From Chitinophagaceae bacterium (GTDB lineage Bacteria; Bacteroidota; Bacteroidia; Chitinophagales; Chitinophagaceae), in contig PMSV01000006.1 of NCBI GenBank assembly GCA_003168265.1, positions 1 through 64,000 of the forward strand: a DNA stretch of 64,000 nt, in the 5' to 3' direction. The translations under genes were made by a program, and so were the position numbers. Shown piece by piece: positions 1-64,000 of the stretch (position 1 is the first letter of the stretch; the number at the start of each line of letters is the position of its first letter). Under the pieces are notes generated by a model, which was given only the letters and a program-made list of their open reading frames with translations, ran no database searches and was not told the origin of the DNA.

Positions 1-368
1 TGTAATGGCGGCTTAATTGATTGCAGTCGCGGGGTCGGTTAGAGGTTTACCTATTGCTTTCGGAAATTGATGTACTGAAGAAAATTATTAATTCAGTAGG
101 AGCAGTACACAATGACGCATATGACAAGGCCACTGAAAGTTATCTTGATTCGAAGAGAGACTTTATTTCATAATTACTTCTGAAAATGAATTCTCAAAGT
201 TTGCTGGTCTGAACTAATTAACGGTGATGTACATCCGAAAATAATTTCACTGAATAAACTACAATCGACTTGAAAAATTTTGCGAAAGTTGGTGAAATGT
301 GCTACAATCCGCAAAACAATTCTAAACTATTTATTAAGCAAAAGCACTGTGTGAAGCTGTGAAAAATA
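1..368. other. Left-edge stretch without a recognisable gene
   Basis: This stretch lies left of the small DUF6934-partner gene and inside the presumed integrative element. One plus-strand frame is open from about 21 to a TAA at 171-173 (50 codons; residues such as SEIDVLKKIINSVGA look protein-like) but it has only a TTG to start from. It may be the 3' remnant of a larger broken gene. I recognise no family, RNA or repeat in the rest, and found no copy of the tRNA-Lys 3' end that could be the distal attachment site. Confidence 0.3.
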
Positions 369-527
369 CTAAGATTTTTTCTTCTTTTTTGGAAGCTCGA
401 TGCCTTTCAGCATTTGTTTTGCTTTGCTGACTTTGTCTGGGAACAAGACCTGCCCCGTAAATTTATCCAGTGATTTGTTGATCCGGATAGTTGATGATGG
501 ATTGCTTTGATTGTTCTTGATGCTCAT
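369..527 (-). CDS. Small basic protein encoded after the DUF6934 gene (52 aa)
   Basis: This gene is too short for the ORF track. It starts at ATG 527 and ends in TAG at 369-371. The protein begins MSIKNNQSNPSS, has a central LDKFTGQVLFPDKVSKAK stretch and ends in a lysine run (PKKKKKS). Its start lies 9 bases after the native stop codon of the interrupted DUF6934 gene (537-539), so the two were one transcriptional unit before the insertion sequence arrived. From memory, short proteins with a LFPDKV-like motif occur beside DUF6934 genes in Bacteroidota; this was not checked by search. Function is unknown. A two-gene toxin-antitoxin-like or accessory module is an inference from size and pairing only. 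It now lies behind the transposase gene, so its expression may depend on IS read-through. Confidence 0.6.
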   Translation of the reverse strand: MSIKNNQSNPSSTIRINKSLDKFTGQVLFPDKVSKAKQMLKGIELPKKKKKS

Positions 528-584
528 GATGTAAAATTATTTATTTTTTCTTTTAATTAAAAATCCTTCATAGTCGATGCCGAC

Positions 585-594
585 ATTAAATTTT
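585..594. repeat. Left copy of IS target-site duplication
   Basis: ATTAAATTTT directly abuts the left IS end (AGAATTAGG begins at 595). The same 10 bases abut the right IS end at 1587-1596. IS1595-family elements are usually credited with 8-bp duplications, so two of the ten matching bases may be chance. Confidence 0.85.
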
Positions 595-608
595 AGAATT
601 AGGTAGAA
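595..608. repeat. Left terminal inverted repeat of the IS
   Basis: AGAATTAGGTAGAA pairs with the reverse complement of 1573-1586 at 13 of 14 positions. The transposase stop codon (599-601) lies inside it. Confidence 0.8.
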
Positions 609-1501
609 TAAGCGCATAGGGCTGATAATATTGAATAAGGCCTGGGCTCACTATTCATGAGTCTTTGCATTATGTCATTGAATATCCATTTCCTCATATT
701 TCGTTTGTTAAACCTGTATTTATATTCATCCAGATACGCATGAAGATGAGTGGAAGAACATTTATGATGAATGCCTCGCAGCCAGTTCTTAAACAACATG
801 ATCTGTTTGTGGATCTCCGGGAATGCTTCCCCCTTATTGGATACTTTGGTAGCTATCGGAAATTTCTCCTTCAGTGCTTCATAGGCAGCATGCTTATCTG
901 TTTGAATATAAGTATCTGGTGCTATCAGGTCTGTCAGAGCGACTTCTAAGGTATCTGCCTTGAAATTTTCAATCACCTCGAAATTAATATTGCCTGTTTT
1001 GTCGCCTCCCAGGGCCTCAATAGCTACAACCACTGCTGCTTTATCTTTAAGGCTACGACCTTTATTTTCACTGCCTGCACGATAACCTCCTATTATTGTC
1101 TCGTCGACCTCAACCGAGCCTTGCAGAAGGGATTTATCTTTCATAACTGATTGAATCTTACGCTTAAATAACCAGGCTGTTTTCTGTTGCACATAAACCT
1201 CGGTACCTAATTCTACGGTTGACATGCCCTTCTTTTTGGTAGTTACCCGAAAGATGATGTGAAAAGCCTTTAAAACAGGCATTTTCATTCCATGAAAAAC
1301 GGTATTGGCCGTTACACTTTCATCGTATAAGCATTTCTTGCACCTCCTATAGTACCAGGTTCTGCCTTTCATATGTTCCGTGTTGCCACATCGCGAACAT
1401 TGATAGCCTTTCCCCCATTTTAAATCGATAAGGTAATTATAACAACTCTCATTGTCGACAAACATCTTACTGAATTCAATCGCGCTAATTCCCTGAAACA
1501 T
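599..1501 (-). CDS. IS1595-family transposase
   Basis: This is a DDE/D-type transposase of the IS1595 (ISXO2-like) family. An N-terminal zinc ribbon is visible as CSRCG and CKKC (spaced CxxC pairs), followed by the catalytic core with VEVDETIIGG (first Asp), TDKHAAY (second Asp) and the family's WLRGIHH and LDEYKYRFNKR blocks. I place the start at ATG 1501 (MFQGISAIEF), where family similarity begins, because the longer ORF start at 1549 adds 16 residues without family character and overlaps the truncated DUF6934 frame. At this start the protein is 300 aa, normal for the family. The third catalytic residue cannot be fixed by eye. The reading frame is intact. Confidence 0.9.
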   Translation of the reverse strand: MFQGISAIEFSKMFVDNESCYNYLIDLKWGKGYQCSRCGNTEHMKGRTWYYRRCKKCLYDESVTANTVFHGMKMPVLKAFHIIFRVTTKKKGMSTVELGTEVYVQQKTAWLFKRKIQSVMKDKSLLQGSVEVDETIIGGYRAGSENKGRSLKDKAAVVVAIEALGGDKTGNINFEVIENFKADTLEVALTDLIAPDTYIQTDKHAAYEALKEKFPIATKVSNKGEAFPEIHKQIMLFKNWLRGIHHKCSSTHLHAYLDEYKYRFNKRNMRKWIFNDIMQRLMNSEPRPYSILSALCAYST

Positions 1502-1572
1502 AGCTAATATATTTAGCTCTAAGATACTAACTATATTAGTTTTAAACAAACCCTATCTTCGCATTGCGAACG

Positions 1573-1586
1573 TTCTGCCTAATTCT
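1573..1586. repeat. Right terminal inverted repeat of the IS
   Basis: TTCTGCCTAATTCT is the inverted partner of 595-608 and directly precedes the second target-site copy. Confidence 0.8.
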
Positions 1587-1596
1587 ATTAAATTTT
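1587..1596. repeat. Right copy of IS target-site duplication
   Basis: ATTAAATTTT is identical to 585-594. On the minus strand it encodes the KFN codons at which the DUF6934 reading frame was split. Confidence 0.85.
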
Positions 1597-2018
1597 GTCA
1601 ATCTATTATTCCTATATCCGTATACCTCAAAATCTGTACTTATTTTTATTAAGTTGTTAGTGATCCCAATTCTGTATAACCTGGTTCTTGTTTTTGTGTT
1701 GCCCGCGGCAAAAATCCATGCTGCGGGATATATATCAGTAAATATGTAAACAGAAAAAGCCACAGTTGCCAACACCTTTTTGCTATCATCATTATTTGTG
1801 ATGACTTTATCATCTATATCACCGCTGATAATGTTCTTGTCCCCAAAACCAAGGTTATAAATATTGGAATGAAGCTTTGTGTATTGGATAAGTTTTGTGA
1901 TTTTACCTTGTGGGCCTTCGCTGATAAATTCAAAGACCATTAGATTTTGCGCCGCATCCAATTCGTATCGTTCAAGGTTCATTCGAAATGTTTTGAGATT
2001 AGAAACTTGTATGATGAT

Positions 2019-3263
2019 CTATTGATTAGCTATCAAAGAAGGTTTTCTGTCAATGAATTTATTTTTTAGCGCCTTCATATCATCGCTCACTTTTCTGTCG
2101 AGCACTCTCGCATATTGCTGTGTCGTGCGCAGGTTTGTATGCCCTAGCATTTTCCCGACAGTCTCGATTGGAACTCCATTACTTAATGTAACAGTAGTAG
2201 CAAACGTGTGCCGTGCACAATGGAATGTCAGCTCCTTTTTAAATCCGCATTGATCCGTGATTTCTTTGAGATAACTGTTCAATCTTTGATTGGAAAGTTG
2301 TGGCAGCAATTTATTGTTCGCTACGACTGCAGGATGATTTTCATATATGTGTAGAATATCTTTTGCTTGCGGCAGCAACGGTATGCGTGAATCATTATCC
2401 GTTTTTGTTCTCTTCGTGAAAATCCAAAGTTCGCCGTCAATGCCGATGCTGAGATCGTTTTTCGTGAGCTTCATCACATCGCTGTACGAGAGGCCGGTGT
2501 AGCAACTGAACAGAAAAATATTTTTTACCTGTTCTAACCTTTGGATCAAAAATTTTTTTGAGGAAAGCAATTCAAGCTCGTCTTTGAAAAGATAATTGCG
2601 ATGAGTTTGTTTGAGATGCATCTTGTAATGATAGAAAGGATCGTTTTCTATCCATTTGTTCGCCATGCACTGACGGATTATTTTTTTTAATTTCTTGAGA
2701 TTGTTCATCGCTGAATTATGTTGCATGACCTGCACAGACTTGAGATAAAATTCATAGTCGGTGATGAATTGGTGATTGAGCTCTGTGAGAAAAATATCTT
2801 TGCGCTTGAATTTCCATTCGATGAAATTTTTCAAAGACTTCAGCGCTGACTTAAATTTTTTATAAGTGCCGTGTGAGTATTCAATCCCTGCTAGCGCACC
2901 GAACTGATCGTTGTGATATTGGTACACACTGATCAGCGAATGCTTCATTTCCTGTTGCTGGTTCAATAATTTTTGTTTTGCAATCTCTGGAGTGAGCGGG
3001 ATATTTTTCAGCATGTATTCTTTCTGCAACTCAAATATCCTCGTGCGGATCGTATCGAGATATTGATTCAACTGCACAGCATCTCCTTTTGTGCCGCTCA
3101 TTTTTCCTGCAGCCTGGTTCCATTTTGCACGCTCGCATTTTCTCTGTACGCTCCATTCTACCCGACTACCGTCTATGGTTATGCGTACATAGACCGGCAA
3201 CGCCCCGGCCTTGCTTCTTTTTCCCTTTTTCAGGAAGAAAATCGTCTTGAAATTCTGGCTCAT
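2019..3263 (-). CDS. Tyrosine site-specific recombinase / integrase (IntDOT-like)
   Basis: This 414-aa integrase has the three-part architecture of Bacteroidota recombinases: an arm-type DNA-binding domain (about 1-95), a SAM-like core-binding domain (about 105-220) and a catalytic domain (about 230-400). Visible catalytic residues are HxxR (H348, R351 in HCARHTF), H375 in LGHT and the nucleophile Y384 in QQYARV, with a plausible Lys at 284 or 287. The first Arg of the usual R-K-H-R-H-Y set is replaced by Ser (CYTGLSYSDV, S259), as is known for CTnDOT IntDOT. The gene lies next to tRNA-Lys with its 5' end toward the 3' end of the tRNA, so it probably drives integration at that tRNA. The DUF6934 module follows it on the same strand. 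Confidence 0.93.
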   Translation of the reverse strand: MSQNFKTIFFLKKGKRSKAGALPVYVRITIDGSRVEWSVQRKCERAKWNQAAGKMSGTKGDAVQLNQYLDTIRTRIFELQKEYMLKNIPLTPEIAKQKLLNQQQEMKHSLISVYQYHNDQFGALAGIEYSHGTYKKFKSALKSLKNFIEWKFKRKDIFLTELNHQFITDYEFYLKSVQVMQHNSAMNNLKKLKKIIRQCMANKWIENDPFYHYKMHLKQTHRNYLFKDELELLSSKKFLIQRLEQVKNIFLFSCYTGLSYSDVMKLTKNDLSIGIDGELWIFTKRTKTDNDSRIPLLPQAKDILHIYENHPAVVANNKLLPQLSNQRLNSYLKEITDQCGFKKELTFHCARHTFATTVTLSNGVPIETVGKMLGHTNLRTTQQYARVLDRKVSDDMKALKNKFIDRKPSLIANQ

Positions 3264-3458
3264 AAATTTTGCTTTAAAAGGTTATAAAATTACCTTCATA
3301 GCAGCGTTGAAAACAAGATGCTTTTCCGCTGAACATGCTGCTGGGCAAGCGTTTCAGCGAGATTGGTGCGGGCATATGAACTGTTTTGAAAAGCCCGCTC
3401 GAATCACGCACTCGGGGGATTGATTTTCCTTGCTTTTCTTTGAGGACGAGCAGAAACA

Positions 3459-3493
3459 AAAAGCCCCGCAAATGCTGTATTTGCAGGGCTTTT
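3459..3493 (-). terminator. Terminator after tRNA-Lys
   Basis: A long stem, AAAAGCCC(C)GCAAAT against ATTTGC(A)GGGCTTTT with a loop of about five bases, is flanked by an A run on one side and a T run on the other, so it could end transcription in both directions. It lies 36 bases beyond the tRNA 3' end, between the tRNA and the integrase. Confidence 0.7.
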
Positions 3494-3528
3494 AGAGTGA
3501 GTTTGAGATGATGTGTGTTATCGAAAAG

Positions 3529-3601
3529 TGATCCCGCTGGGACTCGAACCCAGGACCCCAACATTAAAAGTGTTATGCTCTACCAACTGAGCTACGGAAT
3601 C
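3529..3601 (-). tRNA. tRNA-Lys (anticodon TTT)
   Basis: The minus strand folds as a full cloverleaf: acceptor GATTCCG/CGGGATC (one T-G pair), D arm GCTCAGTTGGTAGAGC, anticodon loop CTTTTAA giving anticodon TTT, and T arm CTGGGTTCGAGTCCCAG. The discriminator base is A and a full CCA is not encoded. The tRNA appears intact, as expected when an integrative element restores the 3' end on insertion. It is the likely attachment gene for the element on its left. Confidence 0.95.
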
Positions 3602-3621
3602 ATTCCCTTTTTTTGGGAGTG

Positions 3622-3651
3622 CAAAAATACAGGAAATTAAAATCCGGGCAA
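3622..3651 (-). promoter_or_regulatory. Bacteroidota-type promoter of tRNA-Lys
   Basis: The minus strand reads TTG, a 19-base spacer, then TATTTTTG. This fits the Bacteroidota -33/-7 pattern (TTG and TAnnTTTG) well and is the best such match seen in the window. It ends about 20 bases before the tRNA. Confidence 0.65.
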
Positions 3652-3746
3652 ATTTTTGGGCTGAATATTTCCACAGGAAAGGGTATGATTATCAACATTT
3701 TTTACGCTTAGAGTTGAACTCTATGTAATTTTACAAAAAACCTTCA

Positions 3747-4553
3747 ATGTCTTTTTTCAATGATAAAGTGGTAGTAGTAACGGGCGGCAGCGATGGAATC
3801 GGGAGGGCGCTGATCGAAGAATTGATACCCCTGGGCGCTAAAATCGCCACCTGTGGCCGGAATTACGATAAATTATACAATCTTCAACTGAGCTATCCCA
3901 CAGTTTTGTTGCATACGATGGCGATCGATGTGAGCAAGGAAAGCGACTGCAGGAGATTTATTGAATCCGTGATGGAGGAGTTCGGTCGCATCGATATCCT
4001 GATAAACAATGCGGGTATCAGCATGCGTTCCCTTTTCAGCGATGTAGATATGGATGTGATGAAGCGCGTTATGGACATTAATTTTTTCGGAGCGGTCTAT
4101 TGCACCAAATTCGCCCTTCCCCATATTATCAAAACAAAAGGAACAATAGCAGGAATTTCCTCCGTTGCAGGATACCGGGGCATTCCCGGCAGAAGCGGTT
4201 ATTCTGCTTCGAAATTTGCATTGCAGGGCTGGCTGGAGGCCCTGAGGACTGAGCTGAGGGAAGCGGGAGTGAATGTGATGTGGGTGAGCCCGGGCTTTAC
4301 GGCATCCAATATCCGTAATGCGGCATTGAATGAAAAGGGACTGGCCCAGGGCGAGAGCCCGCTGGAGGAAGGCAAACTGATGACGGCTCAGGATTGTGCG
4401 AAACATATTGTCCGGGCTATCGAAAAAAAGAAAAGAACCCTGGTCCTGACTTCGACAGGTAAAATGACCATTTTCATGAACAAATTGTTTCCCAGCCTTT
4501 CAGACCGGTTTACCTACAATTATTTTTTTAAAGACAAAAAGCTTATTAAATAA
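3747..4553 (+). CDS. SDR family NAD(P)-dependent oxidoreductase
   Basis: This 268-aa protein is a classical short-chain dehydrogenase/reductase. It has the cofactor motif TGGSDGIG (residues 12-19), NNAG (87-90), a catalytic Ser in ISSVAG (about 138-139) and YSASK (Tyr152, Lys156). The C-terminal part (MNKLFPSLSDRF) resembles membrane-surface SDRs of the DHRS7/YqjQ type, which suggests a lipid or sterol-like substrate, but the substrate cannot be read from sequence. It starts the chromosomal side to the right of tRNA-Lys, and the SAM hydrolase gene follows 77 bases downstream on the same strand. Confidence 0.92.
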   Translation: MSFFNDKVVVVTGGSDGIGRALIEELIPLGAKIATCGRNYDKLYNLQLSYPTVLLHTMAIDVSKESDCRRFIESVMEEFGRIDILINNAGISMRSLFSDVDMDVMKRVMDINFFGAVYCTKFALPHIIKTKGTIAGISSVAGYRGIPGRSGYSASKFALQGWLEALRTELREAGVNVMWVSPGFTASNIRNAALNEKGLAQGESPLEEGKLMTAQDCAKHIVRAIEKKKRTLVLTSTGKMTIFMNKLFPSLSDRFTYNYFFKDKKLIK

Positions 4554-4630
4554 TTTATTTTTCACATCAACAGAATTAAAACTATTTTCACCCACACTCA
4601 ACCTTTCAACCAATCTAATCCATTTTTAGG

Positions 4631-5455
4631 ATGGCCATTGTCACCCTTACTTCTGATATTGGAAACCAGGACTTTTTAATTGGCGCCGTCAAAGGCCAGT
4701 TGCTTTGCATGAACAGTTCTTTTAACCTCGTTGATATCACCCATCAATTGCCTCCTTTCAATTATTCGCAGGCCGCCTATATCATCAGAAATGCCGTCCG
4801 GAATTTTCCGGAATTCAGTTTCCATATCATTCTGGCCAATCTTTTTGACAGGATTCCCGAAAAATTGCTCCTGGCTGTGGCTGGAAACCAATATATATTC
4901 TGCGCCGACAACGGCCTGCTTTCGATGATCATGGAAGAAAGTCCTGAACTGGTCATTGGCCTGCATTTAATGAAGGAGAAGGGGGAGAAAAACCTGGCAT
5001 TATGCATCGCAGTTATCGGAAAAACAATCCAGGATATCCTGGATGGAAAAGATCTTCGGGAGATCGGTGAAACCGACACGAAGTACCAGGAAAAAAACCA
5101 TCTCCAACCGAATCTTGGCGATGATTGGATCGAAGGACAGATTATTTTTATCGATCATTTTGAAAATGTCATTGTGAACATTACCCGTGAACAGTTTGAG
5201 AAGCAGCGGCATGGACGTAAATTCCAGATCCGTTTCAGAAGGGATGAGATGATCGAACGCATATGCGAATCCTATGCCGATGTACCGGAAGGAGAGAAGC
5301 TGGCCCTTTTCAATTCCGGAGGTTACCTGGAGATTGCTATCAACAAAGGCAATGCTGCCGGCCTCTTCGGCCTTCAGAGATATACGGAGCAGTCGCAGAA
5401 TCAATACCTGCAAAGCCGACTCTTATACCAGTCGATCCGTGTGAACTTCATCTGA
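4631..5455 (+). CDS. SAM hydrolase (SAM hydroxide adenosyltransferase, DUF62 family)
   Basis: This 274-aa protein belongs to the DUF62/SAM-dependent halogenase superfamily. The N-terminal LTSDIGNQDFLIGAVKG carries the conserved Asp and the active-site region, and CADNGLLS and IDHFENVIVNIT match the family blocks. The bacterial housekeeping members split S-adenosylmethionine to adenosine and methionine using water; fluorinases and chlorinases are rare relatives with extra loop sequences not seen here. Hydrolase activity is therefore the better call. Genes of this family are common in Bacteroidota; the cellular purpose is unclear. Confidence 0.85.
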   Translation: MAIVTLTSDIGNQDFLIGAVKGQLLCMNSSFNLVDITHQLPPFNYSQAAYIIRNAVRNFPEFSFHIILANLFDRIPEKLLLAVAGNQYIFCADNGLLSMIMEESPELVIGLHLMKEKGEKNLALCIAVIGKTIQDILDGKDLREIGETDTKYQEKNHLQPNLGDDWIEGQIIFIDHFENVIVNITREQFEKQRHGRKFQIRFRRDEMIERICESYADVPEGEKLALFNSGGYLEIAINKGNAAGLFGLQRYTEQSQNQYLQSRLLYQSIRVNFI

Positions 5456-5565
5456 AAAAATCTTTAATAGCCGGGAGAAGCGACCTGGCGCTGGTCTTAC
5501 TGATATATCATAGAAAATTAAAAGTTAAAACAAGGTCGGTGCCTTTAACATTCTATCCAGAACCT

Positions 5566-5573
5566 TATATTTG
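5566..5573 (+). promoter_or_regulatory. Probable -7 box of the DUF2723 gene
   Basis: TATATTTG matches TAnnTTTG and lies 26 bases before the ATG at 5600. The -33 position has TTTA rather than a clean TTG. Confidence 0.5.
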
Positions 5574-5599
5574 CGGCATTCTCATAAAACCAATGCTAT

Positions 5600-8500
5600 A
5601 TGAACTTTAACAGAGTAAATAACATCGTCGGTTGGTCAGTGTGCTTGTTTGCTTGTGCGGTCTATGTGATGACCATGGAGCCTACCGGCAGCTTCTGGGA
5701 TTGCGGTGAATTCGTGTCCAGTTGCTTCAAACTGCAGATTCCCCATCCACCCGGAGCGCCCATGTTCGTACTAATGGGCCGGTTATTTATCATTTTGTTC
5801 GGGAATAGCGGGAAAACGGCCGCCCTCGGCGTTAACTTCATGAGTGCCATTACAAGTGGCTTTTCCATCCTCTTCCTTTTTTGGTCGATCACCCATTTTG
5901 CGCGTAAGATCATGCAAAAAGCGGGCTCTGTCCTGAATGTCCAGCAGATCTTCCTGGTCATGTCGGCCGGTGTCGTTGGAGCGATCGCCTACACTTTCTG
6001 CGATTCTTTCTGGTACAGTGCAGTAGAAGGGGAAGTTTATGCTACTTCGGCTTTTTACACCGCCCTGGTATTCTGGGCTATCCTCAAATGGGAGGACCAT
6101 GCGGATGAACCGGGTTCGGACCGATGGCTGATCTTCATTTTCTATATGATGGGGCTCTCCATTGGGGTACACCTGTTGAACCTGCTGACGATCCCCGCCG
6201 TCACCATGGTCTATTATTGCCGTCGGTATAAAGTAACTACATGGGGCACGATCCTGGCATTTATAATCGGTTGTACAATCACGGGTTTTGTGCAGAAATT
6301 CCTGATCCAATACACTATCCAGGGAGCGAGCTGGTTCGATATTCATTTTGTCAATGACCTTAAACTGCCCTTCTTCGTGGGATTCGGATTCTTTTTCCTG
6401 CTGCTGATCATCTTGATCATCTTTGGTATCCGATGGGCTGTAAGAAAGAAGTATTATTTCTTAAAACTGGGTCTTTGGTGCTTTTCCTTCATGCTTCTTG
6501 GTTATTCCACCTATTTCACAACGATGATCAGGTCGAATGCCGATCCTGCTGTGGATATGTATAATGTTGATAACCCGGTCAGCCTGGAAGGCTATGTGAG
6601 CCGTGATCAATATGGCGACTGGCCAATCGTTTACGGACCGGATTTCACGGATACGCCCCCACGCGTGGAAACCGGCAATCTTTATGTAAAGGGGAAAAAC
6701 GAATATGATATCGCAGGCAAGACCTATGCTCAGGATTGGAACAATACTCCATCCGCGCATTTTTTCCCCCGCATGTACAACAATACCAATGAAAGAAATG
6801 AGATCGATATGTACAAACGCTATGGCGGACTGGAAAACGATGACCAGCCGACCATGGGTTCGAATATCAAATATTTTGTGAGCTACCAGATCTGGGAGAT
6901 GTACCTGCGTTATTTCCTATGGAGCTATTCCGGAAAGCAGAACGATCTGGAGGGATTTGGCAATGTAAGGGATGGCAATGCCATCACCGGCATACCTTTT
7001 ATTGATAACTATTTTCTCGGCGACCAGAGCAAGATGCCGGACAGCATACACAAAAACAGCAAGTCCTATAACCGTCTTTTCGCTTTGCCGCTGATCCTTG
7101 GCCTGATCGGCCTTTTCTTCCATTATTACAGGAACCGGAATGATTTTATTATCACGATGCTGCTTTTCTTCTTTACGGGATTTGCCATAGTGATCTACCT
7201 GAATCAGTCCGGCCAGCAGCCAAGGGAAAGGGATTATGCTTTTGCCGGTTCAGAATATGCATTTGCGGTCTGGATCGGCCTGGGAGTGCTATGGGTAGCC
7301 GAGAAATTCCAGAAATTCCTGAAGGGCGGGATAGGCAATTATGCGGCTGCCGGGCTTTGCTTCCTGGCTGTTCCCGTGATAATGGGTCAGCAGGAATGGG
7401 ATGACCATGACCGCAGCAAAAAGACCCTGGCAAGAGATCTTGCTAAGGATTACCTGGAAAGCTGCCCTCCCAATGCCATTCTTTTCTCATTCGGAGACAA
7501 CGATACCTATCCGCTTTGGTACGCCCAGGAAGTCGAAGGAATCCGGCCGGATGTCCGCGTAATGGTCAATAGTTTGCTGGGTACCGACTGGTATATCAAT
7601 ACCTTACGTTATAAGATCAATCAAAGCGCAGCCTTCGATGTGATTTTTACGCCTGAGCAATTGGAAGGAAGCAGAAGGGATTATATCGTTTATAATGAGA
7701 AGATCCCTGGCTTTGACAGAAGCAAATACTATGATCTCTACGATTTGCTCAAGAATGTGGTGGGAAGCGATGATGTAAAATACTCCACCAACCAGACAGA
7801 GGACGGATCTACCATCAACTTCTTCCCGGTTAAGAAATTCAGTGTACCGGTGGATGAGGCCACGGTTCGAAATAGCGGAATCGTACATCCTACAGACAGC
7901 CTGGTGCATGAGCTGATGATCGATATGTCCAAGGATAAGAACTATCTTTTCAAGAATGACCTGGCCATGTATGCCATCATCGCTGCCAATAAATGGAAAA
8001 GGCCTATTTGCTTTACTTCCACACAAGAACTGGCTTCCCTTGGTCTTGAAAAATATGTAAGGCTCACCGGGCTTTCCTATGAACTGGTGCCTGTAATAAA
8101 TGGCAATGTGGATAATGATGTTGCTTATAAAACGGTGATGGAAGATTTCGCTTATGGAAGCGCCAACAGACATGGGGTCTATTATGACGAAGAAAATCGC
8201 CGTCATCTCAACAGTATCCGGCTGGCTACTTCCCAGATTGCGATGAGCCTTGCACAGGCAGGCAAAAAGGATTCAGCCAAAAATGTGCTGGAACATTTCG
8301 ACCAGAACGTGCTGGAATCGAATTTTCCTTATGGCATGACCAGCAACAGGGGTAATCAGCAGAATGGAATTTCCCTGAATTTCTTGCAGGCCTGCTATCT
8401 GGCCGGGGATCTCAGGCTCGCGGCTAAGGTTGAAGCATCACTTAAAAAGGACCTGCTTCAACAAATGCGTTACTATAAAGCCCTTGGTGATGATGCAACG

Positions 8501-8740
8501 ATCGCCGACAGTAGCCTGGCCATGAATGCCTACCAGGCCCTAAATGGAAGAGGTGGCAATCTTAGCGACAGACAGGCGCAGTTTGCGGATGATATTCTGA
8601 GCAGTTTCCGGTTCCTGATGCAAATCGATATGATGCGAAACCAGTTTCAGGCTCAGAGACCCGCTCCCCCTTCGGAAAAAGCTCCGGTGATCATCAATCA
8701 ACCGGCTCCGGCTGCTTCCGATAGTAAGCCAAAGAAATAG
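5600..8740 (+). CDS. DUF2723 / GT117 family membrane glycosyltransferase
   Basis: This 1046-aa protein begins with the family signature [11 protein letters not shown] (D34, E37) followed by [13 protein letters not shown], the most conserved part of DUF2723 (CAZy GT117, related to protein O-mannosyltransferases and TMEM260). Many hydrophobic segments lie in residues 1-320 and again around 480-600; a large extracytoplasmic part follows, containing [22 protein letters not shown], another family block. The C terminus is Pro/Ala/Lys-rich and likely disordered. The family is thought to use lipid-linked sugars to glycosylate exported proteins, but the substrate is inferred. The gene is monocistronic, with its own promoter box and a strong terminator. 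Confidence 0.9.
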   Translation: [1046 protein letters not shown]

Positions 8741-8770
8741 CGCCCATAAGATCAGATATTCTTGGGTCAG

Positions 8771-8799
8771 GATCCCGCCGGGGGCGGGATCGTTTTTTT
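8771..8799 (+). terminator. Terminator of the DUF2723 gene
   Basis: GATCCCGCC, a three-G loop and GGCGGGATC form a perfect 9-bp stem, followed by G and seven Ts. Confidence 0.88.
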
Positions 8800-8880
8800 C
8801 CTGCCAGTTGATTTCGAACTGTTTCAGATGTTTAATTGTTAATTCATCCAGGAGAGAAATATTCTTAACTTCATAGTACA

Positions 8881-9978
8881 ATGATCGGATTTAATTTCAC
8901 CAAATTTGATCCTACTAAAGAGGGCAAATCCAAATTTGACCAATTGCTGGATCTGTTCATGCAACTCCTGAATTATACCAATGGGGATGTGGGAGAGGCA
9001 TTGCAGTGGATGAATCAATTGGATAAAGAATATAAACTGACGGACCAGGAATATGGAATGGGAGATTTTATCGAAGAGCTGAGGGAAAAGGGTTATATCG
9101 ATGAGAACAAACAGAACGGGGAAATCAAGATTACGCCCAAGACCGAGCAGGGAATCCGTAAACGATCCCTTGAAGAGATTTTTGGAAAATTAAAAAAGAC
9201 CAAACAGGGCAATCACAACACATTTAAGCCGGGCTTTGGAGATGAGATCAACCCGGAGACCCGTTCTTTTCAATTCGGCGACCTGCTTGAACAGATCGAT
9301 TTCACGGAGTCCATCCGCAATGCACAGATCAATCACGGAGTGGAGAGCTTCAATATGCAGGAAGACGATCTCAAGATAAGGGAAACCGATTTCAGGTCAC
9401 AAACCTCAACGGTCCTGATGATCGATATTTCTCATTCCATGATCCTCTATGGGGAAGACAGAATCACACCTGCTAAAAAAGTCGCCATGGCCCTCAGCGA
9501 ACTTATCACGACCAAATACCCAAAAGATACCCTGGATATTGTGGTATTCGGCAATGATGCGTGGCCTGTTGAAATAAAAGACCTTCCCTACCTTCAGGTC
9601 GGGCCTTACCATACCAATACGGTTGCCGGCCTGGAAATGGCGATGGATATTTTGCGCCGCCGCCGCAACCAGAACAGGCAGATCTTCATGATCACGGACG
9701 GGAAACCGACCTGCCTGAAAATCGGAAAAAAGTATTATAAGAACAGTTTCGGTCTGGATCGAAAAATCACCAACCGTTGTTTGAACCTTGCTGCACAATG
9801 CAAAAAGCTGAAAATCCCGATTACGACTTTTATGATTGCCAGCGATCCTTATCTGCAACGTTTCGTGACCGAATTCACGGAAACCAATAACGGCAAGGCA
9901 TTTTTCGCCGCCCTGGATAAATTGGGGGCTTTTATATTCCGGGATTTTGAAAGCGGCAAAAGAAAAACAGTTTATTAG
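8881..9978 (+). CDS. vWA domain protein paired with a MoxR/Mg-chelatase-like ATPase
   Basis: The 365-aa protein has a helical N-terminal part (about 1-170) and a C-terminal von Willebrand factor A domain. The metal-ion-dependent adhesion site is complete at the start: DISHS (D182, S184, S186), with later TVAGLEM (Thr) and ITDGKP (Asp) blocks. No signal peptide or membrane segment is seen, so it should be cytoplasmic. The next gene on the same strand, 147 bases downstream, is an AAA+ ATPase of the magnesium-chelatase I class. Such pairs usually act as ATPase-driven chaperones that insert metals or remodel a protein complex. The target here is unknown, since no target gene is adjacent. Confidence 0.82.
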   Translation: MIGFNFTKFDPTKEGKSKFDQLLDLFMQLLNYTNGDVGEALQWMNQLDKEYKLTDQEYGMGDFIEELREKGYIDENKQNGEIKITPKTEQGIRKRSLEEIFGKLKKTKQGNHNTFKPGFGDEINPETRSFQFGDLLEQIDFTESIRNAQINHGVESFNMQEDDLKIRETDFRSQTSTVLMIDISHSMILYGEDRITPAKKVAMALSELITTKYPKDTLDIVVFGNDAWPVEIKDLPYLQVGPYHTNTVAGLEMAMDILRRRRNQNRQIFMITDGKPTCLKIGKKYYKNSFGLDRKITNRCLNLAAQCKKLKIPITTFMIASDPYLQRFVTEFTETNNGKAFFAALDKLGAFIFRDFESGKRKTVY

Positions 9979-10125
9979 CATGCTATTTGCGCCTATGGCG
10001 CATCAATTGTCCTAACGCCATTGAATATTTTAAGGAATTACCACCTGACGATTGTTTCCCATACCGGTTTTAATTTTTAAATTTCCAACAGGTTAGCGGT
10101 TAAAGAAAGACAGAAAAAATCAAAC

Positions 10126-11649
10126 ATGAACAGAGAGCAAATAAAAACATTGGGTGAGTTAAAGAAATCGGGGTATAAAAGGAAAAGCGTCAAAGAAGAA
10201 ATCCGGGAGAACCTGATTCGAAAACTTGGAACAAACCAAACTACATTTTCAAAAATCATAGGATACGAGGATTCAGTTATACCGGATACGGAAAGAGCCC
10301 TCCTATCCAGGCACAATATTTTGTTTCTCGGGCTGAGAGGACAGGCCAAGACGCGTATGGCAAGGCAAATGGTGGAATTGATGGATGAGTACATACCCAT
10401 AGTTGCCGGAAGCGAGGTCAATGACGACCCACTTTATCCCATTTCCAAATTTGCCAAAGACCAGATTGAAGAAAAAGGCGATGCGACGCCCATTTCCTGG
10501 TTGAACCGGAGCGAAAGATATGGAGAGAAACTGGCCACTCCCGATGTGAGCGTGGCAGACCTGATTGGAGACATCGATCCTATCAAAGCAGCCAATCTGC
10601 GACTGAATTTTGCTGACGAACGAGTCATTCATTTCGGGATCATACCCAAGAGTAACCGGGGCATCTTTGTGATCAATGAGATACCCGACCTTCAGGCCAG
10701 GATCCAGGTGGCGCTTTTTAATATTCTGGAAGAAGGTGATATTCAAATCCGCGGTTTCAAGCTGCGAATGCCACTCGACATTCTTTTCGTTTTCACTGCC
10801 AATCCGGAGGACTACACGAACAGGGGTTCGATCGTCACGCCCCTTAAGGATCGCATTGAAAGCCAGATACTGACCCATTATCCTAAAAGCATTGAACATT
10901 CGCTTGCTATAACCGAACAGGAAGCAGAGATTCTTGATGAACAAAAAAACAGGGTCAGGATCAGCGATCTGGTAAAAAGGCTGATCGAACAAGTGGCTTT
11001 TGAAGCAAGGACAAGTGAGTTCGTAGACAAGAAGAGCGGGGTTTCAGCCCGACTGACGATCGCTGCTTTTGAGAATGCAGTGAGCGCTGCGGAAAGAAGG
11101 GCGATCATCAATAAGGAAAAAGAGACCCAGGTCTGGATAAGCGATCTGGTCGGTATCATTCCTTCCATTACAGGAAAAATCGAATTGGTATATGAGGGAG
11201 AACAGGAAGGACCCTATCAGGTTGCCTTCAACCTGCTGGAAAAAGCCTTTCGTTCACAGTTTGTCAATTATTTCCCCAATCCAGAGCAACTTAAAAAAAG
11301 AAAACCTTCGGAAAAAGAAGAAAACCCTTTTCGATCCATCATCGTCTGGTTCGACAAGGGAAACCAGCTTAATTTGTTTTTCAACAGCAAGGATGATGAA
11401 AAGATTCAACAACTCTATAAGGTGGACGGATTGCATCCCCTGATTAAAAAATACTTTAAGCATTCATCAGAGAAAGAGACCGCACTGCTCATGGAATTCG
11501 TCCTGCACGGACTTTCTGCCTACTCCATGATCAGTAAGAAAATCGTGGAAGGAAGGATCGAATTTAAAGACCTGATCGGATCCATGGTGAACCTGGGACC
11601 CGGTTCTTATTCCAGCGACCAGGATTTTGAAGAAAATGATTTCAATTAA
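10126..11649 (+). CDS. AAA+ ATPase, magnesium-chelatase I / MoxR-like
   Basis: This 507-aa ATPase has a P-loop GLRGQAKT (69-76), in which the usual Gly before Lys is Ala, and a Walker B strand GIFVINEI, in which the usual Asp is Asn184 while the catalytic Glu185 is kept. Sensor 1 is VFTANPEDYTNRG and an Arg-containing APLKDRIE-like TPLKDRIES block follows, all typical of the Mg-chelatase/RavA/MoxR clade. The C-terminal 170 residues are helical and charged. It lies behind a vWA gene, as expected for this clade. The two nucleotide-site changes may be normal in this subfamily and do not by themselves show loss of activity. Confidence 0.82.
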   Translation: MNREQIKTLGELKKSGYKRKSVKEEIRENLIRKLGTNQTTFSKIIGYEDSVIPDTERALLSRHNILFLGLRGQAKTRMARQMVELMDEYIPIVAGSEVNDDPLYPISKFAKDQIEEKGDATPISWLNRSERYGEKLATPDVSVADLIGDIDPIKAANLRLNFADERVIHFGIIPKSNRGIFVINEIPDLQARIQVALFNILEEGDIQIRGFKLRMPLDILFVFTANPEDYTNRGSIVTPLKDRIESQILTHYPKSIEHSLAITEQEAEILDEQKNRVRISDLVKRLIEQVAFEARTSEFVDKKSGVSARLTIAAFENAVSAAERRAIINKEKETQVWISDLVGIIPSITGKIELVYEGEQEGPYQVAFNLLEKAFRSQFVNYFPNPEQLKKRKPSEKEENPFRSIIVWFDKGNQLNLFFNSKDDEKIQQLYKVDGLHPLIKKYFKHSSEKETALLMEFVLHGLSAYSMISKKIVEGRIEFKDLIGSMVNLGPGSYSSDQDFEENDFN

Positions 11650-11657
11650 GATAGCTC

Positions 11658-12614
11658 TCAATAGCGGACCTGTACACCGAATCTTCCATCCGCTTCTGCC
11701 AGTTCACTTACAGCGGAATTGCTGATCCGGAGCAGGAGGCCCTCGCTTTCTTTCATATCGGGCAATTGGCCTAAAACTTTTGCATATACGCTTTTCTGTG
11801 TGGCCGGCGCGATGATCTTTACAATGGTGCCAACAGGTATGTTATTTACAAGGATATAATATTTTCCATCGTTCCATCCGCTGGTGCTTTTGAATGTCCC
11901 TGCCGTACCAGTGGCCTTGTTCCCCCCATCATTGAAATCCCCCCGGAAATATCCTCCATTGGCATGGTAAGTGGAAGTTGAACCAGACGTAGAATAGGAA
12001 GTTGGGGTTGATTTCGTCTCTGATGTTGTCATATTGTCGGAGCTAGCAATATCAGAACCATTGACTGTGCCGGATGGAACCGGTTTTGGGGTCTGGGTTA
12101 TGAACTGCGACTCGGGTAATGAGGCCTTATTCGCCAGCGCAGAAAGCTGGGTTTTTACTCTCAGAAAGCCAATGATTACCGGGCTGCCTTCCTTCAATTC
12201 AATGCCCTGGATCTTATTCCATTTTTGCAGGCTGGCGACTGGTATATGGTTGTACAATGCGCTGACCTGGCTGAGTTTTTCATCCTGCCCTGAAACATGG
12301 TAAACCGGCACCAGGCTTTCATCCGCGCTTTTCCGGGCGCTTTGTGTGAAATTCACGTTCGTCAGCGGAATCTTTAATTCTTCCCCGATACTCAGGGCAT
12401 GTTGTAGGTTCAGGTTGTTGAAAGGGGCCAATTCTTTAGGGCTGATATTATAAAGTCTTCCGATGCTATACCAATTCTCTTTTGCCATCACTTTATGGAG
12501 CAGGTAATTATTCCCGGAGCCGCTAATTACTTTCAACCCGCCTGTCTGCGAATAAGTGATCAAAACGGAGAGGCTCAGGATAATGATGAACGTGATTCTT
12601 TTCATGGTTTTCAT
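11658..12614 (-). CDS. LysM-repeat protein with C-terminal RlpA-like double-psi barrel
   Basis: I start this protein at ATG 12614 (MKTMKRITFI) or 12605, because the longer ORF adds 29 residues ahead of an obvious Sec signal peptide (ITFIIILSLSVLITYSQ) and runs into the neighbouring gene. Two LysM modules follow: one around NWYSIGRLYNISPKELAPFN, and one around LSQVSALYNHIPVASLQKWN. A Ser/Thr-rich linker leads to a C-terminal domain of about 95 residues (GTAGTFKSTSGWNDGKYY, VPVGTIVKI, VYAKVLGQLPDM) that resembles RlpA-like double-psi beta barrels. It is probably a periplasmic or outer-membrane peptidoglycan-binding protein. It ends 8 bases from the convergent AAA+ gene. Confidence 0.8.
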   Translation of the reverse strand: MKTMKRITFIIILSLSVLITYSQTGGLKVISGSGNNYLLHKVMAKENWYSIGRLYNISPKELAPFNNLNLQHALSIGEELKIPLTNVNFTQSARKSADESLVPVYHVSGQDEKLSQVSALYNHIPVASLQKWNKIQGIELKEGSPVIIGFLRVKTQLSALANKASLPESQFITQTPKPVPSGTVNGSDIASSDNMTTSETKSTPTSYSTSGSTSTYHANGGYFRGDFNDGGNKATGTAGTFKSTSGWNDGKYYILVNNIPVGTIVKIIAPATQKSVYAKVLGQLPDMKESEGLLLRISNSAVSELAEADGRFGVQVRY

Positions 12615-12673
12615 TTTGGCGTTCTTTTGCAAAGATGGATAATATCCTGCAAAAAAAATCCTAAATGAGGGGT

Positions 12674-14056
12674 TCAACCTCCTGCCTTTCTGATCCTCCA
12701 TTCCTGCGGATAATAATTATTGCTGCGATTTGACAAAACCTTTATCCACCCCAGTCCATGCTCTTTATAACGGACAAGGCGCCAGCCCGGCCTGACACCT
12801 GCTGGATGCAGGTCCTCCCTTCTCAGGTATCTTAAACCGTCTTCCAATCCCAGGTCCAGAGATGGTATGTTTTTATTTAATATTTTACTTAGGGCCAGTT
12901 CAGGAGAGGGGAGAAGCTCATTTGAGCTGAGCTTGCCCAGGCAGATACCCGCTTTTTTGAGATAGAGTGTTGAAGAAAGGGATTCTATCTGTTTAGCGGC
13001 AATTACAGGAAGGGCATAGACCATTTGCTCTTTTTTCAGAAAAGAAAGCTCAGTCTGATCATCCAGCCAGGGACGGATAACGGCATCCTCCTTTTTGGAT
13101 ATCCTTTCGAAGGAAAACTGCTTTTTTTTGTAGGCAATCCCAATTGACGATCCGGTTTTTCTAAAAGCAGCAAGGAAAAATCCCTCTCCGCGGACCTGGT
13201 CCGGGTAGAACCTGTAACCGAAACAGGACTTATCCGTGGATTGGGTCTCAAAGATTTTCCAGTCCGGATCAATGGGTATCCGAAGACTTTCCAGTTCAAA
13301 GGATTCAGCCATCCAGTCCAAAATTTCTTCATTTTCTTCAACGGAATAAGAACAGGTGGAATAGATCAACAGGCCCCCCGATTTCAAAGCAGGCAGGGCA
13401 TCGGTAATAATTCTCTGCTGGCGCCTGCTGCAAAGTTGAACCTGGGAGGGGCTCCATTCGGAGATCAGTTCCGGTTCCCTTCGAAACAAACCGCTGCCGC
13501 TGCAGGGGGCATCGATTAGAAGCAGATCGAAAAATTCTTCCAGACTTCCAAAATCCGATGGATCGTTTTGCGTGACGACAAAGTTCATTGCGCCCCATTT
13601 GTTCAAGTTCTCTGTTAATATTGGGACCCTTGTCCGGATGACCTCATTGCTGACCATCAGGCTATCCGGAGAGAGTATCGATTGGAACAGGGTGGATTTA
13701 CCTCCCGGCGCCGCACAGAGGTCCAGCGCATTTATTGGTTTGGAGATTTGACCTTGGTTTCTTAAAGCCTGTTCGATGAACATACTGCTTGCTTCCTGCA
13801 CATAATAAGTGCCTGCATGAAAAAGGGGGTCAAAAGTGAAAACTGGCCGCTGTTTAAGATAATGGCCAAAAGAAGACCAGGGTACAGGTTCCAGTCCGGG
13901 AAAAGCCATTTGAATTTCCTCCGGGTCTCTCCATTTAAGCGGATTTGTACGGATGGAACTCTGATGCTCGCTGCTTTCGTGAACCTTTATGAAACTTTCT
14001 TCGAGGAAACCTCTGGCTTTTTTAAGGGATTCTATCAGTGTATCTGGAATTTGCAC
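12674..14056 (-). CDS. RsmF/NOL1-like rRNA cytosine-5 methyltransferase
   Basis: This 460-aa protein carries all landmarks of the NOL1/NOP2/Sun RNA m5C methyltransferases: DLCAAPGGKST (SAM binding), DAPCSGSGLFRR (motif IV Cys) and YSTCSYSVEENEE (motif VI, nucleophilic Cys). The C-terminal 130 residues, including GLEDGLRYLRREDL and GLGWIKVLSNRSNNYYP, match the RsmF-type RNA-binding extension. It probably methylates one cytosine of 16S rRNA using SAM. It lies downstream of the transhydrogenase genes on the same strand, 38 bases after the pntB stop, and may be co-transcribed. Confidence 0.9.
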   Translation of the reverse strand: MQIPDTLIESLKKARGFLEESFIKVHESSEHQSSIRTNPLKWRDPEEIQMAFPGLEPVPWSSFGHYLKQRPVFTFDPLFHAGTYYVQEASSMFIEQALRNQGQISKPINALDLCAAPGGKSTLFQSILSPDSLMVSNEVIRTRVPILTENLNKWGAMNFVVTQNDPSDFGSLEEFFDLLLIDAPCSGSGLFRREPELISEWSPSQVQLCSRRQQRIITDALPALKSGGLLIYSTCSYSVEENEEILDWMAESFELESLRIPIDPDWKIFETQSTDKSCFGYRFYPDQVRGEGFFLAAFRKTGSSIGIAYKKKQFSFERISKKEDAVIRPWLDDQTELSFLKKEQMVYALPVIAAKQIESLSSTLYLKKAGICLGKLSSNELLPSPELALSKILNKNIPSLDLGLEDGLRYLRREDLHPAGVRPGWRLVRYKEHGLGWIKVLSNRSNNYYPQEWRIRKAGG

Positions 14057-14094
14057 AGAAAAAAATTAGAATTTAAATTTGCCTTACCGGCCGA

Positions 14095-15522
14095 TTAAAG
14101 AACCCGAATTTCCCCGATAAGGTTCTGAAGCACTTTTTTTGCATCCCCGAAAAGCATGGATGTCCTCGGCTGAAAAAATAAAGCGTTTTCGATGCCTGCA
14201 TAACCCGGTTTCATACTGCGTTTATTTACGATACAGGTTTTTGCCAGTTCGACATCGAGGATGGGCATTCCGTAAATAGGGGAGGAGGGGTCTTTTTTGG
14301 CAGCCGGATTGACTACATCATTGGCGCCTAGGACAAGCACCACATCGGTTGCCGGAAATTCTTCATTGGCCTGTTCCATTTCGAGAAGCAGATCATAACT
14401 TACATCTGCTTCTGCCAGCAGGACATTCATATGGCCTGGCATGCGGCCGGCCACCGGATGGATGGCATATTTTACATCTACCCCCTTTTCAGTCAGCAAT
14501 TTTTCGAGTTCATGACAAGCATACTGGGCCTGTGCTACGGCCAGTCCGTATCCCGGTACGATCAATACCTTCTGTGAATAAGCCATGACCATGGCGGCAT
14601 CACTAAGGGAGATTGACTTGTATGATCCTTGTTCCATGTTCTCTGCTGAAGAAGAAGCGGATGCTCCGAAGGAGCCGATGAGCACATTTAAAAGGGAACG
14701 GTTCATTGCTTTACACATCATGATAGTAAGCAGAGTCCCTGCGGATCCGACCAGGATTCCTCCTGTCAGCATGGCCTTGTTGTTATATAGAAACCCGCCG
14801 CAGGCTGCGGCAACACCAGTAAAGGAATTCAATAATGAAATGACGACAGGCATATCAGCTCCTCCGATGGGCAGCACAAAGAGTATTCCATAGAAAAATG
14901 CAAGTCCGGCGGTAATAAAAAAATAGATATGGGCCTCGTCCAGGTCGGTTTGGTAGGTATAAATGGCCGCTGCCAGCACCAGGGCGAGGAAAAGAATATT
15001 GGTCAGGTGTTGTCCCCTGAATACAATGTCCTTCACATTTCCGCTCAGCTTACCCCAGGCAATGATGCTTCCGGCAAACGATACTGTTCCAATGATTACT
15101 CCGGTCACAATGGTAAGATAAAAACCAGGCTGTACAAGGCCTGAAAAGCTGGAAAGTCCCTCGCTGCGGTTTGCTTCGAAGAGATGTTCGAATTCCAAAA
15201 GGGATATCAGTGCCGCACAGGCACCGCCCATACCGTTGAAAAGGCTTACCATCTCCGGCATGGCGGTCATTTTCACTTTTCTGGCTGTCATTGTACCGAT
15301 CAGTCCACCAATGAAAATTCCTAAAAAAATCCAACCCAGGTTATGAAGCGGGCTGCCTTCATTCTTGTAAAGAAAGATCGTTCCTATAATAGCAAGGGTC
15401 ATTCCACCTGCCGCGATGAGATTCCCGCGACGGGCTGTTGCAGGATTGGAGAGCATTTTCAGACCCAGGATAAAGGTTACGGAAGCGGCGATATAGAAGA
15501 CTGTAAGCAGGTCTATTCCCAT
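14095..15522 (-). CDS. pntB: NAD(P) transhydrogenase subunit beta
   Basis: This 475-aa subunit has an N-terminal membrane domain of about nine segments and a C-terminal NADP(H)-binding domain III, recognised by the GYGLAVAQAQY fingerprint, HPVAGRMPGHMNVLLAEA and GANDVVNPAAK. With the alpha parts it forms the proton-translocating transhydrogenase, which uses proton-motive force to reduce NADP+ with NADH in the inner membrane. Its start is 3 bases after the stop of pntAB. The NAD-binding alpha-1 gene (pntAA) is not present upstream. Confidence 0.95.
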   Translation of the reverse strand: MGIDLLTVFYIAASVTFILGLKMLSNPATARRGNLIAAGGMTLAIIGTIFLYKNEGSPLHNLGWIFLGIFIGGLIGTMTARKVKMTAMPEMVSLFNGMGGACAALISLLEFEHLFEANRSEGLSSFSGLVQPGFYLTIVTGVIIGTVSFAGSIIAWGKLSGNVKDIVFRGQHLTNILFLALVLAAAIYTYQTDLDEAHIYFFITAGLAFFYGILFVLPIGGADMPVVISLLNSFTGVAAACGGFLYNNKAMLTGGILVGSAGTLLTIMMCKAMNRSLLNVLIGSFGASASSSAENMEQGSYKSISLSDAAMVMAYSQKVLIVPGYGLAVAQAQYACHELEKLLTEKGVDVKYAIHPVAGRMPGHMNVLLAEADVSYDLLLEMEQANEEFPATDVVLVLGANDVVNPAAKKDPSSPIYGMPILDVELAKTCIVNKRSMKPGYAGIENALFFQPRTSMLFGDAKKVLQNLIGEIRVL

Positions 15523-15525
15523 TCC

Positions 15526-15834
15526 TTATGTTTTCTTTTTGAACATTTCAAGCATCCGGTCGGTAACTACGAACCCTCCGACCACATTGATGGTCCCGAG
15601 TATCACAGCTAAAAATCCCAGCCCAAGGGCCAGAAAATTGCCCTGATCGGCCTTCCCCATGACGATGATTGCCCCAATAATTACGACACCATGGATCGCA
15701 TTGGCTCCGCTCATAAGGGGGGTATGCAGTACCGCAGGCACCCGCCCGATGACTTCTACGCCCAGAAATATCATGAGAATGACGATGTACAGGATTTGCT
15801 GATTGTCACTGACCCAATGCAGAATTTGACTCAT
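15526..15834 (-). CDS. pntAB: NAD(P) transhydrogenase subunit alpha, membrane part
   Basis: The 102-aa protein corresponds to the separate C-terminal membrane portion of PntA found in three-gene systems. It shows the hallmark VPAVLHTPLMSGANAIHGVVIIGA and NVVGGFVVTDRML, with about three membrane helices. The partner pntB follows directly. In three-gene arrangements pntAA (domain I, NAD binding) normally comes first, but here the next gene upstream is the divergent rpsA, so domain I must be encoded elsewhere if the enzyme is functional. Confidence 0.93.
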   Translation of the reverse strand: MSQILHWVSDNQQILYIVILMIFLGVEVIGRVPAVLHTPLMSGANAIHGVVIIGAIIVMGKADQGNFLALGLGFLAVILGTINVVGGFVVTDRMLEMFKKKT

Positions 15835-16195
15835 GCCTGATGGAATTTTTCCCGGTCGTGAAGTTAATCCGGGATAATCAAAAAACCCGCATTATTCTCC
15901 ACAAGAAGATAACATGAGAACCGGTAAACAGAAAAAATGATTGTAAGAGCGAGCGCTGAGCTTCTGATTTTCTGAACATCTTAAACCTATCCGGGTTTAG
16001 AAATAAATAAATTACAGGTCATCACAGCCACGAAAAAAGAAGGGTTCTGAAAAGATGAGATGCGGTTCTGAAACAGATGAGATACACTAGGCATGTATAG
16101 GCCGATCATACCCCTCCCTGCTGCCAATCCTGCCTGCCAAAACACTTTTTGCCATTTCATACCCCCAAAATAACTGGATTTTAGCCTTTTTTTCC
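15835..16195. other. Intergenic region between pntAB and rpsA
   Basis: This 360-bp divergent region holds the rpsA promoter at its right end and a short tandem repeat at 16043-16085. I found no coding remnant of the missing pntAA; the minus-strand ORF 15987-16316 is a shadow of the rpsA 5' end. The promoter for pntAB must lie here, but only a weak TAACTTCA candidate is visible near 15860. Confidence 0.5.
16043..16085. repeat. Two-copy imperfect tandem repeat (21-22 bp)
   Basis: GGTTCTGAAAAGATGAGATGC is followed at once by GGTTCTGAAACAGATGAGATAC: one insertion and one or two substitutions. It lies in the divergent pntAB/rpsA region and could be a regulator site pair or simple duplication. Confidence 0.6.
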
Positions 16196-16203
16196 TACAT
16201 TTG
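16196..16203 (+). promoter_or_regulatory. Probable -7 box of the rpsA promoter
   Basis: TACATTTG is a perfect TAnnTTTG match, 30 bases before the rpsA ATG at 16234. It overlaps the TTG that the ORF track took as the start, which argues for the ATG. Confidence 0.6.
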
Positions 16204-16233
16204 CAACCCGATTTTAAAGCATCGGATCTAATT

Positions 16234-18189
16234 ATGTCTGAAAACAATATTGTTAACTCAAACGCTGAAGAACAGGAACCGGCCCCAGAGGCCCAGGTAA
16301 CAGCGGTAACAAACATTCCTGCAGCAGAACCTGCCGAACAGCCGGTCGTAGTGGCGGCTCAGGTAGAAGAAAAACTTGCGACGGCTCATGATGATTTTGA
16401 CTGGAGCATCGATAAACGCAATGTCACCCACTACACAAAGGATGAGAAAGAAAAATACGATCATGTCTATGAGAACACTTTTATCACGATCACTGACAGT
16501 GAACTGATCACCGGGACTGTCGTGGCTCTTACAAAGACCGATGTAGTGGTGAATATCGGTTTCAAAAGCGACGGCCTTGTATCCCTCAATGAATTCAGGG
16601 ATACGCCCAACATGAAGATCGGCGATGAGGTAGAAGTGATGGTCGTCGAAAAAGAAGACCGGGAAGGGCACCTGCATCTTAGCCGCAAACAAGCCAGGAT
16701 CACCCGCGCATGGGAAAGGATCGTGGAAGTGCATCGCACAGGAGAGGTTGTCACCGGTACCGTTACGAGTAAAACCAAGGGTGGCCTTATCGTTGATGTA
16801 TTCGGCATGGAAACCTTCCTGCCGGGTTCTCAGATTGATGTCAAACCCGTTACCGATTACGACCAATTCGTTAACAAGACCATGGAATTCAAGGTCGTTA
16901 AGATCAATGATACCATTAAAAATGCAGTCGTTTCTCACAAGGCCCTGATCGAAAGCGATATCGAAGCACAACGTGCAGAGATTATGAGCAAACTGGAAAA
17001 AGGCCAGGTGCTGGAGGGAACAATTAAGAATATTACCGATTTCGGAGCCTTTATGGACCTTGGCGGCCTTGACGGATTGCTGTATATTACCGATATAAGC
17101 TGGGGCCGTATTTCTCACCCAAGTGAGGTGCTGAAACTGGATCAAAAACTCCAGGTCGTTGTACTTGATTTCGACGATGGTAAGAAACGCATCAGCCTTG
17201 GTCTGAAACAACTTACCCCGCATCCCTGGGATGTGCTTCCTGAAACGATTAAAGAAGGAGCCATCGTGAAGGGGAAAGTGGTCAATATTGAAGATTACGG
17301 TGCATTCCTGGAAGTAATGCCCGGAGTGGAAGGTCTTGTGCATGTGAGCGAGATCACATGGGCCAATACGCCGATCAATGCCAAGGAATTCTTCAAGCTG
17401 GGCGATGAACACCAGTCAAAAGTTGTGACCCTGGATAAGGCCAACCGTAAAATGAGCCTTTCTATCAAACAGCTCAGTGAAGATCCCTGGAGTACCATAG
17501 AAACAAAATTCCCTCAGGGAAGCAAACATACCGGACTGGTCAAGAACATCACTCCTTACGGCGTGTTTGTGGAACTTTCTCCAGGCATCGGGGGCATGAT
17601 CCATATCAGCGACCTGAGCTGGCTCAAACGTTTCAATCACCCTTCGGAATTTACAAAGGTTGGTCAGCATATCGATGTGATCATCCTGGGCATCGACAAG
17701 GACAACCGCAAACTCCAACTCGGACATAAGCAACTCGAAGAAGATCCCTGGAATGCACTGGAACAGACTTTCGCGATCGGAACCGTGCATGAAGGAACCG
17801 TTATCCGTAAAGACGATAAAGGAGCCCTGGTTCAATTGCCCTATGGTCTGGAAGGATTTGCACCTAACCGCCATTTGTTTAAGGAAGACGGCAAACAAAT
17901 CGGCGCAGATGAAACCAACAGTTTTATGGTAATCGAATTCGATCGCAATGAAAAACGCATCGTTCTTTCTCATACCCGTATCTGGGAACAGGCCAAACAT
18001 GATGAGAAGGAAGCAGCGCGTAAGGAATCGAGAGTCGAAGCTGACCAGGCTCGCAAAGCAGTAAAAACCATCCAGAGTAAGGTTGAAAAACCGACACTCG
18101 GTGATCTTGGCGCCCTTGCAGGCATCAAAGAAAAACTGCAGCAGGAAGAAAAAGGAAATGTGGCGCCCGGCAGTGAACCTAAACAATAG
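16234..18189 (+). CDS. rpsA: 30S ribosomal protein S1
   Basis: This protein (651 aa from ATG 16234, MSENNIVNSN) has an acidic, Ala/Glu/Pro-rich N-terminal tail of about 75 residues and then six S1 RNA-binding repeats, each with a G.V..(I/D).GAFV..-like core, such as LEGTIKNITDFGAFMDLGG and VKGKVVNIEDYGAFLEV. A Lys/Glu-rich tail ends the protein. S1 binds mRNA on the 30S subunit and is important in Bacteroidota, where Shine-Dalgarno sequences are weak. The ORF-track start at TTG 16201 is rejected because the -7 promoter box overlaps it. Confidence 0.96.
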   Translation: MSENNIVNSNAEEQEPAPEAQVTAVTNIPAAEPAEQPVVVAAQVEEKLATAHDDFDWSIDKRNVTHYTKDEKEKYDHVYENTFITITDSELITGTVVALTKTDVVVNIGFKSDGLVSLNEFRDTPNMKIGDEVEVMVVEKEDREGHLHLSRKQARITRAWERIVEVHRTGEVVTGTVTSKTKGGLIVDVFGMETFLPGSQIDVKPVTDYDQFVNKTMEFKVVKINDTIKNAVVSHKALIESDIEAQRAEIMSKLEKGQVLEGTIKNITDFGAFMDLGGLDGLLYITDISWGRISHPSEVLKLDQKLQVVVLDFDDGKKRISLGLKQLTPHPWDVLPETIKEGAIVKGKVVNIEDYGAFLEVMPGVEGLVHVSEITWANTPINAKEFFKLGDEHQSKVVTLDKANRKMSLSIKQLSEDPWSTIETKFPQGSKHTGLVKNITPYGVFVELSPGIGGMIHISDLSWLKRFNHPSEFTKVGQHIDVIILGIDKDNRKLQLGHKQLEEDPWNALEQTFAIGTVHEGTVIRKDDKGALVQLPYGLEGFAPNRHLFKEDGKQIGADETNSFMVIEFDRNEKRIVLSHTRIWEQAKHDEKEAARKESRVEADQARKAVKTIQSKVEKPTLGDLGALAGIKEKLQQEEKGNVAPGSEPKQ

Positions 18190-18207
18190 TTTTAGTGATA
18201 AGATGGT

Positions 18208-18235
18208 AAAAACCCGGCTCATCGCCGGGTTTTTT
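18208..18235 (+). terminator. rpsA terminator
   Basis: AAAACCCGGC, a five-base loop and GCCGGGTTTT form a 10-bp stem running into a T tract. Confidence 0.9.
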
Positions 18236-18323
18236 GTTTTCCTGACAGTATTCTTGCGGCCGCAAACCTTTTTCTAACAAAAGCCTAACTAAAAGCGCGG
18301 CTTTTTTCATTAATTTCATAGCC

Positions 18324-19352
18324 ATGAAAAAAGCGCTGCTTCCTCTAATTTTTCATTTTTCCTTTATTTCACTTCAGGCTCAGGATAGCCGAAATATGGT
18401 AACGGGTTCCTGGTACGGTAAGGCCGATGTAGATATGGCCGGGAATTACAGCAATTACCTGACAGAACTGATCATCAAACAAAAAGGCGATGAGGTGGAA
18501 GGGATTTTCGGATATTATTTCAAAGATGTTTATCAGAGTTTTTATGTCCATGGTTCCTATGATGCAAAGAGCCGGGAGATCACAATTAAAAACATCCCTG
18601 TAATCTATTTCGGCACCAATTCAACAGTAAACAGCATAGAATGCAATACGGATTTTGTAGGCAAATTATTCGTATCGGCTTTGAAGAAAGGGATCAACGG
18701 GTATTTCTATCATGATGGAAAATATAAGTACACCTGCCCCGACCTGAGAGTGACTTATACACTGGATCTGGATGAAAAAGAGGACAGCATACTTCAGAAC
18801 AGTGTGACAGGAAAGAAGATCTGGCAACCCCAACCGGAAGACTTTGTCATCACGGCTACCCATACCCAAAAAGAGGAAATCAAGCCATTTGCCTCAGGCA
18901 ATCTTCCAAACAGCATTGCCGATAAGACTCCCCGATTGCAAACCATTGAGGTTACTCCGTCCAAAGACGCGCAGGATGCCAAAAAGATATCGGATGCCTA
19001 TACAAAGAGGCACAATAACTACCAAAAAGACCTTGTTGTGGAATCCGATTCGATAAAAGTGAGTTTCTATGACAATGGCGATATCGATGGGGACAGTATC
19101 TCGGTATTCTTAAACAACCAATTGGTCTTGTCGCACCAGGGCCTGACTGCCAAAGCCATCAATCTTTTTGTGGAACTTGACAGCTCCCGGAGCATCAATG
19201 AGATCAGCATGTTTGCGGAGAACCTGGGTTCGATCCCGCCAAACACTGCGTTAATGGTTGTTTCTGACGGGATAAACCGATATGAAGTCTACATGAGCAG
19301 CAGCCTCACTCAAAGTTCCTCAGTTCGGCTGATCCGCAAAAAAAGAACATAG
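18324..19352 (+). CDS. Secreted protein of unknown function
   Basis: This 342-aa protein starts with a Sec signal peptide (MKKALLPLIFHFSFISLQAQ, cleavage near residue 19-20). The N-terminal half begins with NMVTGSWYGKADV and alternates short strands (LTELIIKQKGDEVEGIFGYYF), which suggests a lipocalin-like beta barrel. The C-terminal part, SIKVSFYDNGDIDGDSISVFLN, reads as a separate beta-sandwich, and related stretches occur in other secreted Bacteroidota proteins. No catalytic motif is visible. It stands alone between the rpsA terminator and convergent lon. Confidence 0.75.
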   Translation: MKKALLPLIFHFSFISLQAQDSRNMVTGSWYGKADVDMAGNYSNYLTELIIKQKGDEVEGIFGYYFKDVYQSFYVHGSYDAKSREITIKNIPVIYFGTNSTVNSIECNTDFVGKLFVSALKKGINGYFYHDGKYKYTCPDLRVTYTLDLDEKEDSILQNSVTGKKIWQPQPEDFVITATHTQKEEIKPFASGNLPNSIADKTPRLQTIEVTPSKDAQDAKKISDAYTKRHNNYQKDLVVESDSIKVSFYDNGDIDGDSISVFLNNQLVLSHQGLTAKAINLFVELDSSRSINEISMFAENLGSIPPNTALMVVSDGINRYEVYMSSSLTQSSSVRLIRKKRT

Positions 19353-19386
19353 CGGATAAATGAAAATTTGAATGGTCCGCTCTTAC

Positions 19387-21840
19387 TCAAACAAGTGCAA
19401 TATCGAGCACCTGCTGCATGGTCTTCACATAATGAAATTTCAGGCCTTTGATGAAGCCGGAATCGATTTCCTGAATGTCTTTCTCATTTTGTGAACAGAG
19501 CACGATCTCTTTAAGCCCCGCCCTTTTGGCCGCAAGTATTTTTTCTTTGATCCCGCCTACAGGCAATACCTGACCGCGAAGCGTAATCTCTCCAGTCATG
19601 GCCAGAAAGGGCTTCACCCGCCTGCCAAGAATGGCCGAAGCCATTGAAGTCATCATGGTGATCCCGGCGCTGGGCCCGTCTTTGGGAACAGCTCCTTCAG
19701 GAACGTGAACATGCAATATTTTTTTTGAGAACAGATCCGGATCGATATCCAGTTTTTTTGCGTTTGATTGAAGATAGGTAAGGGCTGTCATTGCACTTTC
19801 CTTCATAACATTACCTAGATTGCCTGTCAGTTTCAATTCAGCCTTTCCATCGCTCAAACTGGTCTCAACAAAAAGAATATCCCCTCCGACATAGGTCCAG
19901 GCCAGTCCCACTGATACGCCGGGCATATTGGCTGACTTGTAGATTTCATTATTGTAACGGGGCCTGCCCAACAATTTCTCAAGATCGGCAGGAGCAATCC
20001 CTGCCTTCAGCTTATCCTTTGTTGCATATTCCTTCGCCTGATGACGCATCAGGGAGGCCAGTTGCCGGTCGAGCTCGCGGACCCCGCTTTCCCGGGTGTA
20101 GTTCTGTATGATCTTGCTCAGGACCTGGTTGCTGATGCGTAAAGCCACTTCTTTTAATCCATGTGCTTCTTTTTGTTTTGGAACGAGGTGCCTTTTTGCG
20201 ATTTCGATTTTTTCCTCGACCGCATAACCGCTCAGGTCTATGATTTCCAGCCGGTCCCGGAGGGCGGGCTGTATATGGTTGATATCATTGGCAGTTGCAA
20301 CGAAGAGGACCTTGCTCAGGTCATATTCAAGTTCTAAGTAATTGTCATAAAAGCTGTGGTTTTGCTCAGGATCAAGGACTTCCAGCAATGCCGAAGAAGG
20401 GTCTCCTCTAAAGTCAGTCCCTACTTTGTCAATTTCATCCAGGATCATCACAGGATTGGAGGATTTTACCTTTCTGAGCGATTGCAGGATGCGGCCCGGC
20501 ATCGCGCCGATATAAGTCTTGCGATGACCACGTATCTCGCTTTCATCATGTAAACCGCCAAGACTGATCCGGACATATTTTCTCCCAATAGCATGGGCGA
20601 TGCTTTTTCCCAGAGAGGTCTTGCCGATCCCGGGAGGTCCGATAAAACAAAGTATCGGACTTTTCATATCTCCTTTGAGCTTCAGAACGGCCAGGTATTC
20701 TAAAATCCTGTCCTTCACCTTATACATACCATAATGGTCATGATCCAGGACTTTTTTTGCCTTTTTAAGATCATAGGAATCTTCGGTCATTTCACCCCAG
20801 GGCAGGTCCAACATCAGGTCCAGGTGGTTATAAACAACTGAATAATCGGGAGTGGTGGGATGCATGCGATCCAACTTCTCAATTCCTTTTTTAAAGGCAT
20901 CCCGAACGGATACCGGCCATTTTTTGGATTCGGCCTTTTTCTGCATTTCCTTCAATTCTCTCTCATTGGTATCGCCACCCAGTTCGTCCTTAATGCTTTT
21001 GAGCTGCTGTTGCAAAAAATAATCCCTCTGTTGTTTATCAAGTTCCGTCTTTGTCTTATTGGCCAGTTTATTTTTAAGTTCCGCAAATTGTAATTCCTTT
21101 TGCAACAATTGCATGAGCAGGTCGGCCCTGGCCTGTATCTTGTTTAATTCAAGCAAACTTTGTTTTTCCTGCAATTCTGCGTTGAGATTACTGGATACGA
21201 AATGAATCAGGAAGGCAGGGTTCTCGATATTCTTAAGGATGATCGAGGCTTCTGACGGAATATTCGGCGATAGCTGGATAATCTGGCTTGCCAGGTCTTT
21301 GATCGAGGAAATATAGGCTTGAAAATCCTGGTTTGCAGGCGCCTGATCCTCATGTAGCAGGATAACCTGGGCACGGAAATAGGGATCGTCCGCAATCATG
21401 CTCCCTACTTCGAATCTTTTCTTTCCCTGAAGGATGACGGTAGTGCCTCCATCCGGCATCTTGATCAGTTTAATGATCCTGGCTATTGTTCCCACGGAAA
21501 CCAGGTCAGGCATGGCAGGATCCTCAATACTGCTGTCTTTTTGCGCCAGTACCCCGATCAATTTATCAGCCTTATAGGAATCCTGGACTGCTCTAATGCT
21601 TTTGTCCCGGCCTACTGTGATTGGCAGTACCACTCCCGGAAAAAGGACCGTATTTCGTAAAGGCAGGATCGGCAGCTCTGCAGGGATATCGCTGTCTTGA
21701 AGGGAATCATTATCGTTTTCGTTCAGAGGGATTATCGGCATGAAATCCATTTCATCTTCAGCCGCGTATAGGAAACTCTTATCTTTCATCTGAATATTTA
21801 ATGTTTTCTCTGCTTGCCGGAAGGAACCTAGCTCATTCAT
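19387..21840 (-). CDS. lon: Lon ATP-dependent protease (endopeptidase La)
   Basis: The 817-aa product has the N-terminal LAN substrate-binding domain ([19 protein letters not shown]), a coiled-coil region, the AAA+ module with Walker [10 protein letters not shown] and Walker [10 protein letters not shown], and the C-terminal protease domain with the catalytic Ser in [11 protein letters not shown] and the Lys in [14 protein letters not shown]. It degrades damaged and regulatory proteins in the cytoplasm. ATG 21789 ([10 protein letters not shown]) is an alternative start that would remove 17 residues lacking family character. A promoter-like TTATTTTG lies upstream on the minus strand near 21900 but misses the consensus by one base. 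Confidence 0.96.
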
Positions 21841-22037
21841 TTGACTTATTGAGCCAAAAGCACATTCCCGGTTTCATTCTAATTATTCATGCCAAAATAA
21901 CAGCAAATGAAGGAAATATCCTTTTTTTGTGCGAATCGATTGATAATCAAATATAATGCCATGGATTAAAAGCGAGCATGATCATGTAGGATATTCCTGT
22001 TCTGATGAAAAATCTTCCAAAAAATCATGAATCTTCG

Positions 22038-24083
22038 TCAGTGACCCTCTCTAACCAATACGATTTCCGGTCTTTCTTCCACGGTCAGATCCAGTGATCC
22101 CTGACGTATGCTGACAGGATAAACCGATCCTTTGACCGAATTAGCTTCAAAACGACATGCAAAGGCTTGGCCGTCATTTGGAAATGTGACAGGCAACAGA
22201 TAATGATCCACCCTGCTGCCATTATGCGAGGGACAGTAACAAAAATATGCCAGTGAATCCGGATGAACCTTGTTCCGATAGCGGTAGACCCATACCTTAC
22301 CATTTTCAGAGATAATCCTATCCGGAGCATAGTTCGCCAGGAGGCTGACAAAGCTGCTGATATAAAACCAGCCTGTCAGGGGTTCCATTTTATCCCCTTT
22401 TTGCCGGAAAATCCCGCTTGTCATATAAACTGAAGGATCTTCCGGCATACCGGCATCCCGGAGCCAGTAAAGAATATAGGCGTCAAAACCTGAAAAGGCA
22501 GTGGCATTAATGGAACGTAGGAGAAAAATACCCTGACATTCTTCCTCGGAAATTCCGGGTATAAGAGGGACACTTTGGCGCGAGCGCTGGCTCCTGTCAT
22601 AACCGTTCTCGCCCAATATGCATTCTGCACCAGGTTCGATCCGCTGAGTTGCCCTGAATACCCGACTAAGTTTGGATCTCATGGAATCTTCCTCCGGGCT
22701 TATTCCATTTTTCCCATTTGTCGAATAATGATGGTATTGAATGCCTCCTTTCCAAATGAATTGCCGGTCTTTTCGAAGGGTCTCGCAAAGAAATTTATAA
22801 ATGCGGATCCGGTTAGTGTCCGTTTCGATCAGGCCGCTGCTCATAAGACGGGAGCCTGAATCCGCCTGGATGATTCCGGCCTCCCCTCCCAATGCCCCTT
22901 CATGTCCGTCGTAGTCTGCGCTGCTTCGGGCAAAATATTCCAACGGATTACAGTATTTGCTGCCGATCCAAACCGCATCGTCTTCATTTCCATTCTCATA
23001 AAGCTCCATCAAGCCCAGACCCGACCTTTTTGGCTCATGCGAAAGGGATTGAAGGTTGCTGTCGACAACCTTGTGACCGAAAAAAGCGGCCATATTCCAC
23101 ATCATGGATGCATGCCTGCCATAGCTGAGAGGGTCTTCGGGGTCCATTCCAGGTTGGGTAACAGGCTTGAGATCCTTATAGACTTTCTGATCCATCCAAC
23201 GGGATTTCCCCATTATGCTTCTCCAGACCATCCCGCTGTCTTCTTTCTTAATGGCTTCTGGGAAAAACGAGTATCTGTTTTGTGAGGCGTCGAAATACCC
23301 GTCTTTAAGCATATTGAATCTGGTTCCCGGAAATATGCTGTCCTCCGAATCATCATAATCCTGGGCAAAACTGTAGAGCCTGCTGTAATGGAAGGGCTTT
23401 AACCATTTTGGATCAACCTGGTTGAAATAATTTACGCCCAGGAATTCCTTTATCGTCATGGATGTGAAATGGTCTTCAGGGAGCCGATTCTCTTCCGGTG
23501 GCCGGATCAGTCCAAATGGTTTGCCGTAAATCACCATTTCAGTGATTGAGGTTTCGTAATTGCTGAACCGGATCATGAAATAGCGGCTACTGTCATTGAT
23601 GGAAAATTTCCGCCAGCCCCATGAACCTGCAGTTTCCACCGTAGTAAAGGCTGATCTCAGTTTCCAATTCTGCATTGTCCCGGTATAGATCCAGACGCTA
23701 TCCGCCTGTGAAGAACGATCGTAGAGATAGACCTCTGTGATCTGGAAAGAAGTGGTTAGATCCGCCACGATGCGGCTTCCTTTGTCAATGGGAAAATAGA
23801 TTGCCGGCTGCTTTGTAGGCTGGCAATTCGTAGTAGGAATATAATTTTCAGAATTACTGGTTTCATGCCGGGGGTCTACATAGCTGTTTTCGTCAAAAAG
23901 CTTATAGGGGTCGCCTCCTCCTTCATCAGAATAGCCGGAGAGGTCGTAAACGTTTTGACTGTAAACCGTAATTTTTTGCGGTTCCGATTTTCCTGAGATG
24001 CCTTCATCCTCTTTTGAATTAGTCTCGCGGCAACCGAAAGCCAGGAAATAAAACATCAGGATCTGCAGGCTTTTTGCTTTCAT
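22038..24083 (-). CDS. Lipoprotein with glycoside-hydrolase-like (clan A type) domain
   Basis: This 681-aa protein has a lipoprotein signal (LMFYFLAFGC, Cys18). Residues of about 90-190 look like a galactose-binding/F5-8C-type beta-sandwich (ITEVYLYDRSSQADSVWIYTG). The following part suggests a TIM-barrel glycoside hydrolase: LMELYENGNEDDAVW contains an Asn-Glu pair in the position of a clan GH-A acid/base, and CILGENGYDRSQRSRQSVP a possible nucleophile Glu. A C-terminal beta domain ends in EIVLVREG. I do not assign a GH family or substrate. The start overlaps the stop of the upstream LtaS-like gene by four bases, so the two are translationally coupled and probably act on the same envelope polymer. 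Confidence 0.65.
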   Translation of the reverse strand: MKAKSLQILMFYFLAFGCRETNSKEDEGISGKSEPQKITVYSQNVYDLSGYSDEGGGDPYKLFDENSYVDPRHETSNSENYIPTTNCQPTKQPAIYFPIDKGSRIVADLTTSFQITEVYLYDRSSQADSVWIYTGTMQNWKLRSAFTTVETAGSWGWRKFSINDSSRYFMIRFSNYETSITEMVIYGKPFGLIRPPEENRLPEDHFTSMTIKEFLGVNYFNQVDPKWLKPFHYSRLYSFAQDYDDSEDSIFPGTRFNMLKDGYFDASQNRYSFFPEAIKKEDSGMVWRSIMGKSRWMDQKVYKDLKPVTQPGMDPEDPLSYGRHASMMWNMAAFFGHKVVDSNLQSLSHEPKRSGLGLMELYENGNEDDAVWIGSKYCNPLEYFARSSADYDGHEGALGGEAGIIQADSGSRLMSSGLIETDTNRIRIYKFLCETLRKDRQFIWKGGIQYHHYSTNGKNGISPEEDSMRSKLSRVFRATQRIEPGAECILGENGYDRSQRSRQSVPLIPGISEEECQGIFLLRSINATAFSGFDAYILYWLRDAGMPEDPSVYMTSGIFRQKGDKMEPLTGWFYISSFVSLLANYAPDRIISENGKVWVYRYRNKVHPDSLAYFCYCPSHNGSRVDHYLLPVTFPNDGQAFACRFEANSVKGSVYPVSIRQGSLDLTVEERPEIVLVREGH

Positions 24084-26086
24084 GGTCTTTTCTTGTTATT
24101 CAGCAACAAATATTTTGAAGCCTCATAGAATGCAGAGGAGAGCTGATTCATATTTGTGAAAAGGGGACCTGCCAAGACCTGTTCGGGAACCGGTTCGTTG
24201 TTCCTGAGAGAAGTCATTTCCTTTTTCCCCGTTTTGAGATAATTGCGGAAAAAATAATCTCCCTTTATCAAGCCAATATATTCTTCGTCGGGATTATAGA
24301 TAAAAGAAAAGGAAAGCGTCGAATCATGATTGCTGTCCAGGAGGTTCCGGCCCAATGTGCTATTGAGGTAAGGGATTCCAGCCAGTCCGGCGAGCGTCGG
24401 CATTACATCCACCTGCGAGCAGGGCTTGTCAATTCTAAGAGGGTGCACAAGTTTTGGAGAGTAGATCAAAAGAGGCACATGCTCCATAGTAAGCCGGTCT
24501 TCAGTCCAGGCATTAGGAAACATGTTTCCTGCATTGCCGGCAATGCCATGGTCCCCGACAAAAAGAAATAGGGTATTGTCAAAATATTTCTCCTGAAGGG
24601 CCGCTTCCATAAAGGTCTTAAAGACAAAATCGGTATAACGGAAAGCATTCATTTCATCATTGCTTTCAAATCCATATTGCCTGAGAGAATTTTCAGGCAT
24701 TTCGATCTTGTGGAAATTTTTCAGATCTTCTTCCGGAATAGAATAGGGACGGTGATTGTCCGCAGTCTGAATGACGGCAATAAAGGGGCTGGTCGCCTGC
24801 TTCAATCGTTGGTTGGCTTCCAGGAAGAGGTTCTTATCGCTGATCCCCCAGACATCGATCTTGGGGGAAGAATAATCTTTTTGTTCATATAGGTGGAGCC
24901 CGGTGATATTATTGGTTAGAAGCCCCCTGATATTTGCCCAACTTGTGCTGCCTCCGATGAAATAATATTTGGAATAACCTTTAAAATCGTTGATGATGCT
25001 ATGCTGGTCCACTGCCGAAGGATTTCTGCTTGAGGTAGTGGTCCCAATCTCCACATCCGGAATACCGGTCACAACAGCCCAAACTCCCCTGGCCGTCCCA
25101 TAGGTCGGCGTAAAACAATGATCGAAGAAAATTCCATTATGACTGAGGCTGTCGAAAAACGGTGTCGTATTGAGCGGATTGCCCCACATCGAACTCTTGT
25201 AAGCGCTGAAGGATTCACAGATCACCACTACGATATTAGGAGGATTCTTCCCCTGGATTTGTTGAACCGCCGGACCCATCTCCCGGCTGAAATCTAGGCG
25301 GATCGAATCCGAAGGGTTAAGCCCATAGTAGGGAGCCAAAATAGTATAAGCATGACGGACCTTATTCTTATCATAACTGCGGCCTCTGAATTTCAGGGAA
25401 CTGAAAAAAGACTGAAAGGGGTTGAGCGCCAGGCTTGCTTTGTAATCCGATCCGAGAGAAAACGCATCACTCCATCTGAGAGGAAACTGTCCCAGGTTCC
25501 CGAATATCCCAAGGCCAAGTGCAAGAAAGATCAGAATGCCCCAGAAAGTCCTTTGTTTTTTATTATAATTCCTATTGTCTTTGGCAACACGGATTTGAAT
25601 CCTCATCAAAATCCAGCAGATCAGAAGACTGCTCAAAATCAGCAAGAGGAGTATAGGCAGGACTGGATAGGATTGCCAAACCATGGCCAGCGATTCATCA
25701 GCATTTCCGAGGTAATTCAGGACACTTCCATTCAGTCTTTGGGAAAGATAACTATAGTGGGCAAAATCAGCGGCATAAAATAAGGCCAGTAAAAATGAAG
25801 CAATCCAGAGTATCCAACGGAAAAAAATGCGTCCCCCTCTTTTGTGAAAGGGATCCAGTGCGGGTAAATATCCGACTAATAGAAGTACTATGCATAGAAT
25901 GCCCGTTTCACGAAGATCAAACCTTATACCGAGCAGGAAGGCGGGCATGAATTCGGATAAGCGTCCCGTTCCATCCTGGAAATGCCAATAAAAGCATCCC
26001 CTCAACACACTCATAATCAATAAAAAAATAATGGCGGTCCAAAAAATCCATCTGATCAATTTAGGTATCTTTAGCCCTGGGATCAT
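24080..26086 (-). CDS. LtaS-like membrane sulfatase/phosphoglycerol transferase
   Basis: This 668-aa protein has about five N-terminal membrane helices (residues 10-190) and an extracytoplasmic alkaline-phosphatase/sulfatase-fold domain. Visible catalytic blocks are NIVVVICESFSAYKS (metal-binding Glu), TYGTARGVWAVVTGIPDVE (candidate nucleophile Thr) and LFLFVGDHGIAG (metal-binding Asp-His). This layout is that of the lipoteichoic acid synthase-like family, which in Gram-negatives transfers phosphoglycerol or phosphoethanolamine from phospholipids to envelope glycans. The acceptor is unknown. The lipoprotein glycosidase-like gene follows with a four-base overlap, and the divergent PAP2 gene starts about 70 bases away. 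Confidence 0.85.
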   Translation of the reverse strand: MIPGLKIPKLIRWIFWTAIIFLLIMSVLRGCFYWHFQDGTGRLSEFMPAFLLGIRFDLRETGILCIVLLLVGYLPALDPFHKRGGRIFFRWILWIASFLLALFYAADFAHYSYLSQRLNGSVLNYLGNADESLAMVWQSYPVLPILLLLILSSLLICWILMRIQIRVAKDNRNYNKKQRTFWGILIFLALGLGIFGNLGQFPLRWSDAFSLGSDYKASLALNPFQSFFSSLKFRGRSYDKNKVRHAYTILAPYYGLNPSDSIRLDFSREMGPAVQQIQGKNPPNIVVVICESFSAYKSSMWGNPLNTTPFFDSLSHNGIFFDHCFTPTYGTARGVWAVVTGIPDVEIGTTTSSRNPSAVDQHSIINDFKGYSKYYFIGGSTSWANIRGLLTNNITGLHLYEQKDYSSPKIDVWGISDKNLFLEANQRLKQATSPFIAVIQTADNHRPYSIPEEDLKNFHKIEMPENSLRQYGFESNDEMNAFRYTDFVFKTFMEAALQEKYFDNTLFLFVGDHGIAGNAGNMFPNAWTEDRLTMEHVPLLIYSPKLVHPLRIDKPCSQVDVMPTLAGLAGIPYLNSTLGRNLLDSNHDSTLSFSFIYNPDEEYIGLIKGDYFFRNYLKTGKKEMTSLRNNEPVPEQVLAGPLFTNMNQLSSAFYEASKYLLLNNKKRP

Positions 26087-26121
26087 AACTTTTTCCTAAT
26101 AGCCGCTAAAATTATTGCTTT

Positions 26122-26129
26122 TAACTTTG
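26122..26129 (+). promoter_or_regulatory. Probable -7 box of the PAP2 gene
   Basis: TAACTTTG matches TAnnTTTG. Initiation about 5-7 bases downstream would fall on or just past the first ATG (26135), which favours the next in-frame ATG at 26156 as the true start. Confidence 0.45.
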
Positions 26130-26155
26130 TAAACATGGTTTTGACTGACAGCGCA

Positions 26156-26755
26156 ATGTTTAATAGTGGTTTTTTGCGTCTTATTCACCATATCGATTTA
26201 TGGTGGTTTTACAGGATCAACGGACAATGGACCAGCCCCTTCCTCGACGGGCTGATGCCATTTCTGAGGGAGGCCGAATTCTGGCTTCCATTCTATCTTT
26301 TTTTACTGGTTTTTGCACTTGTCAATTTTTCCCGTAAGGGATATTGGTGGTGTCTTGGACTTATCCTGACTGCCATAATCAGCGATCTGGTCAGCTCCGA
26401 CCTGATCAAACAAAATATTTTCCGGCTCAGGCCCTGCCAGGATCCTTCTCTGACCGGTATCGTCAGGTTGCTCGTTAGTTATTGTCCACGGAGTTCGAGT
26501 TTTACTTCCTCTCATGCGTGCAACCATTTCTCGGTTGCCATGTTTATATATCTGACAATGGGACATACCAGCAAATGGTGGACCCTGGTCTTTGTATGGG
26601 CCTTTTTGATTTCCTATGCTCAGGTATATGTAGGCGTTCATTATCCCACCGACGTAACAGCAGGAGCGCTTCTGGGCAGTTTGATCGGATGGGGCACAGG
26701 CAGGCAATTCAATAAACAATTCGGCCTTCCCGGAATCTATAATCCAAAATCATGA
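26156..26755 (+). CDS. PAP2 family lipid phosphatase
   Basis: This integral membrane protein of about 199 aa (206 if ATG 26135 is used) shows all three PAP2 signature motifs: KQNIFRLRPC (KxxxxxxRP), SSFTSSHACNH (PSGH-like, here SSH) and YVGVHYPTDV (SRxxxxxHxxxD-like). Five or six hydrophobic segments surround them. The enzyme should dephosphorylate a lipid phosphate such as undecaprenyl pyrophosphate or phosphatidic acid on the outer face of the inner membrane. The next gene overlaps its end by four bases. Confidence 0.9.
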   Translation: MFNSGFLRLIHHIDLWWFYRINGQWTSPFLDGLMPFLREAEFWLPFYLFLLVFALVNFSRKGYWWCLGLILTAIISDLVSSDLIKQNIFRLRPCQDPSLTGIVRLLVSYCPRSSSFTSSHACNHFSVAMFIYLTMGHTSKWWTLVFVWAFLISYAQVYVGVHYPTDVTAGALLGSLIGWGTGRQFNKQFGLPGIYNPKS

Positions 26756-28059
26756 TTCAATTGCTCATTTTAGGTCTGCTTATTTTCATGAACGGGCTAT
26801 TCGTCATGGCCGAAATTGCTCTTGTATCAGCCCGAAAATCGAAACTGGAAAGCATGGCTGATAAAGGTGATGACATGGCAAGGGCGGCCCTCCTTCTGGC
26901 CGGAAACCCCGAGCTCTTTTTATCCACTGCCCAGCTTTTTATCACTTTGGTAGCTATTCTTACCGGACTATATTCGGGAGAGGAGTTCGGCCGTTATCTT
27001 CGGCCTGTTTTGGAAAGAATCGGCCCTATTCGTCCTTATGCGGCAGATATCTCAACGGCCCTGATCGTAATCGTAGTGACCTTTCTTTCCATCATCTTCG
27101 GGGAATTGCTCCCTAAAAGAACAGGATTGGCAAGGTCCGAACAGATTGCCAGGATGGTGGCCAGGCCAATGCGTTTTCTCTCCCGGGCGACCCATCCTTT
27201 TATCTGGCTGTTGAATTCGACCAGCAATATATTTTTCAAATTGGTGGACCTTAAACCCAATAAAGACGGCAATGTTACGGAAGACGAGATCAAGGCCATG
27301 ATCATCGAAGGCGCAGAGCAGGGAGAGATAGAAGAGACCGAACAGGAGATAATCGAAAGGGTCTTTCACCTTGGGGACCGCAATATCACTTCCCTTATGA
27401 CGCATCGCAGCGATATAGTATGGTTTGATATCAATGAGAATGAACTCATGATAAAGGAAAAGATATTTAAGGAGCCGCATTCTTTTTACCCGGTATGCGA
27501 AGGAGATATCGACAGCATAAAAGGCATTGTATCCATCAAAGACCTTTACATTACAGATGACCATATACCTTTCCGGGATATCGCCAAACCGCCCATGTTC
27601 GTACCGGAAAACAACAATGCCTATCAATTACTGGAGAAATTGAAACTGGCCAGGAATCACTGTTGCTTTATCGTGGATGAATACGGAAGCCTGCTCGGCA
27701 TGCTTACCCTTACCGATATCCTGGACGCGATCATCGGGGACCTTCCCCAGCCGGGAGATCAGGATTATGAAATAAGGCTACGCGAGGACGGTTCCTGGCT
27801 GGTTGATGCGCAGATACCCTTCTACGATTTCCTGTCCCATTTTGACAAGACGGACTGGATGAACGAGGGTGATCAGGAATTCGATACCCTGGCCGGTTTC
27901 ATCCTGCACCAGTTAGAACATATCCCCGAGACGGGAGAAACCCTGTCCTGGAAAAATTTTAAATTTGAAATCGTGTACATGGACGCCGCCAGGATCGATA
28001 AGGTCCTTGTCAAACAATTGCATAAAAAGGATCGGAAAGTGGAGGAAGAAGAGCAGTGA
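26752..28059 (+). CDS. CNNM/CorC-type hemolysin family membrane protein
   Basis: The 435-aa protein has the standard domain order: a DUF21/CNNM transmembrane domain (residues 1-180, with MNGLFVMAEIALVSARKSKLE), a tandem CBS pair (about 200-330, ITSLMTHRSDIVWFD and CCFIVDEYGSLLGMLTLTDILDAIIGD) and a CorC_HlyC domain at the C terminus (DYEIRLREDGSWLVDAQIP). The family exports or regulates Mg2+ or other divalent ions. It is translationally coupled to the PAP2 gene (ATGA overlap) and ends 6 bases from the convergent DUF6702 gene. Confidence 0.93.
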   Translation: MIQLLILGLLIFMNGLFVMAEIALVSARKSKLESMADKGDDMARAALLLAGNPELFLSTAQLFITLVAILTGLYSGEEFGRYLRPVLERIGPIRPYAADISTALIVIVVTFLSIIFGELLPKRTGLARSEQIARMVARPMRFLSRATHPFIWLLNSTSNIFFKLVDLKPNKDGNVTEDEIKAMIIEGAEQGEIEETEQEIIERVFHLGDRNITSLMTHRSDIVWFDINENELMIKEKIFKEPHSFYPVCEGDIDSIKGIVSIKDLYITDDHIPFRDIAKPPMFVPENNNAYQLLEKLKLARNHCCFIVDEYGSLLGMLTLTDILDAIIGDLPQPGDQDYEIRLREDGSWLVDAQIPFYDFLSHFDKTDWMNEGDQEFDTLAGFILHQLEHIPETGETLSWKNFKFEIVYMDAARIDKVLVKQLHKKDRKVEEEEQ

Positions 28060-28065
28060 CCCGAT

Positions 28066-28587
28066 CTAAAAATCAAATTCGGCATGGGTTTCGGGGCTGC
28101 TGATCTTTGTGCTCTTACGATCTTGTCCCTGAGTTGCGTGGATTATCGCGATCTGCCCATCAAATGCTTCATAAAGCAGACTGCTGGTGATCTCCAGTTT
28201 CTTAAATGCTCCGATATTATTTGCCTGGAAATAGCTCCAGGTCGCATCTGTTTGATTTTCGCTGCCGACAAAAACCAGCGGAGCTGGCCTCCCGTCCACA
28301 CTAACCTGAAAATGTTTCATTATATAATCGCTGACCAGTTTATCGTCAAGAGGCTTGTTTTTCGGGTTGGTCAGATCGATATGGCTATGTGAGTTTTTTT
28401 CGAGTGCGGATTCAAAATCATTGGTGAAGACCTTGCAACTAATCTCCAGGGTCCGGTCTTTCGCGTTGTAGTTTATTTCGGTGACAGTAACATATAAAGG
28501 ATGGGCCCCTGGCTCTGAGGACAAATGCGTTTCCGGGAACAAAAACCAGAGTCCCAAAATCAACCATCTATAAAGTGATCCTGCCAT
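28066..28587 (-). CDS. DUF6702 family secreted protein
   Basis: This 173-aa protein has an N-terminal hydrophobic signal (YRWLILGLWFLFPET) and the DUF6702 pattern HPLYVTVTEINYNAKDRTLEIS, CKVFTNDFE and HFQVSVDG. The family is found almost only in Bacteroidota, is exported, and typically lies beside HupE/UreJ and M1 peptidase genes, exactly as here. Function is not known. It is divergent from the HupE/UreJ gene, with only 60 bases between the two starts. Confidence 0.82.
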   Translation of the reverse strand: MAGSLYRWLILGLWFLFPETHLSSEPGAHPLYVTVTEINYNAKDRTLEISCKVFTNDFESALEKNSHSHIDLTNPKNKPLDDKLVSDYIMKHFQVSVDGRPAPLVFVGSENQTDATWSYFQANNIGAFKKLEITSSLLYEAFDGQIAIIHATQGQDRKSTKISSPETHAEFDF

Positions 28588-28622
28588 TTAACAATTAAAT
28601 TTTACTGCTGCAAAAGTCTGGA

Positions 28623-28630
28623 TAAATTTG
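28623..28630 (+). promoter_or_regulatory. Probable -7 box of the HupE/UreJ gene
   Basis: TAAATTTG matches TAnnTTTG, 18 bases before the ATG at 28648, in the short divergent region shared with the DUF6702 gene. Confidence 0.45.
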
Positions 28631-28647
28631 GTAGATATCATTGTTAA

Positions 28648-29232
28648 ATGCAGGATTTTAGTCTTTACTTCAAACTTGGCACAGAACATATTCTCACCTG
28701 GGAAGCCATGGATCACATCCTTTTTATTACTGCGCTATGTCTTCGTTATTTGCTGAAAGACTGGAAAAAGGTAATTGTATTGGTAACGGCATTTACGATT
28801 GGTCACTCCATAACGCTGGCTCTAAGCGCGCTCGGCTATGTTCATGTGGCGACCAGGTGGATCGAATTTCTGATCCCCCTGACCATCCTGGCAACCGCCT
28901 TCAATAATATAATCCAGAAAGTGGCGCAAACGGAACATCCTGCCAAACTTCCCCTGATCTATTTTTTCGCTCTCTTTTTTGGTTTAATCCATGGACTGGC
29001 TTATGCAAGCACTTTCTTAAGCCTGGAAGGCAGGGAGGGACTGGTCGCTCATTTACTGGCTTTTAATCTCGGAATCGAAGCTGCCCAATTGCTGGTGGTG
29101 GCCGTTGTGCTGGGAATTTCCTATATTTTTGTCCAGCTGATGACGATCAGAAGATTTGTATGGATTAGACTGGGTTCGGTTCTTATTTTACTTGCATCGA
29201 TCAAAATGGCCTTTGACAGATTTCCAATTTAA
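28648..29232 (+). CDS. HupE/UreJ family membrane protein
   Basis: This 194-aa membrane protein with about six helices matches the HupE/UreJ_2 family: FKLGTEHILTWEAMDHILFI near the N terminus has the characteristic metal-binding-like HIL..DH pattern, and FTIGHSITLALS and FFGLIHGLAYAS follow. Relatives transport nickel or other metals. Whether this member moves nickel is unknown, since no urease or hydrogenase gene is nearby. The M1 peptidase starts 14 bases downstream, so the two are likely co-transcribed. Confidence 0.87.
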   Translation: MQDFSLYFKLGTEHILTWEAMDHILFITALCLRYLLKDWKKVIVLVTAFTIGHSITLALSALGYVHVATRWIEFLIPLTILATAFNNIIQKVAQTEHPAKLPLIYFFALFFGLIHGLAYASTFLSLEGREGLVAHLLAFNLGIEAAQLLVVAVVLGISYIFVQLMTIRRFVWIRLGSVLILLASIKMAFDRFPI

Positions 29233-29246
29233 ATAAACTGCACATC

Positions 29247-31601
29247 ATGAGAAGAACATTCTTTCTGTTTATCGCCTGTTTCCCGCTCAGTCTGCTGGGA
29301 CAGAATACTTCCAATCATGGGGATAAATTCGAGGCCCTTGGCAACATGCTTCCTACCCCAAACGAGTACCGCTCCGCCAGCGGCGCACCCGGACCGAAGT
29401 ATTGGCAGCAGAAATGCGATTACGACATCGTTTGCAACCTGGATGAGGCAAAGCTCAACCTGACAGGCAGCGAGACGATCACTTATTCAAACAATTCTCC
29501 CGATCCGCTGACCTATCTCTGGCTTCAACTGGATGAGAATGAACACAGTTCCAAATACAACGCGAATTACCAGGAAGGCAGCAATATGGACAGCATTGAA
29601 AGCGACCGCATCCTGGATCAATTTGCCCATGCACCCAATGATTATGGAGATCATATTACAAAGATCACGGATGCGCTCGGCAAGCCGCTGCAATACATGA
29701 TCAATAAAACAATGATGCGGGTTGAACTCCCTGTCGTTTTAAAACCAGGACAGAAATTCATTTTTAAGATCAATTGGTATTATCATATTACCGACCGCAT
29801 GAAGGCATTTGGCCGCGGCGGTTATGAATATTTTCCCGAAGACGGGAATTATCTGTTCACCATGACCCAATGGTATCCCCGTCTCTGTGTATATAGCGAT
29901 TTCCAGGGATGGCAGAATAACCAGTTCACCGGGCGTGGGGAATTCGCTTTGACCTTCGGGGATTTCAAAGTTCAGATGACCGTTCCGGCCGACCATGTGG
30001 TAGGCGCTACCGGCGAATGCCAGAACTACCAGCAGGTGCTGAGCCCGGAACAATATACCCGCTGGCAAAAGGCGCAGACATCTAAGGAACCCGTGGAGAT
30101 CGTGACGCTGGCTGAGGCCCAGGCAAGGGAGAAAAACAAAAGCAACCAGACCAGGACATGGATATTCAAAGCCACAAATGTTCGTGATTTTGCCTGGGGA
30201 TCTTCCCGCAAATTTGTCTGGGACGGAATGCCGGCCTATGTAGAAGGGAAAAAAGTCATGTGCATGAGCTATTATGGCAAAGAAGCCTATCCTCTTTACC
30301 GTAAATACTCTACCAAGGTCGTGGCCCATACGATCAAATCCTATTCCCATTTCACCATTCCCTTCCCTTATCCGGTGGCCCAGAGCGTGGAAGCTTCCAA
30401 TGGAATGGAATATCCAATGATCTGTTTCAATTTCGGCCGCACAGAAAAAGATGGCAGCTATAGCGAAGCCACTAAATACGGAATGCTCGGCGTCGTGATC
30501 CATGAAGTGGGACATAATTTCTTCCCGATGATCGTCAACAGCGATGAGAGACAATGGACCTGGATGGATGAAGGCATCAATTCCTTTGTGGAATACCTGA
30601 CCGAGGAACTATTTGATAATAAATTTCCCGTTCGCGGCAAGGGGCCGGCCTGGGCAATTGTGGACTATATGAAGCTTCCCAAAGACCAGTTGGAACCCAT
30701 CATGACCAATTCCGAAAATATTGTTCGTTTCGGACCAAATGCATACACCAAACCAGCAACCGGCCTGAATATTCTGCGCGAAACCGTAATGGGACGGGAC
30801 CTCTTTGATTATGCCTTTAAAGAATATGCAAAACGCTGGGCATTCAAGCATCCGACCCCTGCAGACTTCTTCCGCACCATGAATGATGCCAGTGCAGAAA
30901 ACCTGGATTGGTTCTGGCGGGGTTGGTTCTTTGGCATTCAGCCTGTAGATATTTCCCTGGACAGTGTAAAACATTTTGTACCGGATTTTGCCAGGCCGCT
31001 GGCCAAAGTGGATACCACGGTCAAGAGGCATATCGACAAGCCTTTGGAAAGTAAGTTTAAGGAAGATGTTTCAAAGGAAAGGAACCGGGATGACAAGAAC
31101 ATCACATTCGCCGTTGATGCAGATACAGCCCTGCGTGATTTTTACTGGAAATATTCCCGCGGTCAGATTCCCTATGACACAACTCAATATGCACAGCATG
31201 TTACCCGTTATGATGTGCCGATGGATGATTCAACCCGGCAGAAATTCGCATCCAGGCAATTCTACGAACTCCAGTTCTCCAATAAGGGAGGAATGGTCAT
31301 GCCCATTATCATCGAATGGACATATAAGGACGGTACTAAAGAAGTGGAAAGAATTCCGGCACAGATCTGGCGCAAGAACGAGAATCATGTGATCAAGGTC
31401 TTCATGAAGGATAAGGAAGTGGCTTCCATAAAACTCGATCCCTACCGGGAAACTGCAGATATCGATGAGAGCAATAATAGCTGGCCTGTGGTTCAGACCG
31501 AAACCAGGTTCCAGGTCTTCAAAGCCAAACAGCAGACCTTAAGAAGCATACCGCAGACAAATAATCCGATGCAGAAAGCAGAAGAGAAAAAGGCATTTTG
31601 A
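29247..31601 (+). CDS. M1 family metallopeptidase, secreted
   Basis: The 784-aa protein has a signal peptide (MRRTFFLFIACFPLSLLGQ) and a gluzincin zinc site HEVGHNFFP followed 18 residues later by the third ligand in WMDEG (HExxH-18-E). An N-terminal aminopeptidase-N-like beta domain is visible (YDIVCNLDEAKLNLTGSETI). The helical C-terminal part contains FGIQPVDISLDSV. Substrates of this Bacteroidota subgroup are unknown. It follows the HupE/UreJ gene, with DUF6702 divergent, a recurrent neighbourhood that hints at a linked envelope or metal-related role. Confidence 0.9.
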   Translation: MRRTFFLFIACFPLSLLGQNTSNHGDKFEALGNMLPTPNEYRSASGAPGPKYWQQKCDYDIVCNLDEAKLNLTGSETITYSNNSPDPLTYLWLQLDENEHSSKYNANYQEGSNMDSIESDRILDQFAHAPNDYGDHITKITDALGKPLQYMINKTMMRVELPVVLKPGQKFIFKINWYYHITDRMKAFGRGGYEYFPEDGNYLFTMTQWYPRLCVYSDFQGWQNNQFTGRGEFALTFGDFKVQMTVPADHVVGATGECQNYQQVLSPEQYTRWQKAQTSKEPVEIVTLAEAQAREKNKSNQTRTWIFKATNVRDFAWGSSRKFVWDGMPAYVEGKKVMCMSYYGKEAYPLYRKYSTKVVAHTIKSYSHFTIPFPYPVAQSVEASNGMEYPMICFNFGRTEKDGSYSEATKYGMLGVVIHEVGHNFFPMIVNSDERQWTWMDEGINSFVEYLTEELFDNKFPVRGKGPAWAIVDYMKLPKDQLEPIMTNSENIVRFGPNAYTKPATGLNILRETVMGRDLFDYAFKEYAKRWAFKHPTPADFFRTMNDASAENLDWFWRGWFFGIQPVDISLDSVKHFVPDFARPLAKVDTTVKRHIDKPLESKFKEDVSKERNRDDKNITFAVDADTALRDFYWKYSRGQIPYDTTQYAQHVTRYDVPMDDSTRQKFASRQFYELQFSNKGGMVMPIIIEWTYKDGTKEVERIPAQIWRKNENHVIKVFMKDKEVASIKLDPYRETADIDESNNSWPVVQTETRFQVFKAKQQTLRSIPQTNNPMQKAEEKKAF

Positions 31602-31630
31602 TATGACTCAGATTTGAGTATATGATCAGG

Positions 31631-31654
31631 CCCCGGCTTTGCCGGGGTTTTTTT
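31631..31654 (+). terminator. M1 peptidase terminator
   Basis: CCCCGGC, a TTT loop and GCCGGGG are followed by seven Ts. Confidence 0.9.
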
Positions 31655-31682
31655 AAGGCCTTATCCCGCCTTCAGGTCTTTT

Positions 31683-32354
31683 TTAATAATTGACTGAACC
31701 ATCAATATACTTAACCTTCTTTTTCCCGCTGTTCTTCTTTTCAAAATCTTTCACCTCCTTTGGCTTGGGGACTGCCTTGGTGGAGTCCGCCTGTGCAAGG
31801 CTTCTTTCCTGGGCCTTAGGAGGCTCCAGCTTCCCTAATGAATAGGTTTCGGTCTTTATTATCATGCCTGTCGTGAGATCATAGTATTTCCATTCCCCAT
31901 GCTTCAGGCCGACGCCCTCGTTCTTAACTACAACAGTTCTGTATTGGTCCAGGTGATTCAGATCTTCCACCAAGACCGTATCATATACTTTGTCAGGATT
32001 GAGTGCTTTCCAGCTTTCTTCCCTTATCAATTCCCCTGTCGGTGCAAAATATTGGTTGATGCTGTCCTTATTGCCCCATTTATAGTGTTCCACACCGATG
32101 AGGTCCCCATCCAGGCTATAAAGCCTCCAGGGCCCTTCTCTTCGGTTGTCTTTGAATATTCCCTCCTCCTCAAAGCCTGGTTCCCCTCTCAATTCGTCAT
32201 GGTGGACCACCCATTTGCCCTGTTTCTCGTCTTTTTTGTCTAAACAGTTCAAAGTATCACGCTGAGCCGAAAGCTGATAGGTTTTGCATTGGGAGTGTCC
32301 CTGCTGAGTCAGTAAGAATAAAATACCGGAAAGGAGAAAAGAATAGGGTTTCAT
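31683..32354 (-). CDS. MORN-like repeat secreted protein
   Basis: I place the start at ATG 32354 (MKPYSFLLSGILFLLTQQGHSQ), which gives a clear signal peptide; the ORF-track start is eight residues earlier. The mature 200 residues contain MORN-variant repeats of the YwqK-type kind: GKWVVHHDE, REGPWRLYSLDGDLIGVEHY, TGELIREESW and KHGEWKYYDLTTGMIIKTETY. The C terminus is Lys-rich. Such proteins are common in Bacteroidota and serve as beta-sheet binding scaffolds; no enzyme motif is seen. Neighbours give no functional clue. Confidence 0.75.
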   Translation of the reverse strand: MKPYSFLLSGILFLLTQQGHSQCKTYQLSAQRDTLNCLDKKDEKQGKWVVHHDELRGEPGFEEEGIFKDNRREGPWRLYSLDGDLIGVEHYKWGNKDSINQYFAPTGELIREESWKALNPDKVYDTVLVEDLNHLDQYRTVVVKNEGVGLKHGEWKYYDLTTGMIIKTETYSLGKLEPPKAQERSLAQADSTKAVPKPKEVKDFEKKNSGKKKVKYIDGSVNY

Positions 32355-32559
32355 ATATATCTCTTGAACGAAAATCATTCCAATTTATGATGAATAGAAG
32401 GTTTTACCAATTCTCCAGCAGTTGAAAGGCGGCCGATTCTTTTATTTGCGCCATTTCCGAAGTTTTTTGGGTATTCTGTCTCAAAATTGTCAATGGCTAA
32501 AGACTATATCAGACAAACCCATTATCATTGCGGATTAATTGAAACTAAGTCCGGGTCGC

Positions 32560-33201
32560 ATGATAAAGAAGCCTATTTGCCTGATTTGCCTGGTTTTCAG
32601 TGCATGGATCAGCCGGAGCCAGAATTTGACCGTGGCTCAAATCAAATCGGAAATGGCAAAATCGCCCAATTCTCCGCTTTATGTAAAACAGGTACTTAAG
32701 AAAAAGTTTAAGATCGACACCATCATTATTACCCGGACTAATTTATTTCACAGTCTTGCTGACAGTATAGGGTATAACGGGAAGATCAATGCGGTATTCG
32801 GCCCTTATACTGACAATGGGCGTAAATTCCTGGTCCAGGTCCTGGCAAAGTCTCCAAATGTTTTTTACCATGTCAGCCAGATCTTCATAGATACCACGCT
32901 ATTCAGCCTTAAATTCATTGATTCACTGGGTAATGTGATCGTGGAAAAGATCAGGAGGGGACAGTCAACCTTCGAACAAATGGCCAAAACCTATTCGATG
33001 GGCGGGGAGGGCCCAACGGAGGGTGATCTGGGTTGGGTGGCCAGGGGAGTCCTTTTCCCCCAAATTGAAAAAGAAGTGGTAAAGAGAAAAAAAAATGAGG
33101 TATTCAAGGTCTGGACAACGAATGGCCTGCATATCCTGAAACGCACGGACGATCCCAAACAGGATACCGGGTTTGCACTTCTCATGCGGGTATTTCTTTA
33201 A
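32560..33201 (+). CDS. Parvulin-type peptidyl-prolyl isomerase, exported
   Basis: From ATG 32560 the 213-aa protein begins with a signal peptide (MIKKPICLICLVFSAWISRSQ); the ORF-track TTG seven residues earlier is unlikely. The C-terminal half is a parvulin domain: VFYHVSQIFI (conserved His), GQSTFEQMAKTYSMGGEGPTEGDLGWVARGVLFPQIEKEV and VWTTNGLHILKRTDD. The central part has a short unique insert. It should assist folding of exported proteins in the periplasm. It stands alone, convergent with the sulfatase/methyltransferase operon. Confidence 0.88.
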   Translation: MIKKPICLICLVFSAWISRSQNLTVAQIKSEMAKSPNSPLYVKQVLKKKFKIDTIIITRTNLFHSLADSIGYNGKINAVFGPYTDNGRKFLVQVLAKSPNVFYHVSQIFIDTTLFSLKFIDSLGNVIVEKIRRGQSTFEQMAKTYSMGGEGPTEGDLGWVARGVLFPQIEKEVVKRKKNEVFKVWTTNGLHILKRTDDPKQDTGFALLMRVFL

Positions 33202-33323
33202 GCGGCCAGCGGCTGGAGCAAACCCATCCGGCTTTCACAAAACTTTAATAAACAAGCCAATCATTGTAAATGTTATTTAAATGATCAACATTGTTTTTCA
33301 TGTTGGTTGTTTTAAGGGTTAAG

Positions 33324-33345
33324 TTCCCCCATATCCATGGGGGAA
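33324..33345. terminator. Hairpin between convergent PPIase and sulfatase-like genes
   Basis: TTCCCCCAT, a four-base loop and ATGGGGGAA form a 9-bp stem just before the sulfatase-like stop codon, followed on the plus strand by a T-rich stretch. It can serve as terminator for the plus-strand gene; for the minus strand the T run is weak. Confidence 0.55.
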
Positions 33346-33347
33346 TT

Positions 33348-34844
33348 TTATTTCTTATCCTTTAGGAAAATCGTCGTATCCTTCAACAATGGAAAACCGG
33401 CATGAAATAGCTTATCCAGCACAATCCTGAATTCATTTACGGTGCATATATTGTCGGGAAGGCTGGCATAATCCTTATCGGGGAAAAATATGGCGTTCTG
33501 ATTCTGGAAATAATTGAAAAGATTGGAACTGTCCGTTGTATTCCGGAAACCATGGTCTCCCATGAAAATGATGACAGCAGAGTTATTCGTGTTTTGCTGA
33601 ATACTATTGATGAGGTCTTTTGCTTTCTGGTTTGTGTAAACCACATAGTCTAGATAAGCCTGGTAGAATTTCTCATCATTTTGTTCATAGACCAGCCTGA
33701 AATCCTTTTTATTTCCATTCTTATCATAGAAAAAAGGGGGATGCGGCATATAGAAATGACCGTATATGAAACGCGGCTTGTCGCTTTGCTGCGCACTTTC
33801 ATTTTTGACCATGTTCACGAGTATATTGTTGTTGTTGGAATGACGGAACATGGTTTGTTCCACCAACCATTTGATCCTGAATTGCCCCGTATAAAGCAAC
33901 CAGCCGATATCTTTCTGGACATAATGCCATAGCGTCCGGTCGGTGATCAGTTTCGTTTTAAGAGGCAGGAAGGTTTGTTCCACTTTTGATGGATTGCCGG
34001 CCAGTTCAAATACCGAATAGTTGACGATATCATATCCCTGGTAGGAGAGGTATTTAATGACTTCATCGTCCCTGACGAGGTTATCGCAGTTCGTATAGTC
34101 TTCCAGCGTGCAGGCTGATGGATTCTTCAGCCCGTCCAGGTAAGACATATTCAGGATCGAGGCCATGGAAAATGGAGTAAAATTGTAATTGCTGTGAGAA
34201 TGGGTCATGATATCAAATCCCCTGTCCCTTAAAAAACTGTCCATATCGCTATTGTCGAAATTGTAGCGCTCTTTCAGGGAAAGACTGCTGCCATATTCAT
34301 CAAAAAGCAGAAGATAGATATCAGGTTTCGTACAGGTCTTGCATTCCTGGTAATTGCTATTGCTGGCGAATTCATAAGTGGATAATTTATTTGGACTCCT
34401 GTGAGTCCATTTATACCCGGCGCTGACGAGATCCACCAGAAGATAAATTCCGAAAAGCAGGTTCAGAAAAAGAGTGGAACGGGAGAAGGGTTTTTTGACC
34501 CGCTTCAGGTAGATCAAGCCAAACAGAAGCCCCGCAAAAAACAAGGAAAAAAGCAGGCTGTACCTATGAAGAAGAATATGATGGTCTTTGAAGAAATCAT
34601 GAATGGCCCCGAAAAAAAGATAAAAGCACATGATATAGGTGGAAAGCAACGCGGCCTTGATATGTTCACGATAAAAGAACAGGAAGACAAAATAGAGCAG
34701 GGCTGAAACCGCTCCATAGGACAACATAAGCAACAGGCATTCGCGGAAATGAATGAACCCGAAATTTTCGACATAGCCGTGTAGTACAAAGAAAACCGGG
34801 ATCAGGAATAGATATAAGGCAACTTCCCTAAATAACCTAATCAT
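33348..34844 (-). CDS. Membrane sulfatase-fold enzyme A
   Basis: This 498-aa protein has four or five N-terminal membrane helices (residues 5-142) and an extracytoplasmic alkaline-phosphatase/sulfatase-fold domain. Visible blocks are KPDIYLLLFDEYGSS (about 173-187, metal-binding Asp), NYNFTPFSMASILNM (219-233, candidate nucleophile Thr/Ser) and IIFMGDHGFR (Asp-His metal ligands). It lacks the CxPxR motif of true sulfatases, so phospho-group transfer to an envelope glycan or lipid is more likely than sulfate hydrolysis. It is a paralogue of the gene at 36468-37973. Its ATG follows the methyltransferase stop after one base, so it is the last gene of a tightly packed operon. Confidence 0.78.
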   Translation of the reverse strand: MIRLFREVALYLFLIPVFFVLHGYVENFGFIHFRECLLLMLSYGAVSALLYFVFLFFYREHIKAALLSTYIMCFYLFFGAIHDFFKDHHILLHRYSLLFSLFFAGLLFGLIYLKRVKKPFSRSTLFLNLLFGIYLLVDLVSAGYKWTHRSPNKLSTYEFASNSNYQECKTCTKPDIYLLLFDEYGSSLSLKERYNFDNSDMDSFLRDRGFDIMTHSHSNYNFTPFSMASILNMSYLDGLKNPSACTLEDYTNCDNLVRDDEVIKYLSYQGYDIVNYSVFELAGNPSKVEQTFLPLKTKLITDRTLWHYVQKDIGWLLYTGQFRIKWLVEQTMFRHSNNNNILVNMVKNESAQQSDKPRFIYGHFYMPHPPFFYDKNGNKKDFRLVYEQNDEKFYQAYLDYVVYTNQKAKDLINSIQQNTNNSAVIIFMGDHGFRNTTDSSNLFNYFQNQNAIFFPDKDYASLPDNICTVNEFRIVLDKLFHAGFPLLKDTTIFLKDKK

Positions 34845-34845
34845 A

Positions 34846-36240
34846 TCAGGCCCCTCTTTTTTTCATACGGTAGAGAATTCGCTCCGTATCCGGAACGGTT
34901 TGTTTGTTTTCTATTTCGAAATAAGCGATAAAGCTTTTTTCGAAGGCCTCCGGATCATAGGGCTTGTGGTAGTCGTTCTTCTGTGCGATGAGCTGTCTGG
35001 ATTTTTCGTCAGTAATGGGAACAAATTCGATGATCAGGAAATTCTTAGTTAACCCCGCCAGCATAAAGGCGACATCCTGAAGGGGAATATTCTTACTCAG
35101 GACAAGGTGATGGATCAGGGCCAGGGCCGTGACCAGTTCCGATTTGGCGCGGTCGGCAAAGGATGATCTCTCCTTATGGTTGAATCCAAGGGCAGGGGAG
35201 GGATTGGTCAGGTCGATGCAAAATGCGAGAATCGGGCGGATCCCGCCTGATTTTGCCTCCAGGTACAATCTGTTTACGCAATGGCTGTCGAAATCCACTG
35301 CAACGACAAGGGGGTTGGTCTCCGAGAGAATCTTTGAAAAATAACCGTCATTGCATCCTGCGTCCAATACCCTTCCTATGTTGATCCCGGAGATCATTTC
35401 CCTGAATAATTTCTCTTTCGCTTCCAGATAATTCTTACTTAGGATCGTTTCATCATAATAATTATTCCAGGTAGTCTGCAGGGCAGTATTGAGTTTCAGT
35501 GATTTTATCGCCCCGCGCAGGCTTTCTATAAGGTTGACCAGTTTTTGTTTGCTGAAAGAAACATTTCCTGAAGAGGCCCCTGCTTTGTTTTTGGAACTTA
35601 CTGAATTTTGAAGGAACACATGAAGCCAGATGCTCATTTTAAAGCGGCTTCGGAAAGGGAGCAATTTGGCCACTGTTTTGACGGGTATTCCATCCAAATA
35701 GACAGAGAGCAGCTTTTGCACATCCATTTGCCGGTAATTTTCGAGCAAAAGTGGAAAGAAAAAGCATTCGCAAAATTGCCGGTAAGCGATCCAGGGCTCG
35801 GTCTGATCGTAGTTTTCAAAAGAAAGGGAATCGATAAAAACGGGGCTGCCATCCTGAAATTGAATATTGAAAGGGGTGGCATCTTTTAGTATCATTCCAT
35901 GCTTCAATGAGATCTTCAGGACACGTAAGGTTAACAGAGCGGCATCTTTGAGTTCATCAAAGCACCATTCGTAAGGATAACTGATAAAGTTGAGCTGATC
36001 CGGAAGCAGGATCTTATAACCATCCTCTGAGACAAAGGGAAACCCTGTTGCTTCCTGATGCGGGATCAATAATTTTTTTTCGACCAGTTCCTTGTATAGA
36101 CCGGACTCCATCAGCCGGTCATAATCCCCGGCATATGAATTATTGACCTGTCGGTAGAATTTGCCCCCGGATTTGAAAATGAACCCGGAAGGGTCTTTAA
36201 ATGATGCCGGAAGGCGGGAAGCAGAGATCGTCTCATTCAT
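34846..36240 (-). CDS. NoeA-like SAM-dependent methyltransferase
   Basis: The C-terminal half of this protein is a class I methyltransferase: VLDAGCNDGYFSKILSE (SAM binding), VVAVDFDSHCVNRLY and ALALIHHLVLSKNIPL. The N-terminal 230 residues (FIFKSGGKFYRQVN, ILKDATPFNIQF) are a separate domain recalling the NoeA-type nodulation methyltransferases, with a kinase-like DATPFNIQ stretch. I use ATG 36240, which overlaps the stop of small membrane protein A by eight bases (ATGAATGA), pointing to translational coupling; the ORF-track start at 36261 overlaps it by 29. The substrate is unknown, but its place between two sulfatase-fold enzymes suggests an envelope glycan or its lipid-linked precursor. 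Confidence 0.8.
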   Translation of the reverse strand: MNETISASRLPASFKDPSGFIFKSGGKFYRQVNNSYAGDYDRLMESGLYKELVEKKLLIPHQEATGFPFVSEDGYKILLPDQLNFISYPYEWCFDELKDAALLTLRVLKISLKHGMILKDATPFNIQFQDGSPVFIDSLSFENYDQTEPWIAYRQFCECFFFPLLLENYRQMDVQKLLSVYLDGIPVKTVAKLLPFRSRFKMSIWLHVFLQNSVSSKNKAGASSGNVSFSKQKLVNLIESLRGAIKSLKLNTALQTTWNNYYDETILSKNYLEAKEKLFREMISGINIGRVLDAGCNDGYFSKILSETNPLVVAVDFDSHCVNRLYLEAKSGGIRPILAFCIDLTNPSPALGFNHKERSSFADRAKSELVTALALIHHLVLSKNIPLQDVAFMLAGLTKNFLIIEFVPITDEKSRQLIAQKNDYHKPYDPEAFEKSFIAYFEIENKQTVPDTERILYRMKKRGA

Positions 36241-36400
36241 CGTTTTCGAGGTTGTCATCATTTTTGCCTCTGAGGAAAAATGCTTTCATTCTCAACCAGA
36301 GGTTTTTAAAATAGAAAAGCCCGGCCAGGACGCCGGCAATGATCATTTGAGCCAGCCAACTGCCGCTGCCCGGATCAATGTAGAGAAAAAAAATTTTCAT
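36233..36400 (-). CDS. Small membrane protein A, IDPGSGS family (55 aa)
   Basis: This gene is not in the ORF track. ATG 36400 to TGA 36233 encodes 55 residues: a short N-terminal hydrophobic run, the motif YIDPGSGSWLAQ, a predicted helix MIIAGVLAGLFYFKNLW and a charged tail (KNDDNLENDE). It shares long identical blocks with small membrane protein B (38063-38266), which excludes chance. I recall similar YIDPGSGS small proteins beside sulfatase-like and NoeA-like genes, without a function. It is coupled to the methyltransferase by overlapping stop/start codons. Confidence 0.8.
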   Translation of the reverse strand: MKIFFLYIDPGSGSWLAQMIIAGVLAGLFYFKNLWLRMKAFFLRGKNDDNLENDE

Positions 36401-36467
36401 GGGGGGGTTAAATAATGAGAATCAAGGTATAAAATGTTTTTCATAATCAATAACCTTCCTTTAAAAG

Positions 36468-37973
36468 TCAATAAAAATAGTCTTTCACAACGGTTGATGA
36501 ATCCCGCAGTAGTGGAAAATGCTGCCCGAAAAAATGGTCAAATACGACCCGGAAACTATTCACAGGACTGATGCTATCATAGAGCATGGAATAATCCCCG
36601 TCAGGGAAATAGGCAGCATAGAAATTCGGCAATTCCCATCGGCTGAGAGAATCGGGAAACCTGCGGAATCCATGATCCCCTTCAATGAGGATAATAGTAT
36701 TTTTTTTATTATGAATCTTCAGTTCTCCGACTATTTCTCGGATGATCAGATTGGCCCATTTTACCTGTGCAATATAAGTATGGTAAAGCGGCTTTTGGGA
36801 TGTAGTATAGGTGAGAAACTTCCCATTTGTATCATATAAATGAGGTGTATGGGGTACAAGTATATGGCCATATACAAAATGAGGAGGGCGGTTCTTGCTG
36901 CTGTCCACAGTAGCTTCAATCTCCCGGATGGTATGTTGAACCGATTCGAATTTTTCCTGCATCTTCTCGTCAAAGGCCACGCTGTCCTTATTGTAAAATG
37001 GCCTGGAATTGCGAAGGCTCGAAAGTATGGATGAACTAAGCGATCCCGGAAGGGTTTGGCCAGGGATCTGTCCATCTACAAGGTAATCAAAAAAATGCCC
37101 CAGCCCGTTTTCTTCAATGCTGTTGCGGAAAGGTGCGATGAACCGAATCTTGTACCCTTCTTTCTTCAGAATGCTGAAAGTCTCATTATCACTCATGGAA
37201 TTATTGCCCTTCATTATATTTTCCACCACCGTGCCGTCCTTGCCTGCATTTCCCGGAATATAATTCATATTAAAAGCCGAGCTGATGGAGAAAACAGTGA
37301 AGGAATAATTGCATCGTGTGTTGGAAGGAATGTAAAATCCGTTGGAGTCGAGCCACGATGTGATCGAATTGTTGTCAAATCCCCAGCGGACCTTCAGGGC
37401 ATTGTTATTTGTATATTCATCGAATACAAAAAAATAGATATCCGGTTTGCTGCTGTCCGGCATTTGGCTGGGAATATACTCCTGAAACAGGGATTTGCCG
37501 GGGTAGATCAGGTTATGGTCCTGCCTGTATTGTTTTATTTTTCCGAAACTGCTGGTGCACTCGAATAAGACTATGCAAAACATCGCCAGATTCAGAAAAC
37601 TGTTGAGTTTGGGGTCAATGCTTCGGGCAAGGACAATTTTTCTTTCCACTAGAAAGATCAGGAAAAATAATATGGGTAACAGTACCCAATAACTGCTTAA
37701 CCGGGTATCAAAAGTAATTTTCCGATAGGCTTCGTGGATTGGTGAAAAAAAGAGCAGAAAGCAAGCGATCGTTATCAGGATCAGGAATATTTTATTATTC
37801 GGAATTCCGGCCATTTTCAGTATCACAAAACAGGATCCGGTCAATCCGTAGATGATCAATCCGAAATAAATGATTTCCGGGAGGGGAATAAAGCGAAATA
37901 ATTCATTGTAATTGTGAAGCAGGAAAAAAAGGGGCAGCAATATCAAGGCAGGCAGTGCAGAGGAATTTTTCAT
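36468..37973 (-). CDS. Membrane sulfatase-fold enzyme B
   Basis: This 501-aa paralogue of enzyme A has the same plan: four or five N-terminal membrane helices (to about residue 145), KPDIYFFVFDEYTNN, NYSFTVFSISSAFNM with the candidate nucleophile, VYGHILVPHTPHLYD and IILIEGDHGFRR. Identity between A and B is concentrated in these blocks, while the spacer regions differ, so they probably act on related but different acceptors. It follows small membrane protein B by 89 bases, and small membrane protein A starts 67 bases after its stop. CxPxR is absent, so sulfate release is not supported by sequence. Confidence 0.78.
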   Translation of the reverse strand: MKNSSALPALILLPLFFLLHNYNELFRFIPLPEIIYFGLIIYGLTGSCFVILKMAGIPNNKIFLILITIACFLLFFSPIHEAYRKITFDTRLSSYWVLLPILFFLIFLVERKIVLARSIDPKLNSFLNLAMFCIVLFECTSSFGKIKQYRQDHNLIYPGKSLFQEYIPSQMPDSSKPDIYFFVFDEYTNNNALKVRWGFDNNSITSWLDSNGFYIPSNTRCNYSFTVFSISSAFNMNYIPGNAGKDGTVVENIMKGNNSMSDNETFSILKKEGYKIRFIAPFRNSIEENGLGHFFDYLVDGQIPGQTLPGSLSSSILSSLRNSRPFYNKDSVAFDEKMQEKFESVQHTIREIEATVDSSKNRPPHFVYGHILVPHTPHLYDTNGKFLTYTTSQKPLYHTYIAQVKWANLIIREIVGELKIHNKKNTIILIEGDHGFRRFPDSLSRWELPNFYAAYFPDGDYSMLYDSISPVNSFRVVFDHFFGQHFPLLRDSSTVVKDYFY

Positions 37974-38062
37974 GCATGAAAGGTTGTTATTATTGCAAGT
38001 GATCAGGCTGGTTGGATCGGACCTGCTAATTCCTGAGAGAAAGACCCTTAAAATCCAGGGAT

Positions 38063-38266
38063 TAAAAGTTGATAGGCCGAAGCGTTTTAGTCGTCGTTTT
38101 CCGTTATTTCATCTTTTTGGCCCTTGGAGAAAATCTTGCCGAAGAAGGACTTTACTCTAATCCAGAGATTCTTGAAATAAAATAATCCAGCCAGCACCCC
38201 GGCAATGATCATTTGAACTAGGTAGCTCCCACTGCCCGGATCAATATAAAGCAACAAACGGTTCAT
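38063..38266 (-). CDS. Small membrane protein B, IDPGSGS family (67 aa)
   Basis: This gene is absent from the ORF track. It runs from ATG 38266 to TAA 38063-38065 and encodes 67 residues with YIDPGSGSYLVQ, the helix MIIAGVLAGLFYFKNLW, a basic stretch (KSFFGKIFSKGQK) and a Thr-rich tail. The first 40 residues nearly match small membrane protein A. Its ATG shares one base with the stop of the M42 peptidase (TAATG), so translation is probably coupled to that gene. The paired positions of A and B next to two paralogous sulfatase-fold enzymes suggest each is a partner subunit; this is inference. Confidence 0.8.
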
Positions 38267-39384
38267 TACAGGTAACTTAAGTTGGTTCTTGGATTAAGAT
38301 TCAGCAATGTTTCATACATCAATTCGATCGTTTGCCCGATATCTTTTTTATGCAACATTTCTACTGTTGTATGCATATAACGAAGGGGGATGGAAATTAG
38401 TATGGATGGGCAACCTTCGTTAGCGTATGCAAAAGAGTCAGTGTCAGTGCCTGTGCTGCGGGAGAGCGTTCTCCATTGAACGGGGATATGATTTCTCTTA
38501 GCTACTTCTTCTACCAGGCCCAATAGTTTATTATGGATTGCGGGAGCATAGGCCAGAGAAGGACCTTTTCCGCATGCGATCTCTCCCTCAATGATCTTAT
38601 TGACCATCGGAGTGGCCGTATCATGGGTCACATCGGTAATGATCGCTACATTGGGCTTGATCCGGCGGGCAATCATTTCGGCTCCGCGAAGCCCGATTTC
38701 CTCCTGGACGGCATTGACAATATAGAGCGCATAGGGCAATTGTTTTTTCTTTTCCTTAACGAGGCGGGCAACTTCGGCGATCATGAATCCGCCGATCCGG
38801 TTGTCAAAAGCCCTTCCGATATAGTAATCATGGGACAATTCGTCAAAACCATCCTGATAGGTTACCACAGAACCGACATGGATGCCGAGTTCTTCCACTT
38901 CCTTTTTGGTTCGGGCGCCGCAATCAAGGAAAAGATTGTCTACTTTGGGCTGCGGCTCCTTGGATTCGTTATTGCTGATCCGGGTATGTATGGCAGGCCA
39001 TCCGAATACCGCTTTAACTGGCCCTTTGCGGCCATGTATGAAAACCCGCTGACTTGGAGCGATCTGGGGGTCCACACCGCCATTCCTTTTCAAATAAAGA
39101 AGGCCTTCGGGATTGATATAATTTACAAACCAACTGATCTCATCTGCATGTGCTTCGATTACAACTTTGAAAGTCTTCTCCGGATTCACTACACCTACAG
39201 CCGTACCATAGGGGTCGCTGAAATGGCTGTCTACAAAAGGCTTGATGTATTCGAGCCAAAGTTTCTGACCACTGGTTTCAAAACCTACGGGAGAAGCATT
39301 GTTTATGTAATTTCTTAAGAATTGGAGGGAAACATCGCTAATAAAAGATTTCTTTTTCTTGTTTGCAATAGTTGTCTTGGCCAT
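38266..39384 (-). CDS. M42 family metallopeptidase
   Basis: The 372-aa protein matches the M42 (glutamyl aminopeptidase/cellulase M-like) family: EAHADEISWFV (first metal ligand and Asp), GRAFDNRIGG (bridging Asp), NAVQEEIGLRGA (catalytic Glu and ligand), VAIITDVTHDT and a C-terminal MHTTVEML (last His ligand). It is cytoplasmic and forms large dinuclear-metal aminopeptidase assemblies in known members. It is placed between the UbiA-like gene (16 bases) and small membrane protein B (TAATG overlap), so it is probably co-transcribed with the envelope genes, although a functional link is not evident. Confidence 0.9.
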   Translation of the reverse strand: MAKTTIANKKKKSFISDVSLQFLRNYINNASPVGFETSGQKLWLEYIKPFVDSHFSDPYGTAVGVVNPEKTFKVVIEAHADEISWFVNYINPEGLLYLKRNGGVDPQIAPSQRVFIHGRKGPVKAVFGWPAIHTRISNNESKEPQPKVDNLFLDCGARTKKEVEELGIHVGSVVTYQDGFDELSHDYYIGRAFDNRIGGFMIAEVARLVKEKKKQLPYALYIVNAVQEEIGLRGAEMIARRIKPNVAIITDVTHDTATPMVNKIIEGEIACGKGPSLAYAPAIHNKLLGLVEEVAKRNHIPVQWRTLSRSTGTDTDSFAYANEGCPSILISIPLRYMHTTVEMLHKKDIGQTIELMYETLLNLNPRTNLSYL

Positions 39385-39400
39385 ATAATTCTATTAAAAT

Positions 39401-40267
39401 TCAAAAATAATTAAATAATGTCACTGCCGAGGACAACATCATCAGGCCGTCAAGCACGAAATAATACAGGTAATCGGAAAAATCCTTCCTGGCTCTTCGG
39501 TAGAGCAGGGCGGTCATCAAACCGGGTACTAGAAGTATTAAAATAAGTTTGCCGGAAAAACCGCAGAAAGCCATACAGACCGTGGAAATCAGGAATACCA
39601 GCAGGGTCAGAAAGAACAATCTATCAATGCCTTTTTCTGTCAAATAGGTGATCATGCTGCGAATCCCTTCCTTTTTATCATCCTCCCTGTCCCGGTAATC
39701 AAAAAGAATGCAAATGGAATATATTAAGCAGAACCTGCTGACTGCAAATACCAGGTCTGCCACCACGAGGCTATGATTTTCCGAAAATACCGGCAATAAG
39801 GTGGTGACGAACATCCATACCAGGGCAAGAAAAATGGTCTTGCCCACGGCGATATCCTTCAATTGCTTGAACAGGTTCTGGGGAATCTTAGGGGCCGAGT
39901 AGAGAAAGGTGATAAATGCTGCAAAGGAAAGGGCCATCCAATGTTCGATCAAACTGAAAAAAAAGAATAGCGATCCGGCAAGCCCAAGCAGGCATAACAA
40001 AAGATTCAAATCGCGGTGCCTCAGTGTCCATTCGGCACGTTTGGATACGATTACTGAAAAGGGAGTGAGCCACCAGTGAAAATTATAACTGCAAATAGTG
40101 GAAAAAAAAACAAACCAGGTAAGTGATGACGAAGGTGGATTGTGGAAAAGCAGTTGGCAGGTTTGATTTACCATCAAAACCGCACAGAAAGAAATATAAA
40201 GGCTGCTGAATAAAAAAAAATCAAAAATATTAATAAAAAAACTGCTTAGGCTCTTGGTTGGGTTCAA
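39401..40267 (-). CDS. UbiA-superfamily-like membrane protein
   Basis: The 288-aa protein is almost wholly hydrophobic, with about eight or nine helices. FLYSAPKIP, ALVWMFVTTLLPV and the acidic loop DYRDREDDKK resemble the second half of UbiA prenyltransferases, where the latter would be the second Asp-rich motif. The first motif (NDxxD-like) is not visible where expected (SYNFHWWLTP), so prenyl transfer is doubtful. It may be a diverged or non-catalytic member. It begins 11 bases after the stop of the preceding lipoprotein gene. Confidence 0.6.
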   Translation of the reverse strand: MNPTKSLSSFFINIFDFFLFSSLYISFCAVLMVNQTCQLLFHNPPSSSLTWFVFFSTICSYNFHWWLTPFSVIVSKRAEWTLRHRDLNLLLCLLGLAGSLFFFFSLIEHWMALSFAAFITFLYSAPKIPQNLFKQLKDIAVGKTIFLALVWMFVTTLLPVFSENHSLVVADLVFAVSRFCLIYSICILFDYRDREDDKKEGIRSMITYLTEKGIDRLFFLTLLVFLISTVCMAFCGFSGKLILILLVPGLMTALLYRRARKDFSDYLYYFVLDGLMMLSSAVTLFNYF

Positions 40268-40278
40268 GAAGAAGGTGT

Positions 40279-40740
40279 TTAATTAAATCGTTGGACAATG
40301 ATCAAACCGGTAGTAACCGTGTCACTTACATTGCCCGCATTGTCTTTTGCAACAAATTGAAAGATCAGGCTGTCCGGATAGTCCACGGGAGGAGTGCCAT
40401 ACTGCGGCGGGGTAATGGCCGAGATCAAAAAATCCTCATATCCAAGATCGAGCTGCATCTGGCCTTTAGGGCTACCGTCATAACCTGGAGCACTGATATA
40501 GAAACTATCACCCTGGGTAACCGTCTGAATCTGGTTGATCCTGGTCTTCCCGATGTAAATGGTATCAATGGGATGGCCTCCCTTGTCGGTAAAGTCAAAA
40601 TTCACAAGAAGGTCTTCGCCAACCTGAATATTTGTTGCACTCAAGGAGGTGAGTTTGATGCTCAGGCTTCCCCCTCCGTCTTTTTTGCAGGAGATTATTG
40701 TAAAAAGGATCAATCCGGTCAACAAATTCCTGTAGTTCAT
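40279..40740 (-). CDS. Small lipoprotein of unknown function
   Basis: Taking ATG 40740 (MNYRNLLTGLILFTIISCKKD) gives a typical lipoprotein signal with the acylated Cys at position 18; the ORF-track start is seven residues earlier. The mature 135 residues are beta-rich (VNFDFTDKGGHPIDTIYIGKT, FVAKDNAGNVSDTV), like a bacterial Ig-type fold. No enzymatic motif is seen. It is the first gene of the eight-gene minus-strand run down to 33348 and is divergent from the LuxE-like gene. Confidence 0.72.
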   Translation of the reverse strand: MNYRNLLTGLILFTIISCKKDGGGSLSIKLTSLSATNIQVGEDLLVNFDFTDKGGHPIDTIYIGKTRINQIQTVTQGDSFYISAPGYDGSPKGQMQLDLGYEDFLISAITPPQYGTPPVDYPDSLIFQFVAKDNAGNVSDTVTTGLIIVQRFN

Positions 40741-40908
40741 CTGAAGATTTATAGTTTTCACTGTTTGCCAGATTAAACCTTGCTTATTTATTTCCGCCTT
40801 TGAGCCAAGACGCTGAAGCCCGGTTTCATGCCATTGAATTGTATATACAAACCTACGTGATTTTGACGAAAAGGTTTACTATTGCGATTGTTTTTACAAT
40901 TTGTTTGC

Positions 40909-41892
40909 ATGTTGGGATTCCCGGATAATATATTCCAGTTGGAAGAAGCGGATTTTAATGACCAGGCCCTGGAAATATTTCAGTTCCAGTACCGGAACAA
41001 TTCGCTTTACCGGGATTTTACGAACGGTCTGCAAATTCGTCCGGATGCCGTGCGCTCCATTTCCCAGATCCCATTCCTGCCCATCAGTTTTTTTAAGACC
41101 CATGCTGTAAAGACAACGGATTTTGAAGCCCAGATCCTGTTTGAAAGCAGCGGAACTACACAGACAGAACAAAGCCGTCATCTGCTCAGGGATTTAAATC
41201 TATACATAGAGAGCTTTATGCGTGGTTTTGAACTTTTCTATGGGCCTGCCAGCAACTTTTGTGTCCTTGGCCTTCTGCCATCCTACCTGGAACGAAAGGG
41301 CTCTTCCCTGATCTTTATGGTGGAAGAATTGATCAACCGAAGCGGGCACGCCAGGAGCGGCTTTTATTTGAATGAATACGAACGTTTGAATGAAGTTCTG
41401 ACTGAACTTGAAGCCAAAGGGCAGCCTACTCTGCTGATCGGAGTAACCTATGCCTTATTGGATTTTGCGGAGAAATTCCCGATGGAATTTAATCACACGA
41501 TCGTTATGGAAACTGGCGGGATGAAGGGCAGGCGAAAGGAATTGACCCGGGAAGAGGTACATGGTCGATTGTGCAAGAGTTTCGGTTTGTCCTACATACA
41601 TTCGGAATACGGGATGACGGAGCTTCTTTCCCAGGCCTATTCAAAAGGAAATGGCCGGTTTCAATGCGTTCCATGGATGCGTATTTTGGTTCGGGAGGAC
41701 GACGATCCGATGGAAGTTAAGGAGGCCGGAGATGGGATCATTCAGGTCATCGACCTGGCAAATATTTACTCCTGTTCGTTTATCGCTACAGAAGACCTGG
41801 GCAGATCCGGGCTGGAAGAGGGTCATTCCTTTGAGGTCGCCGGAAGGCTGGATGCGAGCGATCTGAGGGGCTGCAATCTCTTAGTCACTTAA
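40909..41892 (+). CDS. LuxE/PaaK-like acyl synthetase
   Basis: This protein of 327 aa (from ATG 40909; the ORF-track TTG adds nine residues) belongs to the acyl-protein synthetase LuxE/PaaK branch of the ANL adenylating enzymes. It has FESSGTTQTEQSRH (nucleotide-binding Ser/Thr/Gly loop), IVMETGGMKGRRKELTREEV and HSEYGMTELLSQAYS (adenylation motif). Such proteins activate a fatty or aryl acid. It is alone, without the LuxC or LuxD partners of bioluminescence. Related stand-alone genes lie in exopolysaccharide and lipid clusters. Its end overlaps the convergent Gfo/Idh/MocA gene by 12 bases. Confidence 0.82.
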   Translation: MLGFPDNIFQLEEADFNDQALEIFQFQYRNNSLYRDFTNGLQIRPDAVRSISQIPFLPISFFKTHAVKTTDFEAQILFESSGTTQTEQSRHLLRDLNLYIESFMRGFELFYGPASNFCVLGLLPSYLERKGSSLIFMVEELINRSGHARSGFYLNEYERLNEVLTELEAKGQPTLLIGVTYALLDFAEKFPMEFNHTIVMETGGMKGRRKELTREEVHGRLCKSFGLSYIHSEYGMTELLSQAYSKGNGRFQCVPWMRILVREDDDPMEVKEAGDGIIQVIDLANIYSCSFIATEDLGRSGLEEGHSFEVAGRLDASDLRGCNLLVT

Positions 41893-42948
41893 AGGCAAAA
41901 GCCCGGTACAGGGTATTGTGCATTTTTTTTCATGGCTTTCAATGGCCAGTTCTACCATTCGGATGGTATTGTATCCCTGCTCGGCTTTTTCACGCAAGGG
42001 GATACCTGCACGGATAGACAGAAATAGGTTCTTATAATAAAGACCGAAATTGCCATTTAAGGAGGGGAATTTTTCCCTGATTATACTCCCATTGATTTCC
42101 GTATGTATGAGTCCCCAGTTTTCTTCTGCTTCCTTTCCCCAGTCCAACTGATCTGGAATAACCCCGATTTTAAGCAGTTCTTCCTGAGGGTCCTCACCCG
42201 ATTTTATAAAGGATCCTTTTAGTCCGTGAATCATATAGCGGGGGCCTGGTTCTCTTACCAGCATACCGGATTTTAGGATTGCTTTGCTATTTCCATAGTC
42301 CAGCCTTAGATCAAAATAATCGTTGATCTGTGCATGGGGCCTTTGTATCCTTAGATCGGCCGTAATGGTCTGAGGCAACCCAAAAAGCAGAAGGGCCTGG
42401 TCAATCAAATGGGAGCCCAGGTCGTAGAGAATGCCGCTGCCTGGTAAATCCTTTTCCCGCCATGCATTGGGCTTGAGCTCGGGCCGGTAACGATCGTAAT
42501 GAGCCTCAAATTCCACGATTTTGCCTAGCAAATGATCGTTCAGGATACTACGGATCGTGAGAAAATCGCAAGCATAGCGGCGGTTCTGAAAGACGCTTAA
42601 GAAGCGACCTGTATTTTGGGAGATTCTGATTAGTTCTAAGGCCTGGGAAGAATGGATAGTAAAGGGCTTTTCAACAACGACATGCTTTCCGGCTTCCAGG
42701 GCCTTTTTGGCATATTCAAAATGCGTGTCATTCGGGCTGGTAACAATGACCAGTTCAAGCCCGGGAAAAGAAAGCAATTCTTCAATGTTTCTTACAATAC
42801 TTACTTGCGGATAGCGGGGAAGGGAATCCTTTTGATGTCTTTCCAAAATGCAGGAAATTTTATACTCCTGCATGGAACTCAAAAAAGGCGCATGCATCAC
42901 TTTGGATGTCATTCCGAAACTAGTCAGGCCCGCTGAGATAGAATTCAC
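41881..42948 (-). CDS. Gfo/Idh/MocA family oxidoreductase
   Basis: The 355-aa protein has an N-terminal Rossmann domain, with the start degenerate (GLTSFGMTSKVMHAPFL instead of GxGxxG), then LVIVTSPNDTHFEYAKKALEAGKHVVVEKPFT, which contains the family's EKP motif, and a C-terminal substrate domain with DLGSHLIDQALLLFG. It is a cytoplasmic NAD(P)-dependent sugar or inositol dehydrogenase by family; the substrate is unknown. Confidence 0.9.
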   Translation of the reverse strand: MNSISAGLTSFGMTSKVMHAPFLSSMQEYKISCILERHQKDSLPRYPQVSIVRNIEELLSFPGLELVIVTSPNDTHFEYAKKALEAGKHVVVEKPFTIHSSQALELIRISQNTGRFLSVFQNRRYACDFLTIRSILNDHLLGKIVEFEAHYDRYRPELKPNAWREKDLPGSGILYDLGSHLIDQALLLFGLPQTITADLRIQRPHAQINDYFDLRLDYGNSKAILKSGMLVREPGPRYMIHGLKGSFIKSGEDPQEELLKIGVIPDQLDWGKEAEENWGLIHTEINGSIIREKFPSLNGNFGLYYKNLFLSIRAGIPLREKAEQGYNTIRMVELAIESHEKKCTIPCTGLLPLSD

Positions 42949-43117
42949 GGCAATTCAGATAGAAATGACTGATAGGTGTTTAATAAGAGCCGGGCAATAG
43001 ATATAAGGATATTTTGCCAAAAAACTGCCACTCCAGGCTTAATTTGTAAGTCAGATGGCCCTTCGCTATTCGCTCAGGGGTTTTTCATCACCTGATAAAG
43101 ACTAATGCACAGACTTA

Positions 43118-43552
43118 TCAGGCAAGTGCGGTTTCTACGAATTTTTTCCTGGAGGTCTTGACCTGGATCTTCGGTTTTTGGAACATGAGTGCAGTCCATA
43201 CATGGTCGATTGTCACTTCATCAACACTTTCATAACCGGCAGCAGTGATGCATTTCCAATTGCAGTCCCTGTTTAGCGTAGTTGCGATCTTGGAAGCCAG
43301 TTTGGGGTAAGCTACCCACAATTTTGCTTCCTGCTGCATGGCAGGCATTATCTCCCCGATTATGTTGTTAAGCTGCGTTTCGTTTACAACGAAAATCATT
43401 GCAAAATCAATCTTTCTGGACTTGAGCAGGGGAGTGATGTTTTTAGCAAAAGTTAACTTGACAAACTGTTTTTCGATGGAGGAGGGTAGGCCCTGAATCA
43501 GCAGATTTTTTTCATCTTTTAGCTGAAGCTTTTCCAATAAGTTATTTAACAT
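43118..43552 (-). CDS. DUF3052-like protein
   Basis: The 144-aa protein starts MLNNLLEKLQLKD and has a small alpha/beta pattern (KIDFAMIFVVNETQLNNIIGEIMPAM, LWVAYPKLAS, VTIDHVWTALMF) that resembles DUF3052-type proteins, where a short Rossmann-like fold is suspected. No catalytic residue is apparent. It is cytoplasmic with no membrane segment. A -7 box (TAAATTTG) lies about 48 bases upstream. Confidence 0.6.
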   Translation of the reverse strand: MLNNLLEKLQLKDEKNLLIQGLPSSIEKQFVKLTFAKNITPLLKSRKIDFAMIFVVNETQLNNIIGEIMPAMQQEAKLWVAYPKLASKIATTLNRDCNWKCITAAGYESVDEVTIDHVWTALMFQKPKIQVKTSRKKFVETALA

Positions 43553-43599
43553 CTTTTACAGTTTTTATTTAAAAGAAACTTATCCTACTTTAAGGAGCG

Positions 43600-43607
43600 C
43601 AAATTTA
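43600..43607 (-). promoter_or_regulatory. Probable -7 box of the DUF3052-like gene
   Basis: The minus strand reads TAAATTTG, a TAnnTTTG match 48 bases before the ATG at 43552. Confidence 0.45.
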
Positions 43608-43726
43608 CAAAAAATTAATGGTCATTTTGACATTTTCAACAAAAAGGGCCGAAATCGTTTGCTCAAGGCCACAGATCAAACGCATTTTTGTCGTTCAGGC
43701 GGGTGGGAATTATAGGAATATCAGGT

Positions 43727-44386
43727 TTACTGCAGGCTTTTGGTCTTACGCATCCTCCTTCTGTCGCGGTATTTCAGGATTGGAACCTTACTTTCACTGC
43801 CCCTGATCAATCTCCCGATGTTCTTTTGATGGGTAAGAACAACGAGCAGGGCCACAGAAATGGCAAAAGCCCGGTAAATGGGCTCCTTTTCATCGAAAAT
43901 GAAGAGTATAAGTATAGCGAAAGCAATGCTTGCCAAAATTGAACTCAATGATACAAAACGGGTTAAGTAAAGTACCAGTATAAAAATTACAACACAGCAA
44001 ACGGCAACAAGAGGTTGGATCGCAAGGATCATCCCAAATAATGTCGCAACCCCTTTACCGCCGCGGAATTCGGCCCAAACAGGAAAAATATGACCCATCA
44101 CTGCAGCAAGGCCAAGACCTACCATGAAATTGGTGCGGTCGAATTCATCGTGTAAGTAATATGGAATTAGAATATAAAGACTGGTTGCAACGACACCTTT
44201 GATCACATCAACGATCATTACAAAAGACCCCCATTTCGAGCCCAAAACACGAAAAGTATTGGTCGCGCCGGCATTCCCGCTGCCATATTCCCGGATATCG
44301 ATGTCAAAAAAGTACTTACTTATCCAGACAGCCGTAGGTATTGAGCCGATCAGGTAGGCCAAAATAATAAGTAGAACTTCGACCAT
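43727..44386 (-). CDS. plsY: Glycerol-3-phosphate acyltransferase PlsY
   Basis: This 219-aa membrane protein has the PlsY motifs in order: GSIPTAVWISKYFF with REYGSGNAGATNTFRVLG (motif 1), FRGGKGVATLFG (motif 2) and LTRFVSLSSI (motif 3), over about five helices. It acylates glycerol-3-phosphate from acyl-phosphate, the first step of phospholipid synthesis at the inner membrane. It appears monocistronic with its own promoter box. Confidence 0.95.
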   Translation of the reverse strand: MVEVLLIILAYLIGSIPTAVWISKYFFDIDIREYGSGNAGATNTFRVLGSKWGSFVMIVDVIKGVVATSLYILIPYYLHDEFDRTNFMVGLGLAAVMGHIFPVWAEFRGGKGVATLFGMILAIQPLVAVCCVVIFILVLYLTRFVSLSSILASIAFAILILFIFDEKEPIYRAFAISVALLVVLTHQKNIGRLIRGSESKVPILKYRDRRRMRKTKSLQ

Positions 44387-44412
44387 GAATAAAAGGGGGT
44401 TGAATTGGAATA

Positions 44413-44420
44413 CAAATATA
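44413..44420 (-). promoter_or_regulatory. Probable -7 box of plsY
   Basis: The minus strand reads TATATTTG, a TAnnTTTG match 27 bases before the plsY ATG. Confidence 0.5.
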
Positions 44421-44478
44421 ACAAAAATTATGAAAAAAAAGGTAGATAATTATTGGCTCAAGTATCCGGCTGATCCAT

Positions 44479-44727
44479 TCATTCTTGTAAAAAAGATTTT
44501 CTAATTTTAAATCTGTTAACACTTGTAATACGCTCAATATCAGACAGATCTTTTTTCAATAAACTACTTACTATTAAAACGCCTGCAGCTTTCAAATGTT
44601 GTAGCATAATAGTGAAAGCCCTTTCAACTAGCAGGGCAAAGCAGATATCCGAATCCGTATCCTTACTCAAATCAATATGTATTTCCAGGTGACCGGACGC
44701 GTTTTCAATGCAAAACGAAAAAGCCTG
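44479..44727 (-). CDS. Doubtful small ORF between pnp and plsY
   Basis: The frame 44479-44730 encodes up to 83 residues (LVERAFTIMLQHLKAAGVLIVSSLL), but its only early start codon is a GTG inside the pnp terminator hairpin, and no ATG occurs before residue 42. The sequence looks mildly protein-like and could be a remnant or a gene with a rare start. I have no family for it. Confidence 0.25.
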   Translation of the reverse strand, partial: QAFSFCIENASGHLEIHIDLSKDTDSDICFALLVERAFTIMLQHLKAAGVLIVSSLLKKDLSDIERITSVNRFKIRKSFLQE

Positions 44728-44741
44728 CACAAAGCAGGCTT
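44716..44741 (-). terminator. pnp terminator
   Basis: On the minus strand AAGCCTGC, a five-base loop and GCAGGCTT form an 8-bp stem, followed by a T run, 10 bases after the pnp stop. Confidence 0.85.
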
Positions 44742-44750
44742 CAGTTCTTT

Positions 44751-46919
44751 TTAATTATTATGGGGTCTTGGCGGAGCCTGATTTTCCCTCGGCTTGGGAG
44801 GCTCTGGTTTCGGCATCAACACTTTCCTGCTTAGCTTGAATTTTCCGGTCCGTTCATCGACGCCCACCAATTTCACTTTAACCACATCTCCTTCTTTCAG
44901 CACGCCTTCCATGTTTTCCAGACGTTTCCAGGAGATTTCGCTTATATGAAGCAGTCCTTGCTTTCCAGGCAGGAACTCAACAAAGGCCCCGAATTCCTTG
45001 ATCCCTTTTACAGTACCCTCGTAAACCGTCCCTATTTCCGGAACAGCTACAATGCCTTTGATCCAGGCAACGGCCTTGTCCAAGCCTTCTTTGGCCGGGC
45101 TGAATATACTGACCTCTCCAAAACTGCCAACCTCTTCGAGGTTGATGGTAGTTCCAGTCTCGCGTTGGATTTCCTGTATGATTTTCCCTTGCGGCCCGAT
45201 AACGGCTCCGATAAATTCTTTGTCAATGAAGAGCTTAACCATACGTGGTGCATGTGGTTTGACATCCTCTCTTGCAGCAGGCTGGCAGTCGTACATCGCT
45301 TCAAGAATATGCAGACGGCCTTTTCTTGCCTGCTCCAATGCTTCTCTCATTGTATCCATGCTCAAACCATCAACCTTAATATCCATCTGGACTCCGCAAA
45401 TGCCATCGCGCGTTCCCGTTACTTTGAAGTCCATATCTCCTAAGTGATCTTCATCACCGAGAATATCTGTGAGGATGGCATATTTACCATCGGTTGGTCT
45501 CGTGATAAGCCCCATCGCCACTCCGCTGACATGTTTAGGAAAAGGCACGCCGGCATCCATGAGGGCCAGTGAGCCAGCGCAAACCGTAGCCATAGAAGAA
45601 GAACCATTGGACTCAAGGACATCGCTTACCACGCGAACGGTATAAGGATAATCATTTCCAGGCATCATTTTTTTCAGCGAACGCTGGGCCAGGTTTCCAT
45701 GGCCGACTTCCCGGCGTCCAGGTCCGCGAAGCATTTTCACCTCGCCGGTTGAAAAAGGGGGGAAATTATAATGCAATATGAACTTGCTGTAATCGGATTT
45801 TGCCGCACTTTCCACCAGCAATTCATCAAGTGGTGTTCCCAGTGTCACAGTAGTAAGGGATTGGGTTTCGCCCCTGGTGAAAAGAGCTGAACCATGGGGT
45901 GTAGGCAGCACATCCGTCTCCATTGACAGGGCTCGGATTTCCTCCAGCTTGCGTCCGTCCAGGCGGATGCGGTCGTCGAGGATCATATTTCGTACCACTT
46001 CCCATTTCAGGTCTTCAAAATATTTTCCGGCCAATTTTTTTTGTTCAGCCGTGGCTTCCTCGCCCAAACCGGAGAGGAGTTCTTCTTTAAGTTTACCAAA
46101 AGCATCGAAACGTTCATTCTTGCTGCTGCCCTTACGGGAAATCTCGTAGACTTTGTCCTTTGCAAAGACTTTCACCTTACTATTCAATTCCTCGTTCTGT
46201 TCAGGCTTCTTATAATCTCTTTTACCGCCTGCTCCTGCAAGTACTCTGAGTTCCTGCTGCGCTTTGATCTGAAAGCGAATGGCTTCATGGGCCAGTTCCA
46301 GGGCTTTTACCAGGTCCTCTTCGCTGCATTCAGAAGATTGTCCTTCCACCATCATCAGGTTTTTTTCCGTGGCGGCAACGATGAAATCCATATCAGCTTT
46401 TTCCAACTCGGATCGGGAAGGATTCACTTTAAACTCTCCATCAGCACGGGCAATACGAGCCTCACTGATGATTTCTTTGATGGGGATATCCGATACCGCC
46501 AAAGCTGCAGATGCTGCCAGGCAGGCCAGGGCATCGGGCATCACTTCAGTATCGCTGGAAATTAATGTGATCAGCACCTGCACTTCGCAGAGATAGTCTT
46601 CCGGAAAAAGAGGCCGGAGCGCTCGGTCAACCAAACGGCTGATCAACACTTCAGAATCACTCAGCCTTCCTTCTCTTTTAAAAAAAGAACCGGGAATGCG
46701 TCCAGCCGAGGCAAATTTTTCCTGGTAGTCCACAGAAAGGGGGAAAAAATCCTGGCCTTCTCTAGGTTCCTTGTTGGCAACGACCGTTGCCAGTATGATA
46801 GAATTCCCCTGTCGGACAGTCACCGACCCATCGGCCTGCCTGGCCAATTTGCCGGTCTCTATAAAGACCTCCCGGCCACCGCCAAGATCGAATTTAACAC
46901 TTTTGGGTTGTGAAAGCAT
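44751..46919 (-). CDS. pnp: Polyribonucleotide nucleotidyltransferase (PNPase)
   Basis: The 722-aa protein has the full PNPase plan: two RNase PH-like domains (the first with FFKREGRLSDSEVLISRLVDR, the second with FTRGETQSLTTVTLG and GPGRREVGHGNLA), then a KH domain (GAVIGPQGKIIQEIQRETG) and an S1 domain (GTVYEGTVKGIKEFGAFVE), with a short Pro-rich tail. It degrades RNA phosphorolytically from the 3' end. It lies downstream of rpsO, the classical rpsO-pnp order, but a terminator separates the two here. Confidence 0.97.
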   Translation of the reverse strand: MLSQPKSVKFDLGGGREVFIETGKLARQADGSVTVRQGNSIILATVVANKEPREGQDFFPLSVDYQEKFASAGRIPGSFFKREGRLSDSEVLISRLVDRALRPLFPEDYLCEVQVLITLISSDTEVMPDALACLAASAALAVSDIPIKEIISEARIARADGEFKVNPSRSELEKADMDFIVAATEKNLMMVEGQSSECSEEDLVKALELAHEAIRFQIKAQQELRVLAGAGGKRDYKKPEQNEELNSKVKVFAKDKVYEISRKGSSKNERFDAFGKLKEELLSGLGEEATAEQKKLAGKYFEDLKWEVVRNMILDDRIRLDGRKLEEIRALSMETDVLPTPHGSALFTRGETQSLTTVTLGTPLDELLVESAAKSDYSKFILHYNFPPFSTGEVKMLRGPGRREVGHGNLAQRSLKKMMPGNDYPYTVRVVSDVLESNGSSSMATVCAGSLALMDAGVPFPKHVSGVAMGLITRPTDGKYAILTDILGDEDHLGDMDFKVTGTRDGICGVQMDIKVDGLSMDTMREALEQARKGRLHILEAMYDCQPAAREDVKPHAPRMVKLFIDKEFIGAVIGPQGKIIQEIQRETGTTINLEEVGSFGEVSIFSPAKEGLDKAVAWIKGIVAVPEIGTVYEGTVKGIKEFGAFVEFLPGKQGLLHISEISWKRLENMEGVLKEGDVVKVKLVGVDERTGKFKLSRKVLMPKPEPPKPRENQAPPRPHNN

Positions 46920-47003
46920 ATTATTGGAATTTTAGGATTGTAGAAGTCAGGAGGGGCGGATAAACAACCACAATCCGGGTTTAAAAATCATTAGTTCCTG
47001 GAT

Positions 47004-47036
47004 ACAAAAAAAGATTCCCAACACTGATGTTGGGAG
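47004..47036 (-). terminator. rpsO terminator
   Basis: On the minus strand TCCCAACA, a four-base loop and TGTTGGGA are followed by a run of seven Ts. It lies between rpsO and pnp, so pnp either depends on read-through or has its own promoter in 46920-47003. Confidence 0.82.
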
Positions 47037-47105
47037 AAAAAATTGTATGCTACATGCCAATTATTTTCAGAATGTTTTCGGTATTGTTTTCAGCGTGTTT
47101 TCAGT

Positions 47106-47378
47106 TTATTTTCTGAGGCCGAGTTTTTCAATCAGCTCGCGATATCCCTGAAGGTTTTGTTTGCTTAGATAAGTAAGAAGGCGTTTTCTTTTACCTACCA
47201 GTTGCATCAAGCCGCGATGAGTTGAAAAATCTTTTTTATTAGCCTGAAGATGTTCAGATATGCTGTTGATTCTTTCAGTAAGCAAAGCAATCTGACCTTC
47301 AATAGAGCCCGTATTGGCAGATTTTCCGCCAAACCCCGAAAAAACGTTTTGTTTTTTTTCTTTGGTCAAATAAGACAT
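47106..47378 (-). CDS. rpsO: 30S ribosomal protein S15
   Basis: This 90-aa protein matches S15 throughout: GSIEGQIALLTERINSISEHL, HRGLMQLVGKRKRLLTYL and LIEKLGLRK. It binds 16S rRNA and is an early assembly protein of the 30S platform. Normal length and start. Confidence 0.97.
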   Translation of the reverse strand: MSYLTKEKKQNVFSGFGGKSANTGSIEGQIALLTERINSISEHLQANKKDFSTHRGLMQLVGKRKRLLTYLSKQNLQGYRELIEKLGLRK

Positions 47379-47422
47379 TTCGAATTTTTTAGAAACCTTT
47401 TTTATTCTGTTAATTTCGGCGG

Positions 47423-47430
47423 CAAAACTA
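47423..47430 (-). promoter_or_regulatory. Probable -7 box of rpsO
   Basis: The minus strand reads TAGTTTTG (TAnnTTTG), 45 bases before the rpsO ATG. Confidence 0.5.
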
Positions 47431-47476
47431 ACTAAAATAATCTGAAATTTGAAATTCTTTAAAAAGGACCCGAAGC

Positions 47477-48607
47477 TTGCCGGAGAACCCGGAATTAATT
47501 ATTACCGAATTGACTAAGGCCACGCATATTTATTTTACTGTAACCAACGACCTGGTTTTCGACCAGCGTATGCGTCGCATTTGTAATTCCTTGTCGGGTG
47601 CCGGTTATTTCGTGACCCTTGTTGGAAGACAATATGGAGATTCCCCGGTTACTGAAATGGAAAAATACCGGCAAGTTCGCTTGCATTGCTATTTCCGTAA
47701 AGGGAGGGCTTTTTACGCAGAATTCAATATTCGCCTGTTTCTTTACCTTTTTTTCAGCAAGATCGATATAATATGCGCAATCGATCTCGACACTATTCTT
47801 CCTTGTTTGTTGGTTTCCAGGGCCAAAGGGATAACAAGGATTTATGATGCCCATGAACTCTTTTGTGAAATGAAGGAGATAGTGAGCCGGCCGGGAATTT
47901 ACCGTTACTGGAAAACTGTTGAAAAATGGGCTGTTCCCCATTTCCACCAGGGTTATACGATAAGTGACCCAATTGCTCAGGAATTTGAAAAAAATTATGG
48001 GGTTCATTATTCGGTGATCCGCAATCTTCCCTGTAAACAGGTGGAATTGGATACCGGGACCAATGAGGGTTTTATCTTATACCAGGGTGCGGTCAATGAA
48101 GGACGCAGCTTTGAAACCCTGATACCTGCAATGATTGAAGCAGAAGCGAATCTTTTGATCTGCGGGGATGGGAATTTTACGGATCAGGCTAGGGCCCTGG
48201 TCAAAAAATACAAACTGGAAGATAAGATCATTTTTAAGGGCATGCTGAGACCGGTTGATTTGAGAATATATACCCAAAAGGCAAAAATTGGTCTTACTCT
48301 TTTTGAAAACACTGGAAAGAGCAATTATTACTCTCTTGCAAACCGTTTTTTTGATTATATACAGGCAGGGCTTCCGCAGATCTGTGTTGACTACCCGGCC
48401 TATCGAACCATCAATGAACAGTTTAATGTTGCGTTGCTTATCCCCGATCTGGAACCTCACACTATTGCCTGTGCCCTAAACAATTTGCTCCAGGATGATG
48501 TTTTATATGAGGAATTACACGAGAATTGCCTTAAAGCAAGAGATTACCTGAATTGGGAGGAGGAAGAAAAAAAACTTCTCTTTTTTTATAATCAATTAAG
48601 CAGTTAG
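47477..48607 (+). CDS. Glycosyltransferase, GT-B fold (first of pair)
   Basis: The 376-aa frame reads as a GT4-like enzyme: THIYFTVTNDLVFDQRMRRICNSL at the N terminus forms the first Rossmann strand and sugar-acceptor region, DAHELFCEM and LVKKYKLEDKIIFKGMLRP follow, and SNYYSLANRFFDYIQAGLPQICVD is the donor-binding stretch. No ATG precedes the first strand; starts are TTG 47477 (with AAAGGA nine bases upstream) or TTG 47510. It is followed at once by a second glycosyltransferase, and the two are likely co-translated. Acceptor unknown. Confidence 0.82.
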   Translation: MPENPELIITELTKATHIYFTVTNDLVFDQRMRRICNSLSGAGYFVTLVGRQYGDSPVTEMEKYRQVRLHCYFRKGRAFYAEFNIRLFLYLFFSKIDIICAIDLDTILPCLLVSRAKGITRIYDAHELFCEMKEIVSRPGIYRYWKTVEKWAVPHFHQGYTISDPIAQEFEKNYGVHYSVIRNLPCKQVELDTGTNEGFILYQGAVNEGRSFETLIPAMIEAEANLLICGDGNFTDQARALVKKYKLEDKIIFKGMLRPVDLRIYTQKAKIGLTLFENTGKSNYYSLANRFFDYIQAGLPQICVDYPAYRTINEQFNVALLIPDLEPHTIACALNNLLQDDVLYEELHENCLKARDYLNWEEEEKKLLFFYNQLSS

Positions 48608-48608
48608 C

Positions 48609-49730
48609 CTGGAAAAGCATGTACATATAGTTTCTTTCGATGTTCCCTATCCTGCTGATTACGGCGGAGTCATAGAAGTTTTTTATAAGTTGAAGGCATT
48701 GTCCGGTTTGGGAGTAAAGATCCATCTTCATTGTTTCGAATATGGAAGGGGCGAACAGCCCGAACTCGAGCGGTATTGCACGGAAGTTCATTATTATCAC
48801 CGCAATGAAGGTCATAAGGGTTTCTCTCACAGGTTGCCCTATATAGTTTGTTCCAGGTCCAACCAGGAATTGACGGATAATTTACTTGCCGATCAGTATC
48901 CCATATTGTTAGAAGGCATTCACTGTACACATTTACTGCAGGATCCACGTTTTGAAAACAGGAAGATATTATTAAGGCTTCACAATGTGGAGCATGAATA
49001 TTACCGTCAGCTTTTCAGGCATGAGCATTCGTTTTGGAAAAAAATATATTATTTCCACGAAAGCCGGATGCTTAAAAAATATGAAAGGAGCATTTCGGAA
49101 AAAGTCCTGATCCTTGCCATGTCACGTCAGGATGCGGAAAAATATGCAAAGGAATTTCAAATCCGCAATATCCATTACCTGCCTGCCTTTCATGCTTTCA
49201 ATGGATTGCAATGCAAAACGGGTTCCGGTTGTTTTTGCCTTTACCATGGCAATCTTTCAGTAGCCGAAAATGAAGCTGCTGCAATTTGGCTTTTACAGTA
49301 TGTATTCAGCGATATGGACCTTCCTTTTGTGATCGCCGGTAAAAATCCCTCCGAAAAATTACAAAGACTTGCCCACCAAAACAGGAATACCTGCATAGTT
49401 GCAGATCCCGCCATTGATGAAATGGAAGATATGGTCCGCAAGGCGCAGATCAATCTGACGCCTTCCTTTAATTGCACAGGCATTAAAATGAAACTGCTCA
49501 ATGCCCTGTTCTCCGGCCGTCATTGCATTACTAACCAGCAATCAGTGGTCCAATCCGGTCTGGAAAATACCTGTCACCTGGCCGGTACTCCGGAACAATT
49601 CAAAAAAATCATCGAAAAACTTTATCATACCCCCTTCCTGGAACAGGATATTTCAGAAAGAGAAAAAATATTATCCGGTAACTATTCCAATGAAAAAAAT
49701 GCCCTGCAGCTTATAGCATGGCTATGTTAG
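48609..49730 (+). CDS. Glycosyltransferase, GT-B fold (second of pair)
   Basis: The ORF-track start (TTG 48690) cuts off the first Rossmann strand. The same frame is open upstream and encodes KHVHIVSFDVPYPADYGG, which is typical for the N terminus of GT4 enzymes, back to CTG 48609, one base after the stop of the preceding gene. No ATG exists in this part of the frame, so a CTG start, another rare start, or a sequence error (CTG for ATG) must be assumed. C-terminal blocks VIAGKNPSEKLQRLA and NLTPSFNCTGIKMKLLNALFSGRH fit donor binding. Its end overlaps convergent ftsE by 20 bases. Confidence 0.75.
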   Translation: MEKHVHIVSFDVPYPADYGGVIEVFYKLKALSGLGVKIHLHCFEYGRGEQPELERYCTEVHYYHRNEGHKGFSHRLPYIVCSRSNQELTDNLLADQYPILLEGIHCTHLLQDPRFENRKILLRLHNVEHEYYRQLFRHEHSFWKKIYYFHESRMLKKYERSISEKVLILAMSRQDAEKYAKEFQIRNIHYLPAFHAFNGLQCKTGSGCFCLYHGNLSVAENEAAAIWLLQYVFSDMDLPFVIAGKNPSEKLQRLAHQNRNTCIVADPAIDEMEDMVRKAQINLTPSFNCTGIKMKLLNALFSGRHCITNQQSVVQSGLENTCHLAGTPEQFKKIIEKLYHTPFLEQDISEREKILSGNYSNEKNALQLIAWLC

Positions 49731-50400
49731 CATTGTCAAAAACCCTTCCTTTTTCGGTCTTCAACATGCGGGCGGGAAATTTCTTAATGACAATGTAATC
49801 ATGTGTGGCCATAATGATGGTGGTTGAGATTTCCCGGCATATGTTGAAGAGAAGTTGCATGATTTCATCTGAGGTTTCCGGGTCCAGATTTCCCGTGGGT
49901 TCATCCGCCAGAATGAGTTTAGGGGAATTGAGCAATGCCCTGGCAATATCCACACGTTGCTGTTCGCCTCCGCTCATTTCAAATGGCATTTTAAAACCCT
50001 TCGCCTTCAATCCGACTTTTTCCAGGACTTCCGCGATTTTGGCATCCATCAGCTTATGATCTTTCCAGCCTGTAGCGCGTAAAACAAATCGAAGATTTTC
50101 CGTCACGTTCCTGTCCGTCAGCAATTGAAAATCCTGGAATACCACACCCAGATTCCTCCTGAGGAAGGGAACGGTTTTCCAGTTCATTTGCTTGAGATCG
50201 AACCCCGCCACAAAGGCGGAGCCTTCTTTCAAAATGATATCGCCATAAAGGGTTTTGAGCAGACTGGATTTACCTGTTCCCGTTTTTCCGACCAGGTAAA
50301 CAAATTCCCCCTTTTCAACCGTAATGTTGACTTCCTGCAATATCAGGTTATCGCTTTGATAAATATTTACATTCTTCAGTTCGACGATAGCTTCACCCAT
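49711..50400 (-). CDS. ftsE: Cell division ATP-binding protein FtsE
   Basis: The 229-aa ABC ATPase has Walker A GKTGTGKSS, a Q-loop VFQDFQLL, the signature MSGGEQQR, Walker B LILADEP and a switch His in MATHD. FQDFQLLTDRNVTENLRFVLRATGW is typical of FtsE. With FtsX it controls peptidoglycan hydrolysis at the septum. No ftsX is adjacent, as is common when the two are separated in Bacteroidota. Confidence 0.88.
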   Translation of the reverse strand: MGEAIVELKNVNIYQSDNLILQEVNITVEKGEFVYLVGKTGTGKSSLLKTLYGDIILKEGSAFVAGFDLKQMNWKTVPFLRRNLGVVFQDFQLLTDRNVTENLRFVLRATGWKDHKLMDAKIAEVLEKVGLKAKGFKMPFEMSGGEQQRVDIARALLNSPKLILADEPTGNLDPETSDEIMQLLFNICREISTTIIMATHDYIVIKKFPARMLKTEKGRVFDNANIAML

Positions 50401-50477
50401 GTATGTAATGCATTAAGCAACAAATTTATGAAATTAATCGGCCTACTGAACGATTATGAACAGACTGTTAAAAAAGG

Positions 50478-50888
50478 CTAATTATTTTGTTTGACGGTGG
50501 TTTGATCGACCTGTACCAACTCATTTCCCGTAAGATCCAAAACCAGGTTTTGCAACTGATGCACATATTTTATATCGAGCAAATAGCCTTTATCGGAATA
50601 GTGTAAGAAATATCTTTCATATCGCTTTAAAACAGTGATGTATTGATGCAATTCCCACCTGAGTTCATGATCGAGTGCGCCCGTGAAACGCTGCATCCAG
50701 GTTTCGGTTAGTGCGATGGGTTGAATTAACTTATACAAGCCCGGATCGGCTTTGAACCATATAAAATGCTCCAGTCTTAGAGCTACCTCAATAGACTCGG
50801 GGGCGGAAAATTCCTGTGAGAATGCCCCGTTCAAAGTCAATGGGCCTTTGATAAAATTCCCGATTCTCAATTCATGCAATGAAATCAT
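50478..50888 (-). CDS. Small protein of unknown function
   Basis: I start this at ATG 50888 (MISLHELRIGNFIKG), giving 136 aa; the first 85 residues of the 221-aa ORF overlap the divergent NDH-2 gene and lack coding character. LRIGNFIKGPLTLNG followed by a helical region (VHQLQNLVLDLTGNELVQV) resembles a group of small Bacteroidota proteins whose role is not known to me. It is convergent with nothing and divergent from NDH-2. Confidence 0.6.
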   Translation of the reverse strand: MISLHELRIGNFIKGPLTLNGAFSQEFSAPESIEVALRLEHFIWFKADPGLYKLIQPIALTETWMQRFTGALDHELRWELHQYITVLKRYERYFLHYSDKGYLLDIKYVHQLQNLVLDLTGNELVQVDQTTVKQNN

Positions 50889-51068
50889 AATAGCTAAAAT
50901 TTGACGGCGGGGATTCCGGCCGCTATAGCGGAGCCAAATTTGTGGTTTACGCAAATCTAAGCTGTTTGATTGAAATACGGACTCGATTTTGGATATGTCA
51001 AATCTGATAATTCCCGGGAATTGGGATTTTCCGCTGAATGGACGATTTTGCATCCGTAAACAAGTAGC

Positions 51069-52343
51069 ATGCAAACAAAAGAAATCGTGATTGTTGGGGG
51101 TGGCTTTGCCGGCATCAATCTTTCTCTGAGACTGGCCGATCATCCCGGTTTTTCCGTTACCTTAATAGACAGGAATAACTATAATTTTTTTCCGCCATTA
51201 TTATACCAGGTGGCCACGGGTTTTCTGGAATCTTCCAATATCTGTTATCCTTTCCGGAAATTATTCCAACACAAAAAAAACCTCCATTTCAGAATCGGAG
51301 ACCTTATCCGTATTCAGGATCAGGAAAAAAAATTAATTCTTACCACAGGGGAATGCAGTTATGACGAACTCGTACTGGCTACGGGCACCGAAACAAATTT
51401 TTTCGGGATGGAGAATGTAAAAAAATTCGCCATACCGATGAAGACCGTAAATGACGCATTGGGAATGCGCAACCATTTCCTTCAAAAACTCGAGGAAGCG
51501 ACTTTTGAAAAGGATCCGGTCGAAAGAATGCGCCTCATGACTATCGTAGTGGCAGGAGGAGGTCCCACAGGTGTTGAAGTTTCCGGCATGTTGGCTGAAC
51601 TGAAGAAAAATATCCTTTCTAAAGATTATCCTGAACTATCACCGGAAGAGGTTTCTAATAGCAATATTTATTTAGTGGATGCAGGCAATGCCTTACTTGC
51701 TCCTATGAGCGTACAATCCCAGAAACAGACCGCCGGGGCGCTTGGTAAAATGGGCGTGATAATTAAACTGAGCTTGCACGTTACGGATTATGACGGTGAG
51801 AAGGTCTCTCTGAGCAATGGGGAAAGCATCGATACCAAGTCTCTGATCTGGGCCGCCGGAGTCACCGCAGGCAGGATGGATGGAATCGGTCCCGACCATT
51901 ACGGGAAAAACAACAGATTATTGGTTGATGAATTCAATCGCCTGATTGGAATGGAACATATTTATGCCATCGGGGACAATTGCCTGCTGAGTAAGGACCC
52001 TCTTTATCCAAGTGGACATCCCCAGGTGGCGCAGGTGGCCATCCAACAGGCCCGCAATCTGTCCCATAATCTTTTGGCCGGTGAAAAAGGCGAAGCACTC
52101 AAGGCTTTCCGCTATCATGACAAAGGGAGTATGGCCATAATCGGCCGCAATAAAGCTGTAGCCGATTTGCCCAATAAAATGCATTTCTCCGGTTTTATCG
52201 CATGGTTCATATGGGTTTTTGTCCACTTGGTTTCACTCATCAATTACCGCAACCGGGTTAAAACATTATATAATTGGATGATCGCTTATTTTACCAAAGA
52301 CCAATCCTTAAGAATGATCATTCGGCCCGAAAAGAAAAAATAG
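51069..52343 (+). CDS. Type II NADH dehydrogenase (NDH-2)
   Basis: This 424-aa flavoprotein has the FAD-binding VIVGGGFAGINLSLRL, the NADH-binding VVAGGGPTGVEVSGMLAE, the second FAD contact IYAIGDNCLL, and the quinone-site AQVAIQQARNLSHNLL. A C-terminal amphipathic to hydrophobic stretch (FIAWFIWVFVHLVSLINYRNR) is the membrane anchor found in NDH-2. It transfers electrons from NADH to quinone without pumping protons. Confidence 0.9.
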   Translation: MQTKEIVIVGGGFAGINLSLRLADHPGFSVTLIDRNNYNFFPPLLYQVATGFLESSNICYPFRKLFQHKKNLHFRIGDLIRIQDQEKKLILTTGECSYDELVLATGTETNFFGMENVKKFAIPMKTVNDALGMRNHFLQKLEEATFEKDPVERMRLMTIVVAGGGPTGVEVSGMLAELKKNILSKDYPELSPEEVSNSNIYLVDAGNALLAPMSVQSQKQTAGALGKMGVIIKLSLHVTDYDGEKVSLSNGESIDTKSLIWAAGVTAGRMDGIGPDHYGKNNRLLVDEFNRLIGMEHIYAIGDNCLLSKDPLYPSGHPQVAQVAIQQARNLSHNLLAGEKGEALKAFRYHDKGSMAIIGRNKAVADLPNKMHFSGFIAWFIWVFVHLVSLINYRNRVKTLYNWMIAYFTKDQSLRMIIRPEKKK

Positions 52344-52370
52344 ATCTCTTGATTTACTTAAATTTATCAG

Positions 52371-53372
52371 ATGGAATACACTCCCAACGATAATCGATAC
52401 GACGGAATGGAATACCGTCGCTGCGGAAATAGCGGACTGAAGTTGTCTGCCATTTCCCTGGGCCTTTGGCACAATTTCGGAAATGTGGATCCTTTTACAA
52501 ATATCAGGTATATCCTATTGACTGCATTTGATAATGGGATCACTCATTTTGATCTGGCGAATAATTATGGACAGCCAGCCGGTTCTGCAGAGGAAAATTT
52601 TGGCCGGATCATGGGAAAAGACCTTCATCCCTATCGTGACGAGCTGGTCGTTTCCACCAAGGCCGGCTATTATATGTGGCCCGGACCATATGGAGAATGG
52701 GGTTCAAAAAAATACCTGGTAGCCAGCATCGATCAGAGCCTGAAACGCATGGGGCTCGATTATGTGGATATCTTTTATCATCACCGACCGGATCCACACA
52801 CGCCTTTAGAAGAAACCATGGCCACCCTGGACCTGCTTGTAAGGCAGGGAAAGGCGCTTTATGTAGGGATTTCCAACTATAGGGCAAAGGACGCAGCAGA
52901 AGCTATAAGGATACTGAATGGGATGGGAACCCCCTGCCTGATCCATCAACCCAAATATTCCATGCTGGACAGATGGGCTGAACACGAACTCCTTCCCTTA
53001 CTGGGCCATGCCGGTGTCGGCTGCATACCGTTTTCCCCTCTTGCACAGGGATTGCTCACAGACAAATACCTTAATGGAATTCCGTCTGATTCGCGCGCTG
53101 GTAGAAAATTGGAGAATGGCGCCATACGCGAAGAGGCTATTACAGAAGAGGCCATCTTAAAAGCGAAACAACTTGCAGTGATTGCGAAACAAAGAGGGCA
53201 AAATCTTTCACAAATGGCCCTGGCCTGGATCCTGAAGGATCAACGGATCAGTTCGGTGCTGGTTGGAGCCAGTAAGCCTTCCCAAATCACTGATTCTATT
53301 AAATGCCTGTCCAACTATCAATTTAGCGAGGAAGAATTGGGCCGGATCGATGGCATTCTGAATGGGGATTGA
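52371..53372 (+). CDS. Aldo/keto reductase, YghZ (glyceraldehyde-3-phosphate reductase) type
   Basis: The 333-aa protein begins YDGMEYRRCGNSGLKLSAISLGLWHNFG, the signature of the YghZ/Gpr branch of aldo/keto reductases (AKR14-like). The catalytic tetrad is visible as D (HFDLANNYG), Tyr in the same block, Lys (VVSTKAGY) and His (DIFYHHRPD). It is NADPH-dependent and is thought to detoxify L-glyceraldehyde 3-phosphate or methylglyoxal. It starts 27 bases after NDH-2, on the same strand. Confidence 0.9.
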   Translation: MEYTPNDNRYDGMEYRRCGNSGLKLSAISLGLWHNFGNVDPFTNIRYILLTAFDNGITHFDLANNYGQPAGSAEENFGRIMGKDLHPYRDELVVSTKAGYYMWPGPYGEWGSKKYLVASIDQSLKRMGLDYVDIFYHHRPDPHTPLEETMATLDLLVRQGKALYVGISNYRAKDAAEAIRILNGMGTPCLIHQPKYSMLDRWAEHELLPLLGHAGVGCIPFSPLAQGLLTDKYLNGIPSDSRAGRKLENGAIREEAITEEAILKAKQLAVIAKQRGQNLSQMALAWILKDQRISSVLVGASKPSQITDSIKCLSNYQFSEEELGRIDGILNGD

Positions 53373-53411
53373 AAAAATGACAACCCTGATCTTAACCTAA
53401 TTACGTGAGAT

Positions 53412-55799
53412 ATGAAATGCCTGCGCCTGAGCATTTTCTTTTTATTTTGTTTTGGAACATCCGCCATCTGCCAGCAGATACCCACAGAATTGCTTAATGC
53501 TCCCTGGAAAGCCAATTGGATTCAGGTACCCGGTGAACCTCCAAAGGATTATGGGGTTTATTGTTTTCGAAAAAAAATTTTGCTGTCTGAACCCCCAGCC
53601 TCCCTCATCGTCCATGTGAGCGGGGATAACCGTTACAAACTCTTTGTGAACGGAAGTCAGGTTTCACTGGGACCGGCCAGAGGCGACCTGTATTATTGGA
53701 ATTACGAGACTGTTGATATCGGCCCCTTTCTTAAACGGGGAATAAATGTGATTGCCGCCCAGGTATGGAATTGGGGAGAATACCGGCCTGAGGGACAGAT
53801 TTCCAACAGAACGGGATTCCTTTTGCAGGCCGATAGGCAAAGAGATTCTGTCCTCAACTCGGATAAATCATGGAAATGTGGAAAGGACCCCGGATACAGG
53901 CCACTTACAGGTCTTGGTTATTCTGCTTATTCTGTGGCTGGGCCGGGAGAAATTCTGGACAGGAATAGGGCCTGGAACAATTGGAAGCTGGATGGTTTTG
54001 ATGACAGCAACTGGAAAAATGCGAGTCAAATCGGCTGGAGTGGAGCCTGGCCAAAGGGGATCGGGGATATCAACGGATGGATGTTGGTCCCATCCACAAT
54101 TCCCCAGATGGAATTGAAGACACAGCGATTTTACACGCTGCGAATCGCTTCGGGTCTGCGGCCAGAAAAAGATTTTCCGCAGAAAGCTTCAACGATCAGG
54201 ATACCCTCTAATAGTTCGGTTACCTTATTATTGGACCAGTCCTACCTGACCAATGCCTATCCCGTTTTGATTTTTAATGGGGGAAAAGGTGCCGGTTTCT
54301 CACTTCAATATGCCGAATCCCTTTTTAACAGCGATCCTGCGACCCATTCATTTTCTAAAGGCAACCGCGACGAAGTGTGGGGCAAGATCATGACGGGAAG
54401 AAAGGATAGCGTGCTTTCGGACGGTTCCCAAAACCAGTCATTCACCACTCTGTCCTGGCGCACCTTTCGTTATGTTCAACTGAGCATACGCACTGGAGAG
54501 AACGCCCTGGAGTTTCAGGACATTTATAGTTTTTTCACAGGCTATCCTTTTGAATTTAAGGCCAATTTCAATACCAGTGACTCGGTCCTGAATAAGATAC
54601 TTGAAACCGGCTGGAGAACGGCTCGTTCCTGTGCGATGGAAACCTATATGGATTGTCCCTATTATGAACAGTTGCAGTATATCGGTGATTCCAGAATCCA
54701 GGCCCTGGTCTCATTGTATAATAGCGGTGACGATCGTTTGGTCAGAAACGCAATCAACCAAATGGATCATTCCCGGATTCCTGAAGGAATCACCCTGAGC
54801 AGACATCCCTCTTTCTCACCTCAGGAGATACCCACTTTTTCTCTATGGTATATCGGCCTTCTCCATGATTACTGGATGTACAGGGGAGATAGTGCATTCC
54901 TCGCCGAAAAATTGCAGGGAGTCCGTAATATTCTATGGTTTTTCAGCAAATACCAGCAAAAGGACGGATCCCTGAGAAATGTTCCTTATTGGATGTTCAC
55001 AGATTGGGTAGAAAACAAGCCGGGGTGGTCCGGTGGAACAGCTCCTTATGGAAAAGACGGCAGTTCTTCAATTCAGGACCTGCAACTGCTCTGGGCACTG
55101 CAACTTGCTGCTGACCTGGAAAAACAAATCGGATCAGCTTACCTGGGAGAGGAAGACCTGAAAAAAGCGGAACAACTCCGGCAAACCATCCGGACAGCTT
55201 ATTGGGACCCTGAGAAAAAAATGTTTGCCGACACAAAGGATAAGGACCTCTTCTCCCAGCATGCAAATTCCCTGGCAATCCTGACTCATATGATCCAGGG
55301 TGAGGAGGCTAAATTACTTGCCTTGAAAACCCTGAAGGATAGTTCACTCGCTCCTGCATCCATTTACTTTAAATATTATCTGCACCAGGCCTGTACAATG
55401 GCCGGTTTGGGTAATGATTACCTGAAATGGCTGGACATCTGGCGCCAAAACCTTAAAATGGGTTTGACAACCTGGGCGGAAACCTCAGATATTGACGCAG
55501 CCCGCTCCGATTGCCATGCCTGGGGGGCCAGCCCGAATATCGAATTCTTCCGTATCGTTCTGGGAATTGACGCGGAGGCGCCGGGATTTAGTCGCGTGCG
55601 CATTGAACCCCATCTTGGTTACCTGGAAAATATCAGTGGTTCGATCCCCCATCCAAAGGGCGAACTCAAGGTCAATTACCATTTGGAAAATGGCAAATGG
55701 AAAATCGAAATCCTTCTTCCGGAAGGCATTACGGGGAATTTGCTTTGGAAGGGAATTTCTTATGAGCTGAAAGGAGGCAGGAATTCCTTTGAATTATGA
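53412..55799 (+). CDS. Alpha-L-rhamnosidase-like glycoside hydrolase (GH78 type)
   Basis: The 795-aa protein has a signal peptide (CLRLSIFFLFCFGTSAICQQ) and the multidomain plan of GH78: an N-terminal beta domain (NAPWKANWIQVPG, SGDNRYKLFVNGSQV), a second beta-sandwich and an (alpha/alpha)6 barrel with YMDCPYYEQLQYIGDSR and TSDIDAARSDCHAWGASPN, then a C-terminal beta domain. The catalytic segment differs from the usual DERxGWxGD, but a Glu is kept in YYEQLQYIGD. It probably removes alpha-L-rhamnose or a related sugar in the periplasm; the substrate is not certain. It follows the aldo/keto reductase. Confidence 0.83.
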   Translation: MKCLRLSIFFLFCFGTSAICQQIPTELLNAPWKANWIQVPGEPPKDYGVYCFRKKILLSEPPASLIVHVSGDNRYKLFVNGSQVSLGPARGDLYYWNYETVDIGPFLKRGINVIAAQVWNWGEYRPEGQISNRTGFLLQADRQRDSVLNSDKSWKCGKDPGYRPLTGLGYSAYSVAGPGEILDRNRAWNNWKLDGFDDSNWKNASQIGWSGAWPKGIGDINGWMLVPSTIPQMELKTQRFYTLRIASGLRPEKDFPQKASTIRIPSNSSVTLLLDQSYLTNAYPVLIFNGGKGAGFSLQYAESLFNSDPATHSFSKGNRDEVWGKIMTGRKDSVLSDGSQNQSFTTLSWRTFRYVQLSIRTGENALEFQDIYSFFTGYPFEFKANFNTSDSVLNKILETGWRTARSCAMETYMDCPYYEQLQYIGDSRIQALVSLYNSGDDRLVRNAINQMDHSRIPEGITLSRHPSFSPQEIPTFSLWYIGLLHDYWMYRGDSAFLAEKLQGVRNILWFFSKYQQKDGSLRNVPYWMFTDWVENKPGWSGGTAPYGKDGSSSIQDLQLLWALQLAADLEKQIGSAYLGEEDLKKAEQLRQTIRTAYWDPEKKMFADTKDKDLFSQHANSLAILTHMIQGEEAKLLALKTLKDSSLAPASIYFKYYLHQACTMAGLGNDYLKWLDIWRQNLKMGLTTWAETSDIDAARSDCHAWGASPNIEFFRIVLGIDAEAPGFSRVRIEPHLGYLENISGSIPHPKGELKVNYHLENGKWKIEILLPEGITGNLLWKGISYELKGGRNSFEL

Positions 55800-57260
55800 G
55801 TTCTTACCAGATCCTGTTTGTGCTTTTGAAAAACTGATCAGGAAAGTTGTGCCTGCATACAATATGGTCTTTACGTCTATTGTTGCCCGGTGGGACTGGA
55901 GGATGGAAAGAGCGGCAGGCAATCCCAGACCCAATCCGTTCCTTTTGGATGTAAAATAGGGCTCAAATAAACGCTCCCGATTTTCTTCGCTGATACCGCT
56001 GCCATTGTCCCCGATATGCACCAGGTAGCCGGCCTGATTTTCTTCCACTTTCAATTCGAGTTGTCCATGATCATGGGCGATGGCTTCCGTTGCATTGATG
56101 ATGAGATTAAGAAAAGCAATTTTCAATTTCTCCGGATCTCCATCTACGATGGCCGGAGGCCCTGGAAAGAAAACGACAGTCTTGATTTTCTTTAAAGTTA
56201 TCCGGTCCCTGGCCCTGGATAATGCATCCCTTAGAATTTCCTCGAGATTGATCGGCTCCCGGTTCATTTCCGTATGTCTTGAAGATTGCAATAGTTCTGT
56301 GATGAGGTCATTGATCCGATTTGAATTTCTATAAATGATATCCATATATACCCGGGACTGAGGTCCCAGAGATTCAGCCTGCAGCTCTTCCACGGAAAGG
56401 TTGATATTGGTGAGCGGACCCCTGACTTCATGGGCCAGGATCTTCAGGAGGCGATTGGCCGTATTGAGCTTTTCCGCCTGCAAATTGGCCCTTTCCATTT
56501 TTTTGAGGTTGGTGATATCATGTAAAATGCCCTGCACATAAGGGCTTCCGTTCTGAACTTTTTCACGGCTAGCCGACAAAAGGCAGATTATTTTTTCTCC
56601 GGTTATTGTCTTCAACTCTAATATGTGGTCATCGATTTCACCATGATCTGAAAGGATTCCAGTGATCGAAAAACCAGGATCATCCCGATATAATAATTCC
56701 CGAAGGTTCAGGGTTAATAGCTGGTCATGCGAATAACCCAGCAGGTCCAAAGCGGCTTTATTGACATCCTGAAAATTAAGTTTTTCATCCGCCAGGAATA
56801 CAATGTCTTTCGATTTTTCAAATATATTCCTTAATTTTTTTTCGTTCTGTTTCAGTGCCTTCATCGACCGGGAACGTTCGATCGAATAACGAATGCAACG
56901 CTCAAGTTTTTCCCCATTCAATTCGGATTTCACAAGGTAATCGATCGCGCCGGCTTCCATGGCCTCCCGGTCAATTTGCTGATTACCTTTTCCGGACAAT
57001 AATATAACAGGCTCTTCGCAGTTTTTAGACATGGCTTCTTTCAAAAGGTCAAGGCCGGTTTGAATGCCGAGGCGATAATCTACAAAATAGAGGTCATATT
57101 TGGCATCGCACAAGGATTGGAGGGCTTCGTTATAAAGGAAGATCCAGTCCACTTGGAATTGATAGCCGGGAATCTTTTTTATGTATTCGCTCAGGATGAA
57201 AAAATCGTCTTCGTCATCATCAATGATCAATATCCTAATCGTATTTGTTTGGTAGTTCAT
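55794..57260 (-). CDS. Receiver-PAS-histidine kinase
   Basis: The 488-aa protein has an N-terminal receiver domain (IRILIIDDDEDDFFILSEY, Asp in LYFVDYRLG, Lys in YLVKSEL), a PAS domain (about 140-255, IFLADEKLNFQDVNKAALDLLGYS), a HisKA domain with the phospho-acceptor His in LAHEVRGPLTNINLS, and an HATPase_c domain (N box NLIINATEAI, G1 GDNGSGI, G2 GLGLGLPAAL). No membrane segment is seen, so it is a soluble hybrid that probably takes phosphate from another kinase. No response regulator is adjacent. Its end overlaps the rhamnosidase gene by six bases. Confidence 0.9.
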   Translation of the reverse strand: MNYQTNTIRILIIDDDEDDFFILSEYIKKIPGYQFQVDWIFLYNEALQSLCDAKYDLYFVDYRLGIQTGLDLLKEAMSKNCEEPVILLSGKGNQQIDREAMEAGAIDYLVKSELNGEKLERCIRYSIERSRSMKALKQNEKKLRNIFEKSKDIVFLADEKLNFQDVNKAALDLLGYSHDQLLTLNLRELLYRDDPGFSITGILSDHGEIDDHILELKTITGEKIICLLSASREKVQNGSPYVQGILHDITNLKKMERANLQAEKLNTANRLLKILAHEVRGPLTNINLSVEELQAESLGPQSRVYMDIIYRNSNRINDLITELLQSSRHTEMNREPINLEEILRDALSRARDRITLKKIKTVVFFPGPPAIVDGDPEKLKIAFLNLIINATEAIAHDHGQLELKVEENQAGYLVHIGDNGSGISEENRERLFEPYFTSKRNGLGLGLPAALSILQSHRATIDVKTILYAGTTFLISFSKAQTGSGKNS

Positions 57261-57734
57261 AATGGTCTGTTATTTGTCCTTCCGGTTTCAGTTTTGGAAT
57301 TATGCAGATAATCACAAAATAGAAAGCCACCTGTATCGATAGCAGGGACAGAAAATTTTCAGGATCTTCCGTTCAACCTATCAAGGAGCAAGGGTCAGGA
57401 ATCAGCTGGGCGCATTCACTGGCTAATGATCATCCCGGGCTTCTTTTTCTCTTTGATAAGGCTGCCTATCAAAAAACGGAAGGAAAGCCGGCAGGGTCGA
57501 GCCAAGGTCAATTTGGTTTAAGACAGAAATTCGGATTGCAACACCGAATTCGGTAAAGCTCGGTAGATGCTTTATAACTATAAAAATTAATTTAAAAACT
57601 TCACATCTTTTGCGAAGGTCTTAATGATTTCAGAAACAAAAATATTATGCCAAAAATGGGCTCTCCGATAATTTAATCGCTTGTTACCCAGATATCTTGA
57701 AACCCGTTAACAAAGATTCTAGCGGTTGTGTCAT
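57261..57734. other. Non-coding region upstream of the flavin oxidase
   Basis: The stretch carries the promoter region of the divergent kinase and oxidase. The only notable sequence is a perfect 12-bp palindrome, ACCGAATTCGGT at 57543-57554, which could bind a dimeric regulator. I see no gene or RNA. The ORF-track start of the oxidase at 57697 falls before the -7 box and is rejected. Confidence 0.4.
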
Positions 57735-57742
57735 TAATTTTG
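57735..57742 (+). promoter_or_regulatory. Probable -7 box of the flavin oxidase
   Basis: TAATTTTG matches TAnnTTTG and lies 32 bases before ATG 57775, inside the upstream ORF extension, which supports the later start. Confidence 0.45.
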
Positions 57743-57774
57743 AATCGCAAACAATAAGGGCAATTTATCAAAAA

Positions 57775-59058
57775 ATGAGGAGGGATTTAAAAAATAAGAT
57801 TTTGATTGTAGGGGGAGGGGCTTGCGGCCTGATGGCAGCCATGGAACTGTTGGCTAAAGGTTATGAAGTTACCCTATTGGAAAGCAGGAACCGTCTTGGG
57901 GGAAGAATATGGAGCCTGGATGCCAAATCCGCCAGGTTTAAAATTGAAGCAGGCGCAGAATTCATCCATGGTGACCTTCCTCTGACTTTGTCCTTATTGA
58001 AAAATCTGGGAATTGATATTAAAAAGACAGGCGGGAAAATGGTCGTCATTCCCCAAAAGGGGGAAGAAAAATCACGTGATGGAATTAATTGGGAACTCCT
58101 TTTCAAGAAAATGGGGAAACTAAAAAAAGACATGCCCCTATCAACCTTTCTTTCTACTTATTTTCCGGATGAATCCAATAAGCAACTGCGAAATTATGCC
58201 ATTGGTTTTGCCGGTGGATATGACCTTGCTGATCCCAAGAAAGCGAGTACACTGGCCTTATGGGAGGAATGGAATTCACCGGAAGGGGATCAGTTTCGGA
58301 TCGAAGGCGGTTATGCTTCTCTGATTGCTGCTATGGAAGCGCATTGCCTTCGAGAAGGGTGTTCTATTCACTTGTCGGAAGCTGTTACGAATATAAGATG
58401 GAAAAAAGGGGAAGTGAAGGCAAGGACGGCCGGAGAAAGAATCCTGGAAGCAGGCAAATTGATCACGACCCTGCCTGTGGGACTTTGGCATAGGGATCCA
58501 GTTCCTGTAAGGTTCAGTCCAGGAATTCCGGAAAAAGTCCGGGCCTACAGGCAAATCGGTTATGGACCTGTAATCAAGATCATTCTGATTTTCAAAAGAA
58601 ATTTCTGGAAGGAGAAATACGGAAATGCAGGATTTTTCCTGACAGGTCAGGCAATTCCTACCTGGTGGACCCAATTTCCGATTGCTCTTCCGATGCTGAC
58701 CGGCTGGCTGGGAGGCCCTGCTGCAAAAAAAATAAATGATTTGAGTCAAAAAGAAATTCTGAATATCGCCCTTGCATCCTTGTCCACAGCCTTTGAACTT
58801 GACCAAAAGAAACTTAATATTTTATTAGCAGAATCCTTTATTTATGACTGGCAGCAAGATGAATTTTCTGCAGGAGGATATTCTTATTCAATGGTTGGAA
58901 GTCAAAAAGCGAAAACAGAATTGGGAAGACCTGTGGAGAGAACTCTTTATTTCGCCGGAGAAGCGCTCTATGCAGGTACCTTACAGGGTACCGTAGAAGC
59001 AGCACTTGAAAGTGGCCGGGAAGTGGCCCGAAAGATCCCTGGAACTTCACACAACTGA
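57775..59058 (+). CDS. Flavin-dependent amine oxidase
   Basis: From ATG 57775 (427 aa) the protein shows the FAD fingerprint ILIVGGGACGLMAAMELLAKG, the amine-oxidase motif RLGGRIWSLDA and GAEFIHGDLP, and a C-terminal FAD contact YFAGEALYAGTLQGTVEAALESGREVARKI. It resembles the monoamine oxidase/polyamine oxidase family. Its substrate is not predictable. It is convergent with the PAS histidine kinase, 15 bases apart. Confidence 0.88.
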   Translation: MRRDLKNKILIVGGGACGLMAAMELLAKGYEVTLLESRNRLGGRIWSLDAKSARFKIEAGAEFIHGDLPLTLSLLKNLGIDIKKTGGKMVVIPQKGEEKSRDGINWELLFKKMGKLKKDMPLSTFLSTYFPDESNKQLRNYAIGFAGGYDLADPKKASTLALWEEWNSPEGDQFRIEGGYASLIAAMEAHCLREGCSIHLSEAVTNIRWKKGEVKARTAGERILEAGKLITTLPVGLWHRDPVPVRFSPGIPEKVRAYRQIGYGPVIKIILIFKRNFWKEKYGNAGFFLTGQAIPTWWTQFPIALPMLTGWLGGPAAKKINDLSQKEILNIALASLSTAFELDQKKLNILLAESFIYDWQQDEFSAGGYSYSMVGSQKAKTELGRPVERTLYFAGEALYAGTLQGTVEAALESGREVARKIPGTSHN

Positions 59059-59073
59059 TTTATCAGATACCCG

Positions 59074-60276
59074 TTACTGTGGAAAATAAATATCGAAACT
59101 GGAGCCTTTGCCGGATTCGGAACTGACTTCAATCCACCCTTGATGGTTCTCTGCTATTTTTTTTACAATGGCAAGGCCGACGCCGGTACCTTCATATTCA
59201 TCCTTACCATGCAAGCGTTGGAAAACCTCAAATATCCGGTCTTTATAAATTTCCTCAAATCCGATCCCGTTATCCCTGATGCTTAAATGACAAAAAACCT
59301 TTTCAGGGTCAATGTCTTTTCTGTTGATATTATTCCCGTTCAGGCGTTCTGCCAGGATCCTGATCCTTGGAGGCTTGTCCTTTTGCTGAAATTTGAGTGA
59401 ATTGCTGATTAGGTTCATGAGAAGTTGCCTGAACTGGAAGGGAATGACTCTTGCCTCACATCGTATATCCGTTTCAATGACCGCTTTTTTCTGTTCGAGA
59501 GTATCTTTTAATTCTTTCTGCGCTTCATAAACCATTTCCGAAATCGAGGAATTGATAAAATTGCCTAGTTTTGTTCCGGCCCTGGAATAAGAAAGCAGAT
59601 CTTCAATCAGCATTTGCATGCGACCTGCGGCCGATTGCATGCGCCTGAAATAGTCTTTTCCTGTATCCGAGAGTGTATTTACTTCCCGTTCGAGGATCAG
59701 GGATGCAAAGGTCTGTATCTTGCGAAGCGGCTCCTGCAAATCATGGCTTGATACATAGGCAAAGGACTCAAGTTCTGAGTTCATTTTTTGAAGCTCCGTA
59801 TTTTTCTCTTCAAGTTGGCGGGCATTTAGCAATAGTTGATCTTCTTGCTGCTTTTTTTCTGTCAAATCCCTGGTGACCTTGGAAAAACCAATGACCCGCA
59901 TTTGCTGATCATGAATGGCTGTCAACACAACAGAGCCCCAAAACAAAGACCCGTCCTTCCTCTTTCTCCAACCTTCATGTGTTGCCTTTCCATTTTGAGC
60001 TGCCTGTGATAGTAATTTATCAGGTAAGCCTTCCTGCCTGTCATGGCTGGTATAAAAGATTGAAAACTTTTGCCCGATGATTTCTTCGGCCCGGTATCCT
60101 TTGATTTTCTCGGCGCCTTTATTCCAGTTTTCAACAATTCCTTCACGGTTAAGTGCGAAAATAGCGTAGTCTTCTATTTCGCTTATCATAAGTTCATGAA
60201 GATTATATCGATTATTCAGGGAATGAATAGCATTTTCTAACTCATGGATCTTCTGCAAGTAAGGATTTTCATTCAT
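59074..60276 (-). CDS. PAS domain sensor histidine kinase
   Basis: This 400-aa kinase has one PAS/PAC domain (about 28-150, YAIFALNREGIVENWNKGAEKIKGY), a coiled coil (about 150-175), HisKA with the His in VSSHDLQEPLRKIQ, and HATPase_c (N box LLMNLISNSLKFQ, G1 RDNGIGF, G2 GTGVGLAIVKKI). It has no receiver and no membrane segment. HDLQEPLRKI is typical of Bacteroidota PAS kinases of the phytochrome-like class. The nearby NarL-type regulator is on the opposite strand about 1 kb away and lacks the normal Asp, so a partnership is uncertain. Confidence 0.9.
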   Translation of the reverse strand: MNENPYLQKIHELENAIHSLNNRYNLHELMISEIEDYAIFALNREGIVENWNKGAEKIKGYRAEEIIGQKFSIFYTSHDRQEGLPDKLLSQAAQNGKATHEGWRKRKDGSLFWGSVVLTAIHDQQMRVIGFSKVTRDLTEKKQQEDQLLLNARQLEEKNTELQKMNSELESFAYVSSHDLQEPLRKIQTFASLILEREVNTLSDTGKDYFRRMQSAAGRMQMLIEDLLSYSRAGTKLGNFINSSISEMVYEAQKELKDTLEQKKAVIETDIRCEARVIPFQFRQLLMNLISNSLKFQQKDKPPRIRILAERLNGNNINRKDIDPEKVFCHLSIRDNGIGFEEIYKDRIFEVFQRLHGKDEYEGTGVGLAIVKKIAENHQGWIEVSSESGKGSSFDIYFPQ

Positions 60277-60890
60277 GCCTGACTAGATTTTGTAACTTCA
60301 TTTTTTTTATTTGCTGCTGCTTATTTTTCAAACTGGATTCCGGATTACCCTTGGTCAGAATAAATATCTCATTTTCCTGGATCACAAATCATCGGTGCCG
60401 ACCTGTGAGGTTAAATGCAAAACCATGGGATTTAAGAATTTGATGAGTTTTCATATCCAATGGTTCTTGGATTTTTACCGGTCGGAAAGATTGGAAACCG
60501 GTTTGGGATAGCGCAATACAGTTTTTTTTCTCCTGGTATGATCCCTGGATAGGATTCTAAGTCCATTGAAAAACATGTATTTATATATTGCAATGTTTAT
60601 GCCACTTCAGATAAAGAAATATCATATAATCAAATCCAAAATAGTTTCCACCGATAAAAGAAGAAGACTGATTAAAGATAAAAAAGAAGGCCGGATAAAA
60701 ATCCAGCCCGAACCGATTCAATATCCTTTTGATATCAATATTAAGACAGTATCTGTGCCAAATTAAAGCAACGGGATAACTGCTTTAAAACCAATCTCAT
60801 ATACCGGCATTAATTCATTTGATTTTGGGGAATTAATTACGCATGATCAATAATGTTGGAAAAATCTACTCAGGACAGACCTTTGGTAAT
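60277..60890. other. Mostly non-coding stretch after the PAS kinase start
   Basis: A 63-aa frame at 60575-60766 (MYLYIAMFMPLQIKKYHIIK, Lys/Ile-rich, ending in QYPFDINIKTVSVPN) is possible but weak, with a TTG just before its ATG. I see no RNA, repeat or promoter of note. The rest is A/T-rich spacer. Confidence 0.3.
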
Positions 60891-61094
60891 TTACCTGAAT
60901 ATATTATTCAGGATAGCAGCTATTTTTTGGTTGGTTTCCCGAAGATCTTTTAACTTTTTTTCGAGTTTTTCAAGGATTACACTTCGCTCCCTTGAATTAT
61001 CCGTCTTTTTTAATTCTCTCAGCAAAGCATTTAGTTTTTTGCTTTGTTCCTTATGTTCCTTACGGTATTCTTTCAGGTCATCCGCCATGCTCAT
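60891..61094 (-). CDS. Small coiled-coil protein of unknown function
   Basis: From ATG 61094 the 67-aa protein is almost wholly helical with heptad-like spacing: ADDLKEYRKEHKEQSKKLNALL and RSVILEKLEKKLKDLRETNQKI. Charge is evenly mixed. No family is recognised. It lies between the PAS kinase and the divergent response regulator. Confidence 0.5.
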   Translation of the reverse strand: MSMADDLKEYRKEHKEQSKKLNALLRELKKTDNSRERSVILEKLEKKLKDLRETNQKIAAILNNIFR

Positions 61095-61317
61095 GGTGAA
61101 ATGAATTTGCACTCAAGTTATCTAAATTTGGCAACTAGAATCTATTTTCGTGTTACCAAAATTTGAAATTTCGGAACAATTCAAATAAAATAAACAATAA
61201 AGGGTTTAAATCCAGATACTGGTAATTTACGTATATATCCTCATTCCATAATGACTATCTCGTAGCCGACCCTTAATGCCTTTCAGAAGTTTTGTTCATA
61301 GAAATACCTTTTAACTG

Positions 61318-61962
61318 ATGATCGGAGTTCTTTTAGCTGACCATGAGGAGACTTTTTTGGAAGGATTGGCCCTGCTTCTCAATCAGGAACCAGATATCGA
61401 AGTACTTGGTAAAGCATTAACTATTAGTAATTTATTGAGTTTGCTCCCACAGTCTAAGGCCGAAATAGTAATATTGGAATTAGATTTGCCTGGTTTGCAA
61501 GCGGATGAACTTTTGAAAAAAATAAAGGAAATCAGGCCTGGGCAGAAACTTATTTACCTCTCCTTTAGCAGAAGTATAAGACAGATTACCAAACTTCTTA
61601 AATCGGGGGCACAGGGTTTTGTGCTGAAGAGCGCTCCCCTCGAAGATTTGAAAAAAGCCATTAGTTCTGTTTCCATGGGTGGCCAATATTTCAGCCAGGC
61701 CTTGTATGTCAGGAAAGGTTTTGAGGATAAACATGTATTACCGGAATTTCTCATCGAGAAATCGACCAATGTATTATCCTGGAGGGAGAAAGAAATACTC
61801 AAATTACTTTGTGAAGAATTCAACAATTTCCAGATTGCCAAAAAACTGTATATCAGTGTTTCCACTGTTGCAACGCACCGCAAGAATATCATGGCCAAGA
61901 CCGGAGTAAAAAATACCGTAGGCTTGATTAAATTCGCGATCAAAAATTCCTTGATGGATTAA
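61318..61962 (+). CDS. NarL/LuxR-type regulator with atypical receiver
   Basis: This 214-aa protein has a receiver domain (1-120) and a C-terminal LuxR-type helix-turn-helix (about 150-208; LSWREKEILKLLCEEFNNFQIAKKL, VSTVATHRKNIM). In the receiver the phospho-acceptor strand reads IVILELDLPG, with Glu54 where Asp is expected (four residues before the Pro). The acidic pocket reads ADHEE rather than DD, with His9 at the second metal-binding position. K104 and S82 are kept. A Glu at the acceptor may mimic phosphorylation, so the protein may act without a kinase. Confidence 0.87.
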   Translation: MIGVLLADHEETFLEGLALLLNQEPDIEVLGKALTISNLLSLLPQSKAEIVILELDLPGLQADELLKKIKEIRPGQKLIYLSFSRSIRQITKLLKSGAQGFVLKSAPLEDLKKAISSVSMGGQYFSQALYVRKGFEDKHVLPEFLIEKSTNVLSWREKEILKLLCEEFNNFQIAKKLYISVSTVATHRKNIMAKTGVKNTVGLIKFAIKNSLMD

Positions 61963-62005
61963 TAATGATCAAGGCCACCAGCTTTATCCGGTAGTCTTGA
62001 AATCT

Positions 62006-62509
62006 TCAATGACCGGTTTGATCTTCATCGGCGCTGGGCCCATAGCTGCCAGGAATGGGTATATCCAATAGCCGGAGAAAAACTCCAAGTTGCGCCCTGT
62101 GATGTACGGTTTGGCAAAATGCCAATCTAATCACCTCATGCCGGGGTTCCACTAAAAATATCATATTTCCGCTTCTGAACGTCCACTCAGGAAGCAGGTC
62201 TTCTTCACTGGCATTTTGCAGAGAGGATTGCCCAGCCAACAGGGATTTTTCAAAAGTCTCTATTATTTCACGTGTACTGGCCACCGGAGTGGGTTTGTAA
62301 TCCATTTTCGCAAAATCCAGTTCAGTCGTATTAAGAGCCATGGAAACCCAGGATGGCAGTTCGGCAAGATGGGTGCCGAGCTGCTTCAGGGACATGCTGC
62401 GGGGATGGGGCCTCCACTCGAGGCGGTCATCCGGAATCAGGGATAACATTTTAAGGGTGGTAACCGCTTCTCTACCCATTTCTTTCTGAAACAGTGGAAT
62501 TAAATTCAT
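62006..62509 (-). CDS. DinB family protein
   Basis: The 167-aa four-helix-bundle protein matches the DinB/DUF664-type superfamily. LGTHLAELPSWV and the C-terminal HHRAQLGVFLRLLDIPIPGSYGPSADE carry the His residues that usually bind a metal. Related proteins act as thiol-dependent transferases or stress proteins, but the function is unknown here. It lies 77 bases after the YafY-type regulator on the same strand. Confidence 0.82.
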   Translation of the reverse strand: MNLIPLFQKEMGREAVTTLKMLSLIPDDRLEWRPHPRSMSLKQLGTHLAELPSWVSMALNTTELDFAKMDYKPTPVASTREIIETFEKSLLAGQSSLQNASEEDLLPEWTFRSGNMIFLVEPRHEVIRLAFCQTVHHRAQLGVFLRLLDIPIPGSYGPSADEDQTGH

Positions 62510-62585
62510 GATTTTTTTGTTTTATAAGCAAAGGAAATCATGCCCACTGTCAACCCTATGGCAGTGATAAGAGAACCTGGAAAAA

Positions 62586-63275
62586 TTAATAATTGACCGG
62601 GATCTGGCTCAGGTAGCCGCCCAATTCAATATGGTTATTTTTTCTAAAAGAGGCCCCTGTCAATTTCAAGCTGAGCATATGCGGGATCTTAAAATCCCTA
62701 TATCCCTGCCGCAGATGGCACCAGGCTATAAGATGCCAGTTCAATGCATAAAAGACCAGCCCAATGGATTCCACCTGTCTTTTACTGGATTCCCCTTTAT
62801 TGTTCTGGTATTCGAGGTCCAGAACAGTCTTAGTTATGATCGCCTGCTGAATGGTGGGCAGGTGGTTGAATTGAATCTTCATGTCCCGGGGAAACTGTAC
62901 ATGCATATTCCGGTTAAGGGTATCCAACCCCTCTTTCTGCGAAGACTTAAGGACCGCTTTCACTTTACTCAGGGCAGAGGAAAAATGACTGATGGTGGAT
63001 TGATCTGCGAAGAGACTGGTAATGGCCTCAATCAAAAGAAGAGAACGGGCTTCTTCATTGGTGAATGAAATCGGAGGCAGGAAATAACCATTTACAATGA
63101 AATAGCCCTTGTTTTTTTCAAAGCTTATCGGAATCCCGAGTTCACAGAGCGCCCTCACGTCCCTATAGACCGTCCGGATGCTGATCTCAAAGCGATCGGC
63201 GATTCTTTCGGCTGGAATAAATTTCCTTGACTGTATTATGGTCAATATTCCGAATAACCTGTCAATCCGATTCAT
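62586..63275 (-). CDS. YafY family HTH/WYL transcriptional regulator
   Basis: The 229-aa protein has an N-terminal winged helix (RLFGILTIIQSRKFIPAERIADRFEISIRTVYRDVRAL) and a WYL domain with YALNWHLIAWCHLRQGYRDFKIPHM. WYL regulators sense a ligand and control transcription; they are frequent in DNA damage and phage-response contexts. It precedes the DinB gene in the same direction and may regulate it. Confidence 0.9.
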   Translation of the reverse strand: MNRIDRLFGILTIIQSRKFIPAERIADRFEISIRTVYRDVRALCELGIPISFEKNKGYFIVNGYFLPPISFTNEEARSLLLIEAITSLFADQSTISHFSSALSKVKAVLKSSQKEGLDTLNRNMHVQFPRDMKIQFNHLPTIQQAIITKTVLDLEYQNNKGESSKRQVESIGLVFYALNWHLIAWCHLRQGYRDFKIPHMLSLKLTGASFRKNNHIELGGYLSQIPVNY

Positions 63276-63391
63276 CTGTATTGAGTAATTATTATAGGAA
63301 GGTTCATAAAATCAGGCAATTGTCGATAACCCGCCTCTAGGGGGATACCTATGAGTACAGCTCAGCCTTTTCGGAAATGAGTCAAGTATAA

Positions 63392-63417
63392 AAAGAGGCG
63401 GCATCTCCTGCCTCTTT
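63392..63417 (-). terminator. Terminator of the phospholipase B-like gene
   Basis: AAAGAGGC, a ten-base loop and GCCTCTTT form an 8-bp stem, followed by a T run on the minus strand, about 95 bases after the stop at 63512. Confidence 0.8.
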
Positions 63418-63511
63418 CTTTTGAATAGGTATAGTTTTTTCTTATGTCCAGATTTGATCTTTCATAATTGATTCCCCCCGTGCGACAAGATACTCTTGCT
63501 GACTTATTTTA

Positions 63512-63994
63512 TCATTTTTTCGCTGAAAATTCTGTCCAGGGATAGGCGATCATATTCTGGAGCCATTTGGCCTGCCAACTGTATTCCGGATGGGCCTTAT
63601 AGAATTTTTCACCGATAAAATCAGCTCCGCAGGGATGACCCCTTCGTGCCCAAAAAGTCATTTTTTTTGCCAGATCAGCCGTCGTTACCTTGCCTTGTAC
63701 GGCGCCAAAAGGATAATAAGGTTTAAGGTCCCATTCCGTACAGCCCTTTGAATCTTCGTCGATATGGCCGCAAACTACGCAACGGTTATTGGCATTCTTG
63801 TTTTGAAGGGCGTCGACATGGTCTTCTTCCACTTTTTCCCCGCTGGCTAGATCCAGTTTTCCTTTGAGATCAACTTCCACGAGCTGCTCCATTCTTTTCT
63901 TACGGGCATTAGGAGATGAAGTAGGGTCATTGACTTTAAAAACGGTTTCTTCTTTGATCAATTTGGGATCGCTGGGGAAATTGGAACCGATCAT
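63512..63994 (-). CDS. C-terminal part of a C45/phospholipase B-like protein, cut by window edge
   Basis: The 160-aa visible frame starts at ATG 63994 but continues without a stop toward the window edge, so it is a 3' fragment. The tail GAVQGKVTTADLAKKMTFWARRGHPCGADFIGEKF and WLQNMIAYPWTEFSAKK matches, by memory, the C terminus of C45-like N-terminal-nucleophile hydrolases of the acyl-CoA:6-aminopenicillanate acyltransferase/phospholipase B type. The catalytic Cys and most of the fold lie beyond the window, so activity cannot be judged. Confidence 0.7.
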   Translation of the reverse strand: MIGSNFPSDPKLIKEETVFKVNDPTSSPNARKKRMEQLVEVDLKGKLDLASGEKVEEDHVDALQNKNANNRCVVCGHIDEDSKGCTEWDLKPYYPFGAVQGKVTTADLAKKMTFWARRGHPCGADFIGEKFYKAHPEYSWQAKWLQNMIAYPWTEFSAKK

Positions 63995-64000
63995 CGCAGT

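Follow-up and report, generated by a model that had tools for sequence, protein, structure and literature searches.

The 64,000-nt stretch analysed here (the window) opens contig PMSV01000006.1 (C18) of a Chitinophagaceae bacterium (assembly GCA_003168265.1; G000), and close to its left end a minus-strand gene with a DUF6934 domain is interrupted by an insertion sequence (IS). This raises the questions of how the gene was broken, what is left of it, and to what kind of system it belonged. The explanation we favor, with a probability of about 96%, is that a 994-bp IS1595-family element transposed into the last tenth of the DUF6934 gene at the A+T-rich target TTAAATTT, where it would have duplicated 8 bp and left a chimeric reading frame behind. 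As a biological event such an insertion is ordinary. The lead worth following, which matters more than a routine IS insertion, is the unnamed gene directly downstream of the interrupted one.

The interrupted DUF6934 gene

The native 5′ part of the gene (1588–1982, minus strand) starts at ATG 1982 and encodes residues 1–131 together with the first bases of codon 132. The displaced 3′ part (537–593, minus strand) lies in the same frame and encodes VGIDYEGFLIKRKNK followed by a stop, a motif conserved in relatives. Reading the present-day ORF instead gives a chimera of 146 aa (1542–1982, minus strand), in which N132 is followed by 14 IS-coded residues (RIRQNVRNAKIGFV), as the earlier note had reported. 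The chimeric ORF matches DUF6934 (PF22028; E = 5.7e-47) with its residues 2–133 at profile positions 1–133 of 145. It thus resembles the family up to the point where the gene is broken by the IS, and the in silico join described below supplies the remainder of the profile.

Removal of the IS and one flank copy in silico restores a 147-aa frame ending …LTKFNVGIDYEGFLIKRKNK, which aligns through its C terminus with 30 intact DUF6934 proteins of the same bacterial family. Nearly all of these relatives end in a C terminus of the Y-x-x-F-x-x-x-(R/K) type, which is back in the joined frame and absent from the present gene. None of the 30 carries the IS-coded tail, and none has an intact gene ending at 1542, an observation that the earlier note had named as counting against its reading. 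Its interpretation of the locus as an IS1595-family insertion in a minus-strand DUF6934 gene with a recoverable pre-insertion frame is thereby supported, both by this join and by the domain matches of the gene (PF22028) and of the transposase.

The gene product, if there is one today, would be the 146-aa chimera without the conserved last 15 residues of the 147-aa protein. Although 132 of 147 residues are kept, we infer that DUF6934 function was probably lost. The 3′ part and the downstream 52-aa partner gene are severed from the original frame and perhaps from its transcript, and the IS probably has a polar effect on the partner gene. That the chimera retains its function, or was domesticated together with its IS-coded tail, appears unlikely to us. 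The first 132 codons are open and this part has a strong Pfam match, but the lost piece contains conserved residues, including the Y-x-x-F region found in nearly all intact relatives, no relative has a comparable tail, and a low-confidence structural model would place a C-terminal strand in the lost piece. The fold model itself was poor (pLDDT 60, three sequences) and yielded no PDB match reaching E = 0.001, while a profile search of PDB sequences returned only hits with E ≥ 0.1; we found no mention of DUF6934 in the literature searched. For annotation purposes, the locus provides corrected IS boundaries, shows how far the broken gene really extends, and warns that the 146-aa ORF carries an IS-coded tail.

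Ends, target-site duplication and age of the insertion sequence

The IS (594–1587, minus strand) was delimited by its inverted-repeat arms and by two 994-bp homologues with the same ends (L107 and L109). Its transposase ORF (599–1549, minus strand) encodes 316 aa from TTG 1549; a start at the in-frame ATG 1501 would shorten the product to 300 aa. The protein matches the DDE_Tnp_IS1595 domain (PF12762; E = 2.7e-25), the NF033547 model (E = 1.2e-43; 149.5 bits, cut-off 75) and, at residues 32–74, an N-terminal zinc-ribbon (PF12760; E = 8e-8), with D149 and D218 invariant in an alignment of three transposases only. An N-terminal zinc-ribbon is a feature of all IS1595 groups except IS1016. The element resembles the IS1595 family in combining the zinc-ribbon and the DDE transposase in one ORF, as well as in its length of about 1 kb, its short terminal inverted repeats and its 8-bp target duplication; it differs from the nearest elements found (L107, L108 and L109) in sharing only ~55–57% amino acid identity with their transposases. 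Merlin transposons have a related transposase domain and duplications of 8–9 bp (PMC8101967), but they are eukaryotic and can be compared only as members of the wider superfamily.

The ends of the IS read TAGAATTAGG and CCTAATTCTA, and its terminal inverted repeats follow TAGAATTAGG(T/C)AGAA. Upon recomputation, 13 of 14 positions match between 595–608 and the far end, the value the earlier note had given; 14 of 15 match when the outer T/A pair is counted, and 71% match over 34 nt. The inverted repeats take in both T594 and A1587.

These two outer bases determine how the duplication is read. The ten nucleotides ATTAAATTTT are identical on both flanks (585–594 and 1587–1596), and the earlier note, right about the family, the locus and the identical flanks, had taken them as a 10-bp duplication around an IS of 992 bp (595–1586), one base short at each end. 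A subgroup that makes 10-bp duplications would account for the repeat that is truly present on both sides. Three related elements speak against it, with exact 8-bp duplications directly outside TAG…CTA and ends that take in the outer T/A: L039 (977 bp; AAAATTTA), L107 (994 bp; TAATCGCA) and L109 (994 bp; TATTTTAA). With the present IS, this pattern is found in four elements of the subgroup. Because the three relatives have exactly 8 bp and duplications in the IS1595 family are usually of this length (PMC8101967), we dropped the 10-bp duplication, now a very improbable reading, and place the IS at 594–1587 with TTAAATTT duplicated at 586–593 and 1588–1595. The 10-bp repeat is this 8-mer plus the terminal T/A of the IS, which matches target bases 585 and 1596 by coincidence.

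An assembly artefact in which a repeat was joined to the wrong flanks is scarcely credible: the window does begin at a contig end (C18:1) and contigs of this assembly are broken by other IS1595 copies, but a misjoin would not produce flanks that share an 8-mer and that, once joined, read in frame into a conserved C terminus.

The age of the transposition into the DUF6934 gene is less tightly constrained. According to the earlier note the duplication is undecayed and the event hence recent, an argument that does not carry as put, since identity over eight positions sets only a loose bound on the age (95% upper limit ~0.31 differences per site by our own calculation). The perfect duplication and the intact transposase ORF fit a young insertion, and a fairly recent event is plausible within this wide bound. 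An empty orthologous site was not found among 32 genus-mates at the tRNA-Lys locus. Only one of the genus-mates (G317) was seen to have this integrase (65.5% identity) at this tRNA-Lys, and past the integrase its sequence differs from the window. With no IS-free allele found, the empty site is therefore deduced from homologous DUF6934 genes.

Related copies and their target sites

G000 has further IS1595 copies where contigs C4, C12 and C17 end and where C21 begins (L011–L014). At least one more diverged IS1595 element (70–79% DNA identity) breaks the contigs of this genome at these places. The C4 copy has 17 nt identical to the end of the present IS and adjoins AAAATTTAA, the same kind of target. 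The IS ends are alike elsewhere, reading TAGAATTAGGCAGAA at C4 of the same genome and TAGRATTAGGYA in others; copies with different ends, which the earlier note had named as contrary evidence, were encountered neither in G000 nor in the relatives. As the G000 copies with these ends were seen only at contig ends, no second complete copy was compared.

To collect the flanks of related IS copies, we searched 399 genomes of the family for a sequence pattern. Across ten G124 copies, the 8 bp next to the IS are 97% A+T. In G125, seven copies lie beside sequences that are variants of ATTTAAGATATA or nearly match its reverse complement, with a 12-nt consensus near ATTTAAGATATA. Judging from these flanks, the element group appears to prefer A+T-rich, often palindrome-like targets, which would make the target site in the window a typical one; TTAAATTT occurs once in the DUF6934 gene and fits the A+T-rich preference. 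In G125 (L174, L185, L188, L190 and L192) and in G124 (L166, L183, L187, L189, L191 and L193), many copies of related IS ends have A+T-rich target flanks that closely resemble one another, over ~12 nt in G125, and the target preference in these two genomes is longer than expected for an IS1595-type element.

The flanks common to pairs of IS copies in G000 (9–13 nt) exceed what duplication would explain. Carry-over of flanks during transposition was considered for the identical flanks at C18/C4 (AAAATTTAA) and C12/C21 (GATTATAAATAAA) and set aside, the target preference seen in G125 and G124 being the simpler account.

Short elements of 132–240 bp with the same ends were also present, namely L169 at 1517–1648 (G003), L022 at 1449–1685 (G115) and L171 at 1276–1515 (G349). 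The first of these has a perfect flanking duplication of 8–9 bp. Being too short for a transposase, they are probably MITE-like derivatives of the IS group.

The partner ORF and the setting of the gene pair

Nine nucleotides after the original DUF6934 stop, comparison of DUF6934 loci revealed a conserved ORF for a basic protein of 52 aa (369–527, minus strand). Among the 30 best-scoring DUF6934 loci that we inspected, 29 have a small ORF of ~50–60 codons on the same strand right after the DUF6934 gene (L046–L076). In 200 genomes with 84 strong DUF6934 matches, a profile built from 24 of the small partner proteins (A1) located a partner ≤300 nt downstream in 57 cases; the window counts among the 27 others because the IS pushes its partner farther off. 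Conversely, A1 found 98 places, of which 68 lie downstream of a DUF6934 match, a co-location that is partly expected, as the profile was built from DUF6934-adjoining proteins. An ORF of 50 codons may arise by chance, but the residues shared across A1 (F29, K32 and P46 in the numbering of the window's partner) argue against this for most members.

On the other side of the interrupted gene, and outside the IS, lies a tyrosine integrase (2019–3263, minus strand; PF00589, PF13102 and PF17293), followed by a tRNA-Lys(TTT) gene (3528–3601, minus strand), the probable integration site of an element carrying the DUF6934 pair. The similarity of many genus-mates to the region ends exactly at 3528, the pattern that integration of an element at a tRNA end should leave. 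We conclude that 2019–3601 probably marks an integrative element. Since the DUF6934 pair follows directly behind the integrase beside tRNA-Lys, both genes are probably cargo, and the interrupted one may be dispensable. A search for another copy of the 24-nt tRNA-Lys end, as a marker of the element's far end, found none; as the window opens at a contig end (C18), the far end may be on another contig.

The pair is patchily distributed: about one in four of the genomes sampled from the family has it, and it also occurs on resistance plasmids. The same pair (DUF6934 protein WP_041321170 and partner WP_141113035) lies among resistance genes on Riemerella anatipestifer and Myroides albus plasmids, with the partner ORF at 16082–16243 of NZ_CP072192.1 and 27156–27317 of NZ_CP102755.1 (L148 and L149). 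Two contigs from a viral collection (L146 and L147) contain DUF6934 genes as well, and there the ORF behind them is shorter and more divergent. The plasmid-borne pairs and the genes in viral contigs therefore make it likely that DUF6934 and its partner form a mobile two-gene module, and the conserved pair seems not to have been described before.

What such a module might do can be stated only tentatively. At somewhat less than even odds, the interrupted gene belongs to an undescribed mobile module of Bacteroidota in which DUF6934 and the ~52-aa basic protein act together, for example in a toxin-antitoxin-like or defence role; the IS would then be a natural knock-out of the larger partner that leaves the smaller one intact. 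A toxin-antitoxin-like function is one guess. Like type II toxin-antitoxin pairs, the DUF6934 pair consists of two short, adjacent, co-directional genes (in 29 of 30 loci) and is patchy, multi-copy, present on plasmids and located near integrases. It differs from them in that the larger gene comes first and that the pair has no sequence match to known toxin or antitoxin families. Searches of Pfam, NCBIfam, PADLOC and PHROGs gave the partner no credible match, and no credible toxin or antitoxin homology of the pair emerged from these collections or from fold comparison with the poor model. The pair constitutes a testable candidate for an undescribed module. Finally, the 53-aa plasmid partner WP_141113035 is recorded as a DUF4197 protein, a label that looks like a misannotation.
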